Shown piece after piece: positions 1 through 64,000 of a DNA stretch of 64,000 bases. Each line of letters starts with the position of its first letter. The stretch's first letter is position 1. The notes beneath the pieces were generated by a model. That model did no database searches and was not told the DNA's origin. It saw only the letters and a program-made list of their open reading frames with translations. The position numbers were made by a program, and so were the translations under genes. The DNA is from Luteolibacter flavescens (GTDB lineage: Bacteria > Verrucomicrobiota > Verrucomicrobiia > Verrucomicrobiales > Akkermansiaceae): assembly GCF_025950085.1 (NCBI RefSeq), contig NZ_JAPDDS010000001.1:310001-374000 (forward strand), written 5' to 3'.

Positions 1-248
1 AGATCGGAGCGCGGGATCTGCTGCCGGTGTGGTGGATCGACGGGCAGCCACTCGTGGTCGCCGGCTACAAGAAATCCGGTGCACCCGGCGGGGCCCCGAC
101 GATCACTTGGCTGGGCAAGGGGGGAGGCGAAACGGTGCGACTGAGCAGCGCACTGGCGAAGCTGAAATCGTCTGGCTCGCTGATCGGATACGTGCAGGTG
201 CCGCGGAAGGAAAAGACTTCCTCAATTTCAATCGACGAAGATCGATAA
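1..248 (+). CDS. C-terminal part of an unidentified protein (5' end outside window)
   Basis: An open frame enters from the left edge (codon phase starts at base 3) and stops at 248; the visible part is about 81 residues. It contains VWWIDGQPLVVAG, a Gly-rich stretch (KGGGE) and a charged tail ending SIDEDR. I do not recognise the family. Its end overlaps the convergent zinc-ribbon gene by about 21 bp. Codon use looks like that of the neighbours, so it is probably a real gene, but function cannot be assigned. Confidence 0.5.
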   Translation, partial: IGARDLLPVWWIDGQPLVVAGYKKSGAPGGAPTITWLGKGGGETVRLSSALAKLKSSGSLIGYVQVPRKEKTSSISIDEDR

Positions 249-908
249 TAGCCCGCCGAGTATCGCTAGAACGTCGAAAGTACTCACCTTTCCGGAGTCA
301 TCTTCCCGGTCATGGGGAGGAGATTCAGTCGTCACCAAGGATGAAGCGATGCGCTTGGTCGGGACTGAGCCATACAGGCGCTTTGCCCGGGCGGCTTCGT
401 GCTGCTGATAGATCAGCTTTCCACCCGCGCGCCACCACTCTGTCAGGCGGCGGAGTTCGCTGCCCTCCAGCCACACCCCGTGCGTGCCGCAGCGGTCCAC
501 GATGACGCCGCTGTGCCCGCCGAAATTCAGGTGGCTCATCCGCTCGGCGCACATCGGGCACTTGAGATAGACGATCTCGCGCTCGTGGGCGAAGTCGATG
601 GCGATCTGGTTGAGCTGGGTGGGGTCGAGCCAGACGAGCGGGTTCGTCTGTGCGTCCAGCAGCGACTCCAGTTCGCCGGGATTGAAGAAGGTGCCGAAGC
701 AAGTGGTGCAGCGCTCGATGCGGATCTTCGGTTCGGTATCGAATTCGATCACATCGAGCGCCGTCGAGCAGTGGGGGCAGGGGAGGGACTCGTCCGTGCC
801 GAGGTCACGGAAGTGGATCTGACGCAGGTTCACGTCCTGCCTCACCCCGCAGAAGGGGCAAAAGGTCATGGTGCCCTGGAGTCGGCCACTGCAGCTCGTG
901 CATTTCAT
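228..908 (-). CDS. Multi-zinc-ribbon (TFIIB-type zinc finger) protein
   Basis: The 226-residue protein begins at MKCTSCSG, chosen over an upstream in-frame ATG at 977 because the zinc ribbon starts at once. CxxC pairs are seen at residues 3/6 and 18/21, in LPCPHC and in RCTTCFG, followed by a zf-TFIIB-like module (LKCPMC ... VDRCGTHGVWLEGSEL), in which the last Cys pair is partly replaced by CxxH. The C-terminus is hydrophobic (FDVLAILGGLLSIFVD), suggesting membrane association. Such proteins are poorly characterised and may bind metal or protein partners. It is divergent from the acyltransferase-like gene at 1063, leaving about 150 bp for promoters. Confidence 0.7.
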   Translation of the reverse strand: MKCTSCSGRLQGTMTFCPFCGVRQDVNLRQIHFRDLGTDESLPCPHCSTALDVIEFDTEPKIRIERCTTCFGTFFNPGELESLLDAQTNPLVWLDPTQLNQIAIDFAHEREIVYLKCPMCAERMSHLNFGGHSGVIVDRCGTHGVWLEGSELRRLTEWWRAGGKLIYQQHEAARAKRLYGSVPTKRIASSLVTTESPPHDREDDSGKVSTFDVLAILGGLLSIFVD

Positions 909-1062
909 CGCAGCGTTTCTCCCCGATCTGCGGGCAAGGGTCAATTCCACCCGTGCGCGGGGATTCCACCCCGGCACGACGAATCACCGCCCGATTTCGA
1001 CACATGCCGTCCCGCAGGTCCGGCTTGCAATCCTGTGCACGCCCGCAAGCTTCGCTGCTGCC

Positions 1063-2175
1063 ATGGCCGACTCCCTAGCTCCCGCCCAGCGTCTCCGCTC
1101 GCTCGATGCCCTCCGCGGCTTTGACATGCTGTGGATCATCGGTCTCGCGGACCTGTTCCACCTGCTGGCAAAGGGCACCGGGATCGGTTGGCTGGGTGCT
1201 TGGTCGGTGCAACTCGAGCACGTGCCATGGGATGGCCTGCGCGCCTACGACCTGATCTTCCCGCTCTTCATGTTCCTGTCCGGCGTGTCCGTGCCGTATG
1301 CCCTCGGCAAGCGGTTGGACCGTGGCGAATCCAAGGGCGCGCTGCTTGCCACGGTGTGGAAGCGGGCGCTGCTGCTGGTGCTGTTGGGCATCATCTACAA
1401 CGGAGCGCTGCAATTGAAATTCGACGGTCAACGCTACGCCAGCGTGCTCGGGCAGATCGGCCTCGCCTATGGCATTGCGGCCAGCATTTTCTTGGTCGCG
1501 TCCTCGTGGAAGGCGCGGGCCATCTGGTGCGGCGGCATCCTCGTGGCGATTGCGGGCCTGCAACTGCTCGTTCCGGTCCCCGGTCATGGCGCCGGAGTCC
1601 TGACGCCGGATGGCATCGTGAATTCCTGGGTCGATCAGATGCTCTTGCCTGGCCGGCTTCACGGGGGCGTCTTCGATCCCGAGGGACTGCTGTGCATCGT
1701 CTCGGCATCTGCCCTCACCCTTGGCGGCATCCTCACCGGCAGCTATGTGAAGAGCTGGGGAGCACCGTCACATGTCGCCGCCGGTCATCTGCTGCTCGCT
1801 GGAGCAGGGCTGCTGATTGCAGGGGCGATCTGCTGGAAGCTCGGCTACCCACCGATCAAGTCAGCCTGGACGACCACCTTCAACCTGCTCGCCGGTGGCA
1901 TCTGCGTGTGGCTCTTCACCGCGTTTCACCTGGTGATCGATTTCCGCCCGCAGACCCAATGGAGCTTTCCTTTTGAGGTGGTCGGCATGAACCCGCTGAC
2001 GATCTATCTCGCCGAGCGGGTCATTCCGTTTCCTGAGATCTCCTCCTTCTTCTTCGGCGGCATCGCCCGGCTCAGTGGCGCGTGGGGCGAGTTCGTCCTG
2101 ATGGCCGGGATCCTGCTCATCGAGTGGCTGCTGCTCTGGTTCCTCTGGAAGAAGCGGGTCTTTCTGCGGGTGTGA
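1063..2175 (+). CDS. DUF5009 / heparan-alpha-glucosaminide N-acetyltransferase-like membrane protein
   Basis: A 370-residue polytopic membrane protein. The signature RLRSLDALRGFDMLWIIG near the N-terminus and FPLFMFLSGVSVPYAL are typical of the NagX/HGSNAT-like DUF5009 family, thought to transfer acetyl groups across the membrane to amino sugars. About ten hydrophobic segments follow, and the family features K..WTTTFNLLAGG and VGMNPLTIYL are present. The ATG at 1063 places the family start right after MADSLAPAQ; earlier in-frame starts would add an unrelated low-complexity leader. The gene ends 17 bp before the convergent serine hydrolase. A role in cell-wall or glycan amino-sugar acetylation is inferred from the family only. 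Confidence 0.8.
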   Translation: MADSLAPAQRLRSLDALRGFDMLWIIGLADLFHLLAKGTGIGWLGAWSVQLEHVPWDGLRAYDLIFPLFMFLSGVSVPYALGKRLDRGESKGALLATVWKRALLLVLLGIIYNGALQLKFDGQRYASVLGQIGLAYGIAASIFLVASSWKARAIWCGGILVAIAGLQLLVPVPGHGAGVLTPDGIVNSWVDQMLLPGRLHGGVFDPEGLLCIVSASALTLGGILTGSYVKSWGAPSHVAAGHLLLAGAGLLIAGAICWKLGYPPIKSAWTTTFNLLAGGICVWLFTAFHLVIDFRPQTQWSFPFEVVGMNPLTIYLAERVIPFPEISSFFFGGIARLSGAWGEFVLMAGILLIEWLLLWFLWKKRVFLRV

Positions 2176-2192
2176 GCAAGCCGGCCGCCGCC

Positions 2193-3323
2193 TTACTTTG
2201 CAGAGGCTTCGTGGAATGCCTTTCGAATGTCCGAGCCGTCGGAATTCGGCAGGTCGGCACGCTGGATGAGCAGCAGGTGGATGCGCTTCTTCACCGGATC
2301 GATCCATGCCTGCGTGCCATAGGCTCCGCCGTGGCCGAAGGTGCCGGGTGACAGCGTGGCGGCCACGCCCTGGGGCTCGCGGATCACGCACCAGCCGAGG
2401 CCCCATCCATTGCCAGGGGTGAAGCCGGTCTTCAGGTCGCCGCTCTGGACGGTGGTCATCTGCTTGACCGCCTTTTCAGAAACGTAGCGTTTCCCGTCGA
2501 CTTCGCCGCCGCGCAGGATCATGCGGGCGAATTTCTCGTAGTCCTCTGCCGTGGAGAAGAGTCCGCCATTCGCACGCGGGTAGCGTTCCTTGTTGGTGAT
2601 CGGCTTGTTCCCGAGGAACATCAGCGGTGTTTTCTCAAGCTCGCCCGCTCCGGTGCGCTTGTAGGAGACAGCCAGTCGAGCGGCCTGCTTTTCCGTCGGA
2701 TAAAAGGTCGTGTTCTCCATGCCGAGCGGCTGGAAGAGATGCTTGTCGAGGAAGTCGGGGAAGGACTCGCCGGAGACCACTTCCACCACGCGGGCAGCGG
2801 TGTTGATGCTGGTCTGGCAGTACTGCCACTTCGTGCCCGGCTCGAATTGTACCGGCTTCGCGACGATGAGCGGCATCAGGTCCTTGAGCGTGGCGATGTC
2901 ACCGGATTCCTGAGGTGACACCTCGCTCAGGCCGGAACTGTGGGTCAGGCACTGTTTGATGGTGACCTCGACCGCTTTGCCGGATGCGTCCTTGAGATCC
3001 TTGAATTCCGGCAGGTATTTTGAAACCGGATCATCCACCGAGAGCTTCCCCGCATCCTGCATCATCATCACCGCGGTGCCGGTCACCGGCTTGGACATTG
3101 AGGCGATCCAGAAGAGGGCATCCGCCTCCATGCTCGCCTTGTTCTCCAGATCGGAGAAGCCGTTCGCCCCGAGGTGGAGGGTCTTCTCATCGTCGCCCAC
3201 GAGAGTGACGACCCCGGCGATTTCCTTTTCGGCGATCAGCTTGTCCATCGCCGCGCTGATGGTGGGGTTCACTTCGGCGAGGGCGGTGGTGGCGAGCATC
3301 GAGAGAAACAGGATGGGCTTCAT
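2193..3323 (-). CDS. Serine hydrolase, beta-lactamase class C/esterase family
   Basis: The 376-residue protein has a signal peptide (MKPILFLSMLATTALA) and the class C/PBP4-like fold signatures. The nucleophile motif SMSK is at residues 75-78 and an HGG triad (GHGGAYG), in place of KTG, is at 331-333. The usual YxN motif appears as Y168-C-Q170, a substitution that argues against a classical beta-lactamase and for an esterase or peptidase activity. The start is set at the signal peptide; the frame stays open further upstream without homology. It is probably periplasmic and stands as a single gene between convergent neighbours. Confidence 0.85.
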   Translation of the reverse strand: MKPILFLSMLATTALAEVNPTISAAMDKLIAEKEIAGVVTLVGDDEKTLHLGANGFSDLENKASMEADALFWIASMSKPVTGTAVMMMQDAGKLSVDDPVSKYLPEFKDLKDASGKAVEVTIKQCLTHSSGLSEVSPQESGDIATLKDLMPLIVAKPVQFEPGTKWQYCQTSINTAARVVEVVSGESFPDFLDKHLFQPLGMENTTFYPTEKQAARLAVSYKRTGAGELEKTPLMFLGNKPITNKERYPRANGGLFSTAEDYEKFARMILRGGEVDGKRYVSEKAVKQMTTVQSGDLKTGFTPGNGWGLGWCVIREPQGVAATLSPGTFGHGGAYGTQAWIDPVKKRIHLLLIQRADLPNSDGSDIRKAFHEASAK

Positions 3324-3410
3324 GTGGAGATGAAATGGCGGGTTTGAAGGCCGCATCCACAAGGGGACGCGACACCCTCCATCTACGGCGATCCATCCGC
3401 CCTCTACCAA

Positions 3411-5282
3411 CTACTTCTTGTTCGGATCGTAGAAAATCCGCACCTCCGCTTTCTCGCCGCCGAGGAGTTGCTGGGCGCGCTTGAGGGCGTCCCGGGTGGA
3501 GAGGTTGGGGTTGCTCGGCTTGTTGAGGAAGATGTTGCTCTCCCCGGCCTTGCGATCGGCTCCTTCCTGGACCGTTGCCAGCACGCCGGAGTTCTTCAGC
3601 ACCCGATAGACCTCGCGGGTGGCCCCGGAGACGAGCAGGTGGCGGTCGTTGGCGCGCATGAATTTCACCAGATCCTCCAGCGCCAGCACGGACGTGGCGT
3701 CGAGGTGGCGGGCGTTTTTCAGGCGCAGGATCATGATCTTCAGCGAAGGGTCCGCGGCGGTGCGCTGGATCTGCGTGCGGAAGAGTTCGGCCGCGCCGAA
3801 GAAGAGATCCCCCTCGACGTGAACGATGGAAATCGCGGGATTAGGTCGCTGGCGCTTCTCGCCCATCTGGCGGAGTTCCCCGGCATCGCTGAATTCATAC
3901 TCCACGAGGTGAGGCCGGCTCGCTTTCCGGAGGAAGAGGGTGATCGAAAGCGCGACCCCGATAAAGATGGCCACGTGCAACGGCGCGATCAGTGTGGACA
4001 CGAAGGTCGTCACCAGCACCGCGGCATCGTCCGGGGTGGAGCGCGAGCAGACGCGGATATTGTGCCTGTTGATCAATGCCAGCGCGATGCCGATGATAAG
4101 CGCCGCCAGCGCGGCCTTTGGCACGTAGTCGATCAGGGAAATGCCATAGGCGGGTAGCCACGCGATCAGGAGGGCTGCCGACAGCACCAGCAGGCCGGAG
4201 TAGATGGACGACATCCTCGTCCGCGCTCCGGACGAGAAATTCAGGGTGGAACGCAGCAGCGATCCCGATGCCGGCATGCCCCCGGCGATGGCGGACGCGA
4301 AATTGGCGGCGCCGACTGCGAACATGTCCTGATTCACGTCCGAGCGATCACCGGAACGGGAGGCGATCGTCTTCGCCATCAGCGTGTTTTCCAGACAGGC
4401 GAGGAAGGCGATGGCCAGCGCGACGGCGACCAGGGACGAGATGTCTTCGAAGATGCCGGGCCGGGCGAACTGGGGCAGGGACGGCAGCAGATCCTGTGGC
4501 GAGAAGGTCCGGAAGCGAGCGGCATTCGCGAAAGGAGCCACGCCCTGCTGGATCAGCGTGCCGAAGACCGCGGATACGGTGACGAGGATGATCGCGAGAT
4601 TCGGCCATCGCGGCTTCCACCGCCTCATGATCATGAAGAGCGCGAAGGTCGTCGCGCCGATGATGATGGGCCCCCAGTCCGCGTGGGGTAGGGATTTCAC
4701 CAGTGCCTCCACCAGTCCCATGAAGCTCCGCGAGCGGGACTGGTCCACCTCGTAGGCGACGCCCAGCAGGTGCTTGAACTGGTTCGTCATGATGAGCACC
4801 GCGGCGCCGGAGACGTAGCCGACCAGCACCGAGCGCGAGATGTATTGCAGCAGGTCCGCGACGCGCAGCAGCGAGCCTAGCAGACAGAAGAGACCCACCA
4901 TCATCACCAGCAGCGGGACGAGCTGGGTCTCCCGCGCAGCCAGCGCGGGCTCCACGGCGAAGAAGCCGAAAAGCATGAAGGCCGTCGCATTCGTCGGCCC
5001 CAGGATCGTATGCCGCGAACCGGCGAAAAGCGGGGCGATGATGGAAGCCGTGGCCGAGCAGGCGATGCCGAAGACGATGGGCAGCTCGGCGATGGCCGCG
5101 TAGGCGATGCCCTGCGGGATATCCAGCAGCGAGACATTGAGCGCCGCCTTGCCGTCGGCGCGGAATTTCTCCCGGTTGTAGTTCCGGAAGGTGTGGAGGA
5201 TGGGCAGGGGATCCAGCTTCCCCCCGCGGAAGAACTCGCCGAGACGGCGGGCGATCCTGCGGAAGTGGAAAGGCGATCTCAT
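3411..5282 (-). CDS. SulP-family anion transporter with C-terminal STAS domain
   Basis: The 623-residue protein has an N-terminal membrane domain with the SulP signatures (SLLDIPQGIAYAAIAELP at about 50-70; a following stretch containing HTILGPTNATAF; ASAIAGGMPASGSLLRS) and about 10-12 hydrophobic segments. A cytosolic STAS domain occupies about residues 480-590 (ISIVHVEGDLFFGA ... MILRLKNARHLDATSVLALED). It should move sulfate, bicarbonate or another small anion; specificity cannot be read from sequence. The ATG at 5282 lies 8 bp after the stop of the LptF/G gene, so the two probably share a transcript. A longer start at 5345 would overlap that gene and lacks family similarity. Confidence 0.88.
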   Translation of the reverse strand: MRSPFHFRRIARRLGEFFRGGKLDPLPILHTFRNYNREKFRADGKAALNVSLLDIPQGIAYAAIAELPIVFGIACSATASIIAPLFAGSRHTILGPTNATAFMLFGFFAVEPALAARETQLVPLLVMMVGLFCLLGSLLRVADLLQYISRSVLVGYVSGAAVLIMTNQFKHLLGVAYEVDQSRSRSFMGLVEALVKSLPHADWGPIIIGATTFALFMIMRRWKPRWPNLAIILVTVSAVFGTLIQQGVAPFANAARFRTFSPQDLLPSLPQFARPGIFEDISSLVAVALAIAFLACLENTLMAKTIASRSGDRSDVNQDMFAVGAANFASAIAGGMPASGSLLRSTLNFSSGARTRMSSIYSGLLVLSAALLIAWLPAYGISLIDYVPKAALAALIIGIALALINRHNIRVCSRSTPDDAAVLVTTFVSTLIAPLHVAIFIGVALSITLFLRKASRPHLVEYEFSDAGELRQMGEKRQRPNPAISIVHVEGDLFFGAAELFRTQIQRTAADPSLKIMILRLKNARHLDATSVLALEDLVKFMRANDRHLLVSGATREVYRVLKNSGVLATVQEGADRKAGESNIFLNKPSNPNLSTRDALKRAQQLLGGEKAEVRIFYDPNKK

Positions 5283-5289
5283 GAAATCC

Positions 5290-6558
5290 TCAGCGGAACC
5301 GTGCGCGGCGCAGCAGCACCAGTCCCAGCACCACGCAGACCACATTCGGCGCCCATGCGGCGATCAGGACGCCGGTGTGGCTCTTGCCACCCAACATGCC
5401 GCAGATGAAATAGGCCACACCAATGAGCAGACTAATGATCAGCCCGGACGAGGTATCCTTTCGACGTGCCTTGATTCCCAAAGGAATGCCGATGAACGCA
5501 AAAACAAAGCAGGCGAGAGATGCCGAGTAACGTCGATAAATTTCCTTTTCGTAGTTGGGAATGTAAGCGGTCCAGTCCTTCAACATCTCCGTCTTGAGAA
5601 GGCTCTGCGTTTCTTCGAAGAGCGGCGTCGCTTCTTCACCACGTTCCTTCATCGCTGCAATCTCGTCCTTCAAGGCGGTTCTCCTGGCAACGACGTTTGC
5701 CTGAGCAACCTTCAGGCCTTCGATCGCTTCCCGGATTCCCGCATTGCTCATGGATGCTGGATCTTTCTTGGCCTCCCTAGTCTCATACGGCAGGACCACC
5801 GGCACCGACTCCTCTGCAAGCACAATCTGCGGGGTATTTGAAGCCGATGAACCGGGTTCACCCGGCTTCCCGCCCGATGTCATGAACATCGCGTCGTAAA
5901 GATGCAGGCGGAACTCATTTTTCGTCGTGTCGATGACGGTCTTGGCCTTCATCGCATGGACGTAGATGTCGCGGGCGTTCTTGTCGGCAGGATCTGCCAC
6001 TTTGAAGAGATGGAATCCCTCCATCATCATCGTGTCGCCGTCCGACTTTTCGATATAGGCGCGCACGTCCTTCAAGCTCTCCTCGAAGCGGGCCAAGCCG
6101 TCCTGCTCGGCGGCTGTATTGAGCATGCTGCGCGGGTCCATCGCGAATGCCCGCATGCGGATCGTCTTCGATGTGTATTTCGCCCACGGCGCGACTTCCA
6201 GATTCAGCCAGAGACATCCCGCGGAAAGGAGGGCACCGAGCACGAAGACCGGCATGGAAAGCCGAGTCAGGCTCAGGCCAGCGACGCGGAACCCGGTGAG
6301 TTCATTCTCCGAGGACATCCGGCCGAAAACCAGCAGGACCGCCGAAAGGAATGCCCACGGGATGGTGTAAATCAGTGCGAAGGGCAGGGCGGCCACCAGG
6401 AATTCACCAATGATCGAGAGCGGTGCGCCCAGCTCCACAATCAGCATCCGCAGATTCTGGAACAGGCTGCCCATCACGAGGATGGTACTCAGCAGCAGGA
6501 TGGCGAACAGCGTCCCGACGAGGACTTGGCGGCCGATGTAGCGGTCGGAAAGACGCAT
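5290..6558 (-). CDS. LptF/LptG family permease (lipopolysaccharide export ABC transporter)
   Basis: The 422-residue protein has the YjgP/YjgQ architecture. Three hydrophobic segments are N-terminal (VLVGTLFAILLLSTILVMG; FALIYTIPWAFLSAVLLVFGRMSSENEL), then a large periplasmic beta-jellyroll region (about residues 130-320), then three C-terminal segments ending VLLRRARFR. The conserved SSENELTGFRVAG coupling stretch is present. These permeases pair with LptB to extract LPS from the inner membrane, which implies an LPS-containing outer membrane. Whether it is LptF or LptG cannot be decided; the partner is not in this window. It appears to be the promoter-proximal gene ahead of the SulP transporter. 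Confidence 0.88.
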   Translation of the reverse strand: MRLSDRYIGRQVLVGTLFAILLLSTILVMGSLFQNLRMLIVELGAPLSIIGEFLVAALPFALIYTIPWAFLSAVLLVFGRMSSENELTGFRVAGLSLTRLSMPVFVLGALLSAGCLWLNLEVAPWAKYTSKTIRMRAFAMDPRSMLNTAAEQDGLARFEESLKDVRAYIEKSDGDTMMMEGFHLFKVADPADKNARDIYVHAMKAKTVIDTTKNEFRLHLYDAMFMTSGGKPGEPGSSASNTPQIVLAEESVPVVLPYETREAKKDPASMSNAGIREAIEGLKVAQANVVARRTALKDEIAAMKERGEEATPLFEETQSLLKTEMLKDWTAYIPNYEKEIYRRYSASLACFVFAFIGIPLGIKARRKDTSSGLIISLLIGVAYFICGMLGGKSHTGVLIAAWAPNVVCVVLGLVLLRRARFR

Positions 6559-6650
6559 GGATGAGCTATCATGGTTCGGCTCCCGCGAGCTGTCGAGAGG
6601 GAGTTGAGGTGTTCACAATGGCCATACGAAGTGGGTGCTTCCTCATCGTT

Positions 6651-6678
6651 TGCTAACACAAGTGCCTAACGGTTAGCA
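6651..6678. promoter_or_regulatory. Inverted repeats in the divergent intergenic region 6559-6830
   Basis: The 270-bp gap between the divergent LptF/G and M15-peptidase genes has no convincing ORF. It contains TGCTAAC (6651-6657) and its exact complement GTTAGCA (6672-6678), and within that an 11-base dyad CTAAC-G-GTTAG (6666-6676). The two pairings compete, which fits either an operator or a small hairpin. No clear -10/-35 pair was identified. Function is inferred only from position. Confidence 0.35.
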
Positions 6679-6830
6679 TTTGCACACGAAAGTCCTTGCC
6701 GTACCCGACACGCTTGCTTTTCTCCACCGCGAATTCGCCCGGCCGAACCGGGAAGATTCTTTCACGAAATCACACGGCATGAGGTTTGCTCCTCCTGCCG
6801 GTCCTCCCAGCCAGCCCGCACACTCACCAC

Positions 6831-7475
6831 ATGCTCATCGATCCGTCCCGCGGCGAGTCCGCCCATAGCTCGCTCCAATCCCGCCGTGGTGCCCTCGGCA
6901 CCCTTGGAGCCGGCGCTCTCGCTCTGCTTGGTTCCACTGGTTCCGCCTCCGCTTTCTTCTCGAAGAAGCCCAAGGTCACCATCGTTACCGCATCCGCGCC
7001 GGTCGATCTCAACGGCCTGCCGCCGGAGTGGGTGGCCCTCCAAGGTCGCGAGCTGAAGGCTTACTCCGATTTCCTCACGAGCCTGCGGCTCCAGCGCCTG
7101 ACCCCGCGCCAGGTGATCGAGGCTCACGCCAAGCAACGCGGCACGGTGTGGAATTCGCTGCCACCACGTGCCTACTGGCGCCAGATGGTTCCCACGCTCC
7201 GGGTCGTCGATCACGTCGCGATGCGGATCAACCAGCCGGTGTCCGAGATCCTCTCCGCCTACCGCGCCCCGTCTTACAACGCCCGTTGCCCGGGTGCCCG
7301 GTCCGGCTCCTACCACCAGGCGAATGTCGCCGTGGACGTGAAGTTCCCGGTGGCACCTTCCACGGTCGCCCAGACCGCGCGCACCTTGCGCTCGAGCGGT
7401 CTCTTCCGCGGTGGTGTGGGTCGCTACTCCAGCTTCACCCACATCGACACCCGCGGTCAGAACGTCGATTGGTAA
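6831..7475 (+). CDS. Tat-exported M15-like (DUF882/YcbK-type) peptidase
   Basis: The 214-residue protein starts at ATG 6831 and carries a twin-arginine signal (SRRGALGTLGAGALALLG, Arg18-Arg19) ending near SASA. The catalytic core matches M15 D,D/L,D-carboxypeptidase relatives: SxHxxxxAxD with His162 and Asp169 (SGSYHQANVAVDV) and HID with His204 and Asp206. By family it would bind zinc and act on murein peptides in the periplasm. Twin-arginine export suggests cofactor loading before transport. An upstream in-frame TTG would only lengthen the signal. Confidence 0.82.
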   Translation: MLIDPSRGESAHSSLQSRRGALGTLGAGALALLGSTGSASAFFSKKPKVTIVTASAPVDLNGLPPEWVALQGRELKAYSDFLTSLRLQRLTPRQVIEAHAKQRGTVWNSLPPRAYWRQMVPTLRVVDHVAMRINQPVSEILSAYRAPSYNARCPGARSGSYHQANVAVDVKFPVAPSTVAQTARTLRSSGLFRGGVGRYSSFTHIDTRGQNVDW

Positions 7476-7487
7476 AGAGGCCGCGGG

Positions 7488-8342
7488 TCAGTTTGTGGCT
7501 GCCCGCTCGATGTTCTTCACCTTGCGTTGGTTCACGGCTTCGAACTGAGCCTTCCATGCCGGGCCGGTCTTCCGCGAGGCGGGCATGGCCTGCATCAGCG
7601 CCAGCGCGGAGTCGCAGGATTCCGAGGCTTCCTTGAAGCGCCCCGCCTTTTCAAGAATGCTGGCTCGCTGGATGGAGAGATCCACGGACGGGCGGAAGCG
7701 TGCCGCGAGGGCGTCGACCCGGCGCAGCGCCGAGTCGTGCTGGCCGATGGTGATCTCCAGCTCGATCGCTTTTTGATGAAGCCCGGCGAGCACGCCGATC
7801 TTGGCGAGACCTTGGTCAAGCACCGCCACGGCACCGGCCTTGTCACCGCTCTCCTCTAGCCATGCGGCACAGGTCAGCACGTCGGTGGGCGACGGCTTCA
7901 CGGTGAGATCGAGAGCTTTCCGCATTGCGGTGACGGCCTCATCCTTGTGACCGGCGTCCCTTTCCACATGGGCAAGGAACAGCCAGCCAGCAGCGAATTT
8001 CGGATGCGCCGCGACGAGGGCAGAGGCTTTGGGCAGTGTGCCTTCCTCCTTCTTCACCCGGCTGATGCGGGCATCGAGCAGGAGGTTCTTCTGCTGTTTT
8101 GGCTCCAGTTCCAGCAGGCGCGTGACCACCGGCCGGGCGAGATCGGGATGACCCGCGGAAAGGAGAAGGTCCGCCTTCTGCCGCAGCAATTCAGGATCAT
8201 CGGGAGTTTCCGCGAGGTGCTCTTCCAGATGCTCCAGCGTGTGGCTCGGGTCCGGATGGGCTGGCAGAATACCGGGCAGCAGCACTGCCGCGAGAAGTGC
8301 AGGAAGAATGAGGCGGGTGCTGCGGAAAAGAGTCGAATGCAT
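7488..8342 (-). CDS. Exported TPR-repeat protein
   Basis: The 284-residue protein has an N-terminal signal sequence (LILPALLAAVLLPGILPAHP) and about five to six tetratricopeptide-like helical repeats, for example PELLRQKADLLLSAGHPDLARPVVTRLLELEP, AAGWLFLAHVERDAGHKDEAVTAMRKAL and SIQRASILEKAGRFKEASESCDSALAL. TPR arrays scaffold protein-protein contacts; the partner is unknown. It sits 12 bp from the convergent peptidase and 85 bp downstream of the argA-like gene on the same strand. No enzymatic domain is visible. Confidence 0.75.
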   Translation of the reverse strand: MHSTLFRSTRLILPALLAAVLLPGILPAHPDPSHTLEHLEEHLAETPDDPELLRQKADLLLSAGHPDLARPVVTRLLELEPKQQKNLLLDARISRVKKEEGTLPKASALVAAHPKFAAGWLFLAHVERDAGHKDEAVTAMRKALDLTVKPSPTDVLTCAAWLEESGDKAGAVAVLDQGLAKIGVLAGLHQKAIELEITIGQHDSALRRVDALAARFRPSVDLSIQRASILEKAGRFKEASESCDSALALMQAMPASRKTGPAWKAQFEAVNQRKVKNIERAATN

Positions 8343-8427
8343 GTGGCCGAAAAGTCCGACCGAGCCAGCCAGCCCTCATCCCACCAGCGCGAATCTCTTC
8401 GTGTGAAGAATTCGAAACGTGGACCGC

Positions 8428-9507
8428 TCAGAGAAGCTTCTCAAAGATCTTGGACTCCCGCCCGCTGTCCTCGAGTTGCTTCCGCCGGGACTCGGGGAGG
8501 GCCTCCGGTCCGCGGAGAGCGTAGTTCACGCGGTGCTCGAAAAATTCAGCCGCCCGAGTGGTGAGGGCGAAGACCCGCGGCAAACCCTTTTCGCGAGCCA
8601 TCTGCTCGGCATGTTTCACGAGGTCCACCCCATAGCCGCGGCCTTCGTGATTGAGCTTCACGTAGAGGCACGCGATCTCGGCGGTATTGTCCTCGGGATA
8701 TTCGTGGAGGGCCACGCAACCGACGACGTTGTCGTCGATCGCCATGACGCGGTAGTCACCGATCCTTGCCTGGATATCCTCGTAGGTGCGGGCTACCAGC
8801 TTGGTGCGCCTGACAGAGCGCCCGATCATGCCGAGCAATTCCGGAATGTCCTCCTCTCGGAGTCCGCGTATCTCGCGGTAGCTGTCGGCATGGATCATGG
8901 TGCCCACACCTTCGTTCGAGAAAAGCTCGTCGATCAGCACACCTTGGCGGCGGCCATTCAGGACATGCACGCGCGGCACGCCCTTCCGGCAGGCTTCCGC
9001 GGCCGCTCTGAGGAGATCCGCTCCAGTCACCGTCCCGGATGCGGCGAGGGCGAGGGCATCAGCGGCACGCACCGCGGGCACCGGCTCACCATCGATGAGG
9101 ATCGCTTCTTCCAGCAGGGCGATGAGCTTCACCGCACCGATGCCCCTTGTGAAATCGACCACCTGGGGATCGAGCGGGTCATTGGAGGAAGCATCCGCGA
9201 CCACCGTTTGACCACGGGCCAGGATCGACTTCGCCTCCTCGATTGCGCCGGGGTCGCCGAGCGGACGGGTCAGGCGTGCGGACATGATCTCGCACTCCAG
9301 TGTCCAGTCGTAGAGATCCTTCAGGTCCCCACCGAGCACGCCAAGGATGAGCTTCACGCCCACGTCTTCCATGGCAGCGAGATCCAGCAGGCTCTCCGCG
9401 ATCGCAGGCTCGGGCAAGAGCCCGGCATCAATGAGCACGACGAAGATCTTCCCGCGGAACTGCGGGACATACTGAAGCACCGCGCGAAAGTCACCTTGGT
9501 CGGCCAC
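8428..9507 (-). CDS. argA: N-acetylglutamate synthase-like protein with shortened amino-acid-kinase domain
   Basis: The 359-residue protein aligns by eye with ArgA. The N-terminus FRAVLQYVPQFRGKIFVVLIDAG matches the start of the amino-acid-kinase domain, the bridge GVPRVHVLNGRRQGVLIDELFSNEGVGTMI is highly characteristic, and a GNAT acetyltransferase follows (EIACLYVKLNHEGRGYGVDLVKHAEQMA; LPRVFALTTRAAEFFEHR; ending PESRRKQLEDSGRESKIFEKLL). E. coli ArgA has about 443 residues; here the kinase-like domain is some 80-90 residues shorter and lacks obvious glycine-rich nucleotide motifs, so it is probably a regulatory or structural remnant. Predicted reaction: acetyl-CoA plus glutamate to N-acetylglutamate, the first step of arginine synthesis. 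Confidence 0.82.
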   Translation of the reverse strand: MADQGDFRAVLQYVPQFRGKIFVVLIDAGLLPEPAIAESLLDLAAMEDVGVKLILGVLGGDLKDLYDWTLECEIMSARLTRPLGDPGAIEEAKSILARGQTVVADASSNDPLDPQVVDFTRGIGAVKLIALLEEAILIDGEPVPAVRAADALALAASGTVTGADLLRAAAEACRKGVPRVHVLNGRRQGVLIDELFSNEGVGTMIHADSYREIRGLREEDIPELLGMIGRSVRRTKLVARTYEDIQARIGDYRVMAIDDNVVGCVALHEYPEDNTAEIACLYVKLNHEGRGYGVDLVKHAEQMAREKGLPRVFALTTRAAEFFEHRVNYALRGPEALPESRRKQLEDSGRESKIFEKLL

Positions 9508-9650
9508 GCGCGACTACTACCAGAGGGAGCGAAACGCCTGCAACCGCTGATCATGCCTAACCGCTCCGGGGTATTTACCATCCTCGCGCCGCTGCGATGC
9601 GATGGGCGGACCTCGACAATCCGCAAGCCCGCCCTTCAAGCTGTGCCACC

Positions 9651-12419
9651 GTGCGCCTTCTTTTCGCCATTTTCCTCCTGGCATTGCTGCTTCCGCTTTC
9701 CGGCGGGCAGCAACCGCCGATGGTGAGGCTTTGGCAGTCGGAAGACGGGCTGCCAGGGAACGTGGTCCGCTCGATGGTCCAGTCGTCCGACGGCTACCTG
9801 TGGCTCGCCACGGCGGAAGGCATCACCCGGTTCGATGGCTTGGAATTCGACGCAATCGAGCCGGATGGCGAACTCCGCCGGCTCCGCTTTGCCTTCTGGC
9901 GCTTGTTTGCGCCGGAGGATGGCAGCGTGTGGGTTTCCACCTTCCAAGGCGGGCTTTTCCAGATCCGAGACGGACGTTTGGTGCGGATACTCGGTGAAGA
10001 GGAAAGGCCGAGGCCACCGCGAATCAATCAGCTCATCCTGGATGGCCACGGGGTAATCCATTTCAAGAGAGGCGGGGAAATCTGGCGGGCGGGGAGCGAT
10101 GGTCCGGCCTTGGTCGCGGAGCCCACGGAGGACCTGATCGCACGCTTCGCCCGAGACCACGAAATGCAGTCCGCCGGGGGACGCGTGGTCGATCCGGACG
10201 ATACCACCACGGGCGCGCAGCTCCGCACGAGGGACGGGCGACTCTGGGCTGCCGATATCACGGGGCGGCTCGTGATCGATGGAGAATTGCCGGTGGACCT
10301 GCCGGGAGTGGCCTCGCCTTATGTTTTCAACGAACTGCTGGAAGATCGGGAAGGGAATGTCTGGGTAGCCACGCCGCTCAGCGGGCTGGCCCGTGTCCGG
10401 CGGAGCCGCGTGGAGCCGCTCTCGACCACCCAAGGCCCGGAGCCTGCCGCGTATGCCGTGATGCAGGGAAGGGGTGGGGACTGGTGGATCGCGAACCGGA
10501 AGGGCGGGATCGCCCGCTGGAGCGAAGGCAGCACTGAGCACCTGCAACTCGTGCCCGCGGGTTACCAGCGCCCTGTCTCGACGATGTTTGAGGATGCGAA
10601 AGGGCAGCTATGGGTAGCCGCACGTGGTGGCTCTGTTTTCCTGAAAAAGGATGATGGGACCTTCGTGCCTCAGTTCTCGAAGAGCCAGATCCCCTCGAAG
10701 GTAAGGACCATCCAGCAGGATGACGCCGGGGTGATATGGTTCGGCGGGACCCAAGGACTCGCGTCGTATGACGGCACCACCGTCCGTGAGTATGGCGAGA
10801 AAGACGGGATCCCGAAGCGCGAGATCACGGTGCTGGTCCGCGACGGCAGGCGGATGCTGGCCGGCACCGATGACGGTCAGGTCTTCGCCGGGGACAGCAG
10901 CGGCTTCAAGCTCCTAGGGAATCTCGATCCTCTGAAACATTGGTGGGTTTCCGACCTGCTCGCTGTGTCGGAAAATGAGCTGTGGGCCACCACCCTCGGC
11001 GGCGGCCTCTTCCTCTGGAACGGGAAGACGTGGCAGCAATTCGATGACAGCGACGGGATGCCGGACCTGCGGCTGACCTGCATCCTGGACGATGGCCGCG
11101 GGCACTTCTGGTTCGGCTCGTTGGGCGGCATCCTCTGTGCGAGCCGGCAGGAATTTCTGGATCGTGCACGCAAGCCGGAGAACCAGATTCACTGGCTGAG
11201 GTTGGACCGCTCGGATGGCTTGCCGACCCGCGAGTGCATCGGCGGCTATCATCCGGCCGGGTGGCGGGGGAATGACGGGCACCTTTGGTTTCCCACCGGC
11301 AGCGGCATCGTGCGGGTACGGCCGGATCTGGTGGAGGTGAATCAAGTGCCGCCACCGGTCTATCTGAGTAGCACGCGCGTGAATGGCAGCCAGCAGGACG
11401 AGCGGGAGGGCAGGGTGGAGGCCGGGCCGGGGCGCTCGCGCATCGAGTTCCGCTTCGTGGGGCTGGGCTACAGCGCGCCAGAGAAAGTGACCTACCGTGC
11501 CCGATTGGAAGGGCTTAATGACACTTGGCGCGACCTCGGCAACCAACGCGTGGCGGCCTACGAAGCGGTGCCGCCGGGACGCTATACCTTCGAGGTCCTT
11601 GCGGTGAATGGGGACGGCGTTTGGAGCAGGAATCCAGCAAGCGTGAATGTCTTCATCAGGCCGCATTTCTGGGAGTCCGCATGGTTCATTCTCACCGTGG
11701 GTGCGCTGGCTTTGGCCGGGACCGCTGCCGTCGGGTGGTATATCGCCCGCCGCCGGATGAAACGCCGGATCCAGACCCTGAAGATCCGCAATGCCCGCGA
11801 GAATGAACGCACCCGTATCGCCCGCGACCTGCACGATGACCTCGGGGCCAGCCTCACGGAGATCTCGATCCTCTCTGCGCTCGCGGCCGAGGGCGGCGAG
11901 GAAAGCACTCTGCGTCCCACGCTCGACCAGCTTTCCCACAAGGCGAAGGCAGTCGTCGGGACGTTGGACGAGATCGTCTGGGCGGTGAACCCGCGCGAGG
12001 ACACGTTGCGGTCACTGGTGGACTACCTGGCGGCATTCGCACGTGAGTTTCTGGACACCGCGGGCATCCCGCTCCGCACCGACATCCCGCGTCACATTCC
12101 TGAAACTCCGCTGGATGCCACCGCGCGGCACGGCGTCTTCCTCGCAGCGCGCGAGGCTCTCAACAATCTGGTGAAGCACTCAAAGGCCACCCAGGCCCGC
12201 CTCGCCGTGTACCTCGATGATTCCAAGCTGGAGATCCGTATCGAGGACAATGGCCGCGGCTTCTCGCAGGAGTGGGAGGCGAAGGGCTACGGGGTGGCAA
12301 ACCTGCGCGAGCGCATGCGGGCGGCCGGCGGGGATTGCTCGATTTCCAGCGTCGCGGGAGAGGGCGTGACTGTGACCCTGACCCTGCCGCTCCTTGCCGA
12401 CCCATCATCACAAATCTAG
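9651..12419 (+). CDS. Sensor histidine kinase with periplasmic propeller (Reg_prop, Y_Y_Y, HisKA_3)
   Basis: About 922 residues from GTG 9651, which places a signal sequence (RLLFAIFLLALLLPLSGG) at the N-terminus; an ATG at 9597 is an alternative. The periplasmic part has at least six Reg_prop units (SSDGYLWLATAEGITRFDG, DREGNVWVATPLSGLARV, DDAGVIWFGGTQGLASYDG), then a Y_Y_Y domain (RIEFRFVGLGYSAPEKVTYRARLEG), a membrane segment (about 675-695), a HisKA_3 box with phospho-acceptor His728 (IARDLHDDLGAS) and a HATPase (AREALNNLVKHS; EDNGRGF). It should sense an extracellular, perhaps glycan, signal and phosphorylate the regulator encoded 10 bp downstream. Confidence 0.9.
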   Translation: MRLLFAIFLLALLLPLSGGQQPPMVRLWQSEDGLPGNVVRSMVQSSDGYLWLATAEGITRFDGLEFDAIEPDGELRRLRFAFWRLFAPEDGSVWVSTFQGGLFQIRDGRLVRILGEEERPRPPRINQLILDGHGVIHFKRGGEIWRAGSDGPALVAEPTEDLIARFARDHEMQSAGGRVVDPDDTTTGAQLRTRDGRLWAADITGRLVIDGELPVDLPGVASPYVFNELLEDREGNVWVATPLSGLARVRRSRVEPLSTTQGPEPAAYAVMQGRGGDWWIANRKGGIARWSEGSTEHLQLVPAGYQRPVSTMFEDAKGQLWVAARGGSVFLKKDDGTFVPQFSKSQIPSKVRTIQQDDAGVIWFGGTQGLASYDGTTVREYGEKDGIPKREITVLVRDGRRMLAGTDDGQVFAGDSSGFKLLGNLDPLKHWWVSDLLAVSENELWATTLGGGLFLWNGKTWQQFDDSDGMPDLRLTCILDDGRGHFWFGSLGGILCASRQEFLDRARKPENQIHWLRLDRSDGLPTRECIGGYHPAGWRGNDGHLWFPTGSGIVRVRPDLVEVNQVPPPVYLSSTRVNGSQQDEREGRVEAGPGRSRIEFRFVGLGYSAPEKVTYRARLEGLNDTWRDLGNQRVAAYEAVPPGRYTFEVLAVNGDGVWSRNPASVNVFIRPHFWESAWFILTVGALALAGTAAVGWYIARRRMKRRIQTLKIRNARENERTRIARDLHDDLGASLTEISILSALAAEGGEESTLRPTLDQLSHKAKAVVGTLDEIVWAVNPREDTLRSLVDYLAAFAREFLDTAGIPLRTDIPRHIPETPLDATARHGVFLAAREALNNLVKHSKATQARLAVYLDDSKLEIRIEDNGRGFSQEWEAKGYGVANLRERMRAAGGDCSISSVAGEGVTVTLTLPLLADPSSQI

Positions 12420-12429
12420 ATTCACCATC

Positions 12430-13104
12430 GTGCCGACAAAACCTGAAACCACCGACATCGCCATCGTCGAAGACAATGCCGCACTCGGCAGCAGCTTGCG
12501 GAAGGTGGTCGAGTCGGACCCGACGCTCCGCTGCATCGGCGTGTGGACGACCGCCGAGGATGCACTGAAAAAGATCGATGCTTTCCGTCCGCAGATCGTG
12601 CTCATGGACATCAATCTGCCGGGCATGTCGGGCATCGAAGCGACCGCACGGCTCAAGCAATACCTGCCGGAGATCAAGGTCGTAATGGTCACGGTCTATC
12701 GGGATCACGACAAGATCTTCGCCGCCCTCAAAGCCGGCGCGTGCGGCTATCTCCTGAAACGCTCGAATCCCTCGGATGTCCGCGAGGCCATCCACGATGT
12801 GCGGACCGGAGGCGCACCGATGAGTCCGGAGATCGCGCGTCGAGTGGTGGAGGCATTTCACCAGCCCGCCAGGACCGAGCCGTCGCTACTGGAAGAAGTG
12901 AAGCTTTCGAAACGTGAGACAGAGATCCTCGAACTACTCTGCGAGGGCCTCGCTAACAAGGAGATCGCGGACCGTCTCGACATCTCGGTGGAGACCGTCC
13001 GCGTCCATCTGAAGCACGTTTATGAAAAGCTCCACGTGCGCTCGCGGACCGAGGCGGCGATGAAATTCCGCGACTCGCGTGAGGAGTCGCGGTTTCCCAT
13101 CTAA
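12430..13104 (+). CDS. NarL/FixJ-type response regulator
   Basis: The 224-residue protein (GTG start, 10 bp after the kinase stop; a TTG at 12394 inside the kinase gene is an alternative) has an N-terminal receiver: acidic pair in VEDN, phospho-acceptor Asp60 in VLMDINLPGMSG, Thr88, and Lys110 in GYLLKRSNP. A C-terminal LuxR HTH follows (LSKRETEILELLCEGLANKEIADRLDISVETVRVHLKHVYEKLHV). It is the cognate partner of the adjacent HisKA_3 kinase. Target genes are unknown; the GH35 gene 1.1 kb downstream is a speculative candidate. Confidence 0.92.
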   Translation: MPTKPETTDIAIVEDNAALGSSLRKVVESDPTLRCIGVWTTAEDALKKIDAFRPQIVLMDINLPGMSGIEATARLKQYLPEIKVVMVTVYRDHDKIFAALKAGACGYLLKRSNPSDVREAIHDVRTGGAPMSPEIARRVVEAFHQPARTEPSLLEEVKLSKRETEILELLCEGLANKEIADRLDISVETVRVHLKHVYEKLHVRSRTEAAMKFRDSREESRFPI

Positions 13105-13137
13105 GCCGGGCGGGGAAGGGGATGAGCCCCTCTCCGC

Positions 13138-13740
13138 TCAGGCGCGTTCCGGAGTCAACGGCTCGTCCAGCACGTTGATGTGGCCGGTATCCAGCCGGTA
13201 GGCCCAGCTATGGATCTGCAGGGGTTGTCCGCGTTCCCAGGCGCTCTCCACGATCGTGGTGCGGGCGAGGTTTTCGGCATTGGAGAGGACGTTGATTTCG
13301 CACAGGCGGTCGAGCGCGGCTGGCGGGGCGAGTGTCGAGAGTTCCTCCTCGTTCCGGCGGGCGATGTTCCGGATGTGGCGCAGCCAGTTGTCCACGAGGC
13401 CGTTTTTCTGGTTCTCGAGCGCTGCCTTCACGCCGCCGCAGCCGTAGTGGCCGCAGACGATGACGTGCTTCACCTTCAGGACATCCACCGCGAATTGCAG
13501 GACGGAGAGCATGCTGAAGTCGGTCTGCACCACCACGTTCGCCACGTTCCGGTGGACGAAGACTTCACCGGGATCCAGGCCGGTGATCTGATTCGCTGGA
13601 ACCCGACTGTCCGAGCAGCCGATCCAGAGATACTCGGGCGTCTGCTGGGCCACCAGGCGGGAGAAGAATTCAGGATCTTCCGCCACCCGGGCCGCAGCCC
13701 ACGCGCGATTGTTTGCCAACAAATGGTCTAGCGAAGACAT
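13138..13740 (-). CDS. can: Beta-carbonic anhydrase
   Basis: The 200-residue protein has the zinc ligands of plant/bacterial beta-carbonic anhydrases: Cys42 and the Asp44-Arg46 dyad in IGCSDSRVPAN, and His98 and Cys101 in CGHYGCGG. HRNVANVV and the C-terminal VESAWERGQPLQIHSWAYRLDTG are also typical. It interconverts CO2 and bicarbonate in the cytosol, supplying bicarbonate for carboxylations. It is convergent with the response regulator and appears monocistronic. Confidence 0.95.
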   Translation of the reverse strand: MSSLDHLLANNRAWAAARVAEDPEFFSRLVAQQTPEYLWIGCSDSRVPANQITGLDPGEVFVHRNVANVVVQTDFSMLSVLQFAVDVLKVKHVIVCGHYGCGGVKAALENQKNGLVDNWLRHIRNIARRNEEELSTLAPPAALDRLCEINVLSNAENLARTTIVESAWERGQPLQIHSWAYRLDTGHINVLDEPLTPERA

Positions 13741-14185
13741 CGGCGAGGATCAAAACCCGGCAGCCCCGCCTTGTCCATGCCCGCGCCCGTCCTTTTGTTT
13801 CATTGAATTAGGATTCGGAGCGATCGGTTGAGGTGCGCGCCCGTCGAATCGCTTTGAAGCAGCCATTCGCCCCGTCACCTCGCGTCGGCTCCCTCCCCAG
13901 ACCTTGTCCGGAATCCAGCTTGCCTCGTTACAAGTGGGCAGTAATCCGAAAGCGGATTCGTCATATCGAAGAGGCTGCATATTGAAATGAATACAGTGAA
14001 TTAATCGTGAAGGTGATTCACCGGTCGGTGTGATTTCATCACAGCCCTTTTGGTGCTTTGCGACACCCTTGTAGCGAACCTCACCGGGGTGATTTCCGCT
14101 GATTCTCGACCGGACACCGGAGCTTCGGCTGAAAGTCTGACTCGGGGCTCGACACGGCTTTTCCACGGGGCTTCGGATCGTCACC
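13741..14185. other. 445-bp non-coding region between divergent can and GH35 genes
   Basis: No supported ORF in either direction. The middle (about 13930-14050) is AT-richer than its flanks and contains the dyads described separately. Bases 13878-13892 carry a 15-mer (CCTCGCGTCGGCTCC) found again exactly at 41883-41897 and with one change at 42577-42591, so a dispersed repeat may be present. The rest looks like ordinary leader sequence. Confidence 0.5.
14012..14043. promoter_or_regulatory. Paired operator-like dyads upstream of the GH35 gene
   Basis: Two perfect dyads lie 6 bp apart, centred about 150-170 bp upstream of the beta-galactosidase ATG: GGTGA-T-TCACC (14012-14022) and TGTGA-TTTCA-TCACA (14029-14043). 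The second has exactly the CRP/FNR half-sites (TGTGA/TCACA), with a 5-base instead of the usual 6-base spacer. They suggest control by a dimeric CRP-family or similar regulator, but no regulator is identified and the promoter itself was not resolved. Confidence 0.45.
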
Positions 14186-16519
14186 ATGAATCTTTTTCCC
14201 TCGCTCGTGGCCGGGGCGGCATTGCTTGCCGCGGGTGTCTCGCCGGTGCTCGCGCAAGCGCCGAAGCACACCTTCGAGATCGGCGAGACCGAGCTGCTGC
14301 TCGATGGCAAGCTGATGCAGATCCGCTGCGGCGAGCTCCACTTCGCCCGCGTGCCAAAGGAGTATTGGCGGCACCGTCTCCAGCTCTGCAAGGCGATGGG
14401 CCTAAATACGGTCTGCGCGTATCTCTTCTGGAATCTCCACGAATTCGAGCAGGGGAAATTCAACTGGGAAGGGCAGGCGGACGCTGCGGAGTTCTGCCGC
14501 CTGGCGCAGGAGGAGGGCCTGTGGGTGCTGCTACGTCCGGGCCCGTATGCCTGCGCTGAGTGGGATGGCGGCGGGCTGCCCTGGTGGCTGCTCAAGAAGC
14601 CGGACATCGCGCTGCGCTCACGTGATCCGGACTTCATGGCGGCAAGCCGTGCGTGGCTGGCGGAGGTCAGTCGCGTGCTCGGACCGCTGCAGGTGACAAA
14701 GGGCGGCCCGATCCTGATGGCGCAGGTGGAAAACGAATACGGCTTCTACGGCACCGATGCGGAGTACATGGGCCAGATGCGGCAGGCGATGCTCGACGCG
14801 GGCTTCGATATCCCGCTCTTCGCCTGCAATCCCACTGGGAACCTGAACAACGGCCGTCGCGACGATCTCTTCAACGTGGTGAACTTCGGCAGCGATCCCG
14901 CCACGGGCTTCAAGAAGCTCCGCGAGATCCAGCCGAAGGGTCCGCTCATGTGCGGCGAGTTTTATCCCGGGTGGTTCGACACCTGGGGCGCGCCGCATCA
15001 CCTGGGGAAGACGGACCAGTATCTGAAGGACCTCGGCTACATGCTGGATGCGGGTGCTTCCTTCAGCATCTACATGGCGCACGGTGGCACGAGCTTCGGC
15101 ATGTGGGCGGGGGCGGATCGTCCCTTCAAGCCGGACACCAGCAGCTACGACTATGACGCTCCGATCAGCGAGGCGGGCTGGATCGGTGACAAATTCGAAC
15201 GCACCCGCGACCTAATGGCGAAGCACCTGTTGCCCGGCGAGAAGCTGGTGGATCCGCCGCAGCCGATGCCGGTGATGGCGATCCCGTCCTTCAAGCTGAA
15301 GGAGACCGCGGCGATATTCGAGAATCTGCCGGCCGCGATCCCCGATGCACAACCGCGCCACATGGAGGCCTACGATCAAGGCCACGGCTGCATCATTTAC
15401 AGCATCGAGCTTCCCGCGGGGCCGTTCTCCACGCTGGAACTCGAGCAGGTGCACGATTTCGGCTGGGTCTTCCTGAATGGAAAGGAGATCGGCGTGACCG
15501 ACCGTCGCTCGCGGCGCTTCAAGCTGGACCTGCCTGATCGCAAGCAGCCGGCGAGACTCGATATCTTGGTGGAGGCGATGGGCCACGTGAACTTCGGCAA
15601 GGAGATCCACGATCGGAAGGGTATCATGGGCAAGGTGAAGCTCGTCACCCTCGGCAAGGAAGCCGAGGTCGAGGGCGAGTGGTCCGTGCGTCCGCTGAAG
15701 CTGGATGCGCCGCTGCTTTCCTCGCTGAAATGGAAGACCGGCGGTGAAGCTGCAAGCGGGCCGAAGTTCTGGCGCGGCACCTTCCAGCTCGGGAAGACGG
15801 CGGACACTTTCCTCGACCTGCGCACCTGGGGGAAGGGAGTCATCTGGGTGAACGGCCACTGCCTCGCCCGCCACTGGAACATCGGGCCGACACAGACCGC
15901 CTACCTGCCGGGAGTCTGGCTGAAGGAAGGCGAGAACGAGGTGATCATCCTCGATCTGTTAGGCCCGGAGAAGCCCGTGCTCGCAGGCTTGGAAAAGCCG
16001 ATCCTCGACCAGCTCCGGCCCGAGCTCGACTTCGCCCGCAAGAAGAAGGGCGAGCTGGTTCTCAAGGGACACAAGCCAGCGCTTGAGGCGGCATTTTCTC
16101 CCGGGCCTGATGTGCAAGAGGTGAAGTTCCCGCAGCCGCTCGAAGGCTCGCAGTTCGCCCTCGAAATGCTCAGTGCTCACGATGGCAAGCCCTTCGCGGC
16201 CATCGCGGAATTCGACCTGCTAGATCCCGAGGGCAAGTCGATCTCGCACGCAAGCTGGACCATCGCCTATGTGGACAGTGAGGAGCTTGCGGGGGAAGAT
16301 GGCTCGGCATCGAATGCGATCAATGGCCAGACCGCAGACTTCTGGCACAGCGAATGGAAGGAAATCCAGCCCGGCTATCCGCATCACCTCGTCATCGACC
16401 TGGGGGCAAACACCAAGGTTGGGGGCTTCCGTTACACGCCGCGTGCCGGGAACAATCCGGGCCGCATCAAGGACTACCGGGTCTTTGTCGGCAGCGGCTT
16501 TGTGAAGGAGTCGAAGTAG
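14186..16519 (+). CDS. Secreted beta-galactosidase, GH35, with C-terminal discoidin-like domain
   Basis: The 777-residue protein has a signal peptide (cleavage near VLAQA, residue 25) and a GH35 TIM barrel. The acid/base is Glu184 in AQVENEYGFYG and the likely nucleophile is Glu258 in MCGEFYPGWFDTWG; NTVCAYLFWNLHE and RPGPYACAEWDGGGLPWWL are hallmark stretches. Beta-sandwich modules follow, including the jelly-roll with FRGTFQLGKTADTFLDL-type sequence, and the last ~140 residues resemble an F5/8-type C domain (HHLVIDLGANTKVGGFRYTPR). It should release terminal beta-galactose from extracellular glycans. It has its own upstream region with CRP-like dyads and ends at a strong hairpin. Confidence 0.93.
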   Translation: MNLFPSLVAGAALLAAGVSPVLAQAPKHTFEIGETELLLDGKLMQIRCGELHFARVPKEYWRHRLQLCKAMGLNTVCAYLFWNLHEFEQGKFNWEGQADAAEFCRLAQEEGLWVLLRPGPYACAEWDGGGLPWWLLKKPDIALRSRDPDFMAASRAWLAEVSRVLGPLQVTKGGPILMAQVENEYGFYGTDAEYMGQMRQAMLDAGFDIPLFACNPTGNLNNGRRDDLFNVVNFGSDPATGFKKLREIQPKGPLMCGEFYPGWFDTWGAPHHLGKTDQYLKDLGYMLDAGASFSIYMAHGGTSFGMWAGADRPFKPDTSSYDYDAPISEAGWIGDKFERTRDLMAKHLLPGEKLVDPPQPMPVMAIPSFKLKETAAIFENLPAAIPDAQPRHMEAYDQGHGCIIYSIELPAGPFSTLELEQVHDFGWVFLNGKEIGVTDRRSRRFKLDLPDRKQPARLDILVEAMGHVNFGKEIHDRKGIMGKVKLVTLGKEAEVEGEWSVRPLKLDAPLLSSLKWKTGGEAASGPKFWRGTFQLGKTADTFLDLRTWGKGVIWVNGHCLARHWNIGPTQTAYLPGVWLKEGENEVIILDLLGPEKPVLAGLEKPILDQLRPELDFARKKKGELVLKGHKPALEAAFSPGPDVQEVKFPQPLEGSQFALEMLSAHDGKPFAAIAEFDLLDPEGKSISHASWTIAYVDSEELAGEDGSASNAINGQTADFWHSEWKEIQPGYPHHLVIDLGANTKVGGFRYTPRAGNNPGRIKDYRVFVGSGFVKESK

Positions 16520-16530
16520 CATGATTGTTC

Positions 16531-16559
16531 GCTTCGCTGACGAACGTTGTCAGCGAAGC
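16531..16559. terminator. Bidirectional hairpin between GH35 gene and aroB
   Basis: GCTTCGCTGAC (16531-16541) and its exact complement GTCAGCGAAGC (16549-16559) flank a 7-base loop. The stem sits 12 bp beyond the GH35 stop and 32 bp beyond the aroB stop on the other strand, the expected position for a shared terminator. No long T-run follows on either side, so it may be a weak or Rho-assisted terminator. Confidence 0.6.
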
Positions 16560-16591
16560 ATGGCCTCAGAGGCTCCTGCGAAAGTCCGGCT

Positions 16592-17671
16592 TTATCGCCG
16601 CAGATACGCCACCGCCTCCGCCAGATCCTCCGGCGTCACTTGGTCGCTGACATACGCGTCGCCGGGGGAGCGGAGGAGGACGAAGCGGATCTGGCCTGCT
16701 TCGAATTTCTTGTCGCGGCTGAGCTTTTCCAGCACGCGTGCGTCGGAGATGGCGGGATCGAGCACCAGCGGGAGCTGGAACTTTTCCAGCAGCGCGATGA
16801 TTTCCTGCGATGCCTCAGGGGAAAGCCCGGCGTGCTTTTCGGAAAGATAGAGCGCAGCGCGGAGTCCGAGCGAGATCGCCTCGCCATGGAGCATTTCGCC
16901 GTAGGGGACGGCCGCCTCGATGCCGTGGCCAATGGTATGGCCGAGGTTGAGCAGGGCACGCAGACCCTTCGTCTCGTGCTCGTCGGCTTCGACGATGCGG
17001 GCCTTGATCGCGATATTCCGCGAGATCAGCGCGGCGGGCACGTCGCGGGTGGCGGGGTCGAGTGCCGCGATCTCCGCGAGCATGGCACCGTCACGGATCG
17101 CGGCGTGCTTGATGACTTCCGCGAAGCCCTCGCGGTATTCCCGGCCGGGCAGGGTGGAGAGCACCTCGGGATCCACGATGACGAGGCGCGGCTGGTGAAA
17201 GGCGCCGAGCAGGTTCTTCCCTTCCGGCAGGTTCACTCCGGTCTTTCCTCCCACGGAGGAATCGACCTGCGCCACGATGGTCGTGGGGATCTGGACGAAG
17301 GGAATGCCGCGATAGAAGACGGCGGCCACGAATCCGGCGAGGTCGCCCACGACGCCGCCACCGAGGGCGATGACAAAGGAGCGGCGGTCGTGCCCGGCGG
17401 CGGCGAGGGACGAGCACAGGGCCTCCACCTGCGACATCGATTTAGACGCCTCCCCGGCGGGGATGGTGTGCAGGGTGGGGGTGAAGCCTTCCGCGGTCAG
17501 GGCCTCGGTGAGCGCGGCGGCGTGGAAGCTGCCGACGGTTTCGTCCGTGATGATCGCTGCCTTTCCGGCGAGGCCGGCTGAGCGGATGGCGTCCCCGGCG
17601 CGGGCCAGCAGGCCGTTTTCCACGCGGACTTCATAGGACCGCTCCCCCAGATCGACATACACGCTCGGCAT
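16592..17671 (-). CDS. aroB: 3-dehydroquinate synthase
   Basis: The 359-residue enzyme has the classic motifs: PAGEASKS (NAD region), LGGGVVGDLAGF at 103-114, YRGIPFVQIPTTIVAQVDSSVGGKTGVN at 120-147, and the metal-binding His residues in LNLGHTIGHGIEA. It converts DAHP to 3-dehydroquinate, the second step of the shikimate pathway. The ATG at 17671 (MPSVYVDLGERSY) matches the family N-terminus; an ATG at 17743 overlaps the upstream exonuclease stop (ATGA) and would add 24 residues, so coupling through that start is possible. Confidence 0.93.
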   Translation of the reverse strand: MPSVYVDLGERSYEVRVENGLLARAGDAIRSAGLAGKAAIITDETVGSFHAAALTEALTAEGFTPTLHTIPAGEASKSMSQVEALCSSLAAAGHDRRSFVIALGGGVVGDLAGFVAAVFYRGIPFVQIPTTIVAQVDSSVGGKTGVNLPEGKNLLGAFHQPRLVIVDPEVLSTLPGREYREGFAEVIKHAAIRDGAMLAEIAALDPATRDVPAALISRNIAIKARIVEADEHETKGLRALLNLGHTIGHGIEAAVPYGEMLHGEAISLGLRAALYLSEKHAGLSPEASQEIIALLEKFQLPLVLDPAISDARVLEKLSRDKKFEAGQIRFVLLRSPGDAYVSDQVTPEDLAEAVAYLRR

Positions 17672-17739
17672 GGGCGGAGCATGGGAGGCGGCGGGAAGGG
17701 GACGCAAGAGCGGAGCCGGACACGCTTCCCGCGATCCGG

Positions 17740-18327
17740 TCATCGCCGCAGCCGGTGCCAGTCCGCGGTGTCGGGCCGCAGCAAGGCATCCAGCGGTCGC
17801 GCGGCGAGATCGTGGTGGGCGATCAGGTGCTCCAGCAGTAGCACCGAGGCGAGTGCGTCATACAGGGCATCGTGCCAGCGTCCGCCCTCCAGATCCGGCG
17901 CGATCCCGCGGTTTTCGCAAAGCGCGGAGAGGGAATGGTCCGGCAGGTCCGGCCACGCCGCGCGGGAAAGCAGCAGCGTATCCACCCACGGGCCGAAGCC
18001 ATGCCCGGGGAAGGCGCGCAGGAAGCGCTTCTCCGTGCCCTTGCCATGGGCGACCACCACTGCTCCGGCGAGGTGCTTCTTCATCTGCGGCCACAGGGAA
18101 AGCAGGGCGGGTGCGCCGTGAAGGTCCTCGTCCCGGATGCCGTGGACCTTCCGGGCGGACCAGGTGATGGGGGCATCGCTGGCGAGATAGGACATGAAGC
18201 GCTCCCCGTGGCCGCCCGCAGGCGACCACGAAGCGAGGCCGACCTGCACGGGCACGTCCGTCCGGCCCCGGGCCGTCCCGGCGGACTCGAAGTCGATGGC
18301 GGCGAAACGGCAGTCCCCGATGGTCAC
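17740..18327 (-). CDS. DEDD-type 3'-5' exonuclease (DnaQ/epsilon-like)
   Basis: The protein shows the exonuclease signatures DCRFAAIDFESAG (Exo I, Asp and Glu), a central VVAHGKGTEKRFL (Exo II-like, where Asp is unclear) and WHDALYDALASVLLLEHLI (Exo III, His-Asp with a following Asp). The GTG at 18327 gives about 195 residues starting just ahead of Exo I; an ATG at 18393 would add a Pro/Ser-rich leader. It is probably a proofreading or RNA/DNA-trimming nuclease; which substrate is unknown. It abuts aroB downstream and is divergent from the membrane protein at 18429. Confidence 0.75.
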   Translation of the reverse strand: MTIGDCRFAAIDFESAGTARGRTDVPVQVGLASWSPAGGHGERFMSYLASDAPITWSARKVHGIRDEDLHGAPALLSLWPQMKKHLAGAVVVAHGKGTEKRFLRAFPGHGFGPWVDTLLLSRAAWPDLPDHSLSALCENRGIAPDLEGGRWHDALYDALASVLLLEHLIAHHDLAARPLDALLRPDTADWHRLRR

Positions 18328-18428
18328 CGGGGAAGGGCAGCACGGGGCGGGGGAGCTTGGCGATGGGAAAACCGCGGGATGGGGACTTGCCATCCGCGGC
18401 GGCGTCGCGAAAGTTTCCGCGCTACCGA

Positions 18429-19301
18429 ATGCCGGAACGCCGCATACCCCTTTGGCTCTGGCCGAATCTTCTCAGCCTGGACGCACCGATCGTCGCGGTG
18501 GTGTGGCTGGCGATGTTTGCCCGCATGTGGCTGGGTCTGCTGGAGTGGCCGCACTATCTCGCGCTGGGGCTGGCCGTGTGGGTCATCTACATGGCGGACC
18601 GCCTGCTGGATGTGAAGCTGTTGCACGCGGACGATCCCCGTCTTGGGCCGCGCCATGCCTTCGTGAAGCGGCATCAGGGAGTCCTCGGCTGGCTCACGGT
18701 CGTGGCCGCGCTCGGCTGCGTTTACATGGCGTTCTTCGTCCTGCCGGCGCTGCTCATCGGTTTCCCGTCGGATCTCGGCTACCTGCTGCCTGCGATCATT
18801 TTCACCTTCGTGTTCTTCTCGATGAATCTGGCATCGGCGGGGAATCCGGAGATCCCTCACCTGCGGAATCTCGTGGCGGGTGTGACCTTCTCCTTCGGCA
18901 CGGCGATGCTCGCGCACATGCACATCGGCTCAGAGGGGGTCTTCCACCTCATCCAGTCCCGGGAGATGCTGTGCTTCGCGCTGCTTTGCGCGGTGAATAT
19001 CTCGGCGATCCATTTCTGGGAGCAGTCCCGGCAGTCGCGCGACGAGGACTACCAGGCCGCGCACGAGCTTGCGCTGACCCTTCCGCTGGCAGTACTGGGA
19101 GCCGCCTGCATTCTTTCGGCGGGTCTGGATGAGGAAACGACGAAGCGCCCTTTCTTCTACGCAGTCCTGATCGCGACGGCCCTGCTTTTCGTGCTCAATC
19201 GCGTGCGGGATCGCTTCTCGATGGATGCCCTGCGGGTGTTGGCGGATGTGGCACTGATCGTTCCTTTCCCGATTTTCTGGATGCTCTCGAGTGCCAGATA
19301 G
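18429..19301 (+). CDS. Polytopic membrane protein, possibly UbiA-prenyltransferase-like
   Basis: About 290 residues with some eight hydrophobic segments. LSLDAPIVAVVWLAMFARMW followed by LAVWVIYMADRLLDVKLLHADDP resembles the first Asp-rich region of UbiA-type prenyltransferases, and an Arg-rich loop (LNRVRDRFSMDALRVLADVALIVPF) lies near the C-terminus, but the second Asp-rich motif is not clear. I regard the assignment as tentative. The ATG at 18429 is preferred because the preceding 24 codons overlap the divergent exonuclease leader. Confidence 0.5.
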   Translation: MPERRIPLWLWPNLLSLDAPIVAVVWLAMFARMWLGLLEWPHYLALGLAVWVIYMADRLLDVKLLHADDPRLGPRHAFVKRHQGVLGWLTVVAALGCVYMAFFVLPALLIGFPSDLGYLLPAIIFTFVFFSMNLASAGNPEIPHLRNLVAGVTFSFGTAMLAHMHIGSEGVFHLIQSREMLCFALLCAVNISAIHFWEQSRQSRDEDYQAAHELALTLPLAVLGAACILSAGLDEETTKRPFFYAVLIATALLFVLNRVRDRFSMDALRVLADVALIVPFPIFWMLSSAR

Positions 19302-19342
19302 CACTTGCGGGCGGATGCCGGGATTCCTATGTCTCGCCGCTC

Positions 19343-19975
19343 ATGTCGAAGGCACTCGATATCAAACGTCCCGCTTTCCTGATCCTCGGTGCGCCGGGCT
19401 CGGGCAAAGGAACCCAGGGAAAAATCCTCGGCTCCATCCCGCGCTTCTTCCACTGCGCGTGCGGTGACGTCTTCCGCTCCCTCGATACCCGCACGCCGCT
19501 CGGCCAGCGCTTCATCCATTACTCCAGCCGCGGCGAACTGGTGCCCGACGAGCTGACCATCGAGCTGTGGAAGGCGCAGGTGGACAACTGGCGCGAGTCC
19601 CACGTTTACAAGCCGGACATCGATTTCCTCGTGCTCGACGGTATCCCGCGGAATGTCCCGCAGGCCGAAATGATCTCGGAATTCCTCGATATCCACCAAG
19701 TCTTCCACCTCTCCTGCCCGAACCGCGAGGAACTCGCACGCCGCATGCGCAAGCGGGCGCTGAAGGACAACCGCATCGACGACGCCTCCGACCGCGTGAT
19801 CGCCCAGCGCATCGCGACCTATGAGGCGGAGACGAAGCCGATCCTCGACTACTACTCGCCCGCGCTGGTGACGGACATCGATGCGACGCATCCGCCCGTG
19901 AAGGTGCTGAACGACATCATCTCGAAGGTCGTCTCGCTACCGGTCTATCAGGAAGTCTCGAAGGTGGTGGCATGA
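19343..19975 (+). CDS. adk: Adenylate kinase (or related nucleoside monophosphate kinase)
   Basis: The 210-residue protein has the P-loop GAPGSGKGTQ (residues 16-25), the NMP-binding GDVFR and the signature LVLDGIPRN (97-104). The LID is of the short type (RMRKRALKDNRIDDASDRVIAQR). The usual H(I/L)STGD segment reads HCACGD, with two cysteines, which is unusual. It makes ADP from ATP and AMP. It opens a cluster with fmt, whose start overlaps its stop (ATGA), followed by pyrH and frr, all growth-linked functions. Confidence 0.85.
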   Translation: MSKALDIKRPAFLILGAPGSGKGTQGKILGSIPRFFHCACGDVFRSLDTRTPLGQRFIHYSSRGELVPDELTIELWKAQVDNWRESHVYKPDIDFLVLDGIPRNVPQAEMISEFLDIHQVFHLSCPNREELARRMRKRALKDNRIDDASDRVIAQRIATYEAETKPILDYYSPALVTDIDATHPPVKVLNDIISKVVSLPVYQEVSKVVA

Positions 19976-20904
19976 GTCTCATGGACGCCCGGATCGTGTT
20001 TTTCGGCAGCGGGGAGATCGCGATCCCCGCGTTCCGCCGCTTGATCGCGGACGGCCTCGTGCCGCTCGCGCTGGTGACCCAGCCGGACAAGCCCGCCGGG
20101 CGTCACCGCGAGTTGACCCCGCCACCGATCAAGCTGGCGGCGCTGGAGGCCGGGATCCCGGTGCTCCAGCCGGAGAGCGTGCGCGACGAGGCGAGCCTCG
20201 CCGAATTGCGCGAACTGGCCCCCGATGTGATCGTCGTGATGGCCTACGGGCAGATCTTGCCGAAGGCGCTGATCGCCATTCCAAGGATCGCCTGCATCAA
20301 TCTCCACGCCTCTCTTCTGCCGCGGCATCGCGGAGCCTCCTGCCTGCAAGCTGCCATCGACGAGGGCGACGCCGAGACTGGCGTGACCGTGATGCACGTG
20401 GTGCCGAAGCTGGATGCCGGCGACATCATCCACCCGCTCGCCACGCCGATCGGGCCGGAGGAAACGGGCGGCTCGCTGCACGACCGCATGGCGGACATTG
20501 CCGCCGAGGCGCTGGCCCAAGCTATGCCCGGGATACTGGCAGGCACCGCGACGCGGACACCACAGGACGGCGGGAGGGCGACCTACGCGCCGAAGCTGGA
20601 TCGGGAGCACGGCCGCATCGACTGGACGTGGGACGCCGAGCGTCTCGCACGCCGCATCCGTGCCTACGAGCCGTGGCCGGGGACCTGGACGACCTTTGAC
20701 AACAAGCGCGTGAAGATCTTCCCCGCTCGGGCGGGTCAGGGCAGCACGGGCGAGCCCGGCACCGTGATGGTGGAAGAGGGCGAGGTGCGCGTGTCCTGCG
20801 GGAGCGGCTATCTGGTGTTGGGCGATATCCAGCCGGATGGCTCGCGGCGGATGCCCGCGGAGGCATGGGCGAAGGGGTTGCGGACGCTGCCCCGTTTCGT
20901 CTGA
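19972..20904 (+). CDS. fmt: Methionyl-tRNA formyltransferase
   Basis: The 310-residue protein has the formyltransferase core NLHASLLPRHRGAS (Asn110, His112) with Asp148 in PKLDAGDI, the N-terminal FFGSGEIAIPAFRRLI and QPDKPAGR, and a C-terminal domain (RIDWTWDAERLARRIRAYEPWPGTW). It formylates Met-tRNAfMet for translation initiation. The start overlaps the adk stop by 4 bases, indicating translational coupling. def, often its neighbour, is not here. Confidence 0.95.
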   Translation: MSLMDARIVFFGSGEIAIPAFRRLIADGLVPLALVTQPDKPAGRHRELTPPPIKLAALEAGIPVLQPESVRDEASLAELRELAPDVIVVMAYGQILPKALIAIPRIACINLHASLLPRHRGASCLQAAIDEGDAETGVTVMHVVPKLDAGDIIHPLATPIGPEETGGSLHDRMADIAAEALAQAMPGILAGTATRTPQDGGRATYAPKLDREHGRIDWTWDAERLARRIRAYEPWPGTWTTFDNKRVKIFPARAGQGSTGEPGTVMVEEGEVRVSCGSGYLVLGDIQPDGSRRMPAEAWAKGLRTLPRFV

Positions 20905-20931
20905 CCGCTTGTTTCCCGGCAAAGAAGGGGC

Positions 20932-21483
20932 ATGCTGGTGCCCGTGAAACTGCTGCCCATCCTGCTCGCCCTGATTTCGCCGCTGGCGGCCACCACGATT
21001 TCCGTGGTGCCGATCCACGAGCCGCTCAGCATGCACGGGACGGATGTGGACGAGGGCATCACCGAGACCGGCGAGGCGCTGCAGGCGACCGTGGCGGCAC
21101 GCCCGATGGCGCTGACGGGTGCCTTCCCCGAGGTGCTCATCGAGTCCATCCGCACGCCCCACAAGCTCCCGACGAACAATCCGAACTACAAGGTCGAGGA
21201 GGTGAACCTGCTCGTGCTCTGCAACATCGGCATCACCGCGGAAACGAAAGAGGACGGGCTGCACGTCACGATGAATGTTTCCCAACTGGCCGTCCCGGAG
21301 GGCGTGGATCTCACCGCCCGGCAGGTGCTGAAGCTGGCCATGGTGGCGATCCGGAGGACCCTTGAAGAATACCAGCGCCCGCAGACACAACCGCTCGATG
21401 TGAAGGTGCTGATCGGGGGTGTGGACGACGGCACCGCCTCGCTGAAGGATTTGGAGGCGACTTACCGTCTTGGCGGCGAGTGA
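20932..21483 (+). CDS. Exported protein of unknown function
   Basis: The 183-residue protein starts with a hydrophobic signal ([17 protein letters not shown]). The mature part is hydrophilic, with a [24 protein letters not shown] strand-rich section and [29 protein letters not shown] at the end. I do not recognise a family. The GTG at 20938 lies 7 bases after AAGGGG and may be the real start instead of the ATG at 20932. It sits between fmt and pyrH in the same direction and is probably co-transcribed. Confidence 0.65.
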
Positions 21484-21547
21484 TTCCGCCTTTTGCCTTT
21501 TCAAAAGGCGCGGCGGCCTGCTTGGATCTCGCAACGCCAGCCATCGA

Positions 21548-22294
21548 ATGAGTTCGTCCCCGCCCCGCTACAAGAGAGCCATCCTTAAACTCAGCGGGGA
21601 AGCCCTCCGCGAACCCGGCAGCACCGACAATATCTCGCCCGAGATCGTCGAACGCATCGCCCGCGAGGTTCGCGAGGCCTTGGCTCCGGGAGACCTGCAA
21701 CTCGGCATTGTCGTGGGTGGCGGGAATTTCTGGCGCGGTGCTTCCGCGAGCGCCCGCGGCATGGACCGTGCGACCGCAGACTACGTGGGCATGCTCGCCA
21801 CCGTGATGAACTCGCTGGCCCTGCAGGGGTCGCTGGAGCATCACGGTGTTCCCTGCGTCGTCCAGTCGGCCATCGAGATGAAAAACGTCGCCGAGACCTT
21901 CATCCGCCGGAAGGCCGAGCGCCAACTCAACGACGGCCGCGTGGTGATCTTCGCCGCCGGCACCGGCAGCCCCTTCTTCTCCACCGACACCACCGCCGCT
22001 CTCCGCGCGAGCGAGATGAGCGCCGACGTGGTCTTCAAGGCCACGATGGTCGATGGTGTCTATGACTCCGACCCGAAGAAGAATCCGGATGCGAAGAAGT
22101 TCTCGCGCGTGTCCTTCCACGACTGCATCTCGAAGCAGTTCAAGGTGATGGACGCCACTGCCTTCAGCCTGTGCATGGACAACCATATCCCGATCGTGAT
22201 CTTCGATCTCGGTCAGGAGGGCAACATCACCCGCGCGCTGCGCGGCGAGTCGATCGGTACCATCGTCGATGGAGACGAGACCGTTGTCGCCTGA
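21548..22294 (+). CDS. pyrH: UMP kinase
   Basis: The 248-residue amino-acid-kinase-fold enzyme has [10 protein letters not shown], the [10 protein letters not shown] nucleotide-binding stretch, [36 protein letters not shown] and [18 protein letters not shown], all diagnostic of bacterial PyrH. It phosphorylates UMP to UDP. The start at 21548 gives the expected short N-terminus; earlier in-frame codons overlap the previous gene. It is followed after 27 bp by frr, a classical pairing. Confidence 0.96.
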
Positions 22295-22321
22295 GCCCGA
22301 TTATTCTAACAATTTCCCGTT

Positions 22322-22888
22322 ATGGACCCGGAAACCGCTATTCTTGAGACCGAGGAGGCCATGGAGAAGGCCGTCGAGTACCTGCACCATGAATTCGCCA
22401 CGGTGCGCACGGGCAAGGCCTCGCCCAGCCTCGTGGAAAACATCGACGTGCACGTGCACAGCTACGGCAGCACGATGAAGCTGAAGCAGCTCGCGATGAT
22501 CACTGCTCCGGAAGCACGGCTTTTGGAAGTCAAGGTATTCGACCCGGCGACCACGCAAGACGTGGAGCGTGCGATCCGCGAGTCGCGTCTCGGGCTGAAC
22601 CCCGCTGCCGCTGGCATTTCGCTGCGCATACCAATTCCCGAACTCTCTGAGGAGCGCCGTATCCAGATGGTGAAGCTCATCAAGCAGATTGCCGAGGAAG
22701 GGAAGGTCCGCGTCCGCAGTGCTCGCAAGGAGGGCATGGATGCTGCGAAGAAGATGAAGGCCGACAACATCCTCACGGAGGATGGCCAGAAGGATCACGA
22801 AGCCGAGGTCCAGAAGCTGACCGACAAGTATGTGAAGGTCGTGGACGAGCTCGTCGTGGCGAAGGAGAAGGAAGTGATGAAGGTGTAA
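22322..22888 (+). CDS. frr: Ribosome recycling factor
   Basis: The 188-residue protein has family stretches FATVRTGKASPSLVENIDV, LAMITAPEARLLEVKVFD, SRLGLNPAAAGISLRIPIPELSEERR and the C-terminal helix pair ending LTDKYVKVVDELVVAKEKEVMKV. It splits post-termination ribosomes together with EF-G. The ATG follows a TTTCCCGTT leader without a Shine-Dalgarno sequence, like several other genes here. It is the last gene of the cluster; a 9-bp-stem hairpin lies 25 bp downstream. Confidence 0.97.
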   Translation: MDPETAILETEEAMEKAVEYLHHEFATVRTGKASPSLVENIDVHVHSYGSTMKLKQLAMITAPEARLLEVKVFDPATTQDVERAIRESRLGLNPAAAGISLRIPIPELSEERRIQMVKLIKQIAEEGKVRVRSARKEGMDAAKKMKADNILTEDGQKDHEAEVQKLTDKYVKVVDELVVAKEKEVMKV

Positions 22889-22912
22889 AGGGTGTGGCGT
22901 TCCGCCCGCCCT

Positions 22913-22933
22913 GTGCCGACCAGAGGTCGGCAC
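22913..22933. repeat. Short perfect hairpin, REP-like, between convergent frr and lipB
   Basis: GTGCCGACC (22913-22921) pairs exactly with GGTCGGCAC (22925-22933) around a 3-base loop. The position between convergent genes suits a terminator, but no T-run follows. I recall near-identical GTGCCGACC..GGTCGGCAC hairpins being common between genes in related genomes, so this may be a dispersed REP-type element; that could not be checked here. Confidence 0.5.
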
Positions 22934-22947
22934 TCCCCGGAGCCCGG

Positions 22948-23571
22948 TTAAGCCCGGGCGAACAGCTTCCCGAAGTGCGGGACGAAAGCATCCGCGAAGT
23001 CCGCAACGCTCACCGGCTTGCGGGCTTCTTGTGCCACGCAGCTCATGATCACGCCGTCGATCCCGCACGGCGTGATCGCGAAGAAAGGTAGCAGCGATTC
23101 CGGCGTGATATTGATGGCGAAGCCGTGCATGGAGATCCATTTCCGCACGCCCACGCCGATGGAGGCGAGCTTGCGATTCTCCACCCACACGCCGGTCAGG
23201 CCCTCGCGGCGTCCGGCCGGGATGTCGAAGTCGTGGCAGGTGAGGATGAGCGCTTCCTCAAGTCCGCGGAGATGGGCATGCAGGTCGCGATTCCGCTCGC
23301 GGAGGTCGAGGATTGGGTAGCCGACCAGTTGGCCGGGGCCGTGGTAGGTGGCTTGGCCGCCGCGGTTCGCTTCCACCACAGGCGCGGGAAGCATCGAGGT
23401 ATCCCGCAGCGAAGATTGGTCGCGCAAACGGCCGATGGTGTAAACGGGGGCGTGCTCTAACAGGAATAGGGTTTCTTCCCCCGTGCCATCTAGCAGCGAG
23501 TCAACGGTAGTGTCCTGCCGTTTCAGCCCCTCTTCGTAGGAAATGCCAGTGCCCAGGTGGATCGTCTTCAT
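22948..23571 (-). CDS. lipB: Octanoyltransferase (lipoate biosynthesis)
   Basis: The 207-residue protein carries the LipB signature RGGQATYHGPGQLVGYPILDL (from residue 70), the catalytic Lys134 in ENRKLASIGVGVRKWI and the catalytic Cys169 in ITPCGIDG. It moves octanoyl from acyl carrier protein to lipoyl domains, the first step of endogenous lipoylation. It lies 57 bp downstream of ruvC on the same strand and may be the last gene of that transcript. No lipA is in the window. Confidence 0.95.
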   Translation of the reverse strand: MKTIHLGTGISYEEGLKRQDTTVDSLLDGTGEETLFLLEHAPVYTIGRLRDQSSLRDTSMLPAPVVEANRGGQATYHGPGQLVGYPILDLRERNRDLHAHLRGLEEALILTCHDFDIPAGRREGLTGVWVENRKLASIGVGVRKWISMHGFAINITPESLLPFFAITPCGIDGVIMSCVAQEARKPVSVADFADAFVPHFGKLFARA

Positions 23572-23628
23572 GCGGGTGAAATCGTCTGATGGTTCGCGTC
23601 AGTTTCAGTGCGTGGCTGCGCAAGATAC

Positions 23629-24132
23629 TCAGACCTGACGCCTCTCCAGCATTTTGGCCTTCAATGGATCGGACGCTTGCAGGTGCGCGATTCCGATGGC
23701 CAGTGCGTCAGCAGCGTCGTGGGGCGGTGTTTCGGACAGACCCAACAGAGCACGCACCATAAAGGCGACCTGCTGCTTGTCAGCCCTGCCTTTTCCGGTG
23801 ACCGCCATCTTCACCTTCATCGGCGCGTATTCGAAGACATTCAATCCCGCATCTGCCGCCGCGATCAATGCCGCAGCCCGTGCCGCGCCCATCGAAATCG
23901 CCGTGCGATGGGACTGCACGTAGATGATGCCTTCCACCGCCACCTGGTCGGGCTGGTGCTTCTCGATCACATGCCGGAGGTGGGTCCGCACCGCCGCGAG
24001 CGCCGCGGACTGGGGAAGGCGATCCGGGATCGAAATCACGTCAAAGGCCAAGGCCACCGCCTTGTGTCCGTCGCCCTCCACCACGGCGTAGCCGGTATTG
24101 CGGACTGCTGGGTCGATGGCGAGGACGCGCAT
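23629..24132 (-). CDS. ruvC: Crossover junction endodeoxyribonuclease RuvC
   Basis: The 167-residue resolvase has its four acidic residues at Asp7 (LAIDPAVRNTGYAV), Glu67 (VAVEGIIY), Asp139 and Asp142 (HDAADALAIG), with GKGRADKQQV between them. It cleaves Holliday junctions with RuvAB, which are not in the window. Its start lies only 3 bp after the stop of the ParE-like toxin gene, so translation is probably coupled to the toxin-antitoxin transcript, an unusual arrangement. Confidence 0.94.
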   Translation of the reverse strand: MRVLAIDPAVRNTGYAVVEGDGHKAVALAFDVISIPDRLPQSAALAAVRTHLRHVIEKHQPDQVAVEGIIYVQSHRTAISMGAARAAALIAAADAGLNVFEYAPMKVKMAVTGKGRADKQQVAFMVRALLGLSETPPHDAADALAIGIAHLQASDPLKAKMLERRQV

Positions 24133-24135
24133 GAT

Positions 24136-24438
24136 TCAAGGGAGACCTTTGAGTCTCCGTTCGATCCATTTAGGATTCCGTCGCAGATCCAAGACCGCGC
24201 GGACGCGCGCTGCGTCATCATCGACCTGATAGTAAATCGCGTAGGGAAAACGCTTCGAGAGCAGGCGATGAAAACGACCGAAATGGATCGAATGGATTCC
24301 CGCGAAAAGTTGGAGCGAATCGATGTCCGAAAAGAGGGAATCAAGAAAGTAAGACCCTAGTCCAATCTCCTGACGCTCATAGAACCGGAAGCCCTGCCTG
24401 ATGTCTTCAAGCGCCGACGGCTGAATCTCGATCCTCAC
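24136..24438 (-). CDS. RelE/ParE-superfamily toxin
   Basis: The 100-residue protein begins MRIEIQPSALEDIRQGFRFYERQEIGLGS and contains FGRFHRLLSKRFPYAIYYQVDDDAARVRAVLDLRRNPKWI, the typical ParE/RelE core of a beta-sheet after two helices. It lacks a clear catalytic RelE His/Tyr triad, so target (gyrase or ribosome) is not decided. It overlaps the upstream antitoxin gene by 4 bases (ATGA), the standard toxin-antitoxin layout. Confidence 0.82.
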   Translation of the reverse strand: MRIEIQPSALEDIRQGFRFYERQEIGLGSYFLDSLFSDIDSLQLFAGIHSIHFGRFHRLLSKRFPYAIYYQVDDDAARVRAVLDLRRNPKWIERRLKGLP

Positions 24439-24653
24439 GTCAACTCCTCACGCAATTGCTTCTTGGCGGCATTCCACGCGACGAACCTTTCTTCGCCAGA
24501 TGACGTCAGGCGCTCGCGCTCGGTGAGGACTCCGCCATGCCATTCGGGTGAAGTGATGTCGTCTGTTCCTGCGGAGAGGTTCTCCCACAGGTTTTCCATG
24601 AGGCGGAGCTTGTCCGCCGTGCTCATGACTTCCAGATCGACCGTCGTCACCAT
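24435..24653 (-). CDS. Addiction-module antitoxin-like protein
   Basis: The 72-residue acidic protein (STADKLRLMENLWENL; SPEWHGGVLTERE; NAAKKQLREELT) matches the short 'putative addiction module component' antitoxins that pair with ParE-type toxins. LMENLWENL and EWH are hallmark elements. The ATG at 24653 was chosen because it gives the family length; the frame stays open upstream without similarity. It lies 31 bp after the helicase stop on the same strand. Confidence 0.82.
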   Translation of the reverse strand: MVTTVDLEVMSTADKLRLMENLWENLSAGTDDITSPEWHGGVLTERERLTSSGEERFVAWNAAKKQLREELT

Positions 24654-24684
24654 GGGTCCAGTTTCGCCTGATCCCCGGGAAGAA

Positions 24685-25881
24685 TCAACGCCGCTTTTTC
24701 TTCCCGCCCATCGGCTTCTTGCGGATCGGCTTGGAAGGGGAATCGTCGAGGAGGGCGGTGTAGATGTAGTCGAAGCCGTCCAGCTTCTTGCGCTGGATCT
24801 TCTGGTCGATGAAGACCTCGACGGACTTGGCAAACTCAAGCTCGTCCGCGGTAAGGATGGTGAAGGCGTCACCTTCGGCCTCGGCCCGGCCAGTGCGGCC
24901 GATGCGGTGGACGTAGTCCTCGGCATTCTCCGGGACGCGGTAGTTGATGACGTGCGAGACGCCGGAGATGTCGATGCCACGGGCGGCGACGTCGGTCGCG
25001 ACGAGGACTTCGAATTCACCGCTCTTAAAGCCGGCGAGCGCCTTCATGCGGTCCACCTGGCTGATATCGGAGTGCATCGCGGCGACCTTCTCGTGGCCCT
25101 CGCGCTTGAGCAGCGCGCAGACCTGGTCGGCCTCCTTGCGGGTGCGGGTGAAGATCATCACCGAGTGATAGTCGGTGTGATTCAGCAGGGCGATGAGCAG
25201 GTCGTCGCGCTGGTCCATCGAGACCGGGTAGAAGGCGTGCGTGACGGTGGATGCCACCGCGCGGCGCGCGATTTCCACGCTGACCGGATTGATGAGGCAC
25301 CATTGGGCGAAGGTCTGGATCGCCGGCGGCATGGTCGCCGAGAAGAAGAGCGTCTGACGGCCCTCCCACGGGCAGAGATTCACGATCTTGCGGACCTGCG
25401 GGAGGAATCCCATGTCCAGCATGCGGTCCACTTCATCGAGGATCAGGATCTTCACCTCGTTGAAGCGCATGGTGGCGCGGTAGAAATGGTCGACGAGGCG
25501 TCCCGGGGTCGCGACCACGATGTCGGCACCGCCTTGCAGCGCCTTGAGTTGCTCGCCGAAGCCGACGCCGCCGAAGAGCAGGGCGACCTTCAGACCGGTG
25601 TGCTTGCCGTATTTCTCGAATTGCTCGGCCACCTGGTGGGCGAGTTCGCGGGTCGGCTCCAGCACCAGGATCTGGGGCTTGCCCATCGGCGTGATCTTGC
25701 TCAGCGACGGCAGGGCGAAGGCCGCGGTCTTTCCGGTGCCGGTCTGCGAGGCACCGATCACATCGCGCCCTTCCAGGATCAGCGGGATGGCCTGAGCCTG
25801 GATCGGCGTGGGGTTTTCGTAGCCCGACTCCGTGACGGCTTCGAGAACGGCTGCGGAGAGGCCTAATGTGTCAAATCCCAT
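24685..25881 (-). CDS. rhlE: DEAD-box RNA helicase, RhlE-like
   Basis: The 398-residue helicase core has the Q motif (GFDTLGLSAAVLEAVTESGYENPTPIQAQAI split around residue 20), motif I ASQTGTGKTAAF, PTRELAHQ, TPGRL, DEVDRMLD in place of the canonical DEAD box, SAT, the motif IV region HSVMIFTRTRKEAD, ATDVAARGIDI and HRIGRTGRAEAEG. A short basic tail (KPIRKKPMGGKKKRR) probably adds RNA affinity. It should unwind RNA during ribosome assembly or decay. The Glu-to-Glu, Ala-to-Val change (DEVD) keeps the catalytic acidic pair and occurs in this subfamily. Confidence 0.9.
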   Translation of the reverse strand: MGFDTLGLSAAVLEAVTESGYENPTPIQAQAIPLILEGRDVIGASQTGTGKTAAFALPSLSKITPMGKPQILVLEPTRELAHQVAEQFEKYGKHTGLKVALLFGGVGFGEQLKALQGGADIVVATPGRLVDHFYRATMRFNEVKILILDEVDRMLDMGFLPQVRKIVNLCPWEGRQTLFFSATMPPAIQTFAQWCLINPVSVEIARRAVASTVTHAFYPVSMDQRDDLLIALLNHTDYHSVMIFTRTRKEADQVCALLKREGHEKVAAMHSDISQVDRMKALAGFKSGEFEVLVATDVAARGIDISGVSHVINYRVPENAEDYVHRIGRTGRAEAEGDAFTILTADELEFAKSVEVFIDQKIQRKKLDGFDYIYTALLDDSPSKPIRKKPMGGKKKRR

Positions 25882-25957
25882 GTGTGCGGGGATTGCGTAG
25901 GGATCAAGCCACCCCCGGTCAAGGGACGAGTGCCTTGGTGGAAAGAAGTTGTCTCGG

Positions 25958-26824
25958 CTAGGGCGACGCGGGTGCGGCGGGCGAGTGGATCAACAGGCAC
26001 TCCTCCAGGAGCGGCTGGAGCTCCTCCAGAAGCGGCACTCCTTGGGCGAATTCCTGCTGATAACGGCGCTCGATCCGTTTGAGGGCGAATTCGAGGTCGG
26101 TCTTCGCGAGACCGGTCACTTCACCGCGGATCACGGCGACGAGCAGGCTGTATTGCCCGGCGCTGATGAGCGTGCGTCGTCCTTCTCCCAGCTCGAAGCC
26201 GAACATGTAGGCTCCGGAATCGTCCTGCACGCGCAGGGCCAGCTTCCGGGCGAACGAACCGACTTTCCGCGGGTGGGCGTGACGCACGGGATTCGAGCTC
26301 GCGTAGGAGATGAGCGAGAGCTTGTCCCGGTCCAACAGGTAGACCTCCTCGACGTGAAAGCGGCGGATCTTGTCCGAGACGATCTCGTCGTAGCTGCGAC
26401 TGGTGAAAAGAGCCTGCAGGTGCCACAGGGTGCGGTGGCCGACTCCAGGCTGCTGGAATGGCCCGACCTGATGCTCGGCGAGGGCGCGGCGGAAGGTGGA
26501 GCGCAGCATCGCCTCCAGCGAGGCATCGTCATGAAACGATCCTCCGCCCATGACACCGGCGACGAGGGGTGCGATCGCCAGGCGCAGATCCTCGTCCGTG
26601 TAATCGGACGGTGGACTGGGCATGGGAGGCGTCACCGGGGCGGGTGGCGTTTCCACCGCGGAGAAGCGCGGTTGATTACCCAGCTCCGGCAGGGACATCC
26701 GGCGCGGGGGCTCCGGTGCTGGATTTCCCGGCAGTGGCAGATTTTGGACGGAAATGACGGGTCGCGCCGGGCGGCAGGCCAGCAGGTCGAGCGGGGCGGG
26801 CAGCGGTGGGATCGCGGCAGTCAT
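25958..26824 (-). CDS. Putative sensor-domain protein of unknown function
   Basis: About 288 residues. The first 95 are Pro-rich and disordered-looking. After SDYTDEDLRLAIAPLVAGVMGG there is a helical part (MLRSTFRRALAEHQ), then a compact alpha/beta segment (RRFHVEEVYLLDRDKLSLISYAS ... ARKLALRVQDDSGAYMFGFELGEGR RTLIS... LVAVIRGEVTGLAKTDLEFALKRIERRY). By eye this last part resembles the LLDKxTGLLI-type module fused to OmpA proteins in cyanobacteria, which looks roadblock- or PAS-like; this is recollection and needs testing. It overlaps the coiled-coil gene by ATGA, so the two proteins probably act together. It is divergent from the sigma/kinase operon. Confidence 0.6.
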   Translation of the reverse strand: MTAAIPPLPAPLDLLACRPARPVISVQNLPLPGNPAPEPPRRMSLPELGNQPRFSAVETPPAPVTPPMPSPPSDYTDEDLRLAIAPLVAGVMGGGSFHDDASLEAMLRSTFRRALAEHQVGPFQQPGVGHRTLWHLQALFTSRSYDEIVSDKIRRFHVEEVYLLDRDKLSLISYASSNPVRHAHPRKVGSFARKLALRVQDDSGAYMFGFELGEGRRTLISAGQYSLLVAVIRGEVTGLAKTDLEFALKRIERRYQQEFAQGVPLLEELQPLLEECLLIHSPAAPASP

Positions 26825-27414
26825 GTCGCACCTCCCGGGTGGCCCGCTTGCAGGGCGGCGGCTTCGGCGATTGCCCGTGCGGCATTGGCCAGCTGCTGGA
26901 AGGACTCCTGCATGCGTACGTGCTCGGCACGGCCTCGGTCCGCAGTGTCCACCTTCGTGCTGACCCACGCCTTGGTCTTCTCAAGCTCGCCCTTCAGCTC
27001 TGAGATCAGATGATCCTCGCGCTGCTGGAGATAGTTGCGAAAGCCTTGGTTCCAGTGATCGAGCCAGCGGGTGAAGCGCTGCTCCAACTCCACCTGGGCC
27101 TCCAGGCCAGAGTCGGCACGATTGCGCGCAGCCGCCTGGATCTGGGTGGCGAGACGGTGGGTCTCCTCGACACGACGCGCCTTCTCGGCATCGATCTCGT
27201 CGCGCAGCGCGGCGAGCTTCTCGTCATGGCGCTTTTCGTAGGACGAGAGCCGGATCTCGAACACATCTCCCCCGGCCTCGGTCGGCATGGGGCGCAGGTT
27301 CGCTTCCAGGCGCTCGAGGCGTCGTTCCACGCATTCCATCTGACGACCCACGAGTATCTCGCGGATCCGTTCGACCTGGCGTGACGGATTGGTTTCGGGG
27401 GGATAGGGGGGCAT
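26821..27414 (-). CDS. Coiled-coil protein of unknown function
   Basis: About 197 residues from ATG 27414 (an earlier start at 27492 is possible). After a Pro-rich beginning the protein is almost wholly charged helix: VERRLERLEANLRP, YEKRHDEKLAALRDEIDAEKARRVEETHRLATQIQ, LEQRFTRWLDHWNQGFRNYLQQREDHLISELKGELEKTKAWV, with heptad-like spacing. No enzymatic motif or membrane segment. Its stop overlaps the start of the sensor-domain gene by 4 bases, pointing to a complex of fixed stoichiometry. The 230-bp gap to the divergent sigma gene holds the promoters. Confidence 0.65.
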   Translation of the reverse strand: MPPYPPETNPSRQVERIREILVGRQMECVERRLERLEANLRPMPTEAGGDVFEIRLSSYEKRHDEKLAALRDEIDAEKARRVEETHRLATQIQAAARNRADSGLEAQVELEQRFTRWLDHWNQGFRNYLQQREDHLISELKGELEKTKAWVSTKVDTADRGRAEHVRMQESFQQLANAARAIAEAAALQAGHPGGAT

Positions 27415-27647
27415 TAGGGGTGGGGGAACTCGCTCCGTGGGGGGTGGTCCGGTGGGGTGAACCGGACTGGAGAAAGCTATAAACAGCAGCACCGAACCCT
27501 ATGCCGCAAAAAGGCGCACTGTAAATGCCAAGATTGATCCTTAATCTCTCCGAACTATCGACCGGCGTGAATAAAATTCCCTACGGCCAAGCCAGCCCGC
27601 GAACTCCGTGAAAGACACCCTTGCCCCGGTGTGGTAAGGGGGAGCCG

Positions 27648-28310
27648 ATGTCCGACCAAGAGTACGACAAGGAGCGCGACCAGGTGCTCGCAGCTGCCTA
27701 CGAAAAGACCCGGAAGAGCCTCATCGCAAGGCTGGACAATTGGGAGGACCAGAAGACTTGGGACGAGTTCTACCAGACCTACTGGCGGCTGATCTACGCC
27801 GTGGCCATCAAGGCCGGCCTGCGCCCGGACGAGGCGCACGATTGCGTGCAGGAGACCGTCCTTTCCATCGCCAAGCAGAGCAAGAAGAAGCTCTACGACC
27901 CCGAGCAGGGCTCCTTCAAGACGTGGCTGATGAACATGACGCGCTGGCGGATCAACGACCAGTTCCGCAAGCGCAAGAAGGACACCGCCATGGCAGGCGG
28001 GGAGTGGGAAGACGACCGGAAAACCGCCGTCATCGACCGCTTCGAGGACCCGCGCGGCGACATGCTGGCGCGACTTTGGGACGTTGAATGGAAAAAGAAC
28101 GTCGCCGACGCCGCTTTAGCCCGTGTGAAAGCGCAGGTGTCGCCCAAACAGTACCAGATCTTCGACTGCTACGTCGTCCGCCAGTGGGACGCGAAGAAAG
28201 TCCAGGACCACCTGAACGTCAGCATGGCGCAGGTGTATCTCGCGAAGCACCGCGTGGGTGCCGTCTTGAAAAAGGAACTCGCCCGACTGGAGGAGGATGC
28301 CGACGAATAG
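27648..28310 (+). CDS. ECF-type RNA polymerase sigma factor
   Basis: The 220-residue protein has sigma region 2 (WDEFYQTYWRLIYAVAIKAGLRPDEAHDCVQETVLSIAKQ ... GSFKTWLMNMTRWRINDQFRKRKK, spread over residues 45-130) and region 4 (VSPKQYQIFDCYVVRQWDAKKVQDHLNVSMAQVYLAKHRVGAVLKKEL). An AAGGGGGA ribosome site precedes ATG 27648 by 4 bases, one of few clear Shine-Dalgarno sites here, and it fixes the start. No anti-sigma gene is adjacent; the overlapping kinase gene downstream suggests control by phosphorylation, as proposed for Planctomycetes/Verrucomicrobia ECF-kinase pairs. Confidence 0.88.
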   Translation: MSDQEYDKERDQVLAAAYEKTRKSLIARLDNWEDQKTWDEFYQTYWRLIYAVAIKAGLRPDEAHDCVQETVLSIAKQSKKKLYDPEQGSFKTWLMNMTRWRINDQFRKRKKDTAMAGGEWEDDRKTAVIDRFEDPRGDMLARLWDVEWKKNVADAALARVKAQVSPKQYQIFDCYVVRQWDAKKVQDHLNVSMAQVYLAKHRVGAVLKKELARLEEDADE

Positions 28311-30936
28311 GCCGCGACCCGATCCGGTCATCCCGGACCATGAAGTCCTGCGGAAAGTCGGTGGCGGGGCGTATGGGGAAGTCTGGCTCGCCCGCGGCGT
28401 GACCGGTGCCCTGCGCGCTGTCAAGGTGGTGTGGCGCGAGGATTTCGAGGACGAGCGCAGCTTCGAGCGCGAGTTCGAGGGCATCCTGAAATTCGAGCCC
28501 ATCTCCCGGGATCACCCGGGGCTGGTGAATATCCTCCACGTCGGCCGCAGCGTCGATGGCGTCTCCTTCTACTACTACGTGATGGAACTGGGGGATGACG
28601 TGCTCACCGGGCGCGAGATCAATCCCATCGAATACGAGGCCCGCACGCTGCGCAGCGATGTGAAGCGCGTGCCCGGCAAGCGCCTCGACACGGAATTCTG
28701 CATCGATGTGGGCGTCCGCCTGGCGGAGGCCCTGCGGCACCTGCATGACAATGGCTTGGCGCACCGCGACGTGAAGCCGGCGAACGTCATTTTCGTCGGC
28801 GGCAAGGCAAAGCTGGCGGACATCGGGCTCGTCGCCGCGCGCGGCCAGCGGACCTTCGTGGGCACCGAGGGCTTCGTCCCGCCGGAGGGTCCGGGATCGG
28901 CGCAGGCGGACGTCTATAGCCTCGGTAAGGTGCTCTACGAGATCGCCAGCGGCAAAGACCGCATGGACTTCCCGGAACTGCCGGACGACATGCCGCCAAA
29001 GCTGGAGCGGAAGCGTTGGCTCGCGCTGAACCAGATCGTCTGTGACGTCTGCGAGCCCCAGCTTTCAAAGCGAAAGGTTTCATCCGCGGGAGAGCTGGCC
29101 GATGTGCTGCGCCGGTTGCAGGAAGGGAAGCGCCGGAAGCGGCGTCGCCCGGTGGGTGCATTTTTCGCCACGGTTTTCACGGCTGCAGCCCTTGTCTTCG
29201 GCACGTGGGAGGCCTTCAAGGGCAGCCCGTGGATGAGCCTGCCGAACCAATTCGCGAATCTCCTGCCGATCAACGGATCAGGCGACGAGACCCCGGTGGA
29301 AAAGAAGCCGATCCCGGCGCTCATCAAGATCAACAGCCGTCCCGAGGGCGCCGTGGTGGTTGCCTCCGATGGCGAGGTACTGGGCACGACGCCGACCGAC
29401 CTGCTCAATTCCTACGTCGGGGAGCAGGTCTCTTTCCGCCTGGACAAGGACGGCTACGGTTCCGTTCCGCTGGATGCGGTGGTGCCCGCCTCGGCTGCGG
29501 AGGAGCCGCTGTTGTTGGAAGCCGAGCTGAAGATCTTCTCCCCGCCGCAGCCGAACGAAAACTGGGTCGATCACCTCGGGCAACGCTACGGCCCGGTGGG
29601 AGAGGGGCACCAGAGCCGCCGGCCGGTGGGGAAGGACGAATGGGATCGCTATCTTGCTGAAAAGGAACGACCCGGCGATGTCGCCGAGTTTGTCGAAGTC
29701 GAGGAAGACGGTATCAAGCGCAAGATCGTCGTGACCAGCGAGGGTGAGGCGCAGGCATTCTGCTGGTGGCTGGCGGAAAGCGGCATCCGGGACGGTTTCC
29801 TCACCGTGAATCATCGCGCGCGTCAGTTGATGGACCTCACCTTTGCCAATACCGGCATGAGTGAGCGTGCCCGGAAGGAGAATTTCCGCCCCTTCCGCTG
29901 CCGGGTGGAGCCCATTCCCTACGCCTGGATCACCGTGACGACCGAGCCCTCCGGCGCGGAGGTCTTCCTGAAAACGGCGGAGAATTCCTACAACTACGTC
30001 ATCGGCACGACCCGCGGGCCGCTCACGACGGATCCGCTGCGTCCCGGCGATCACGAGTTGCTGATCCTGCTGGAGGGCTACAAGCCGCTGTCCAAGAAGG
30101 TGACCCTCAAGGAAAACGAGCGGCTGGATCTTCACCTGAAGTTGGAACTGAACAACAGCGTGGTCATGGAGAAGCCTTGGGAAAACGGGCTCGGGATGAA
30201 ATTCGTCCCCATGGGCACCGACCTGATGGCGTCCATCTGGGAGACCCGGGTGAAGGACTACGATGCTTTTGTCCGCGCGAAAAACCTGTCTGCCCCGGCC
30301 ACGGATTTCCAGCAGGGGCCGGATCATCCCGTGGTCTTCGTTTCCCGCAAGGATGCCGAGGACTTCTGCGTCTGGCTGACGGAGGTGGAGCGGAAGCAGG
30401 AGCGACTGACCCAGGTGCACGAGTATCGCCTGCCCACCGACTACGAGTGGAGCATGATGGCGGAGCTGAAGGAGCAGCCCAACGTCTCTCCAGCCCGGCG
30501 CGACACGCAGCGGGCAAAGGTCTTCATGTGGGGTGCCGCGTGGCCGCCCGGGGCAGACGGAATGAAGGTCGCGAACCTGGCCGATGGCAGCGCCACCATC
30601 CTCGTCAGGAGCGAGCGGACCATCTCGGGATACATCGATGGCTTCGAGCGGACGGCGCCGGTCGGCTCTTTCCCTCCGAATTCTCTGGGGATCTACGACC
30701 TGTGCGGGAATGTCCACGAGTGGGTCTCGGACAATTACAGTCCGTCATCCTCCTCCGGCGTCCTGCGCGGCGGCGGGTGGAATACCTATCAGCCGCAGAA
30801 TCTCTACATCGGCGCGCGGAATACCCAGCCGCCGGACTTTCGCGACAGCATCTACGGCTTCCGCGTCGTGCTTGCCAAAGTCCCGCCGATCCCGGAAACC
30901 ACGCCTGCCGAAGAAGGCATCGAAACCGATGGTTGA
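28297..30936 (+). CDS. Membrane Ser/Thr protein kinase with duplicated PEGA-SUMF extracytoplasmic region
   Basis: The 879-residue protein starts inside the sigma gene (14-base overlap). Its kinase domain (about 15-275) has VGGGAYGEV, Lys43 in RAVKVV, HRDVKPAN (157-164), DIG (176-178) in place of DFG, and PPE for APE. A basic stretch and membrane segment (288-304) follow. Outside: PEGA (343-412), a degenerate SUMF-like stretch (about 415-535), a second PEGA (541-615) and a fuller SUMF/FGE-type domain (623-860; GIYDLCGNVHEWVSD, VLRGGGWN, GFRVV). The Cys pair needed for formylglycine oxidation is absent, so the SUMF fold is probably a ligand-binding sensor. Confidence 0.9.
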   Translation: MPTNRPRPDPVIPDHEVLRKVGGGAYGEVWLARGVTGALRAVKVVWREDFEDERSFEREFEGILKFEPISRDHPGLVNILHVGRSVDGVSFYYYVMELGDDVLTGREINPIEYEARTLRSDVKRVPGKRLDTEFCIDVGVRLAEALRHLHDNGLAHRDVKPANVIFVGGKAKLADIGLVAARGQRTFVGTEGFVPPEGPGSAQADVYSLGKVLYEIASGKDRMDFPELPDDMPPKLERKRWLALNQIVCDVCEPQLSKRKVSSAGELADVLRRLQEGKRRKRRRPVGAFFATVFTAAALVFGTWEAFKGSPWMSLPNQFANLLPINGSGDETPVEKKPIPALIKINSRPEGAVVVASDGEVLGTTPTDLLNSYVGEQVSFRLDKDGYGSVPLDAVVPASAAEEPLLLEAELKIFSPPQPNENWVDHLGQRYGPVGEGHQSRRPVGKDEWDRYLAEKERPGDVAEFVEVEEDGIKRKIVVTSEGEAQAFCWWLAESGIRDGFLTVNHRARQLMDLTFANTGMSERARKENFRPFRCRVEPIPYAWITVTTEPSGAEVFLKTAENSYNYVIGTTRGPLTTDPLRPGDHELLILLEGYKPLSKKVTLKENERLDLHLKLELNNSVVMEKPWENGLGMKFVPMGTDLMASIWETRVKDYDAFVRAKNLSAPATDFQQGPDHPVVFVSRKDAEDFCVWLTEVERKQERLTQVHEYRLPTDYEWSMMAELKEQPNVSPARRDTQRAKVFMWGAAWPPGADGMKVANLADGSATILVRSERTISGYIDGFERTAPVGSFPPNSLGIYDLCGNVHEWVSDNYSPSSSSGVLRGGGWNTYQPQNLYIGARNTQPPDFRDSIYGFRVVLAKVPPIPETTPAEEGIETDG

Positions 30937-31336
30937 AATCAAGATCGACTACCAGGGAGACCTGCACTGCTCCGCCCTCCACGTGCCCTCCGGCACCACG
31001 CTCGAGACCGACGCGCCGGTGGACAACAACGGCCGCGGCGAGTCCTTCTCTCCCACCGATCTCGTCGCCACCGGCCTCGGCGTCTGCATGGCCACGGTCA
31101 TGGGCATCGTGGCAAAGCGGAAGGAGATCCCGCTGGAAGGTCTGAAGGTTGCCGTGCGCAAGCACATGTCCACCGACACGCCGCGCCGTATTTCCAAGCT
31201 GGAGGTCGATCTCGACATGCCGCTGCCGGCGGATCACCCCGAGCGGAAGATGCTGGAGAGCGCTGGTAACGGCTGTCCCGTCCACCACAGCCTGCACCCG
31301 GACATCGAGGTGGTGCTGAACTACCGCTGGCAGTGA
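30929..31336 (+). CDS. OsmC-family protein (probable thiol peroxidase)
   Basis: The 135-residue protein has both reactive cysteines of the OsmC/Ohr family: Cys53 in ATGLGVCMATVMG and Cys116 in NGCPVHHSL, with the SPTDLVATGL signature ahead of the first. Members reduce organic hydroperoxides. The ATG at 30929 overlaps the end of the kinase gene by 8 bases in another frame, so it is likely the third gene of the sigma-kinase transcript. That placement may hint at an oxidative or envelope-stress output. Confidence 0.88.
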   Translation: MVEIKIDYQGDLHCSALHVPSGTTLETDAPVDNNGRGESFSPTDLVATGLGVCMATVMGIVAKRKEIPLEGLKVAVRKHMSTDTPRRISKLEVDLDMPLPADHPERKMLESAGNGCPVHHSLHPDIEVVLNYRWQ

Positions 31337-31509
31337 TTTGACCGGGCATCCCGGCTAACAGTTTTCGGAGCGGGGCTGGGGATTCTCCTGCTCCGTTTTG
31401 CTTTTCTGGAGGTTTCACAAAACGTCGCCGGACGATTTTGGCGGCTATTTTGACCGCAATCGGTCGGTGACGCGTTGGATTTGAGTCGATGCGTCCCAAA
31501 AAACTCCTG

Positions 31510-31533
31510 ACTTTGTGAAATTTTTCACAAAGT
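31510..31533. promoter_or_regulatory. Perfect 24-bp palindrome upstream of nuoG
   Basis: ACTTTGTGAAA (31510-31520) and its exact complement TTTCACAAAGT (31523-31533) flank TT, 70 bp before the nuoG ATG at 31604. The half-site TTTCACAAA recurs at 31413-31421. A weak promoter candidate, TTGCCG (31538-31543) and CATAGT (31560-31565) with 16-base spacing, follows directly. The arrangement fits an operator at or upstream of -35 for a dimeric regulator of complex I. The rest of 31337-31603 has no supported gene. Confidence 0.5.
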
Positions 31534-31603
31534 GCGCTTGCCGCTCGCGAGGCGCTTTTTCATAGTCCGCGTCGCCCGGGGTTTCCCCATGCACTCCCTG
31601 CCC

Positions 31604-33361
31604 ATGAGTGATCAAGCCGCCACTGCCGAAGCCAAGCTTCCGAAGGATCTCGCCGCCGAAAAAGGCCTGGTCAACGTGCAGATCGACGGGGTTTGGCTCC
31701 AGGTCCCGCGCGGCATGCGGATGATCGAGGCGTGCAAGCTGGCGAAGCAGGAAGTGCCGCACTACTGCTACCACCCGAAGCTTTCCGCTCCCGGCAACTG
31801 CCGCATGTGCCTCGTCCAGATGGGCATGCCACCGCGCCCGGCACCCGGCCAGGACCCCACCTATGATGCCGAGGGCTACCTGCCAATCGGCTGGATGCCC
31901 CGCCCGGTGATCGCCTGTGCGAACACGGTGACCGAGAACATGGGCATCCGCACCACGGGCGAACTGGTCGAGAAGTGCCGCGAGGGGGTGATGGAGTTCC
32001 TCCTCATCAATCACCCGCTGGATTGCCCGATCTGCGATCAGGCCGGCGAGTGCCGCCTGCAGGAGTTTTCCGTCGAACACGGCCGCGGCGAGTCGCGCTT
32101 CGTGGACATGAAGGTGAAGAAGCCGAAGAACGTGGACATCGGTCCGCGCGTCCGGCTCGATGACGAGCGCTGCATCATGTGCAGCCGCTGCATCCGCTTC
32201 ATGGATGAGGTCGCGGACGATGCGGTGCTCGGCTTCACCCAGCGGGGCACCCACACCACGCTGACGGTCCATCCGGGCCGCAAGCTGGACTCGAATTACT
32301 CTCTCAATACCGTCGATATCTGCCCGGTCGGAGCGCTGACGTCGAATGACTTCCGCTTCCAGATGCGCGTCTGGTTCCTCAAGGAGACCAAGACCATCGA
32401 CGTGAATTGCGGCACCGGTGCGAACATCGTCATCTGGACCCGCAGCAACAAGATCCACCGCATCACCCCGCGTCAGAATGACGACGTGAACTCGACGTGG
32501 ATGCCGGATTCGCACCGCCTGAATTTCCACTACATCGACAGCGATGCGCGCCTCACCGAGCCGATGATCCGGGCAGGAGCGAAGCACCAGACGAACTCGT
32601 GGTTCCACTCGATCCAGACGGCAGCGGACGCGCTGAAGAAATTCCAGGGCGGCGAGATCGCGATCATCGCATCCGCTCGGATGACGAATGAGGAGCTCTT
32701 CCTCGTCCGCAATCTGGCCAGCGAGCTCGGCACCGGCCAATACACGACCGTCCCGCGCACTGGCGAGAGCGACGGCATCCTGATTTCCGAGGACCGCAAC
32801 CCGAACACGACTGGCGCGAAGCTGGTGTGGCAGACTCCAGATCCGCACGGTGGTCTCTTCGCCATCCGCGAAGGCGTCCGCTCAGGCTCCATCAAGGCGC
32901 TGATCGTACTCGGCGAGGATCTTTTCGAGGCAGGCTTCACGAAGGACGATCTCGCGAAGGTCTCCTTCATCGTGTCCACCCAGCTCATCGCCGGTCCGAC
33001 CGCGGAGGCCTGCGACGTGGTGCTGCCCGGTGCGGCATTTGCCGAGAAGCGCGGCTCCATGGTGAATGTCACCGGCCGTCTCCAGCGCCTCAATCGCGCC
33101 GTCGAACCCCTCGGCGATGCGAAGGACGACTGGGAAATCCTCCGCGACCTCACCCTCGCCATCCAAGGCACAAATCTGGCCAACGGCCCGGCGATGATTG
33201 AAAACGTCTTCAAGTCGATGGCCGAGGCCGTGACTGAATTCAACGGCCTGACCCTCTCGAAGATCGGCGATCTCGGCCTGCCCGTCACCGAAACCGGCGT
33301 GAAGATCCCGTTGCTCGAAAACGAGCGCGCACGCAAGGCCGCTGGCCTGATCAACGGCTAA
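31604..33361 (+). CDS. nuoG: NADH-quinone oxidoreductase subunit G (short form)
   Basis: The 585-residue protein has all ligands for three clusters: 2Fe-2S at Cys55, Cys66, Cys69, Cys105; a His-Cys 4Fe-4S site at His137, Cys141, Cys144, Cys150; and a 4Fe-4S at Cys190, Cys193, Cys196, Cys240. A molybdopterin-oxidoreductase-like domain follows (VDVNCGTGANIVIWTRSNKIHRITPRQND region; GEDLFEAGF; CDVVLPGAAFAEKRGSMVN) and is shorter than in E. coli NuoG. It relays electrons from NADH toward quinone. An ATG at 31589 after TTTCCCC is an alternative start. It heads the operon; nuoE/nuoF are not upstream. Confidence 0.94.
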   Translation: MSDQAATAEAKLPKDLAAEKGLVNVQIDGVWLQVPRGMRMIEACKLAKQEVPHYCYHPKLSAPGNCRMCLVQMGMPPRPAPGQDPTYDAEGYLPIGWMPRPVIACANTVTENMGIRTTGELVEKCREGVMEFLLINHPLDCPICDQAGECRLQEFSVEHGRGESRFVDMKVKKPKNVDIGPRVRLDDERCIMCSRCIRFMDEVADDAVLGFTQRGTHTTLTVHPGRKLDSNYSLNTVDICPVGALTSNDFRFQMRVWFLKETKTIDVNCGTGANIVIWTRSNKIHRITPRQNDDVNSTWMPDSHRLNFHYIDSDARLTEPMIRAGAKHQTNSWFHSIQTAADALKKFQGGEIAIIASARMTNEELFLVRNLASELGTGQYTTVPRTGESDGILISEDRNPNTTGAKLVWQTPDPHGGLFAIREGVRSGSIKALIVLGEDLFEAGFTKDDLAKVSFIVSTQLIAGPTAEACDVVLPGAAFAEKRGSMVNVTGRLQRLNRAVEPLGDAKDDWEILRDLTLAIQGTNLANGPAMIENVFKSMAEAVTEFNGLTLSKIGDLGLPVTETGVKIPLLENERARKAAGLING

Positions 33362-33373
33362 TCTCCCGCCTCC

Positions 33374-34633
33374 ATGGACCTCGTCTCCCTGCTAGTCATT
33401 GTCGCCAAGGTCATCGGCCTGACCTTCATGGTCGTGCTGCCGCTGGTGCCGATCTCGGTTTATTTCGAGCGCCGGTTTTCCGCGATCATCCAGGACCGCG
33501 TCGGTCCGAACCGCGTCGGCGTGCCACTCACCCTGCTCGGTGCCAAGAAAGATTTCTCGTTCTTCGGTCTGATCCAGCCGATGGCAGACGGCGTGAAGCT
33601 CTTCTTGAAGGAGGACTTCACCCCGTCCCATGTCCGCAAGGCCTTCTACTGGCTGGCTCCCGCTCTGACGGTGGTGCCCGCGCTCGTCACCGTCTGCGTG
33701 GCCCCTTTCGGCGGTGACATCGTCGTGAACGGTGAGGCCCACAAGCTGGTCATCGCCGATCTTGATGTCGGCCCGCTGTTCATCTTCGCGATTTCCTCGC
33801 TGGCGGTCTATGGCATCACGCTCGCCGGCTGGTCCTCGAATTCGAAGTTCCCATTCATCGGCGGCGTGCGCTCCACGGCACAGATGATCTCCTACGAAAT
33901 CGCGCTCGGCCTTTCGGTCGTGCCGGTGCTGCTCTACTACGGGGACCTCAATCTTTCCAACATCGTCGAGGAACAGTCGAAGAACGGCTGGCTCCTGCTC
34001 CCGCTGTGGGGCAACTCCGCCCCCTGGAACAACGGCGGCGACTACACCGCGTGGCTTTTCTGGATTCCGGCGATGATCGCCTTCGTGATCTTCACCACCT
34101 CGGTCTTCGCGGAGACGAACCGCATGCCCTTCGACCTTCCGGAGTGCGAAACCGAGCTCGTCGGGGGCTATCACACGGAATACTCTTCCATGAAGTTCGC
34201 CATGTTCTTCATGGGCGAATACGCCGCGATGGTCATCGGTTCGGCGATGGTCGTGACGCTCTTCCTCGGCGGCTGGTCGCTCGGTCCTTTCTTCGACAAT
34301 TGGGCTGCCAGCCTCGAGATCGGCTCGGTGAAGATCGGAGGCTTGTTGAACATGGCCGTCTTCATGGCCAAGGTAGTCGCCTTCATCCTCTTCTTCATCC
34401 TCGTCCGCTGGACGGTGCCGCGTTTCCGCTATGACCAGCTCATGCGCCTCGGCTGGGTGATCTTCTTCGAAGCCGCGCTCATCAATGTCTTCCTCGCTGC
34501 GCTGGTCATCGCCGCGCCGCAATTCGGCCCTGCCGCCAGCATCGGCGGGCTGGTCGTCCTCGCCCTCGTCACCGGCGCCCTCGTCTGGTGCCTGAAGGTG
34601 TCCGAGAAAAAGTCCGCCCCGGTTTCCATCTAA
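33374..34633 (+). CDS. nuoH: NADH-quinone oxidoreductase subunit H
   Basis: The 419-residue membrane protein has the NuoH signatures FERRFSAIIQDRVGPNRVG, LIQPMADGVKLFLKED, GGVRSTAQMISYEIALGLS, FAETNRMPFDLPECETELVGGYHTEYSSMKFA (split over the quinone-cavity loop) and a C-terminal amphipathic part. At about 419 residues it is longer than E. coli NuoH (325), with extra material between TM helices 5 and 6 and at the end. It forms the quinone-binding cavity with NuoB/D. It follows nuoG by 12 bp. Confidence 0.96.
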   Translation: MDLVSLLVIVAKVIGLTFMVVLPLVPISVYFERRFSAIIQDRVGPNRVGVPLTLLGAKKDFSFFGLIQPMADGVKLFLKEDFTPSHVRKAFYWLAPALTVVPALVTVCVAPFGGDIVVNGEAHKLVIADLDVGPLFIFAISSLAVYGITLAGWSSNSKFPFIGGVRSTAQMISYEIALGLSVVPVLLYYGDLNLSNIVEEQSKNGWLLLPLWGNSAPWNNGGDYTAWLFWIPAMIAFVIFTTSVFAETNRMPFDLPECETELVGGYHTEYSSMKFAMFFMGEYAAMVIGSAMVVTLFLGGWSLGPFFDNWAASLEIGSVKIGGLLNMAVFMAKVVAFILFFILVRWTVPRFRYDQLMRLGWVIFFEAALINVFLAALVIAAPQFGPAASIGGLVVLALVTGALVWCLKVSEKKSAPVSI

Positions 34634-34644
34634 CTTTCCCACCC

Positions 34645-35211
34645 ATGGCCGTCGTCAAAGTCACACGTCCGAAACTGAACGCGGGGGAGAAAATCTACCT
34701 CGGCGCGGTCATCAAGGGCTTCTTCATCACGATGAAGCACGCCGTCGATTCGCTGCGGGGCAAGTCCCGCGGCGCGAAGGACATGGAGTCCTCCGGACTC
34801 GGCGTGACCATGCAGTATCCAGAGCAGAAGTGGGACGAGCACCTGCCCGAGCATTACCGTGGCGCGCCCGCTCTGGTGACCGACGAGCAAGGCCGCGAAC
34901 GCTGCGTTTCCTGCCAGCTTTGCGAATTCATCTGCCCGCCGAAGGCCATCAAGATCACCCCGAGCGAAATCCCGTCCGATGACCCTTGGGCGAAGGTCGA
35001 GAAGCGCCCGCTGGAATTCGACATCGACATGATCCGCTGCATCTACTGCGGCATGTGCGAGGAGGTCTGCCCGGAGCAGGCAATCTTCCTCCGCAAGGAC
35101 TACGCGATCACCGGCCTGAAGCGCGCCGACATGGTGCACGACAAGGAGAAGCTCTACGAGATCGGCGGCAAGCGCGTCGGCCTCGTCAACAAGTGGAACG
35201 AGCTGAAGTAA
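34645..35211 (+). CDS. nuoI: NADH-quinone oxidoreductase subunit I (2x 4Fe-4S ferredoxin)
   Basis: The 188-residue protein binds two 4Fe-4S clusters through Cys87/90/93/97 (CVSCQLCEFICPPKAI) and Cys132/135/138/142 (CIYCGMCEEVCPEQAI). The N-terminal amphipathic helix (IKGFFITMKHAVDSL) attaches it to the membrane arm. It carries clusters N6a/N6b in the electron path to N2. The start follows TTTCCCACCC, without a Shine-Dalgarno site; 11 bp separate it from nuoH. Confidence 0.97.
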   Translation: MAVVKVTRPKLNAGEKIYLGAVIKGFFITMKHAVDSLRGKSRGAKDMESSGLGVTMQYPEQKWDEHLPEHYRGAPALVTDEQGRERCVSCQLCEFICPPKAIKITPSEIPSDDPWAKVEKRPLEFDIDMIRCIYCGMCEEVCPEQAIFLRKDYAITGLKRADMVHDKEKLYEIGGKRVGLVNKWNELK

Positions 35212-35259
35212 CCAACCGGCCAGTCCTCATTGGCCAACCGGCCCCAACTCTTCCCTTCC

Positions 35260-35817
35260 ATGCCCGTTTACTTATTCTGGTTCTTCGCGCTCGTCATGCT
35301 GTTCGGCGGCGTGGCGGTTGTCGCGCTGCGGAATCCCGTCGCATCCGCCTTGTCGATGGTGGCCTCATTCGTCGGCCTTTCCGGTCTTTTCATCGGCCTG
35401 AATGCCTTCTTCGTCGGGATCATCCAGATCCTCGTCTATGCGGGCGCGATCATGGTGCTGTTCATCTTCATCATCATGCTCCTCGACCTGAAGACCGAGG
35501 AGAAGCGTGCGCCGAAGCTCGCACCGCTGCTTGGCGGGCTCGGCATCGTGCTGGCCTTCACCATTCAGCTCATCGGCATCCTCTCGAAGTCTCCGAACAT
35601 CAAGGCCGAGCCGCTCGATCTCGCCGCCGGTGCCGCCTACTACGCCGAGCGTAGCCCGGGCATCTCCACCAAGCTCGCCGAGGGCCACCTGCCCGACGTG
35701 AACCTGATCGGCGAGACCCTCTTCCGCGGCTACAACCTGCCGCTCCAGATCGTCGGTGTGCTGCTGCTCGTTTCCACCGTCGGCGTCGTCGTCCTTTCCA
35801 AGCGCCAAACCACCTGA
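35260..35817 (+). CDS. nuoJ: NADH-quinone oxidoreductase subunit J
   Basis: The 185-residue protein has five hydrophobic segments and the NuoJ signature FFVGIIQILVYAGAIMVLFIFIIMLLD (around residues 58-82). It is a proton-channel subunit of the membrane arm. The 48-bp spacer from nuoI contains CCAACCGGCC twice (35212-35221, 35234-35243), with GGCCA/TGGCC able to pair between them, so a small intra-operon hairpin is possible. The ATG follows CTTCCCTTCC. Confidence 0.95.
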   Translation: MPVYLFWFFALVMLFGGVAVVALRNPVASALSMVASFVGLSGLFIGLNAFFVGIIQILVYAGAIMVLFIFIIMLLDLKTEEKRAPKLAPLLGGLGIVLAFTIQLIGILSKSPNIKAEPLDLAAGAAYYAERSPGISTKLAEGHLPDVNLIGETLFRGYNLPLQIVGVLLLVSTVGVVVLSKRQTT

Positions 35818-35820
35818 GCC

Positions 35821-36138
35821 ATGGCTTCCCTGCACGATTACCTGCTCGTCTCCGGGCTGCTCTTCGCCATCGGCCTCGCCGGCGTGGTGCTCCGCCGGAA
35901 CATCATCGTGGTCTTCATGTGCCTGGAGCTGATGCTCAGTGCCGCGAACTTGACCCTGGTGGCCTTCTCGCGCTTCAAGGGCTTGAACGGTCTGCCCGAC
36001 TACAACGGACAAATGCTGGTCTTCTTCGTGATCACCGTGGCCGCCGCCGAGGTCGCCGTCGGCCTCGCGATCATCGTAGCCCTCTACCGCTCGCGGCAGA
36101 CGATCAATACGGAAGACCTCACCAGCATGCGTGGCTAA
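35821..36138 (+). CDS. nuoK: NADH-quinone oxidoreductase subunit K
   Basis: The 105-residue protein has three membrane helices and the NuoK family features LLFAIGLAGVVLRRNIIVVFMCLELMLSAANL (Glu in the second helix) and FVITVAAAEVAVGLAIIVALYR (the second conserved Glu). It belongs to the antiporter-like proton path. Only 3 bp separate it from nuoJ, so translation is tightly coupled. Confidence 0.96.
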   Translation: MASLHDYLLVSGLLFAIGLAGVVLRRNIIVVFMCLELMLSAANLTLVAFSRFKGLNGLPDYNGQMLVFFVITVAAAEVAVGLAIIVALYRSRQTINTEDLTSMRG

Positions 36139-36177
36139 GCCCGCGGCCTGCGCACCCATCGCCAACTTTTCCCGAAC

Positions 36178-37998
36178 ATGCTGCCCTGGCTCCTCCTGTT
36201 CCTCCCGCTGATCGCCGCCGCGGCGAACCAGCTCTTCCTCAAGCGGAATGCCTACGTCGCCTCGACGGTGTCGGTCATCTCCGTGGCCGTGACCTTCGGC
36301 ATCTCGGTGATGCTGCTGCTCAGCAACGTCCAGGCACCCGAGCCCATCAAATGGATCTCCGTCGGTAGTTTCCACGTGGAGGTGGGCATCACCTTGGACC
36401 AGTTGTCCAAGGGCATGATGATCGTGGTCACAGGCATCGGCCTGCTGGTCCACATCTTCTCGCTGGCTTACATGGCCGACGACAGCGCGAAGGCACGCTT
36501 CTTCACCTGCCTCTCGCTCTTCATGTTTTCGATGACCGGCATCGTCCTGGCGTCGAATTTCATCATGACCTTCATGTTCTGGGAGCTGGTCGGCCTCAGC
36601 TCCTACCTGCTGATCGGCCACTGGTATCAGAAGGAATCCGCTGCCGATGCCGCGAAGAAGGCCTTCATCGTCAACAGGGTGGGGGACTTCGGCTTCATGA
36701 TCGGCATTCTGATGCTCTGGGGCATCACTGGTCACCTCGGCTTTGTCGGGATGAAGGAATGGGCCGCTGGCGGTGGTCTCGCCACGGTTTCCACCGGTGT
36801 TCTCGGTGCCGCTCTCTTGTGTGTTTTCTGCGGAGCCATGGGCAAGTCCGCCCAGATGCCGCTTCACGTCTGGCTGCCGGATGCGATGGAAGGCCCGACC
36901 CCCGTGTCCGCCCTCATCCACGCCGCGACCATGGTGGCAGCCGGTGTCTACATGCTCTTCCGCGTGCAGCTCTCTATCGGAGCGGAAGCGTTCAACAACT
37001 TCTCCGGCGACACCATCGCCTGGATCGGCGGCATCACCTCGCTGTGCGCCGCGCTGATGGCCACGCAGCAGAATGACATCAAGAAGATCCTGGCCTACTC
37101 CACGCTCTCGCAGCTCGGTTACATGGTCATGGCCGTGGGTCTCATGGTCGGCGAGGCTGGCATGTTCCATCTCTTCACGCACGCTTGGTTCAAGGCTCTA
37201 CTCTTCCTCGGCTCCGGCGCGATCATCTACGCCTGCCACCATGAGCAGGACATCTGGAAGATGGGTGGCCTTCTCAAGAAGATGCCGATCACCGGTTTCA
37301 CCTTCCTGATTGGTACCGCGGCGCTGATCGCCGTTCCGTTCGTCACTTCCGGTTTCTGGTCAAAGGAAGAAATTCTTGCGGCCGCCTACGGTGGGAACAA
37401 GTGGCTCTTCGGGATCGCCGTTTTCGTCGCATTCCTCACGACCTTTTACATGACCCGCGCTTTCGTGGTGACCTTCCTCGGGAAGACCCGCTCGGATAAT
37501 GCAAGCCATGCTCACGAGGTCGGACCTCTGATGTTTGTCCCGCTCCTGCTGCTTGCGGGATTGGCGCTGGGTGCTGGTTCTGAATTAGTATCCAACGCGT
37601 TGGGTGCTTACCGCCCGATCCACGAGCATGGCCATGCCGAGGGACACGGTCTCATTCTCGGTGCGTCCATCGGCACTCTGATCCTTGGTCTTCTCGCGGG
37701 CTTCACGCTCTACAACGGCAAGGACAAGGACCCGGTCTCCATCCCGTTCTTCCGGGACCGCCTGAAGATCGACGCCTTCTACGACAATGTCGTGGTGCGC
37801 TACTTCCAGGATGCCTTCGCGGCCATCGTCCACTTCTTCGACGAGTTCCTGATCAATGGCCTGATCGTCGGCGGCACCAGCCGTCTGGCCGAGAGCTTTG
37901 GCGGCCTCTTCCGCCGCGTCCAGTCGGGCAATCTCCAGGGCTACGCGTTCGCCTTCGGCATCGGCGTCATCCTCGTCATCTATTTCACCGCGTTCTGA
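36178..37998 (+). CDS. nuoL: NADH-quinone oxidoreductase subunit L
   Basis: The 606-residue antiporter-like subunit shows the NuoL hallmarks: FMFWELVGLSSYLLIGHWYQ with the channel Glu, NRVGDFGFMIGI, MGKSAQMPLHVWLPDAMEGPTPVSALIHAATMVAAGVYM (Lys and His channel residues), QNDIKKILAYSTLSQLGYM, FTHAWFKALLFLGSGAII and a C-terminal lateral helix region (DNVVVRYFQDAFAAIVHFFDEF). The loop at 520-545 is His-rich (IHEHGHAEGHG). It pumps protons at the tip of the membrane arm. Confidence 0.96.
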   Translation: MLPWLLLFLPLIAAAANQLFLKRNAYVASTVSVISVAVTFGISVMLLLSNVQAPEPIKWISVGSFHVEVGITLDQLSKGMMIVVTGIGLLVHIFSLAYMADDSAKARFFTCLSLFMFSMTGIVLASNFIMTFMFWELVGLSSYLLIGHWYQKESAADAAKKAFIVNRVGDFGFMIGILMLWGITGHLGFVGMKEWAAGGGLATVSTGVLGAALLCVFCGAMGKSAQMPLHVWLPDAMEGPTPVSALIHAATMVAAGVYMLFRVQLSIGAEAFNNFSGDTIAWIGGITSLCAALMATQQNDIKKILAYSTLSQLGYMVMAVGLMVGEAGMFHLFTHAWFKALLFLGSGAIIYACHHEQDIWKMGGLLKKMPITGFTFLIGTAALIAVPFVTSGFWSKEEILAAAYGGNKWLFGIAVFVAFLTTFYMTRAFVVTFLGKTRSDNASHAHEVGPLMFVPLLLLAGLALGAGSELVSNALGAYRPIHEHGHAEGHGLILGASIGTLILGLLAGFTLYNGKDKDPVSIPFFRDRLKIDAFYDNVVVRYFQDAFAAIVHFFDEFLINGLIVGGTSRLAESFGGLFRRVQSGNLQGYAFAFGIGVILVIYFTAF

Positions 37999-38001
37999 GC
38001 C

Positions 38002-39459
38002 ATGCTCCTTGTCCTCGTCCTACTCCCGCTGCTGGCTTTCGTCGCGATGATCGCCGGTGCGCCCGCGCGCAAGGCAGCCATTGCCGCCGGTGCGGCCAAT
38101 CTCGTGCTCGGACTCTGGGCAGCCACCTCGTGGCAGTCCGACCGGTGGTCGATCTCGCTGCCGGTGCTTGAGAAGCCCGCGCTCCACATGGCGCTCGGCT
38201 TTTACGACGGCATGAGCGTGATCATGGTGCTGCTGTCGGTGATCGTCACCCTCGCCGCCGTGCTTTCCGGCAAGTCCCCGGAAGGCCGCGAGACGCTCTA
38301 CTACGGCTCCTCCATGCTGATCTCGGCCGGTGCCATCGGTGCCTTTGCCGCCACGGATCTCTTCTTCTTCTATGCCTTCCACGAGCTCGCGCTGATCCCG
38401 ACCTTCCTGATGATCGGGATCCTCGGACGCGGCGACCGGAAGGAAGCCGCCTGGAAGATCACCATCTATCTCGGTCTCGGCTCCATCATCCTGCTCGCCG
38501 GTCTCGTCTGGCTCGCGAATCTCGCCGGGACCTACGAAATTCCGAAGATGCTGGATGCCGTGAAGAACGGCACGCTGGCGATCGACGCCGCCTCGCAGAA
38601 GGGCATCGCCGCGCTACTCATCGTCGGCTTCGGCGTGCTGGTCTCGCTGTTCCCGTTCCACTCGTGGGCTGCTCCGGCCTACGCCAGCGCCCCGGCACCG
38701 ACCGCGATGCTTCACGCCGGTGTGCTGAAGAAATTCGGCCTTTACGGTCTGCTCCGTCTCGCCATCCCGATGGTCCCCGAGGGCCTGAATGCCTGGCTCG
38801 TGCCGCTCTGCGTGCTGCTGCTTGGCAATATCCTCTGGGTCGGCTTCGTGACCATCAGCCAGAAGCGCCTCGATGGCATGCTCGGCCACTCGTCCGTGAT
38901 GCACATGGGCTACATCTTCCTCGCCATCGCCGCTCTCGCCGCCGCGGAAGCGAACGGTGTGGTCAATGAAATCGCCCTGCCAGCCGCGGTCCTCCTGATG
39001 TTCGCCCACGGCGTCTCCATCGCCATGCTCTTCGGCCTGGCCGACCGCATCGAGCGGAATACCGGCACGCTGGAGCTTTCCGACCTCGGCGGCCTTGCCA
39101 AATCCGCTCCCGGCCTCGCCTTCCTCTTCGGCATGGTCGGCATGGCATCCATCGGCCTGCCTGGTCTCGCGAATTTCGCGGGTGAAGTGATGGTCTTCCT
39201 CTCCGCCTTCCGGAACTACGTTCCCGCAGACGGCCTCGGCCCGGTGCAGATCACCTGCATCATTGCCATCTGGGGTGTGGTCATCAGCGCCATCTACATG
39301 CTCCGCGCCTACCGCCGGATCTTCCAGGGCGAAAGCGTCCGCGCCACCGACGGTGCCGCCGACCTGACCTTCGCCGACCGCATCCCGGCGCTGATCCTCG
39401 CGGTCGCGCTGCTCGCCGTGGGCCTCTATCCAAACCTGCTGCTCCAACTTCTCAAGTGA
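38002..39459 (+). CDS. nuoM: NADH-quinone oxidoreductase subunit M
   Basis: The 485-residue antiporter-like subunit has the NuoM elements FFFYAFHELALIPTFLMIGI (channel Glu), PFHSWAAPAYASAPAPTAMLHAGVLKKFGLYGL, KRLDGMLGHSSVMHMGYI and GLPGLANFAGEVMVF. It is separated from nuoL by 3 bp. The family signature usually reads HTWLPDAH; here HSWAAPAYA, seen in a divergent NuoM subgroup. It contributes one of the proton half-channels. Confidence 0.95.
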   Translation: MLLVLVLLPLLAFVAMIAGAPARKAAIAAGAANLVLGLWAATSWQSDRWSISLPVLEKPALHMALGFYDGMSVIMVLLSVIVTLAAVLSGKSPEGRETLYYGSSMLISAGAIGAFAATDLFFFYAFHELALIPTFLMIGILGRGDRKEAAWKITIYLGLGSIILLAGLVWLANLAGTYEIPKMLDAVKNGTLAIDAASQKGIAALLIVGFGVLVSLFPFHSWAAPAYASAPAPTAMLHAGVLKKFGLYGLLRLAIPMVPEGLNAWLVPLCVLLLGNILWVGFVTISQKRLDGMLGHSSVMHMGYIFLAIAALAAAEANGVVNEIALPAAVLLMFAHGVSIAMLFGLADRIERNTGTLELSDLGGLAKSAPGLAFLFGMVGMASIGLPGLANFAGEVMVFLSAFRNYVPADGLGPVQITCIIAIWGVVISAIYMLRAYRRIFQGESVRATDGAADLTFADRIPALILAVALLAVGLYPNLLLQLLK

Positions 39460-39502
39460 TTCCCTCTGATCGCCGATCACCGATCACTTCTCACCTCTTC
39501 CC

Positions 39503-40978
39503 ATGCCCGCCTACTACCTAGAAGCCCTGACCGTTTTCCTCGGCCTGCTGTTGCTGATGGTCGAAGCCTTCGGTCCCAGCAACTCGAAGAAGTTCGTCGG
39601 CTTCACCGCCGCTGCAGGGCTGGCTTTCATCCTCGTGCTGTCGTTCTTCGCCTACGGGCCGGAGGCAAAGCCGGATGCCGCCTGGGCCAAGTGGTCGCTG
39701 TGGAATTTCTACGCCTTCGACGGTCTCGCCCGCTTCTACAAGGGCTTCGCGCTCGTCACCACCATCCTCGTGGTGCTGATGTCCATCGACTTCCGCTCGA
39801 TCCTCTCGCGCTTCACCGATAATCCGGGCTCCGAGGCCGGCACCGGAGAATATTACGCGCTGCCCGTTTTCGCCTGTGCGGGCATGATGTGGATGGCCTC
39901 GGCGAAGGACCTCGCCGGCGCATTCGTAGCGCTCGAACTGGTCACCATTACCTTCTACATCCTCGTCGCCTTCCTCCGCCGGAATGTCGGCTCGCTTGAG
40001 GCCGGGGTGAAGTACCTCATCCTCGGTGCACTCAGCACCGGCTTCCTCGTCTATGGCATCGCCTGGATCTACGGTGCCACCGGCACGATGAGCCTTGAAG
40101 GCATCGGTGCCCAGGTCGGCACGCTGACCAATACCGCGCCGCTTCTTTTCGGCATCGCCCTCATCCTCATCGCCCTCGGCTTCAAGATCGGTGCCGTGCC
40201 GATGCAGGTCTGGATCCCGGATGTCTATCAGGGCGCGCCGACTCCCACGACCGCCTTCCTCTCCGTGGGGTCAAAGGCCGCGGGTTTCATCCTTCTCATC
40301 CGTTTCCTCGAGCCGCTCATGCAAGCAGGTTCGCCGGTCGCAGGAAAGGTGACGCTGATGCTCGCGGTCATGGCCGGAGCCACGCTGCTTTTCGGTAATC
40401 TTGCCGCGATCTCGCAGACGAACTTCAAGCGCCTGCTGGCCTATTCCTCGATCGCCCATGCCGGATTCCTCGTCCTCGCGCTGGCAGCTTGGAAGCCGGA
40501 GACGGTTGATAGCCTCGGCTCGATCGGCAGCGTCTCCTTCTACCTCGCCACCTACCTGCTCATGACGCTCGCCAGCTTCTTCGTGCTGGCGCAGGTCCGC
40601 ATCCAGAGCGAGTCCGAGCAGATCGACGCCTTCAATGGTCTCGGCAAGCGCAACCCGACCCTCGCCATCGGCCTGACCATCATCATGGCCGCCCTCGCCG
40701 GTGTTCCGCTCACCGCCGGTTTCCTCGGCAAGTTCTTCGTCTTCGCGCTCGCCGTGGAGGCAAAGCTCTGGTGGGCCGTCGCGCTCGCCGTGGTGGGTGC
40801 CGCCGCTGGCTTCTACTACTACTTCAAGATCATCCGCGCCATCTGGTGGGAGGCTCCGGCCGCTGACTCGAAGCCGCTGGTTCTCTCCCAGATCACCCGC
40901 ACCTGCGTCGTCGCCCTCACGCTGGCCGTGATCGTCCTCGGCGTCTGGCCGCAGCCTGTCCTCTGGCTGCTGAATTGA
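39503..40978 (+). CDS. nuoN: NADH-quinone oxidoreductase subunit N
   Basis: The 491-residue subunit shows the NuoN features ASAKDLAGAFVALELVTITFYILVAF (channel Glu), GVKYLILGALSTGFLVYGIAWIYGATGT, ALGFKIGAVPMQVWIPDVYQGAPTPTTAFLSVGSKAAGF and QTNFKRLLAYSSIAHAGFLVL, with KIIRAIWWE near the C-terminus. It closes the operon. The start follows CACCTCTTCCC directly. Downstream, 40979-41051 has only a weak CCCGG/CCGGG dyad, no clear terminator. Confidence 0.96.
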   Translation: MPAYYLEALTVFLGLLLLMVEAFGPSNSKKFVGFTAAAGLAFILVLSFFAYGPEAKPDAAWAKWSLWNFYAFDGLARFYKGFALVTTILVVLMSIDFRSILSRFTDNPGSEAGTGEYYALPVFACAGMMWMASAKDLAGAFVALELVTITFYILVAFLRRNVGSLEAGVKYLILGALSTGFLVYGIAWIYGATGTMSLEGIGAQVGTLTNTAPLLFGIALILIALGFKIGAVPMQVWIPDVYQGAPTPTTAFLSVGSKAAGFILLIRFLEPLMQAGSPVAGKVTLMLAVMAGATLLFGNLAAISQTNFKRLLAYSSIAHAGFLVLALAAWKPETVDSLGSIGSVSFYLATYLLMTLASFFVLAQVRIQSESEQIDAFNGLGKRNPTLAIGLTIIMAALAGVPLTAGFLGKFFVFALAVEAKLWWAVALAVVGAAAGFYYYFKIIRAIWWEAPAADSKPLVLSQITRTCVVALTLAVIVLGVWPQPVLWLLN

Positions 40979-41051
40979 TCCGCTTCAGGCACCCGGTCGC
41001 ATTTCTCCGGCCGGGCATCGACGTTTCCGGCTGAGTTTCCTATCCTCCGGC

Positions 41052-41537
41052 ATGTCCCGTCCTCATGCCCGGTGGATGAATGTCGCCGCGCTCTCGTTGC
41101 TGGTCACCGCGCTGATCGTCTTCGTGGCGTTTCATTTCATGGTGGTCGACTACGCATCGAGCCCGATGGGGAAAAATACCATGGGGTGGCACCTCTGGCC
41201 CGAGCTCTACCGGTTCGTTAGGATGGGGAATTTCTCCGATTCGGAATCGACCATTGCGGCCACCTGCTTCCTTTGTGCGACCCTGTTGGTAGCGCTCGCC
41301 CCGTTTTCGATTTCCTTTCTCCAGAAATCGCGACTGGCGTGGTGGGTGGTCGTTATTCCTGCGGGCGTGGCCACCTTTGGTTTCGGCGGGACCATCGGAA
41401 TCGAGCTTCTCAACTCGCCCGCCTCATTCGGTCCCGGCATTCCCTGCCTCATCGCCAGCTTCGCCCTGAACTTCACCGGGCTCCTCCTCATCCGCCGCGA
41501 ACCCACCCCGGAGCCAGTGGTCGATGCCCCGACGTGA
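41052..41537 (+). CDS. Small membrane protein of unknown function
   Basis: The 161-residue protein has four probable transmembrane helices (VAALSLLVTALIVFVAFHFM; ATCFLCATLLVALAPFSISF; WWVVVIPAGVATFGFGGTI; CLIASFALNFTGLLLI) and short charged ends. No family recognised. It lies 73 bp after nuoN in the same direction and could be read through from the operon, but nothing links it to complex I. Confidence 0.6.
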   Translation: MSRPHARWMNVAALSLLVTALIVFVAFHFMVVDYASSPMGKNTMGWHLWPELYRFVRMGNFSDSESTIAATCFLCATLLVALAPFSISFLQKSRLAWWVVVIPAGVATFGFGGTIGIELLNSPASFGPGIPCLIASFALNFTGLLLIRREPTPEPVVDAPT

Positions 41538-41604
41538 TCACAATCGTCCTCGGCGCTTGCCATGCACCCACAACTCCGCCAAACCATCTGCGCCAACTGC
41601 GGCA

Positions 41605-41678
<74 letters not shown>

Positions 41679-41861
41679 TAGTCTTCTGGTAGCCGTCGCT
41701 GGATTCCGGCGGTGCAGGTGTTCCCGAGTGAGGTGCGCTCGATTGGCTCCGTTCTTCAATGGATTGGGCTGCTTTTCATTTCGGGATTTTGTGGAGCCCT
41801 CAATTTCGAAGTGGCCGCCGAAAGGCTGGAGTCACAAGCGAACCCAAGACCTCGTGTCCAT

Positions 41862-41904
41862 CTGATCTGATACATCAGCATTCCTCGCGTCGGCTCCGGA
41901 TCAT
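41862..41904. repeat. Direct repeat, copy 1 (43 bp)
   Basis: This 43-bp stretch is 37/43 identical to 42555-42597. The core GCATTCCTCGCGTCGGCTCC is shared with one change. The two copies bracket the membrane-protein gene 41975-42529. It is followed at 41905-41924 by a perfect dyad CCTCCACGG-CT-CCGTGGAGG. The non-coding stretch 41679-41974 otherwise holds nothing I can identify. Confidence 0.6.
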
Positions 41905-41974
41905 CCTCCACGGCTCCGTGGAGGCAATGGATCCCAGGGCTGCGAATAAGGATTCCGAGTCGGCGAATATTGGC

Positions 41975-42529
41975 TCATCGGGTGATGAGGGTGAATGGCA
42001 GAGACAGATATTGGCTGAATGATTGGATCGTCTGGCTGCAATCTCTCACTGCATCCTGCTCCAAGGAGAATGATCGGGGAGGGCTGTAAAGATGAACTCC
42101 CTCAGAGGGATCGGACTTCGAGCAATACCCGTGAATCGACCAACGCCAGCTTCCCGGGCCTGAGCGTGTCACCACGTGTTGCACACTTGCCCGGAGCTCG
42201 ATGATACAGCTCAAGTCTGTCCGATGGGCCCACCATTTGCCCCACTTGTAGCCACATTCGCGCCGGTGGGAATCGATGGTGAACTTGAACGGAAGTGCGG
42301 CGATTCGAGTTTCCCAAGCCAGTCGCAAGAAAACCGCCGCGAAAATCAGACCGACGAGGGAAGCGAGATATGCCCGCGAGTCGGGAGGGGCCGCGCTGAG
42401 AGGTGGCGATATCGATCTCACCGAGAGGAATGCGGTCGTTATCGCCATCACCAAGAACGCGGTTCCGAACCCTGCATATGCCACCCGCCGGGCGGTAGCT
42501 AGAGATGGTAGGACCAGTTGCGCGGACAT
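41975..42529 (-). CDS. Membrane protein of unknown function
   Basis: The 184-residue protein has two hydrophobic segments (RVAYAGFGTAFLVMAITTAF and AYLASLVGLIFAAVFLRLA) followed by a soluble tail with CGYKWGKWWAHRTDLSCIIEL, SWRWSIHGYCSKSDP and HLYSPPRSFSLEQDAV. The layout of two helices plus a small beta-rich domain recalls bacterial PH-domain-like membrane proteins, but I cannot support a family. Its base composition is less GC-rich than neighbours and it is bracketed by a 43-bp direct repeat, which may mark insertion. The start at 42529 omits a leader overlapping the repeat. Confidence 0.6.
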   Translation of the reverse strand: MSAQLVLPSLATARRVAYAGFGTAFLVMAITTAFLSVRSISPPLSAAPPDSRAYLASLVGLIFAAVFLRLAWETRIAALPFKFTIDSHRRECGYKWGKWWAHRTDLSCIIELRASVQHVVTRSGPGSWRWSIHGYCSKSDPSEGVHLYSPPRSFSLEQDAVRDCSQTIQSFSQYLSLPFTLITR

Positions 42530-42554
42530 CTTCGAAAGGGAAATCGGGAAAGAG

Positions 42555-42597
42555 CTGATCTGATCTAGCCGCATTCCTCACGTCGGCTCCGGGTCAT
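42555..42597. repeat. Direct repeat, copy 2 (43 bp)
   Basis: Second copy of the 43-bp repeat (see 41862-41904), differing at 6 positions. It includes the stop codon and last codons of the MFS gene on the minus strand, so copy 1 could be a relic of a duplicated MFS gene end. Confidence 0.6.
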
Positions 42598-43957
42598 TCA
42601 TCCCGCCGGGGGAGGGGCTGGCTTCCTGGCGCTTTTCCACGGTCCGGATGAGGCCGAGGTAGGCGACGGTGCCGAAGAGGTAGAGGACGGCGGTAGTGAT
42701 GAAAACCTGCCAGTAGGGGAGATCGTGCGAGCGGAGGATCTGGAAGGTGCGCGCGGCGAGCCACCAGGCTCCGCTCCAGATGGCGCCGTTGCAGGCGCTG
42801 ATGAGTTCGCGGTTCCGCTCGCCGACGTAGCTCATGGTGAGCTCGCTGGTGGAGGGGCCGGCCATGCTCATCAGCGGCTGGCGGAGGATGAAGCAGCCGA
42901 TGGCCAGCGGGAGCGCCCAACTCGCGGCTTGTTGCAGTTCGGTCAGGCCCATCGCGGCGAGCAGCACCACCGCGATCGATTGGACGCCGAGGATCGCGCC
43001 GCGCCAGCCAAAGCGGCGTTTCACCTCCGGGACGATGAGCCCGGCGAAAAGCACCAACACGTTGCTGATCGAGCCATAGGCGGAGTAGGCTTTCGAGCTG
43101 AGGTGATGGACGTGGCTGAAGAAGAGATTCAGGAACTGGATGCTCAGCCCCGCCCCGGTGGCGATGCAGAGCGTGGGCACCAGCGAGCGCAGCAGCACTG
43201 GCCAGTCTTCGCGATGGACGTGTAGCCAGTGACGGGCCGCGCTTTTCTCCGGCACGGGGTCGGGCAGCCTCGCATAGAGAAACGGGGCGGCGCAGGCGAC
43301 GATGCTCATGAAAAGGAGGGTGGCGTGTTCGTCGAAGATCACCGTCGTCCCGGCGATCTGCACCGTGCCGATCGCCTGCAGCGCCGTGGAAAGCAGGCCG
43401 CCGCAGATGCTCGCCGCCGCCCAGGTCGCGAATTGCAGGCTGAGCGCCTCGCTGGATTGCTCTTCTGGCACCATCCGCATCGTCATCGGCAGGCTCGCCA
43501 CATTCAGCAGCAGTCCCGCGAAGCCGGAGATGAGGAAGGAAATCGAAGCGGCATTCATCATGCCGAGCCGCACCGTTTCGAGCGATGCGAGGGCGGAAAG
43601 CGGGAAGAGGATGGACCCGATGAGCAGCGGCAGACGCAGCGGCTTCCCCCGCAGCCAGAGCCCGGCCGGAATGGCGAGGAAGAGCGTGGCGACAAACCGC
43701 TGCGAGCCGAGCGCCGCGATCTCCGGGTCATCCAGCCCGCGCTGCTTCAGGTAGAGATTCAGCAGCAGGAATTGCGCGGTGGTGATCAGATTGATCAGGA
43801 ATTGCCCCGCGGCAAAGAGCACCACCGGCCGCGGCAGGGCACGATATCTCTCCAACCAGGCAGGCAAGCGCGGCATTGCGGCGCGTTGATGAGGCTGGCC
43901 GACGACCGACGCAAGGGATTTGCCGATTGTGGCGATCCCCGCGGCGGCTTTGCTCAA
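42578..43957 (-). CDS. MFS transporter
   Basis: The 459-residue protein has about 12 hydrophobic segments with the usual central loop (ARLPDPVPEKSAARHWLHVHREDWPVLL near 230-255). N-terminal TM1 has VLLFAAGQFLINLITTAQFLLLNLYL-like sequence and a loop LQQRG/KQRGLDDPEIAALG. Substrate is unknown; it resembles PAT/AmpG-like or sugar-facilitator MFS proteins only broadly. The ATG at 43957 overlaps the stop of the glycosidase gene by 4 bases (ATGA), so the products are probably used together, for example to import sugars released outside. An internal ATG at 43876 is an alternative start. Confidence 0.8.
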   Translation of the reverse strand: MSKAAAGIATIGKSLASVVGQPHQRAAMPRLPAWLERYRALPRPVVLFAAGQFLINLITTAQFLLLNLYLKQRGLDDPEIAALGSQRFVATLFLAIPAGLWLRGKPLRLPLLIGSILFPLSALASLETVRLGMMNAASISFLISGFAGLLLNVASLPMTMRMVPEEQSSEALSLQFATWAAASICGGLLSTALQAIGTVQIAGTTVIFDEHATLLFMSIVACAAPFLYARLPDPVPEKSAARHWLHVHREDWPVLLRSLVPTLCIATGAGLSIQFLNLFFSHVHHLSSKAYSAYGSISNVLVLFAGLIVPEVKRRFGWRGAILGVQSIAVVLLAAMGLTELQQAASWALPLAIGCFILRQPLMSMAGPSTSELTMSYVGERNRELISACNGAIWSGAWWLAARTFQILRSHDLPYWQVFITTAVLYLFGTVAYLGLIRTVEKRQEASPSPGGMNDPEPT

Positions 43958-45249
43958 GGGGCCTTCTGGAAGGTCAGGTAAACCGGGCTGCCACTGACCA
44001 TCGTCTCCACCGAGTCCGGTGTCGGCTGCAGGGGCAGCGCACCTTGTGGAGCATTCGCGGTAGTCGGCATCATCGTCGCGGCGATCAGCTTGCCCGGGGT
44101 TTCATCGATCACGGTCAGGGCACCCTTGCTCTCGCCGGTAGGAGCCCACACCGCCCAGATGATTTTTCCGTCGCTTTCGTGGCGATACTCCTGAATGCGC
44201 AGCGCTGGGGTATTCCTCACGATCTTCGCGAAGCGGTAGTCGCCGAGTGTCGCCTGCAGGTGGCTCACGGCGTGGTAGGAGGGCTTCGGTTTGAAATTCC
44301 GCGTGAGTCCGGAGCTGGCATGCAGGCTCGCCTTGTCCTCGTCATTGAAGAAATAGAGATAGGCCCGCTCCACCGGCATCGCGGAAAAGACCAGGAAGGA
44401 GCGCACGAGCCACTGCGCCTGCTGCTCATCGGTGACGCCTACCCACTTGGCGAAGTCGCCGGTCTTCTCCTGCGGCTGGGTGGTGCTGTCGTAGCCGAAT
44501 TCGGTGATCCACACCGGCTTGCCCTTGGCGTGCTGGTCGCGCCAGCGGCAGAGGTCCTCCACGTCCTTCAGGTAGCGGGGCAGGGCGGGGTCCTCGGGAA
44601 AGCTGCGCTTCCACGTCGGCCAGCCTTCCATCTGGGCATAGGTGTGGATCGTGAGCACGTCGGTGAGATCGGTCAGGCCGGTGAGGCAGGAGACGCTCTT
44701 CTCGTAGTCGCCGCTCTTCCCGGTGGTCAGGTTGCAGGTGGCGATTTTCAGCCTGGGATCACCGGCGCGCAGACCCGTGGCCATGGCCTTGTACATGCGG
44801 GAGTAGTCAGCATCGCTCCACTTGCCCGGCTCGTTGCCGATCTCGACGGACTCCACCAGCTTGCGATTGCCGGAGGGGCCGAATTCCCTGGCGAATGCCT
44901 GGCCATAGGCTTCGGCGTCCTTCTCGATGTCCTTCCATTGGTCCCGCGGGATGGACTCGAACATCAGGCAGGCATTCGTCACCCAGCCGTGCTTTTGCCA
45001 CGAGCCATACACGCCGCTCCAGTCCACCTTGTTCTTCGCGAAAGGGAACTCCGGCAGCACCGGGGTCTCCTTGCCCAGGTCCCACTCCACCGGATGATAG
45101 TCACGGACGAGCCGCGCGGCGGGTTGGTAGAGCTCCGGCTTGAATTGCACCGTGTGGCCATTGATGCCGATGAAATCCTTCATCAGCGGCGGCTGGGCGG
45201 CGGAGAAGCCGGAGAGGGCGAAGATGAGTGCGGGAGACAGGCGCATCAT
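43954..45249 (-). CDS. Secreted clan GH-A glycoside hydrolase-like protein
   Basis: About 431 residues with a signal peptide (SPALIFALSGFSAAQ). The retaining clan GH-A signatures are present: acid/base Glu140 in VEIGNEPGKW and nucleophile Glu250 in VWITEFGYDS, with IHTYAQMEGW between them. The family within the clan (GH5/GH39/GH79-like) is not decided. The last ~100 residues form a beta-rich domain (IIWAVWAPTGESKGALTVIDETPGKLIAA). Start is taken at the double Met at 45244-45249. It heads a two-gene operon with the MFS transporter and is divergent from the ECF sigma gene at 45329. Confidence 0.8.
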   Translation of the reverse strand: MMRLSPALIFALSGFSAAQPPLMKDFIGINGHTVQFKPELYQPAARLVRDYHPVEWDLGKETPVLPEFPFAKNKVDWSGVYGSWQKHGWVTNACLMFESIPRDQWKDIEKDAEAYGQAFAREFGPSGNRKLVESVEIGNEPGKWSDADYSRMYKAMATGLRAGDPRLKIATCNLTTGKSGDYEKSVSCLTGLTDLTDVLTIHTYAQMEGWPTWKRSFPEDPALPRYLKDVEDLCRWRDQHAKGKPVWITEFGYDSTTQPQEKTGDFAKWVGVTDEQQAQWLVRSFLVFSAMPVERAYLYFFNDEDKASLHASSGLTRNFKPKPSYHAVSHLQATLGDYRFAKIVRNTPALRIQEYRHESDGKIIWAVWAPTGESKGALTVIDETPGKLIAATMMPTTANAPQGALPLQPTPDSVETMVSGSPVYLTFQKAP

Positions 45250-45328
45250 GGCAAATACGTGACCGCCGGGAAATTCTTCGCTCCCGGGTGATAAATCCAG
45301 CGCCGCGCTCCGCTGTCCGGGTGAAAGC

Positions 45329-45805
45329 ATGGCATCTCCCACACAGGACTGGAACGACTGGCTCGCGGAAAACGCGGCTCGCTTCCTCCTTTTCGCCCGC
45401 CAGCAGACGCGCTGCGAGCACGATGCGGAGGACGTGTTGCAGGAGTCGCTTGTGGAGTCCTGGCAGCGCGCCGGTGGCAGGCCGGATGCCCCGCTCGTCT
45501 TCGCAACCATCCGCCGCCGGGCCATCGACCTCGGTCGTTCGAATGACCGGCGGGTGGTGCGCGAGCAGGAGAGCAGCGAGCTTTTCAGCCCGGCGGGCAG
45601 CGATCGTGAGGCGGCCGAGATGCTGGCCCACGAACTCCGCCGCCTGCCGCCGGAGCAGCGGGACGTGCTCACGCTGAAATTCTGGGGCGGGCTGACCTTT
45701 GCCGAGGTCGCCGCCACGCTCGAGATCCCGCAGGGTACCGCGGCCTCGCGCTACCGGCTGGCGCTCGAGTCCCTGCGCGAAACCCTGACCCCTTCACTGA
45801 CATGA
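45329..45805 (+). CDS. ECF-type RNA polymerase sigma factor
   Basis: The 158-residue protein has region 2 (ARFLLFARQQTRCEHDAEDVLQESLVESWQR; FATIRRRAIDLGRSNDRR) and region 4 (LRRLPPEQRDVLTLKFWGGLTFAEVAATLEIPQGTAASRYRLALESLRE). The short length is typical of ECF factors. The next gene overlaps its stop by ATGA and looks like an anti-sigma. It is divergent from the glycosidase/MFS operon, with about 80 bp between starts, so it may control that operon or its own. Confidence 0.88.
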   Translation: MASPTQDWNDWLAENAARFLLFARQQTRCEHDAEDVLQESLVESWQRAGGRPDAPLVFATIRRRAIDLGRSNDRRVVREQESSELFSPAGSDREAAEMLAHELRRLPPEQRDVLTLKFWGGLTFAEVAATLEIPQGTAASRYRLALESLRETLTPSLT

Positions 45806-46224
45806 ACTCCGACGAAGACATCGAAGCCCTGCTCGGCCGGGTGGCCCCGGCTTCGCCGTCCACCGACCTGATGGCCCGTCTTCAGGCGGCCCAGCCACCG
45901 GTGAGGAAGCCCGCACCGATCCTCCGGCTCTGGCTGCCGCTAGCGGCCGCGGCGGGCATGGCGGTCGCCTGGCTGTGGCCAGACCCTCCTGCTGCTCCGC
46001 AGACCATCGCGAAGTCACCGGAACTGCAGCCGGTCGGCAGCGTGCAGCACCTCATGGAAGTCGCCGACCTCGGGATCGTGGTTGGAGAAAATGACCAACC
46101 CGTCCGGCTGATCCGCACGCGCTGGATCGATGAAATTTTCTACGCCCCGGTGAATGGAGGAGAACCCGTGAAGGAAGGCCGCGTCCGCGAGGAGGTGCTG
46201 CCTGTATCCTTGGAAATCTACTGA
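45802..46224 (+). CDS. Single-pass membrane protein, candidate anti-sigma factor
   Basis: The 140-residue protein has a short N-terminal cytosolic part (MNSDEDIEALLGRVAPASPSTDLMARLQ), one membrane helix (LRLWLPLAAAAGMAVAWLW) and a C-terminal periplasmic tail with LMEVADLGIVVGENDQPVRLIRTRWIDEIFYAP. It is coupled to the sigma gene by a 4-base overlap. Position and topology are those of anti-sigma factors, but a zinc-binding HxxxCxxC motif is absent, so this remains inference. Confidence 0.6.
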   Translation: MNSDEDIEALLGRVAPASPSTDLMARLQAAQPPVRKPAPILRLWLPLAAAAGMAVAWLWPDPPAAPQTIAKSPELQPVGSVQHLMEVADLGIVVGENDQPVRLIRTRWIDEIFYAPVNGGEPVKEGRVREEVLPVSLEIY

Positions 46225-46258
46225 AAAGACAAACAACAACCAAACCACTGCCATCATT

Positions 46259-47044
46259 ATGAAGACCACGACATGTCTGTTCATCGCCGCGCTTTCCGCA
46301 GCTGCCTCGGCGCAGGAGCCCCTGCTCGCACCGGGTGGGAAGGCGGAGGCCCGGATCATCGGTATCCGCAGCGAACCCGCCGCGGACGTCACCATCCTCA
46401 CGCCGGAGACGGCGGAACTTGCCGAGCCGCTGCGCTGGGCCTTCGGTCAAACCACTGCCATGGGCCATGAGGTCGTGCGCACGGGGCCTGTCGGCTTCCT
46501 CGGGCTGAATGCGGTGATCCTGCCCGGCGAGTTGTCCTCACATCTCTCCATCCCGCAGGACACCGGCCTGCTGGTCCAGCTCGTTGCAAAGGACAGCCCC
46601 GCCGAAAAGGCCGGCATTCAGGCCAATGACGTGATCGCGAAGCTGGACGACCAGATCCTCATCGACCCGCGACAGCTTTCCGTGCTCGTGGCGAACAAGA
46701 AGGAAGGCGACATGGTGAAGATCATCTACATCCGCAAGGGCGAGACGCACGAGGCAGACGCGGTCGTCGGCCAGCGCGAGGCGATTGCCGCTGAGAAGCG
46801 ATTCGGCAAGACTGGGGCCGATGTCTTGCTGGAGCGTGCCGGTGGTGCTCCGCTCCGCACCTTCGTCCGCCGTTTTGAGATCCCCGGCGGCGGCGAGATG
46901 AAGGTCGAGGGCTCCGTGGCCGAAGACATCACCGTCGTCCCCGCGACTCCCGTGGCACCTCCGGCGGCGGAGAGCGAGGATGTGAAGAAGCAACTCGAGG
47001 AGATCCGCGCGATGCTGGAGGCGCTGCAGCAGAAGGTGAAGTGA
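46259..47044 (+). CDS. Exported PDZ-domain protein
   Basis: The 261-residue protein has a signal peptide (CLFIAALSAAASAQ) and a PDZ domain at about 75-170 (VGFLGLNAVILP; GLLVQLVAKDSPAEKAGIQANDVIAKLDDQILIDP; MVKIIYIRKGE). A C-terminal coiled coil closes it (EDVKKQLEEIRAMLEALQQKV). No protease domain, so it is likely an adaptor or substrate-recognition factor. It follows the ECF/anti-sigma pair by 34 bp in an A-rich leader and may be the output or a regulator of that system. Confidence 0.8.
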   Translation: MKTTTCLFIAALSAAASAQEPLLAPGGKAEARIIGIRSEPAADVTILTPETAELAEPLRWAFGQTTAMGHEVVRTGPVGFLGLNAVILPGELSSHLSIPQDTGLLVQLVAKDSPAEKAGIQANDVIAKLDDQILIDPRQLSVLVANKKEGDMVKIIYIRKGETHEADAVVGQREAIAAEKRFGKTGADVLLERAGGAPLRTFVRRFEIPGGGEMKVEGSVAEDITVVPATPVAPPAAESEDVKKQLEEIRAMLEALQQKVK

Positions 47045-47077
47045 GGTAGCGGCAGGGCTCCTGTTTTTCAGTAGGCG

Positions 47078-47114
47078 ATCCGGCGTGGTGGGAATGGTTC
47101 CTGCCGCGCCGGAT
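47078..47114. repeat. Inverted repeat in the spacer 47045-47214
   Basis: ATCCGGCG (47078-47085) pairs exactly with CGCCGGAT (47107-47114) across a 21-base spacer, just after the PDZ gene. It could be a weak terminator stem or an operator for the next gene; nothing else in this 170-bp spacer stands out. Confidence 0.3.
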
Positions 47115-47214
47115 TCGTTAGGGCGGGTTTCCTGACGGTCTCATCCGTCGGAGGGCGGAAGGAATGAGTCGCCATGGGAGCGCGTCCATGACTATCTCGG
47201 CTTGCTGTTGAAGC

Positions 47215-48267
47215 ATGGATACGATGGCGAGCATGGAAATGAACCCGAAGGTGGACGCCGTGTTGGAGAAGGCTCCGAAGTGGCAGGAGGAGTTTGCGAA
47301 GTTGAGGGCGATCGCGCTCGGCTTTCCGCTCAAGGAGGAGCTTAAATGGGGACAGCCGTGCTACTCGCTCGATGGGGCGAATGTCTTGCTGATCCATGGC
47401 TTCAAGGACTACTGCGCCCTGCTGTTTTTCAAAGGCGCGCTGCTGAAGGATGCGAAGGGACTTCTCGTCCAGCAGACCGGCAACGTGCAGGCGGCGCGGC
47501 AATTGCGCTTCAAGGATGCCGGTGAGATTTCAAAGCTGGAGGCCGTCGTGAAGGCCTATATCAAGGAAGCGATGGAGGTGGAAAAGGCCGGGCTGAAGGT
47601 CGAGCTCAAGAAGACGACGGAGTTCGAGGTGCCTGTCGAGTTTCAGGCGGCGATGGGCAAGGATGCCAAGTTGAAGGCCGCCTTTGAAGCGCTCACGCCG
47701 GGTCGGCAGCGGGGATACCTCCTGCACTTCGCCGCGGCCAAGCAGTCGAAGACGAGGGAAGCGCGCATCGACAAATGCATGTCGCAGATTCTGGCGGGCA
47801 AAGGCCTGACCGATCCGCCTGCCGAGAAGAAGGACAGGCCCGGGAAGTTGGAGAAGAACAGCGACGGCGTGGTCCTCCTGTCGGGAGGAAATCCGCAGAT
47901 CGCGAAGGGCTATGGCGATGCTCCAGTGCAGGCTTACATCGAGGCAATGCCCGGCTGGAAGCGCGACATCGGCAGACAGCTCGACGACCTGGTCACGCGT
48001 ACCGTGCCCGGCGTGAAGAAAGCGGTGAAATGGAATTCACCCTTCTACGGAGTCGAGGGGAAAGGGTGGTTTCTCAATGTCCACTGCCTCACCAAATATG
48101 TGAAAGTCACCTTCTTTGCAGGGAAATCACTCAAGCCCAATCCTCCGGGCAGCACCCCGAAGAGCGGGGAATCGAGCTGGATCGACATCCACGAAGGCAA
48201 ATTCGACGAAGCCCAAATGACGAAGTGGCTGAAGCAGGCCGCCAAACTGCCGGGCTGGATTCCTTGA
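47215..48267 (+). CDS. DUF1801-YdeI-DUF1801 fusion protein
   Basis: The 350-residue protein has two DUF1801 domains: N-terminal (FPLKEELKWGQPCYSLDGANVLLIHGFKDYCALLFFKGALL, around 38-80) and C-terminal (VPGKKAVKWNSPFYGVEGKGWFLNVHCLTKYVKVTFFAGKSL-like, around 262-305). Between them is a YdeI/bacteriocin-protection segment (FEVPVEFQAAMGKDAKLKAAFEALTPGRQRGYLLHFAAAKQSKTREARIDKCM). DUF1801 is poorly characterised and SRPBCC-unrelated; YdeI is linked to peptide and metal tolerance. Four in-frame ATGs cluster at 47215-47241, so the exact start is uncertain. Confidence 0.8.
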   Translation: MDTMASMEMNPKVDAVLEKAPKWQEEFAKLRAIALGFPLKEELKWGQPCYSLDGANVLLIHGFKDYCALLFFKGALLKDAKGLLVQQTGNVQAARQLRFKDAGEISKLEAVVKAYIKEAMEVEKAGLKVELKKTTEFEVPVEFQAAMGKDAKLKAAFEALTPGRQRGYLLHFAAAKQSKTREARIDKCMSQILAGKGLTDPPAEKKDRPGKLEKNSDGVVLLSGGNPQIAKGYGDAPVQAYIEAMPGWKRDIGRQLDDLVTRTVPGVKKAVKWNSPFYGVEGKGWFLNVHCLTKYVKVTFFAGKSLKPNPPGSTPKSGESSWIDIHEGKFDEAQMTKWLKQAAKLPGWIP

Positions 48268-48320
48268 CCTGAGCCGCCGATGACCGTGCTTTTCTTACGA
48301 GCAGCGAAGTTTACTGAACG

Positions 48321-48348
48321 TCTTGAATTTTTATCAAGAGTTTCAAGA
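48321..48348. promoter_or_regulatory. Dyads upstream of the HTH gene
   Basis: TCTTGAA (48321-48327) and TTCAAGA (48342-48348) form an inverted repeat, and TCTTGA (48321-48326) can instead pair with TCAAGA (48334-48339). They lie in the AT-rich 230-bp leader (48268-48497), 150 bp before the ATG, and may be an operator for autoregulation by the HTH protein. No -10/-35 pair was confirmed. Confidence 0.35.
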
Positions 48349-48497
48349 AGCCGGTGTCCAAGGGTTTGATTTAGTGTTTTGACGTTCTGAGATGAGACTG
48401 GTCCATGGCTCAATTGACGGGTCGTGCAAAATACATCATCGAAAATTGGATAAATGTCTTGAGGCTAACAAAAGCCGCGCTTAGTTGCCCAATCGTC

Positions 48498-48947
48498 ATG
48501 AGCGCAAAGAAAACAAAAGGAAAGCGATACACCGAAGAAGAGAAGGCTGAGATTCTCTCGTTTATCGAAAACTATGGTGGTCGCGGTGCGCAGAGCGCTG
48601 CTGCCAAGAAATTCAAAGTCAGTGTTCTGACGCTTTCGAATTGGCGGAAGAAGGATGATGGCGGCGCTCCTGTCAAAGGCTCGAAGAAGGGTGCCTCTGC
48701 AGGTGCTGTCTCCGGCTTGGATCTTGAGATCGCCACAGCCAAGTGGCTCACCAAGCAGGGCTTCGAATACGAGCTTTTCCAGAGCCTCAGCAGCGGCACG
48801 ATCGATCGCAAGGCGAGCAAGGGCATCGAGGCACTCGGCCTGTTCTCGGGCGGAGACTATACCTTGGCCCGTATCGGCAAGGGTGGCGAGCCGGTGGTGG
48901 AGATCACGCTCTCCAAGCTTCTTGAGCTTACCAAGACGAAGGCCTGA
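48498..48947 (+). CDS. HTH protein with uncharacterised C-terminal domain
   Basis: The 149-residue protein starts with a transposase/IS3-OrfA-like HTH (RYTEEEKAEILSFIENYGGRGAQSAAAKKFKVSVLTLSNWRKK), a Gly/Lys linker (APVKGSKKGASAGA), and a C-terminal domain (DLEIATAKWLTKQGFEYELFQSLSSGTIDRKASKGIEALGLFSGGDYTLARIGKGGEPVVEITLSKLLEL) I do not recognise. No transposase catalytic domain or inverted-repeat ends are near, so it looks like a domesticated DNA-binding protein. It has its own leader with dyads and a strong terminator. The ATG at 48498 is preferred to one at 48405, since the intervening residues lack similarity. Confidence 0.7.
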   Translation: MSAKKTKGKRYTEEEKAEILSFIENYGGRGAQSAAAKKFKVSVLTLSNWRKKDDGGAPVKGSKKGASAGAVSGLDLEIATAKWLTKQGFEYELFQSLSSGTIDRKASKGIEALGLFSGGDYTLARIGKGGEPVVEITLSKLLELTKTKA

Positions 48948-48975
48948 TGAATTATTAGTTTTGATTCACTAAACC

Positions 48976-49009
48976 GGGGGCGGAGGACTTTGATTCTCCG
49001 CCCCCTTTT
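48976..49009 (+). terminator. Strong rho-independent terminator of the HTH gene
   Basis: GGGGGCGGAG (48976-48985) and CTCCGCCCCC (48996-49005) form a perfect 10-bp GC stem with a 10-base loop, followed by TTTT (49006-49009). It is 28 bp after the HTH stop codon and is the clearest intrinsic terminator in the window. Confidence 0.9.
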
Positions 49010-49524
49010 CTGTTGCCGATGAGGAGAGTTGGCTCCTTCTGCGTTGGCTTTGATGATGATTTTCGCTAGTCGCGGACGGTTGGCATAGCTGAAGTTGTTC
49101 CTCCTGTTTGTCATGTAGACTAAACCTTATTGTTTTAAAAATTTAAAGCCGCTATCGCGGTGATTTTAAAAACACAGGAAGGCACAAGTATTCTGCAAGT
49201 TTTGCATGGATGAGCAGGTCGCTCATCCAAACGACCGTGATCCTGTGCGAATTCGTTGATGATATGTTTTCGGTGCCGATGTGATGGTCCGGATGGGGTA
49301 GGTGCTGGAATTCCCGGCGTGGAGTTTGGACTCTGGCCGAGTCTTGGCGGCGAAATGCGTTTGATTATCAATCGCGGCCCGGCTTCGTGCTGTGGTTCTT
49401 CCCATTCCCAAACGCCCGGTGCACGGAATCGTCAGGATACCCTCATCGCGTGGTGGCGGCCCGGCTTTGGCGCTTGGCAAGCAGGGGGGATCACCTAGTT
49501 TTCACGCCCCTCCCCAAGCCCTGT
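49010..49524. other. 515-bp AT-richer non-coding region
   Basis: No supported gene. It contains an AT-rich near-dyad (49131-49174: T/A tracts flanking CCGC-TATC-GCGG) and a perfect hairpin at 49207-49229 (TGGATGAGC / GCTCATCCA, 5-base loop). The structures and lack of coding signal would suit an untranslated leader, small RNA or old mobile-element residue. A minus-strand frame 49223-49480 has no plausible protein character. Confidence 0.5.
49207..49229. repeat. Perfect 9-bp-stem hairpin
   Basis: TGGATGAGC (49207-49215), AGGTC loop, GCTCATCCA (49221-49229). It lies inside the non-coding region 49010-49524, about 300 bp before the pyrophosphatase gene. Confidence 0.6.
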
Positions 49525-51213
49525 ATGGAACCGCCTCGCCGCCAGCTCCCGTTTTACGTCATCGGACACAAGAACCCCGATACGGACGCGATTTGCTCCG
49601 CCATCGGAAACGCTGCGCTGCTGCGTGCCACGGGCGAGCCGAATGCCGTCGCGGCTCGTTGTGGCGAGGTGCCGGCCCGAACCGCGTGGGTGCTGGAGAA
49701 GGCGGGCATCGAGACTCCTCCGCTGGTCTCCGACGTGCGGACTTCCGCCGGCCTGATCTGCCGCCGGGACGTGGTGCAGGTTTCTCCCACGGACACATTC
49801 CTAGTCGCCTACCGCCGGATGCTCGCCAGCGGCGTCCGCTGCGTGCCAGTGGTCGGAGATGATGGCTCGGTGCAGGGGATTCTCCGCTACCTCGATCTTC
49901 TTGAGCTTCTGGTCCCCGGGGACGGCAGCGGGCTGCAGGCGCGGACGGTGAATGTCTCGCTCGGCAAGATCGCCACGACCCTGCAAGCGGAGAGTGTCGG
50001 CGCGGAGATGCCCCCGCCGGATGTGGAGGAAGAGCTGGTCCTGCTCGTCGGCGCATCCTCGCAGAGCACCGTCGACCGCCGCCTGAAGCAGGCGGCGAAG
50101 GAGGGGAACGTGAGCAATTTCTTCGTGATCTGCGGCGACCGTCCCGTCGTCCAGCACTACGCCATCGAGAATGGTGCCCGTGCGCTGCTCGTCACGGGCG
50201 GGAATGGCGTCGAATCCTCGCTGCGCGACATGGCCCGGAAGCGTGGCGTGGTCATCCTGATGTGCAATCAGGACACGGCGAGCTGCTCGACGCTCATCCG
50301 CTGCTCGCGGACCGTGCGCCACGTGATGGAGACGACTTACTCCACGGTCCCGGAGGATGAGCCGGTCTCGCGCGTGCGAAAGGGACTCGCTTCGTTGGAG
50401 CAGGATCTTTTCCCGGTGATCGACCATCACGGAGAGATGATCGGTGTCCTCTCGAAGTCCGACCTGATCGATCCGCCTCGGACCCGCTTGGCACTGGTCG
50501 ATCACAATGAATTTGCCCAAGCCGTCACGGGCGTGGAGGAGTGCGAGATCGTCGAGGTGATCGACCATCACCGCCTCGCAGGCGACCTCGTGTCGCGTGA
50601 GCCGATCCGCTTCCTCAATGAGCCGGTTGGTTCCACTTCCACACTGGTCGCGCGGAAATTCCGCCACCGCTATCTGGAGCCGGACAAGGGGACCGCGCTT
50701 TGCCTGTGCGCCGGGATCATCGCGGACACGCTTTGCCTCACCTCGCCGACCACCACGGAGCTCGATCACGAGATGCTCGGATGGCTGAGCGGACTCGCGG
50801 ACATCGATCCTGCGAGCTTCAAGGAAGAATTCTTCGCCGTGGGATCGCTGCTGGCCACCGGGACGGCGGACTCGATTCTCAATGCGGACCGCAAGGAGTT
50901 CGTGGACGAAGGCGCGAAGGTTACCATTGCGCAGGTCGAGGAACTCGGACTGCAGGGCTTTGAGCCCCGACGGGAGGAGCTTGAAAAAGCCCTGAAGGCC
51001 TTGGCCGCGGACAATGCCTACGAGTTGGCCGTCCTGGTGGTGACCGACATCGCGGAGCACCACAGCGTGGTACTTGCCGCGGGAAATCCGCGCTATGTCG
51101 CGAATCTCCCGTATGCCCGCATCGATGCCAGCCTCTACGATGCACCGGGCGTGGTCAGCCGGAAGAAGCAAATCTTCCCGGCTGTCTGCCAAGCGCTTCG
51201 CAAGTCGGGCTGA
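49525..51213 (+). CDS. ppaC: Manganese-dependent inorganic pyrophosphatase with CBS/DRTGG regulatory insert
   Basis: The 562-residue family II pyrophosphatase has GHKNPDTD at 14-21 (metal ligands His15, Asp19, Asp21), VDHNE (324-328), IDHH (345-348) and the C-terminal GVVSRKKQ. Inserted between the first and second catalytic motifs is a regulatory block: CBS1 (about 73-130), a DRTGG-like part (about 140-250) and CBS2 (262-315; HVMETTYSTVPEDEPVSRVRKGL). Such enzymes respond to adenine nucleotides and dinucleotides. It hydrolyses PPi in the cytosol. The ATG at 49525 matches the family N-terminus. Confidence 0.93.
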   Translation: MEPPRRQLPFYVIGHKNPDTDAICSAIGNAALLRATGEPNAVAARCGEVPARTAWVLEKAGIETPPLVSDVRTSAGLICRRDVVQVSPTDTFLVAYRRMLASGVRCVPVVGDDGSVQGILRYLDLLELLVPGDGSGLQARTVNVSLGKIATTLQAESVGAEMPPPDVEEELVLLVGASSQSTVDRRLKQAAKEGNVSNFFVICGDRPVVQHYAIENGARALLVTGGNGVESSLRDMARKRGVVILMCNQDTASCSTLIRCSRTVRHVMETTYSTVPEDEPVSRVRKGLASLEQDLFPVIDHHGEMIGVLSKSDLIDPPRTRLALVDHNEFAQAVTGVEECEIVEVIDHHRLAGDLVSREPIRFLNEPVGSTSTLVARKFRHRYLEPDKGTALCLCAGIIADTLCLTSPTTTELDHEMLGWLSGLADIDPASFKEEFFAVGSLLATGTADSILNADRKEFVDEGAKVTIAQVEELGLQGFEPRREELEKALKALAADNAYELAVLVVTDIAEHHSVVLAAGNPRYVANLPYARIDASLYDAPGVVSRKKQIFPAVCQALRKSG

Positions 51214-51225
51214 GCGGCGGTTGCT

Positions 51226-52107
51226 TCACTTGCCGCCCAGGCCCGCGACAATGGCGGTCACATTGTGACGCATCATTGCCTCGTAGCTCTCGGCGGTGGA
51301 TCCGTCTGCGATCAATGCCTCACCGAGCTTGATGCCGGTGTCCTTGGTCAGGGCTTCGAGGATCTTGGGGTTCGACTCCTTTTCAGGGAAGATCGCGCCG
51401 ACCTTGTGCTCCTTCAATTCTGCTACCAGTGCGGCGAGTCGCTTCGGGTCGGGCATTTGCTCGCGGTTTACGCCTTGGACGGAGATCGGCTCGAAGTTGT
51501 GATCCTTGCAGAAGTAACCGAAGGCAGCGTGAGCCGTGGCGAGATGCCGCTTGTCGCGGGGAACGCGGGCGATCTCCTTACGGGTCCAGCGCTCGAGTTC
51601 GTCGAGCTTGGTTCGGTAGTCGGCGGCGTTCTTCTTATAGGTCTCGGCGCCGGCCGGGTCGGCCTTGGCGAAGGTGTCGGCGGTGATCGTTGCCGCGCGG
51701 CGGAAGAGATCGATCGAGTGCCACCAGTGCGGGTCGATCTCATGCTCGTGGTGCGAGTGATCGTGCCCCTCATGATCGCATTCGCCCTCGATGGAAGGGA
51801 GATCCTTGCCGATTTCCACGACTTCTGCCTTCGCGCCGAGAATGCCGCGGAGTGACTTGAGATAGCTCTCCATTCCCATGCCGGATGCCAGATAGAGCTT
51901 TGCGTCACCGGCTTTCTGGAGATCCGCGGCGGCGGGCTCAAAGTGGTGGGGATCGCCATTTTTCCCGATGAGGTCTACGACCTCCACGCGTTCGCCGCCC
52001 ACTTGCTTGGCGAGATCGCCGATGAGCGGATGAAGGCTGGCCACTTTCAATTCAGCGGCAGCCAAGGGCAGGGTGAGGAGTGCAGCGAGAAGAGCGGTCA
52101 GGCGCAT
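51226..52107 (-). CDS. znuA: Zinc/manganese ABC transporter substrate-binding protein
   Basis: The 293-residue protein has a signal peptide (LLAALLTLPLAAA) and a cluster A-I fold: His26 (SLHPLIGD), DPHHFEP (His54/55), a His-rich loop at 112-127 (DHEGHDHSHHEHEIDPH) typical of ZnuA, AHAAFGYFCKDHNF and EKESNPKILEALTKDTGIKLGEAL. It captures divalent metal in the periplasm. Its permease and ATPase partners are not adjacent, so it may work with a distant transporter. The leader 52108-52336 is AT-rich with AACAAC/GTTGTT-like ends around GATAATCAAACG, a weak candidate for a Zur-type site. Confidence 0.88.
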   Translation of the reverse strand: MRLTALLAALLTLPLAAAELKVASLHPLIGDLAKQVGGERVEVVDLIGKNGDPHHFEPAAADLQKAGDAKLYLASGMGMESYLKSLRGILGAKAEVVEIGKDLPSIEGECDHEGHDHSHHEHEIDPHWWHSIDLFRRAATITADTFAKADPAGAETYKKNAADYRTKLDELERWTRKEIARVPRDKRHLATAHAAFGYFCKDHNFEPISVQGVNREQMPDPKRLAALVAELKEHKVGAIFPEKESNPKILEALTKDTGIKLGEALIADGSTAESYEAMMRHNVTAIVAGLGGK

Positions 52108-52336
52108 GGGCGAAGAATCGACCGGAATGGATTTTTCGCAAGAAAATTGCGATAGCGAAAGGTGTGAACAACTAAGGTGATAATCAAACGATTGTTGCGG
52201 ACGCCTGATTTCGATGGATCCTAAAGGCGCTATTAATCAATGATATACAATTGCGTCCAGCCTTTTTGAGATGGCAGCGAAAGGGTCGTCATCTTGTGAA
52301 TAACCTGTGAATTGAGGTGAAAAGCAGCCTGTCGAT

Positions 52337-52513
52337 TCATTTTTTCTCATCGACTTGGATGTCCACTTCGCCGGATTTCTTGTCGCGCTCGACCTCGATG
52401 CTCCCGCCGGGAGTCTTGATATCTAGGACCTTTTCCTTTCGGTTGCAGCTCATGCTGGAGAAAGCGGCGAGGGAGCCAAGAGCGAGGGCTGCGATTTTGA
52501 TCGGGGTTTTCAT
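52337..52513 (-). CDS. Small lipoprotein
   Basis: A 58-residue protein with a lipoprotein signal (IAALALGSLAAFSSMSC, lipobox SMSC) and a short charged mature part (RKEKVLDIKTPGGSIEVERDKKSGEVDIQVDEKK). The pattern GGSIEVERDKKSGEVDIQV resembles small proteins that would be anchored to a membrane; function unknown. The ATG at 52513 gives a normal signal; a longer start at 52555 does not. Confidence 0.7.
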   Translation of the reverse strand: MKTPIKIAALALGSLAAFSSMSCNRKEKVLDIKTPGGSIEVERDKKSGEVDIQVDEKK

Positions 52514-52707
52514 ATTCGGGATGGGGTTGTTCTCAGGATCGTGAGTCGATCCCACTTGGAAGTTAGACCCGTTCCGGAAATGTGCCAGTGAAGGGCGGGA
52601 CTCGTGACAATGTCGTGAGCCACACTGACTTGGAAACCTGTCGCCGTCGTTGACGCCGCCCGGTTTCCCTCCTGAAATGCGCGGCCCGGCAGGGTCCGGG
52701 TTTGTAT

Positions 52708-53877
52708 ATGGACTATTCGCAGAAAATCGCCCGTCAGATCGCAGGCATTCCCCGCTCGGGAATCCGCGATTTCTTCGAGCTCGTCCAAGGCCGCGAGGGA
52801 GTCATCTCCCTCGGCGTTGGTGAGCCCGACTTCACGACTCCCTGGCATATTCGCGAAGCCGCCATCTACGCCTTGGAGAAGGGCCACACTTCTTACACCT
52901 CGAATCTGGGCCTGCCCGCGCTGCGCAAGGCCATCGCCCGCTACGTCTCGGATTTCTTCCACGTGGACTACGACGGTCTCACCGAGGTGCTCGTCACCGT
53001 CGGCGTTTCCGAGGCCATCGACATCGCCCTGCGCGCCCTGATCAATCCGGGCGACGAGGTGATCTACCACGAGCCTTGTTACGTGTCGTATTCGCCGAGC
53101 ATTGTGATGGCCTATGGCAATGCGGTGGGTGTCCACACGAAGAAGAGCGATGGCTTCTCGCTGAAGCCGGAAGAGCTTGCCAAGGTCATCACCCCGAAGA
53201 GCCGGGTGCTGATGCTGAATTTCCCAACGAATCCCACCGGAGCCACCGCCAGCCGGGAGGATCTGGAAGGCATCGCGAAGCTCTGCATCGAGCACGACCT
53301 CTTCGTCCTGACGGACGAGATCTACAGCGAGCTGCGCTACGATGCTAATGAGGAGCACGTCTCCATCGCCTCGCTGCCTGGCATGAAGGAGCGGACGGTG
53401 CTGCTGCACGGCTTCTCGAAGGCTTTCGCGATGACCGGCTTCCGCCTCGGCTATGCCTGTGCGCCGCAGCCGATCACCGAGGCGATGATGAAGATCCACC
53501 AGTACTCGATGCTCTGCGCACCGATCATGAGCCAGATGGCCGCGATCGAGGCGCTGGAGAATGGAGCACCGGAAGTCGCCAAGATGCGCGACGCCTATCA
53601 CCAGCGCCGCGACTTCCTCGTGAAGCGCCTGAACCAGATGGGGCTGAGCTGCCACTCGCCGGGTGGAGCCTTCTACGTTTTCCCGGACATCCGCGAGACG
53701 GGGCTTTCCTCGAAGGAATTCGCCATGCGTCTGCTGGAGGAGGAAGGCGTCGCCGCCGTTCCTGGCAGTGCCTTCGGCGAGTCCGGCGAGGGCTTCCTTC
53801 GCTGCTGCTATGCGACCGGCTTCGACGATCTGAAGCTGGCAATGGACAAGATGGAGCGCTTCGTCGGCCGTCTTTGA
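52708..53877 (+). CDS. Class I/II PLP-dependent aminotransferase
   Basis: The 389-residue protein has the fold-type I signatures: VISLGVGEPDF, PLP-phosphate region GVSEAID, Asn175 in NFPTNPTGA, Asp203 and Tyr206 in VLTDEIYSE, catalytic Lys238 in LLHGFSKAFAMTGFRLGY, Arg246, and the substrate Arg in GFLRCCYATG. It is most like aspartate/aromatic aminotransferases (AspC/PatA group); the acceptor cannot be read off. The preceding hairpins GGAAACC/GGTTTCC (52632-52668) and CCCGG/CCGGG (near 52690) may be leader structure. Confidence 0.88.
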   Translation: MDYSQKIARQIAGIPRSGIRDFFELVQGREGVISLGVGEPDFTTPWHIREAAIYALEKGHTSYTSNLGLPALRKAIARYVSDFFHVDYDGLTEVLVTVGVSEAIDIALRALINPGDEVIYHEPCYVSYSPSIVMAYGNAVGVHTKKSDGFSLKPEELAKVITPKSRVLMLNFPTNPTGATASREDLEGIAKLCIEHDLFVLTDEIYSELRYDANEEHVSIASLPGMKERTVLLHGFSKAFAMTGFRLGYACAPQPITEAMMKIHQYSMLCAPIMSQMAAIEALENGAPEVAKMRDAYHQRRDFLVKRLNQMGLSCHSPGGAFYVFPDIRETGLSSKEFAMRLLEEEGVAAVPGSAFGESGEGFLRCCYATGFDDLKLAMDKMERFVGRL

Positions 53878-53897
53878 TTCCGAGCTTTGAATGAGGG

Positions 53898-54689
53898 ATG
53901 ACCGGGGAACAACGAGATCCTGACTCGCTACGCCTCGGTCATTCCGATGCTTGGGCGCGCGCCCATATCATACCCTTCGCGGTATTCATGGGCTTCCTGC
54001 TGCTCTTGCAGGTGTTTGCCAATTTTTTCGGATGGGAGCACCCCGCCGCACCATGGTGGCGGCACTGGCCTGAGCAGTGGATCTATCCACTGCAAACCAT
54101 CGTGACACTGGTCCTCGTGGCCAAGTGGTGGAAGTACTACGAATTCCGTTGGTCGTGGAAGTGGTCCGCGGTCGGCGTCGTCTTCGGTGCGGTCGGCATC
54201 GGCTTCTGGCTGCTGCCGACGGTGATGTATGACCGCCTCGGTCTCACCGGTGAGACCACCGGGTGGATGAAGTGGCTGGGACTGGCAGAGCGGGAGAAAG
54301 GCTTCAATCCCGCAGAGGCATTCGGCGATGGCACGCCTGCCTATTGGGCGGCGCTGGTCATGCGCTTCGTGCGGGCGGCGGTGGTCGTCGCGCTGGTGGA
54401 GGAGATCATGTGGCGCTCCTTCATGATGCGCTTCGTCAGCGATTGGGAAGGGGACTACTGGAAGCGGCCCTTTGGACAGGCGTCATGGAAATCCTACCTG
54501 CTCGTCACGGGGCTCTTCATGGTGGCGCACTCGCCCACCGACTATGCAGGGGCTTTCATCTATGGCTCGCTGACTTACGTGCTCTGCATCTGGAGCAAGA
54601 ATCTCGGGGCCTGCGTGGTGATGCATGCCGTGGCCAATCTTCTGATGGGCCTTTTCGCGATCACCTACGGCAAATACGGCCTGTGGTGA
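53898..54689 (+). CDS. CPBP/CAAX-type intramembrane protease (exosortase-associated type)
   Basis: The 263-residue protein has about eight hydrophobic segments and the Abi/CPBP motifs: Glu168-Glu169-xxx-Arg173 (VEEIMWRSFMMRF), His211 (FMVAHSPTDY) and His243 (VVMHAVANLLMG). The sequence resembles the PEP-CTERM/exosortase-associated CAAX-related proteins (TIGR03008-like). No exosortase gene is in the window. It may process prenylated or PEP-CTERM-type substrates. It lies 20 bp after the aminotransferase and is probably co-transcribed. Confidence 0.8.
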   Translation: MTGEQRDPDSLRLGHSDAWARAHIIPFAVFMGFLLLLQVFANFFGWEHPAAPWWRHWPEQWIYPLQTIVTLVLVAKWWKYYEFRWSWKWSAVGVVFGAVGIGFWLLPTVMYDRLGLTGETTGWMKWLGLAEREKGFNPAEAFGDGTPAYWAALVMRFVRAAVVVALVEEIMWRSFMMRFVSDWEGDYWKRPFGQASWKSYLLVTGLFMVAHSPTDYAGAFIYGSLTYVLCIWSKNLGACVVMHAVANLLMGLFAITYGKYGLW

Positions 54690-54753
54690 GCCCCGGGGTG
54701 ATGCCCGGAATTCGATTGGCGCGACCGCGGAACGTGGCGGAGAGTCGCGACAC

Positions 54754-55605
54754 ATGGACGAAAATGCGAGCGAGGAGACCCTGCCGGACCTGGTTCCAGT
54801 AGGTGCCTGGCATTCCCTGCGGGAGGCGCAGGAGCACGCGCTGGTGGTGCTGGCGATGAACCGCGAATGCTGGATCTTCCCTGCCTCCGGCCAATACGCA
54901 CTGCTGGCCCCGTCCGCCGAAGAGCCGGGCATTCGCCATGAGTTCGCGCTCTATGAAAGCGAGCAATCCCAGAGGCGCGAAAGGATCGAGCCGCCGGTGT
55001 TTCCCGCCGGGCTCGGGCTCGCCTTTCTCTGGGCGCTCTCGCTGCTTGTCGTCTTCTTGTGGCAAGGCCGGGACCCGGGGTTGGTAGATCGTTTCCTGAA
55101 TTCTAGCCAGGCGCTCGTCGAGCATGGCGAGTGGTGGCGGGCCTTCACGGCGCTCTTCCTCCATGCGGATGCCGGGCACCTGCTGTCGAATATCGGCATC
55201 GGCGGAATCTTCTGCGTGATGGTGGCCCATACCGTGGGTGCCTGGCGGGGCTGGGCTCTCATCCTCGCCGGCGGAACGTTGGGGAATCTGGCAAATGCCT
55301 GGGCCCGCTATCCCGATCACTTCAATTCGCTCGGGGCGTCCACCGCCACCTTTGCCGCGGTCGGCGTATTGACCGGCGTGGCGATGATGCGTGCGTGGCG
55401 GCTTCACTCGTGGCGGGAGTTGCGCCTGCTGACCGTGCCGCTGCTGACGGGCTTCATCGTGCTCGGCCTCTGGGGTTCCGGTGGCGGCGGGCCGGATGCC
55501 GGGCGGGTGGATGTGGCGGGGCACTTCTCCGGTTGGGCGAGCGGTCTGCTGTTAGGCGCGGTGGCGCAGAAATTCGAGCGGACGAAATCGGATGCGTCGG
55601 TCTAG
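54754..55605 (+). CDS. Rhomboid-family intramembrane serine protease
   Basis: The 283-residue protein has an N-terminal cytosolic domain (1-80) and a rhomboid core: WWRAFTALFLHADAGHLLSNI, catalytic Ser196 in SLGASTATFAAVG (GAST for GxSG) and His257 in DVAGHFSGWASGLLLG. The Ser-His dyad and Asn146 are in place. The substrate is unknown. It follows the CPBP protease by 64 bp, making a two-protease neighbourhood. The N-terminal ~80 residues have no recognisable domain. Confidence 0.85.
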   Translation: MDENASEETLPDLVPVGAWHSLREAQEHALVVLAMNRECWIFPASGQYALLAPSAEEPGIRHEFALYESEQSQRRERIEPPVFPAGLGLAFLWALSLLVVFLWQGRDPGLVDRFLNSSQALVEHGEWWRAFTALFLHADAGHLLSNIGIGGIFCVMVAHTVGAWRGWALILAGGTLGNLANAWARYPDHFNSLGASTATFAAVGVLTGVAMMRAWRLHSWRELRLLTVPLLTGFIVLGLWGSGGGGPDAGRVDVAGHFSGWASGLLLGAVAQKFERTKSDASV

Positions 55606-55614
55606 GCTCCCGGC

Positions 55615-56139
55615 ATGAGCATTATTACCGGCCGCGGCGACGATGGGGAAACCGACCTTCTCTTTGGCCGCCGCATTGCGAAGACATCCCTGCGCATCGA
55701 GGTGCTGGGCACGGTGGACGAGCTGAATGCCGCCCTCGGGCTCGCGCGCGCGGCTGGGGCGACCGATGAGGTGGAGGCGATCATTGACCGCGTGCAAGAT
55801 CTCCTTGTGGGCCTCATGGGCCAATTCGCCTGCCTGTCCTGTGACGAGACCCGCTATGCCTCGGCGGGCTATGCCCAGGTCACGGAGGCGGATCTGGATT
55901 GGCTGGTCGCCACGGCGAAGGACTTCGAGGCGCGGGGGATCGTTTTCAAAGGATGGGCACGCCCCGGCGTGGAGCACTCGATGGCCCGGGCTGGCATGGA
56001 CTTCGCGCGGACAATTGCCCGGCGGGCCGAGCGATCGGTGCTGAAGCACCACGAGGCGGGCGGGGAGGTGTCACTGCTCCTCAGGCTCTTCTTCAACCGT
56101 CTGTCGGATCTGCTGTGGATCCTGGCGCGGGCGGCGTGA
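55615..56139 (+). CDS. PduO-type cob(I)alamin adenosyltransferase
   Basis: The 174-residue protein matches the ATP:cob(I)alamin adenosyltransferase PduO family: ITGRGDDGETDLLFGRR, VDELNAALGLARA, GLMGQFACL, WARPGVEHSMARAGMDFARTIARRAERSV, FFNRLSDLLWILAR. It makes adenosylcobalamin from corrinoid and ATP. It is 9 bp downstream of the rhomboid gene. Its 3' end overlaps the convergent smr gene by 47 bp. Confidence 0.93.
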   Translation: MSIITGRGDDGETDLLFGRRIAKTSLRIEVLGTVDELNAALGLARAAGATDEVEAIIDRVQDLLVGLMGQFACLSCDETRYASAGYAQVTEADLDWLVATAKDFEARGIVFKGWARPGVEHSMARAGMDFARTIARRAERSVLKHHEAGGEVSLLLRLFFNRLSDLLWILARAA

Positions 56140-56422
56140 GTGGTGCAGGTGGCTTGAGGATCACCCACGTGGCACCCCAGCCGCCCTCGGCCGCGGGATA
56201 GTGGAACTCCGCGACCTCCGGCAACCGGCGGAGCAGGGAATGCACGCCTTCCCGCAGGGCTCCTGTGCCCTTGCCATGGATCACCCGCACGCCGCGGATC
56301 CCGAGCCGCTGGCACTCCATGAAATACTCCGGCAGCAGCTCACCGATTTCCGAGGGGCGGAAGGTGTGCAGATCCAGCTCATTCGAGATCGGTATCTGGT
56401 GCGGCTCGTCGTCGGTTTCCAT
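56093..56422 (-). CDS. Smr-domain protein
   Basis: The 109-residue protein has the Smr nuclease core: ELDLHTFRPSEIGELLPEYFMECQRLGIRGVRVIHGKGTGALREGVHSLLRRLPEVAEF, with the DLH and HGKGTGAL signatures; the family cleaves branched or damaged nucleic acid or RNA. The ATG at 56422 is 12 bp after GGAGG; an ATG at 56434 would touch that site, and longer frames lack similarity. The 47-bp convergent overlap with pduO means both end in one another. Confidence 0.8.
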   Translation of the reverse strand: METDDEPHQIPISNELDLHTFRPSEIGELLPEYFMECQRLGIRGVRVIHGKGTGALREGVHSLLRRLPEVAEFHYPAAEGGWGATWVILKPPAPLTPPAPGSTADPTDG

Positions 56423-56544
56423 GGTCCCGGGCATCCTCCGGCACCGGTATTTCGCGGCCAAGGAAAGAAGGTTGGCATCAAATGCAATTTTTCCCTTTGC
56501 AAGCCGGGGTGCCTTCGAATACTTCTCCGGCCCGCCGGTGAAAT

Positions 56545-56620
56545 GGTGGCCGTAGTTCAATGGTAGAGCCCCAGATTGTGATTCTGGTTGTTGCGGGTTC
56601 GAGTCCCGTCGGTCACCCCA
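56545..56620 (+). tRNA. hisT: tRNA-His (GUG)
   Basis: Acceptor GTGGCCG with CGGTCAC, an extra 5' G (56545) as required for tRNA-His, D-arm, anticodon stem CCAGA/TCTGG with GTG at 56578-56580, T-arm GCGGG TTCGAGT CCCGT, discriminator C and encoded CCA (56618-56620). A run of six T (56624-56630) follows closely. The T-run may end transcription after the tRNA. Confidence 0.93.
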
Positions 56621-56682
56621 CCTCTTTTTTCGGGAGCTTGGTTGCTCCGGTTTGAGGAGGAGGAAACGGGTGGTTTAGCCGT

Positions 56683-57369
56683 ATGGAAAGTCTCGAGAGC
56701 CGCCTCGGATACAAGTTTCGCAATTCGCTTCTGTTAGCAGAGGCGATGACTCATCCGAGCCTCGCCTACGAGTCCCAGCGGCCTCACTTCGACAATCAGC
56801 GTCTGGAGTTCCTTGGCGATGCCGTGCTCCAGCTGATCCTGACCGAGGACCTTTACCGGATGTTTCCGGATTTCCCGGAAGGCCGTCTTACCAAGCTGCG
56901 TTCGCAGCTTGTCTCCCGCAGGGCGCTCGCGCGGTTCGCGCTGAGCATCGACCTGGGAAGCTATGTTTTGTTGGGCAAAGGCGAAGAGGCCACGGGTGGC
57001 CGCCGCCGCATGTCCACGTTGGCCGATGGATTTGAAGCGCTGATCGGCGCGGTCTATCTGGATATCGGCTATACCGGTGCCCGCGATCTGGTGCTGCGTC
57101 TTTTCCAATCGGAGATCGAGGCGCTGGCCGGTAGCCCGGAAGAGCGCAATCCGAAAGGGGAGCTGCAGGAGTGCCTGCAGTCGATCCATCCCCAGGCTCC
57201 GAACTACCGCATGCTCGGCGAGAGCGGCCCCGATCACCGCAAGGTCTTCCAGGCTGAGGTCTCGTGGCGCGGTCTGGTCCTCGCGACGGGGAAGGGGAAG
57301 AGCAAGAAGGAAGCCGAAGCCCGCGCCGCCGGCGAGGCGCTGCGGACGCGGCTGTGGGAGAAGCAGTGA
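56683..57369 (+). CDS. rnc: Ribonuclease III
   Basis: The 228-residue protein has the RNase III signature NQRLEFLGDAVLQL, LADGFEALIGAVYLD with the second catalytic pair, and a C-terminal double-stranded-RNA-binding domain (NPKGELQECLQSIHPQAPNYRMLGESGPDHRKVFQAEVSWRG ... GKGKSKKEAEARAAGEALR). It cleaves double-stranded RNA in rRNA and mRNA processing. A GGAGGAGGAAA-like site precedes it upstream. lepB or era, its frequent neighbours, are not present. Confidence 0.96.
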   Translation: MESLESRLGYKFRNSLLLAEAMTHPSLAYESQRPHFDNQRLEFLGDAVLQLILTEDLYRMFPDFPEGRLTKLRSQLVSRRALARFALSIDLGSYVLLGKGEEATGGRRRMSTLADGFEALIGAVYLDIGYTGARDLVLRLFQSEIEALAGSPEERNPKGELQECLQSIHPQAPNYRMLGESGPDHRKVFQAEVSWRGLVLATGKGKSKKEAEARAAGEALRTRLWEKQ

Positions 57370-57454
57370 AGCTTGACTGAGGCCCTCTTGTTAAGCTCGG
57401 GCGGGTTTGAGAAAAAGCTCGTGGAAGCCAGAGGCTTTCATCAAGCATCCGAGG

Positions 57455-58057
57455 ATGCTCGCTCTCTTCAAAGTATCAAATATCCTGTCGGCATGGGGAT
57501 CCGTGTTGCTTTGCCTGACTTCGTTCGCGGCAGCTCATGAGGACACAATATTAGAGGTTTCGGGAGACAAGCTCACAGGGCTTCCTGAAAAGTACGTTTC
57601 GAGCTCGATCGATTTCGAGAAGAACGAGCTTCTGATTGGCGGCAATAGACTGAAGCTCCCCGCCATCTTTGCCCGAGTCCTCAAAAGCAAGAGAACCATC
57701 AACGAGGAGGGTCAGGTTCTCTTTGAAGCAGGAGTCGTCTGGAGGTTGGAGATCTCGGCGTCATGGTATCATGACAAGTCTTATGAGGGCTCCTTGCCGG
57801 ATTACCTACTCCTGAGCTTTCACCCGCGAAACAAGGACTACCATTTCAAAGTATTCGTGAATCTTGAGAAGCCCGAGGTGGTGGGCACGGAGGTGATTTT
57901 GACCGTCTTCTCAAAGGATGACGGCGACGTTTGGGTTGGTTCCGAAGTGCCTGATGGCCTCAGGTCGGCTAAGGAGATATTGGTGGTCGATGACTCGACA
58001 AAATCTTTGCTGGATCGACTGGAGGACCGACGTCCTGACGAGAAGCAGGAGAAGTAG
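57455..58057 (+). CDS. Exported protein of unknown function
   Basis: The 200-residue protein has a signal sequence (LSAWGSVLLCLTSFAAAH) and a mature domain of mixed strands (ISASWYHDKSYEGSLPDYLLLSFHPRNKDYHFKVFVNLEKPEVVGTEVILTVFSK). No family recognised. Base composition is lower in GC than in neighbours, which may indicate recent acquisition. Start is at the ATG before the signal; a TTG at 57407 would extend it. Confidence 0.65.
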   Translation: MLALFKVSNILSAWGSVLLCLTSFAAAHEDTILEVSGDKLTGLPEKYVSSSIDFEKNELLIGGNRLKLPAIFARVLKSKRTINEEGQVLFEAGVVWRLEISASWYHDKSYEGSLPDYLLLSFHPRNKDYHFKVFVNLEKPEVVGTEVILTVFSKDDGDVWVGSEVPDGLRSAKEILVVDDSTKSLLDRLEDRRPDEKQEK

Positions 58058-58077
58058 GTCAAATCAGGTTTGATTTC

Positions 58078-61000
58078 TCATGCCTCCATCTTCTCCGGCT
58101 TCTTCGAGAATCTCCCGATGATCACGAAGAACAGCGGGACGAAGAACACCGCCAGCACCGTCGCCGTGGTGATGCCGCCGAGCACGCCGGTCCCGATGGC
58201 ATTCTGAGCGCCGGAACTCGCTCCGGAGGCGAAGGCGAGCGGAATGACCCCGATGCCGAAGGCGAGCGAAGTCATGATGATCGGCCGCAGGCGCAGGCGT
58301 GATGCTTCCACCGTCGCGTCGAAGAGGCTCTTGCCCTCCGCATACAGGTCCTTCGCCACTTCCACGATCAGGATGGCATTCTTCGCGGAGAGACCGATGA
58401 TCGCGATGAGACCCACGCGGAAGTAGATGTCATTTGGCATGTCGCGCAGCGCCACGCCCGCCACCGCGCCCAGGATGCCGAGCGGCACGGCGAGGATCAC
58501 GGAAAGCGGGATGGACCAGCTTTCATAGAGCGCCGCCAGCGAGAGGAAGACGATCAGGATGGAGAGCGCGTAGAGGACGATGGCCTGCGAGCCGGACATC
58601 TTTTCCTCGTAGGATTGGCCGGACCACTCGTAGCCGATGCCTTCCGGCAGCTTGTCCACCAGTGCTTCCATCGCGGCCATCGCCTCGCCGCTGCTGCGAC
58701 CCGCCGCGGCCTCGCCTGCGAGCGAGAAGGACGGGTAGCCATTGTAGCGCGCCAGATTCGGCGGGCCGGTGATCCAACTTGTCTCGGCGAAGGCGCCGAT
58801 CTGCACCATCTCGCCGTCGGCATTGCGGACGCGCAGCTTCTTCACGTCGTCAATGCCCACGCGGCTCGGTCCGTCCGCCTGCACGATGATGCGGCGCACT
58901 TGGCCGTTCAGGATGAAGTCGCCGACGTAGTCGGAGCCGAACATCACGGCGAGCGTCGAGTTGATCGAGTCGATGGTGACACCCATCGCCTGTGCCTTGG
59001 CGCGGTCGATGTCCAGCTTGAGCTGGGGCGTATCGGGCATGCCGGCGAACATCACGTTCGACAGCGCGGGATCCTGCGCCGCCATCTGGATGAGCTGGTC
59101 GCGTGCGGCAACGAATTCCGTGTAAGGAAGTCCGCCGCGGTTCTGCAGGCGGAAGTCAAAGCCCGCCGTGGACGAGCCCAGCTCCGGCAGCGGAGGCGTG
59201 GTCAGGCCGAAGATCATGCCATTCGGACGCGCGCCGAATTTCGCGTTGAAGCGCTTCACGATCTCGGTGACGTGCGACTCGGGGTCCTTGCGCTCGGCCC
59301 ATGGCTTCAGCGTGGTGAAGACCATGCCGCTGTTCGGCCCGTTGCCGAAGATACTGAAGCCCGCGATGGAGAAGCTGTAGGCCACCGGCTCGTTTTCCAG
59401 CATGTGCTCGTTGATCTCCGCGAGCACCTTCCTCGTCTCCGTCTGCGTGGTGCCCTGCGGCAATCCCACGGTGACGATGAAGGATCCCTGGTCTTCATTC
59501 GGCAGGAAGGACGTGGGCAGGCGCATGTAGAGCAAGGCGGTGGCGGCCACCACCGCGAGGAAGGCCACGGAGTAGCGCAGCGGGCGGCGGATCAGCGAAC
59601 CGACGATGCGGGCATAGCGGTTGCTCGCCTTGTCGAAGGTACGGTTGAACCATCCGAAGAATCCTTTCCGCTCGTGGTGGTCGTGATCCACCGGCTTCAG
59701 CAGCGTGGCGCAGAGCGCGGGCGTCAGCGAGAGCGCGAGGAAGGCGGAGAAGGCGATGGACACCGAGAGCGTCAGCGCGAACTGGCGATAGATGTTGCCC
59801 ACCGCTCCCGAGAAGAACGCCATGGGGATGAAGACGGAGACCAGCACCACGGTGATGCCGATGATCGCGCCGCCGATCTGCTTCATCGCCTTCACGGTGG
59901 CCTCGCGAGGACCGAGGCCTTCCTCCTTCATGATGCGCTCCACGTTCTCCACCACGACGATGGCGTCGTCCACGAGGATACCGATCGCCAACACCATGCT
60001 GAACATGGTGAGCACGTTGATGGAGAAGCCCATCGCGAGCATCACTCCCAGCGTCCCAAGCAGCGCGATCGGCACCACCAGCGTGGGGATCAGCGTGGCG
60101 CGGAAATTCTGCATGAAGAGATACATCACGATGAAGACGAGGCCGATCGCCTCGAAGAGGGTCATCACCACTTTCTTGATCGATGCCGCAACGAAGGGGG
60201 ACGTGTCGTAGGGGATCTCGTATTGGACGCCCGCCGGAAGGAATCGCTCCACCTCAGCCATCGCCTTCTTGATGCCTTCCACCACGTCCAGCGCGTTCGA
60301 GCCCGGCGCGAGCTTGATGCCCATGCCGCTCGCCGCGCGGTCATTCACGCCGGAGATGATCAGGTAATCGCTGCCGCCCAGCGCGATGCGCGCCACGTCC
60401 TTCAGCTTCACCGCGGAGCCATCGGCCCGCGTGCGCAGCAGGATCTCGCCGAAGTCCTCCGGCGTATCCAGCGTGTCGTCCGTGACGATCGTCGCGCTCA
60501 GCGGGGCATTCGCCGGCACCTCGTGGCTGCCGATATCGCCGACGATGACGCGCGCGTTGTTGCTGCGCACGGCATTCACCACGTCATCCGCAGTCAGGTC
60601 GAGCGAGGTGAGCTTCTCCGGGTCCGGCCAGATGCGCATCGCCTTTTCCGCGCCGAAGACCTGCACCTGGCCAACGCCGGGCACGCGCTTCAGCACATCG
60701 ACCACGCGGGACGATGCGAGCTCGCCCAGCGCCACGGTGTCATACTTCGGATCGCTGGAGGAAAGGGAGACGAAGAGCTGGATATTGTCCGCCGCCTTCT
60801 CGATGCGGATGCCGCCGCGGCGAACCACTTCCGGCAGACGCTGCTCCACCACACTGAGGCGGTTTTGCACTTCCACGGCCGCGATGTCCGCATCGATGCC
60901 TTGGCGGAATGCGATCTTCAGCGAGACGGCTCCGGTGGAATCGCTGGTGCCGGACATGTAGAGCAGGCCCGGCGCACCATTCATCTCGCGCTCGATCACG

Positions 61001-61188
61001 GACGTCACCGTTTCCTCCACCACCTTTGCCGAGGCACCGGGGTAGCTGGTGGTGAGGCTGATGGTGGGCGGCGCGATCTCCGGATACTGCGCGACCGGCA
61101 GCGAACGCAGCGCGAGCAAGCCCGCGAGCATGATGAACATCGACACCACCCATGCGAAGATGGGCCGCTGGATGAAAAAGAAAGGCAT
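58078..61188 (-). CDS. RND multidrug efflux transporter, AcrB/MexB-type
   Basis: The 1036-residue HAE1-type RND pump begins FFIQRPIFAWVVSMFIMLAG and carries the proton-relay Asp407-Asp408 in AIGILVDDAIVVVENVERIM, at the same numbers as AcrB. Twelve membrane segments and two large periplasmic loops are present, with the Phe-rich pocket segments typical of hydrophobic-drug pumps. It exports drugs, bile-like or other hydrophobic compounds across the envelope with a fusion protein and an outer-membrane channel; no TolC gene is seen nearby. It follows the fusion lipoprotein gene by 12 bp. Confidence 0.95.
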   Translation of the reverse strand: MPFFFIQRPIFAWVVSMFIMLAGLLALRSLPVAQYPEIAPPTISLTTSYPGASAKVVEETVTSVIEREMNGAPGLLYMSGTSDSTGAVSLKIAFRQGIDADIAAVEVQNRLSVVEQRLPEVVRRGGIRIEKAADNIQLFVSLSSSDPKYDTVALGELASSRVVDVLKRVPGVGQVQVFGAEKAMRIWPDPEKLTSLDLTADDVVNAVRSNNARVIVGDIGSHEVPANAPLSATIVTDDTLDTPEDFGEILLRTRADGSAVKLKDVARIALGGSDYLIISGVNDRAASGMGIKLAPGSNALDVVEGIKKAMAEVERFLPAGVQYEIPYDTSPFVAASIKKVVMTLFEAIGLVFIVMYLFMQNFRATLIPTLVVPIALLGTLGVMLAMGFSINVLTMFSMVLAIGILVDDAIVVVENVERIMKEEGLGPREATVKAMKQIGGAIIGITVVLVSVFIPMAFFSGAVGNIYRQFALTLSVSIAFSAFLALSLTPALCATLLKPVDHDHHERKGFFGWFNRTFDKASNRYARIVGSLIRRPLRYSVAFLAVVAATALLYMRLPTSFLPNEDQGSFIVTVGLPQGTTQTETRKVLAEINEHMLENEPVAYSFSIAGFSIFGNGPNSGMVFTTLKPWAERKDPESHVTEIVKRFNAKFGARPNGMIFGLTTPPLPELGSSTAGFDFRLQNRGGLPYTEFVAARDQLIQMAAQDPALSNVMFAGMPDTPQLKLDIDRAKAQAMGVTIDSINSTLAVMFGSDYVGDFILNGQVRRIIVQADGPSRVGIDDVKKLRVRNADGEMVQIGAFAETSWITGPPNLARYNGYPSFSLAGEAAAGRSSGEAMAAMEALVDKLPEGIGYEWSGQSYEEKMSGSQAIVLYALSILIVFLSLAALYESWSIPLSVILAVPLGILGAVAGVALRDMPNDIYFRVGLIAIIGLSAKNAILIVEVAKDLYAEGKSLFDATVEASRLRLRPIIMTSLAFGIGVIPLAFASGASSGAQNAIGTGVLGGITTATVLAVFFVPLFFVIIGRFSKKPEKMEA

Positions 61189-61200
61189 GGCAGTGGTGCG

Positions 61201-62367
61201 TTATTCGGTCTTCGCCTCGGGCTTGGTAGCAGACTCGGTGGGGGCGACCACGGCACCCACGGGCGCGTAGGCCGCATTTTCGATGATGACCCGGTCCCCG
61301 CCTTTCAGGCCGGAGGTGACGTGCCATTGGCCATCGTGCATTTCCTTGGTCTGCACGGGAGTGGCGACCACCTCGTTCTTCTCGTTCACCACCATCACCA
61401 TCGCGCCGTCATTCGTGCGCATCAGGGAGTCGCGGGGAATGAGGATGGCCTCCTTCTCCGTGGCCACGTCCATGTTCACGCGGACGTACATGCCGGGGAA
61501 AAGCTCGCGGTCCGGATTCGGCACCAGCGCGCGGAGTTGCACTGAGTCCGTGCCGGCATCGACGGCCAGGTCGGCGAAGATCAGCTTGCCTTTCCGCGGA
61601 TAGACGGAGCCATCGCCGAGGGTGATCTCCACCTCAATCTCGTCCGTCTTGTGGCCGCTCATGCTGCCATCGCGCATCGCCTTCCGCAGCGCGATGACTT
61701 CGGAGACGGGCTGGGAAAAGTTCACATAGATGGGATCGATCTGCTCCACGGTGGTGAGCAGGGTGGGGGAATCCTCGCCGACCAGCGCTCCCTCGGTGAC
61801 CTCCGCGCGGCGTGCCCGGCCATCGATGGGCGCGGTGACTGTGGCGTAGTCGAGCCGCAGCTTCGCCGTCTCGACATCGGCCTTCGCCGAGCCGATGCGG
61901 GCGAGCGCCTGCTTCTCCTCGGACTCCGCCTCGGTCATGTCGCGCGCGCTGATCGCATTGCCCGTGACCAATGCCGAGTAGCGCTGTTTCTTGTCCTGCG
62001 CGAGTGCCAGCGATGCCTCGCCTTCTTCGAGTGCTGCTGTGGCTGCATCCAGAGCGGCCTTGAAGGGTGCGGGATCGATGCGGAAAAGCGCGGTGCCCGC
62101 TTTCACTTCCTGCCCTTCTTCATACGTCCGCTCCATGACGATGCCGGGCACCCGGGCGCGGATCTCCGCTTGCCGGTAGGCTTCCAGTCGGCCAGGCTGG
62201 CTGGACTTCACGGTCACGCTCTGCGGCGTGATGGTCTTCACTGTCACCGGCATGGTCTGCGGCGCGGCCTCAGCGGCGGGCGCTTGCTCATCCTTCTTCC
62301 GGCAACTTGCCAAAGGCAGCCCGAGGGCGACGACGAGCGTGGTGAACAATAGCGGGTTCGAATTCAT
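61201..62367 (-). CDS. RND efflux periplasmic adaptor (membrane fusion lipoprotein)
   Basis: The 388-residue AcrA-type protein has a lipoprotein signal (LFTTLVVALGLPLASC), the lipoyl-like half-motifs (GRLEAYRQAEIRARVPGIVMERTYEEGQEVKAGTALFRIDP and LDYATVTAPIDGRARRAEV), a coiled coil between them (about 95-160) and a beta-barrel plus membrane-proximal domain. It docks the transporter to an outer-membrane channel. It is the first gene of the pump operon and diverges from the TetR gene over 131 bp. Confidence 0.93.
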   Translation of the reverse strand: MNSNPLLFTTLVVALGLPLASCRKKDEQAPAAEAAPQTMPVTVKTITPQSVTVKSSQPGRLEAYRQAEIRARVPGIVMERTYEEGQEVKAGTALFRIDPAPFKAALDAATAALEEGEASLALAQDKKQRYSALVTGNAISARDMTEAESEEKQALARIGSAKADVETAKLRLDYATVTAPIDGRARRAEVTEGALVGEDSPTLLTTVEQIDPIYVNFSQPVSEVIALRKAMRDGSMSGHKTDEIEVEITLGDGSVYPRKGKLIFADLAVDAGTDSVQLRALVPNPDRELFPGMYVRVNMDVATEKEAILIPRDSLMRTNDGAMVMVVNEKNEVVATPVQTKEMHDGQWHVTSGLKGGDRVIIENAAYAPVGAVVAPTESATKPEAKTE

Positions 62368-62433
62368 CGGTCAGGCGGACAGGGTTCGGGTGACGGGGCT
62401 TCTCGTAAGAGCGGCGAATTTCATCGTCAAATA

Positions 62434-62467
62434 ATAATTCGTTTGCGAATGATTAAATTCGAATTAG
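62434..62467. promoter_or_regulatory. Operator-like palindromes between pump and TetR genes
   Basis: TAATAATTCG (62434-62443), TTTG, CGAATGATTA (62448-62457): a 24-bp dyad with 9 of 10 arm pairs matching, followed directly by the perfect palindrome AATTCGAATT (62458-62467). It lies in the 131-bp divergent spacer, 32 bp before the regulator ATG and 67 bp from the pump gene ATG. Size and position are those of a TetR-family operator, expected to repress both promoters. Confidence 0.75.
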
Positions 62468-62498
62468 GATCGCTGCGCTCACTCGCAACCACTTGCCG

Positions 62499-63188
62499 AT
62501 GGCCCGTAAGACCAAAGAAGACACGCAGAAGACGATCACCGCCATCCTCGACGCCGCGGAGCAGGTCTTCTGCATTCATGGGGTGGCAAAGGCGACCATC
62601 GCGCAGATCGCCGATGCCGCGGGCGTGTCGAAGGGCGCGGTGTACGGTCACTTCGACGACAAGATCGAGGTCTGCATCGCCGTCTGCGAGCGTGGTGTCG
62701 CGGACCTGCGGCTCGCGATGTCATCGCCGGTGCCGGGCAAGCCGCTGGAGTCACTCTACCGATGGGGGATGGAGCACATGCGCCTCTTCAACGACTCGAA
62801 GTCCTACCGGAATGTCGGCGAGATCCTGTGGATGAAGTGCGAGCGCAGTCCGGAATTCGAACGCATTCACCGCATCCGTGAGATCTGGGAGGAGAAGGCT
62901 TTCCGCTTCGTGGAGAAGTGCATCCGCCGCGCCATCGCAACCGGCGACCTGCCGCCCGGCACGGATCCCGAGTTGAGCAATCTCTACCTCCACTCCGTGC
63001 TCGATGGTCTCATGGCGACCTGCTACTATACGGATCGTATTTCGCCGGACAAGATCATGGAGCACACCGGCAGGATGCTGAGGATGGGACTGCTCTCCAT
63101 CTCGCGGCTCATGTGGGACGAAGTGAATATCCCCGAGGATCGATTTTTCCAGACCCTCCGCCGCGGGAACGTCGCGCTGAAGAAATAG
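62499..63188 (+). CDS. TetR/AcrR-family transcriptional regulator
   Basis: The 229-residue protein has the TetR N-terminal HTH (TITAILDAAEQVFCIHGVAKATIAQIADAAGVSKGAVYGHFDDKIEV), followed by a helical ligand-binding domain. The ATG at 62499 gives the family-length N-terminus. It is divergent from the RND pump operon over a spacer with a palindromic operator, so it is very probably its repressor, released by a pump substrate. Confidence 0.92.
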   Translation: MARKTKEDTQKTITAILDAAEQVFCIHGVAKATIAQIADAAGVSKGAVYGHFDDKIEVCIAVCERGVADLRLAMSSPVPGKPLESLYRWGMEHMRLFNDSKSYRNVGEILWMKCERSPEFERIHRIREIWEEKAFRFVEKCIRRAIATGDLPPGTDPELSNLYLHSVLDGLMATCYYTDRISPDKIMEHTGRMLRMGLLSISRLMWDEVNIPEDRFFQTLRRGNVALKK

Positions 63189-63227
63189 ACGCCTCGACGG
63201 CACGCGAGTGTGGAAGCTTGCTTTCAG

Positions 63228-64000
63228 TCAGCCACCGCGCTGGACGGACATGAAGAAAGGCTCCATTTCCACCCACTCCTCGAATTCATCCAGCGGGATG
63301 CGAACACGGCCTCGCAAGGGATCGATGTAATGGATCTCCTCATCCGTGATCTCGAGCACGGCGATGAAGTGGCCTGCCATCTTGGTGCCTGTGCCGAGGA
63401 TGCCTGGCAGGTGCTCTCTTGAAGGCAGTCCGTCCGGAGCGAGGAATTTCACGTGGTAGCCTCGTTCCCGCAGCGCGCGGGCGAGGTGCCATGCTTCCGT
63501 GCTGCTCTGGGAACTCCACGCTTCGCGGGCGAGATCTTTTTCGGTGGCTCCTGTATCGCCGAGGAAGCGCAGGATGTTCGCAGCGCTCGCGGGGCCACAG
63601 GTGACCCCTGAACTCTGATAACAGACATCGCCATCCCAGCGCTCGTGCAGTCCTGCGAGATCGATGGGATGGACGATCGGCTTGAGGAAAGGAATGGCCA
63701 GCAAACACATGCCGCCGCTGGTCGGCAGCAGCTTGAGAAGCCCGGGCAGAACATTGCGCCAAGCCCCGGCAGCAGCACCGAAGAATGCGAGAAATCCCTC
63801 ACCGAATGGCAGCGACCGGAGCTGATAGAGCAGGGGCGGCTCCGGCAGAATGTGGAGATAGTAGAATGCAAACCACGCGCCCGGCAGGCAGAGCATGGTC
63901 AGGAGCAACGCCACGGCCGTCTGGACGGTGCGGCGACGGTCCACCGTCAATTTCCAGGCCGCCACGTGCAGCGCCACGAAGAGCAGGATCACCAAACAGA
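63228..64000 (-). CDS. Membrane protein with C39-like cysteine peptidase domain (5' end may lie outside window)
   Basis: At least 255 residues are visible; the frame stays open to the window edge, so the N-terminus is uncertain. Hydrophobic segments (VILLFVALHVAAW, TAVALLLTMLCLPGAWFAFYYL, AFFGAAAGAW) precede a papain-like peptidase domain: Gln127, Cys133 (SSGVTCGPASAANILRFLG), His209 (AGHFIAVLEI) and Asp225 (IHYIDPLRG). This is the C39/C39-like layout of double-glycine-leader proteases and related membrane-bound proteases. No bacteriocin-type ABC exporter module is seen. Confidence 0.8.
   Translation of the reverse strand, partial: CLVILLFVALHVAAWKLTVDRRRTVQTAVALLLTMLCLPGAWFAFYYLHILPEPPLLYQLRSLPFGEGFLAFFGAAAGAWRNVLPGLLKLLPTSGGMCLLAIPFLKPIVHPIDLAGLHERWDGDVCYQSSGVTCGPASAANILRFLGDTGATEKDLAREAWSSQSSTEAWHLARALRERGYHVKFLAPDGLPSREHLPGILGTGTKMAGHFIAVLEITDEEIHYIDPLRGRVRIPLDEFEEWVEMEPFFMSVQRGG

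Follow-up and report, generated by a model that had tools for sequence, protein, structure and literature searches.

Organization of the locus

The genes considered here lie in a 64,000-nucleotide stretch of the Luteolibacter flavescens genome (5.9 Mb), referred to below as the window, and all window positions count from its first nucleotide. Two divergent gene groups face each other across a short intergenic region, with a helicase gene as the nearest flank:

24685-25881, minus strand: DEAD-box helicase gene, a conserved flank (identity from the ORF translation)
25958-26824, minus strand: gene B, an ORF of 288 aa
26821-27414, minus strand: gene A, an ORF of 197 aa counted from the ATG at 27414
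27415-27647: divergent intergenic region between A and SIG, with conserved blocks before SIG and before A
27648-28310, plus strand: SIG, an ECF-type sigma factor of 220 aa (Pfam sigma-70 region 2)
28297-30936, plus strand: KIN, a membrane Ser/Thr kinase of 879 aa (Pfam Pkinase, two PEGA and FGE-sulfatase/SUMF)
30929-31336, plus strand: OsmC-family protein of 135 aa (Pfam OsmC)

A and B overlap by the 4 nt ATGA (26821-26824), SIG and KIN by 14 nt, and KIN and the OsmC gene by 8 nt. All five genes are present as ORFs and arranged, overlaps included, as an earlier note made from the sequence alone had described them. An alternative GTG start at 27492 would add 26 aa to A. Are A and B genuine genes? 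Between the window and locus L016, dN/dS is 0.14 for B, 0.13 for A, 0.03 for SIG, 0.11 for KIN and 0.05 for OsmC; for A and B together it spans 0.13-0.16 when the window is compared with L016 or L017 and is 0.09 between L016 and L017. Because these ratios are low, A and B behave as coding genes, and they are under purifying selection. An Rfam scan of 25800-31600 gave no match.

Most of the ten genus members compared have a promoter-like block, GTGAAAGACA-N12-TATGGTAAGGGG, just before SIG (27600-27647, plus strand); the window carries TGTGGTAAGGGG (TGTGGT). Searched in its exact form, the pattern has a single copy in the window genome, the one before SIG. By eye, the intergenic alignment holds no ECF promoter motif common to SIG and A and no second copy of the block before A. 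A sigma-70 scan of 25850-27800 returned no site, and the same interval has two terminator-like sites versus 1.2 expected. Also by eye, most of the ten genus members show, in the leader of A (27415-27530, minus strand), a small inverted repeat of the TCCGG..CCGGA type together with a GCTGTTTATTGCTTTCTCC-type block.

Conservation among relatives

Homologs were sought in 57 whole genomes, that of the window (G000) and its relatives, at cut-offs of E<=1e-3 for A and B, E<=1e-20 for SIG, E<=1e-60 for KIN and E<=1e-10 for OsmC. SIG and KIN are each matched in 53 of the 57 genomes and OsmC in 43. B is matched in 23 genomes, 22 of them in the window's family plus G047, and A also in 23, the same 22 plus G049. 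The SIG and KIN genes are adjacent in 41 of 53 genomes (28/31 within the family and 13/22 outside), which bears out the suggestion that the kinase is the natural candidate regulator of the sigma factor. OsmC adjoins KIN in 28 of these 41 genomes, 25 of which belong to the family.

Of the 22 family genomes with an A and a B gene, 21 have the pair divergently beside SIG. The window shares its divergent A-B-SIG-KIN order with 19 further genomes (L016-L034), and in G011 (L065) A-B is beside SIG on a contig that ends inside SIG. The exception is G027, in which A-B and SIG-KIN-OsmC are on different contigs. All five genes are together in 19/22 family genomes, the set being incomplete in G001 (no OsmC match at the cut-off), G011 (cut) and G027 (split). 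This synteny of A-B-SIG-KIN exceeds chance. A second collection, which overlaps the first, was obtained by a scan with the B alignment and comprises 41 loci, and SIG adjoins B in 36 of them (not in L087, L092, L093, L094 and L099). Conservation of the arrangement in related genomes, conjectured in the earlier note, is thus found in both collections. The titles of 40 of the records name Verrucomicrobia or groups within it, including Luteolibacter, Haloferula, Roseibacillus and numerous MAGs under the label Akkermansiaceae or Akkermansia; L098 is titled 'uncultured bacterium'.

A fixed module of five parts, as the earlier note envisaged, does not emerge from these data. SIG-KIN-OsmC occurs without A-B in L037, L038, L039, L041, L044, L045 and L047, as well as in L036, which is the G027 case; A-B lies away from SIG in 5/41 loci; and OsmC is missing from the side of KIN in the remainder of the 41 genomes with adjacent SIG and KIN. 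Many members of the family have no A-B next to SIG. The helicase gene adjoins SIG in L038, L039 and L040, three relatives without A-B, and L043, which starts inside SIG, is uninformative on A-B. B may persist without A, as in L091 (6766-7834), where B is next to SIG and no A was found between them. In G027 (L035/L099), A-B is flanked on one side by an alpha-amylase-domain gene and on the other by an apparent tuf-ribosomal protein gene cluster.

Presence of A-B was mapped on a tree of SIG plus KIN made by a 'quick' method from 36 rows, 22 of which have A-B at the site; the rows L047 and L054 are long, L046 and L047 have an odd composition, and L036 (G027, with A-B on another contig) is labelled as lacking A-B at the site. 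The label changes three times over the 36 loci versus a shuffled mean of 11.2. A-B presence is clustered on this tree, and relatedness alone can cause such clustering. Because of two scattered positives (L033 and L034), an old presence with losses and repeated gain are both possible histories, and both fit the tree.

The sigma factor and the kinase

In agreement with the earlier note, there is no anti-sigma family among the Pfam matches of SIG's neighbours. KIN looks like an active kinase, judging by its retained catalytic residues: Lys43, the HRD at 156-158, Asn163 and Asp175 are conserved in 36/36 rows. It has one hydrophobic stretch, near residues 286-306, between the N-terminal kinase and the PEGA/SUMF part.

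ECF factors encoded beside Hanks-type kinases without an anti-sigma are a known kind (PMC8999054, PMC13147305). As these papers describe, the kinase supplies the missing charge of region 2.2 in ECF43, and linker sites also matter in EcfK (PMC8999054, PMC13147305). The window locus resembles the ECF43 pairs EcfP/PknT and EcfK/PknS in that the ECF gene adjoins that of a membrane Hanks-type kinase and no anti-sigma is seen. It further resembles EcfK, with its linker phosphosites, in the conserved Thr residues of the sigma2-sigma4 linker of SIG: T113 is present in 58/61 sequences, and position 126 is Thr in 58/61 and otherwise Glu, Ser or Asp. By analogy, T113 and T126 are candidate phosphosites of SIG. 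SIG differs in region 2.2, which keeps an acidic ExxDxxQE core (E62, D65, Q68 and E69 are invariant in 61/61 distinct sequences), whereas ECF43 has QTTA/STTA at the ExxD position (PMC8999054, PMC13147305). Because SIG retains these acidic residues, the ECF43 mechanism as such does not fit it. Relative to ECF43 as characterized in those sources, KIN also differs in carrying PEGA and SUMF domains, and the window locus has the extra A-B pair.

Genes A and B

A matches no Pfam or NCBIfam family above cut-off. Its AlphaFold2 model, made of A alone, is all-helical with three long helices, and A is predicted to be a coiled-coil-type protein. Two weak PADLOC matches to ZorA in the helical region (E 0.0017 and 0.0034) were taken as coiled-coil noise. 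Near its N-terminus A carries a conserved motif, VERIREILVGRQ...VE.RL, of which V14, E15, R18, E19 and G23 are invariant in 31/31 aligned rows. This alignment consists of the window and chosen rows from 30/41 loci; it omits L084, L089, L091, L094, L097, L098 and L100-L104, in most of which A is diverged or unseen. A scan for the motif found it in 32/41 loci and did not see it in 9/41. In G026, A and B are fused into one ORF of 626 aa (L032 8935-10815; also L089, the same contig), and this fusion is a sign that A and B work together.

What might B be? The protein matches no Pfam family at E<=1, Robl_LC7 included, no NCBIfam family above cut-off, nothing in PADLOC, and nothing better than E 0.2 among PDB sequences. 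An AlphaFold2 run with 41 sequences, from an alignment that omits L105 of the 41 loci, gave a model with a mean pLDDT of 78 for the whole protein and of 87-97 per ten residues over 161-280. In this model a proline-rich N-terminus of low confidence is followed by helices and by a longin/roadblock-like domain at about residues 145-283, with elements in the order helix, two strands, helix, three strands, helices. The highest-ranking Foldseek matches in the PDB include Ragulator roadblock subunits, MglB and Mon1-Ccz1, with modest E-values, the best being 6.7e-4 and the sole one below 1e-3. VIA-align, as a second look at the Foldseek matches, ranked longin domains first (VAMP7 4afi_A, Z 13.3, rmsd 2.6 over 116 residues), together with Sec22b, TRAPP, adaptins, Mon1-Ccz1 and a Lokiarchaeal longin. 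The domain of B is predicted to have a longin/roadblock-like fold, which is common among small-GTPase regulators, and a shared fold is no proof of function. B has no membrane helix by hydropathy (best 19-residue value 1.19) and no Pfam OmpA match, and the protein ends after the domain. Structure prediction of the two proteins singly, as the earlier note had proposed, thus yielded models for both, and its generic sensor domain in B gives way to a predicted longin/roadblock-like domain related to proteins of Rup-like clusters.

Relationship to Rup-type GTPase clusters

A Group 1 Rup cluster comprises genes for a GTPase, a coiled-coil protein, a protein with an unclassified domain and an output (PMC4316618). 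According to the same account, a membrane helix and an OmpA domain often come after the unclassified domain, and the GTPases are missing the catalytic Gln in G3 (PMC4316618). Wuichet and Sogaard-Andersen 2014 did not settle which partner activates the Group 1 GTPase, and drew attention to a Gln that is invariant among the output proteins (PMC4316618).

B aligns with three proteins of Rup-like clusters. Its match in G047 (L052; E 1.9e-8) is a protein of 647 aa in which a similar domain is combined with a hydrophobic stretch around residue 304 and an extended C-terminal part; the gene overlaps by ATGA that of a 170-aa Ras-family GTPase (Ras E 2.7e-28), and a histidine kinase gene follows. For A, the corresponding match is to the A-type gene in the G049 cluster (E 9.2e-7). 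In G049 (L062) and G052 (L063) the order is an A-like gene, a gene for a long B-like protein, a Ras-family GTPase gene (Ras E 3.6e-31 and 2.6e-30, respectively) and a fourth gene, which encodes a histidine kinase/receiver protein in L063 and has no Pfam family in L062. In a search of the phylum (an even sample of 387 genomes, with scoring of no more than 6 first-look candidates in each), B-type domains were detected in 17 genomes, 13 of the window's family and 4 outside it. The four outside ORFs are of 634-754 aa; a GTPase gene adjoins the B-type gene in L124 and L125, and none was seen at the locus in L126 and L127. Among the five outside-family loci to which the B domain led (L052, L124-L127), a Ras-like GTPase is therefore adjacent in three; the search with the GTPase or A led to L062 and L063, both of which also contain a B-type gene and a GTPase. 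An A-like gene is present in 3/7 of the outside-family clusters (L062, L063 and L124). In the four GTPases whose G3 is readable, the position of the catalytic Gln is taken by R, E, D and D, in line with that account. The five long B-type proteins scanned gave no Pfam OmpA match, which is a departure from it.

The outside-family clusters resemble Group 1 Rup small-GTPase operons. Judging by gene order and partners, we infer that the B domain is the unclassified domain of PMC4316618. A-B resembles a Group 1 Rup cluster in that it consists of adjacent genes for a coiled-coil and a domain protein, homologous to those of the Rup-like clusters found here. The window locus differs in having no Rup GTPase gene among its ORFs; B is without the transmembrane/C-terminal region, which the source describes as 'often' present in Rup; and there is no histidine kinase or c-di-GMP output, A-B being instead divergent from an ECF sigma/Ser-Thr kinase pair. 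MglA/MglB and the actinobacterial conservons, as presented in PMC4316618, are similar in that a roadblock/longin-like protein belongs to a bacterial signalling locus; they differ in that the window locus has no MglA-type GTPase and B is unmatched by Pfam, including Robl_LC7.

Does the window genome encode such a GTPase elsewhere? The G047 GTPase used as a query found nothing in it at E<=1e-3. Its two Pfam Ras matches are in frames of 502 and 617 aa, which were taken, by length only, as Der/LepA-type proteins. Strong Ras matches (E <1e-25) occur in only 3/57 genomes (G047, G049 and G052), and weak matches to the G047 GTPase are found in G007, G009 and G011 in frames of 206-207 aa (E 7e-4 to 5e-5).

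A possible pathway and its alternatives

The homology of A-B to Rup-like clusters, the predicted fold, the failure to find a Rup-type GTPase, the divergent synteny and the fusion in one genome are results of computation, and they suggest, tentatively and at somewhat short of even confidence, that A-B is a GTPase-less Rup-type adaptor pair attached to the kinase/ECF-sigma pathway, the physical link being presumed. KIN would sense something outside the membrane through its PEGA/SUMF domains and, when active, would phosphorylate SIG. Because SIG keeps the charge of region 2.2, this phosphorylation is more likely to occur in the sigma2-sigma4 linker (T113/T126) than to fill a missing charge in region 2.2. 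A-B would be a reduced relative of a Rup-type system of Group 1, in which the coiled-coil gene and the longin/roadblock-like protein persist and the GTPase, the histidine-kinase-type output and the membrane helix with the C-terminal part are absent. In the most likely mechanism, A and B would form a cytoplasmic complex acting on the kinase/sigma pathway as a scaffold or a brake, with SIG-KIN in the position of the Rup output module. A more specific version, in which a GTPase-independent longin/coiled-coil adaptor gates the route from transmembrane kinase to ECF sigma and the output has been swapped from histidine kinase to sigma factor, is conceivable and rather doubtful.

Apart from synteny, such an action has slender support. 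Distance correlations, corrected for three flanking genes, were calculated for the 15 genomes that have A-B and the helicase flank; the pairs are non-independent and no significance is claimed. Those of A are 0.53 with SIG, 0.53 with B, 0.48 with the kinase domain of KIN and 0.01 with its outer domain, and those of B are weak (0.24 with SIG and 0.35 with KIN). Mean distances in the 15 genomes are 0.087 for SIG and 0.46-0.47 for A, B and outer KIN.

Could A-B and SIG-KIN be conserved neighbours without joint function, merely sharing a stable helicase-RuvC-LipB stretch that rearranges slowly and a divergent intergenic region? There is a substantial, if less than even, chance of this. The helicase/RuvC/LipB flank is likewise conserved among relatives, some loci have SIG-KIN-OsmC and no A-B while others have the reverse, and no shared promoter motif was seen. 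Speaking against it, A-B stays beside SIG with no helicase match in L032, L075 (the genome of L027), L085 and L086, and its presence on the SIG+KIN tree changes far less often than when shuffled, a clustering that relatedness alone may produce. Another reading keeps the ancestral partner, so that A-B still serves a small GTPase encoded elsewhere in the genome or too diverged to be detected. The predicted fold of B, of a type used by GTPase regulators, the GTPase genes beside B-type genes outside the family (three of the five loci reached via B, plus L062 and L063) and the weak matches in G007, G009 and G011 would all suit it. It is made unlikely by the empty search of the window genome with the G047 GTPase, the length of its two Ras-matching frames and the confinement of strong Ras matches to three of 57 genomes.

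The earlier note favoured a five-part envelope or oxidative stress module, with OsmC as a peroxide-reducing effector under SIG control. OsmC does overlap KIN in the window and adjoins it in 28/57 genomes. The window protein has cysteines at what we take to be positions like those of OsmC proteins. Against these points, OsmC is absent or elsewhere in other SIG-KIN genomes; G001 has A-B-SIG-KIN and no OsmC match at E<=1e-10; the closest solved relative, 2pn2, is an uncharacterised protein; and no sign of an oxidative regulon was found in a search limited to one promoter pattern. The oxidative role derives solely from the presence of OsmC, which is a frequent neighbour rather than a demonstrated signalling part, and we consider such a module quite improbable. 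The observation made in the earlier note is confirmed, and its interpretation is partly supported.

Why would an adaptor pair of the Rup type, attached to a kinase/ECF-sigma pathway, be of wider interest? The unclassified domain of Rup-associated proteins gains a predicted fold, longin/roadblock-like. A lineage comes into view that has a Rup-type pair with no GTPase beside it or found in the window genome, yet conserved next to a kinase/ECF pair. The GTPase-free function of such regulators, and their feeding of a sigma factor, become testable questions. If true, this would be a bacterial case in which a fold of small-GTPase regulators is re-used in the absence of the GTPase and the output has moved to a sigma factor; the arrangement suggests the rewiring of a small signalling part to another output. 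We found no description of A-B with a kinase/ECF pair in the open-access literature searched, which is no proof of absence.

Flanking genes

Directly after OsmC, the window has a NuoG-like gene from 31532 (plus strand). A NuoG match lies about 5 kb away in L016, and none was seen in the stretches covered of other relatives' loci; because its position differs or a match was not seen, the NuoG-side flank is less stable. At 24136-24653 (minus strand), between RuvC and the helicase gene, lies a ParE/RelE-like toxin gene whose ParE_toxin match (E 0.0014) does not reach the cut-off, and upstream of it is an antitoxin of the Unstab_antitox family (E 5e-11). By tblastn the toxin was not seen in L017 and L022-L024 and is present in L016, L018, L019 and L020, so that this toxin-antitoxin pair looks like a variable insertion.
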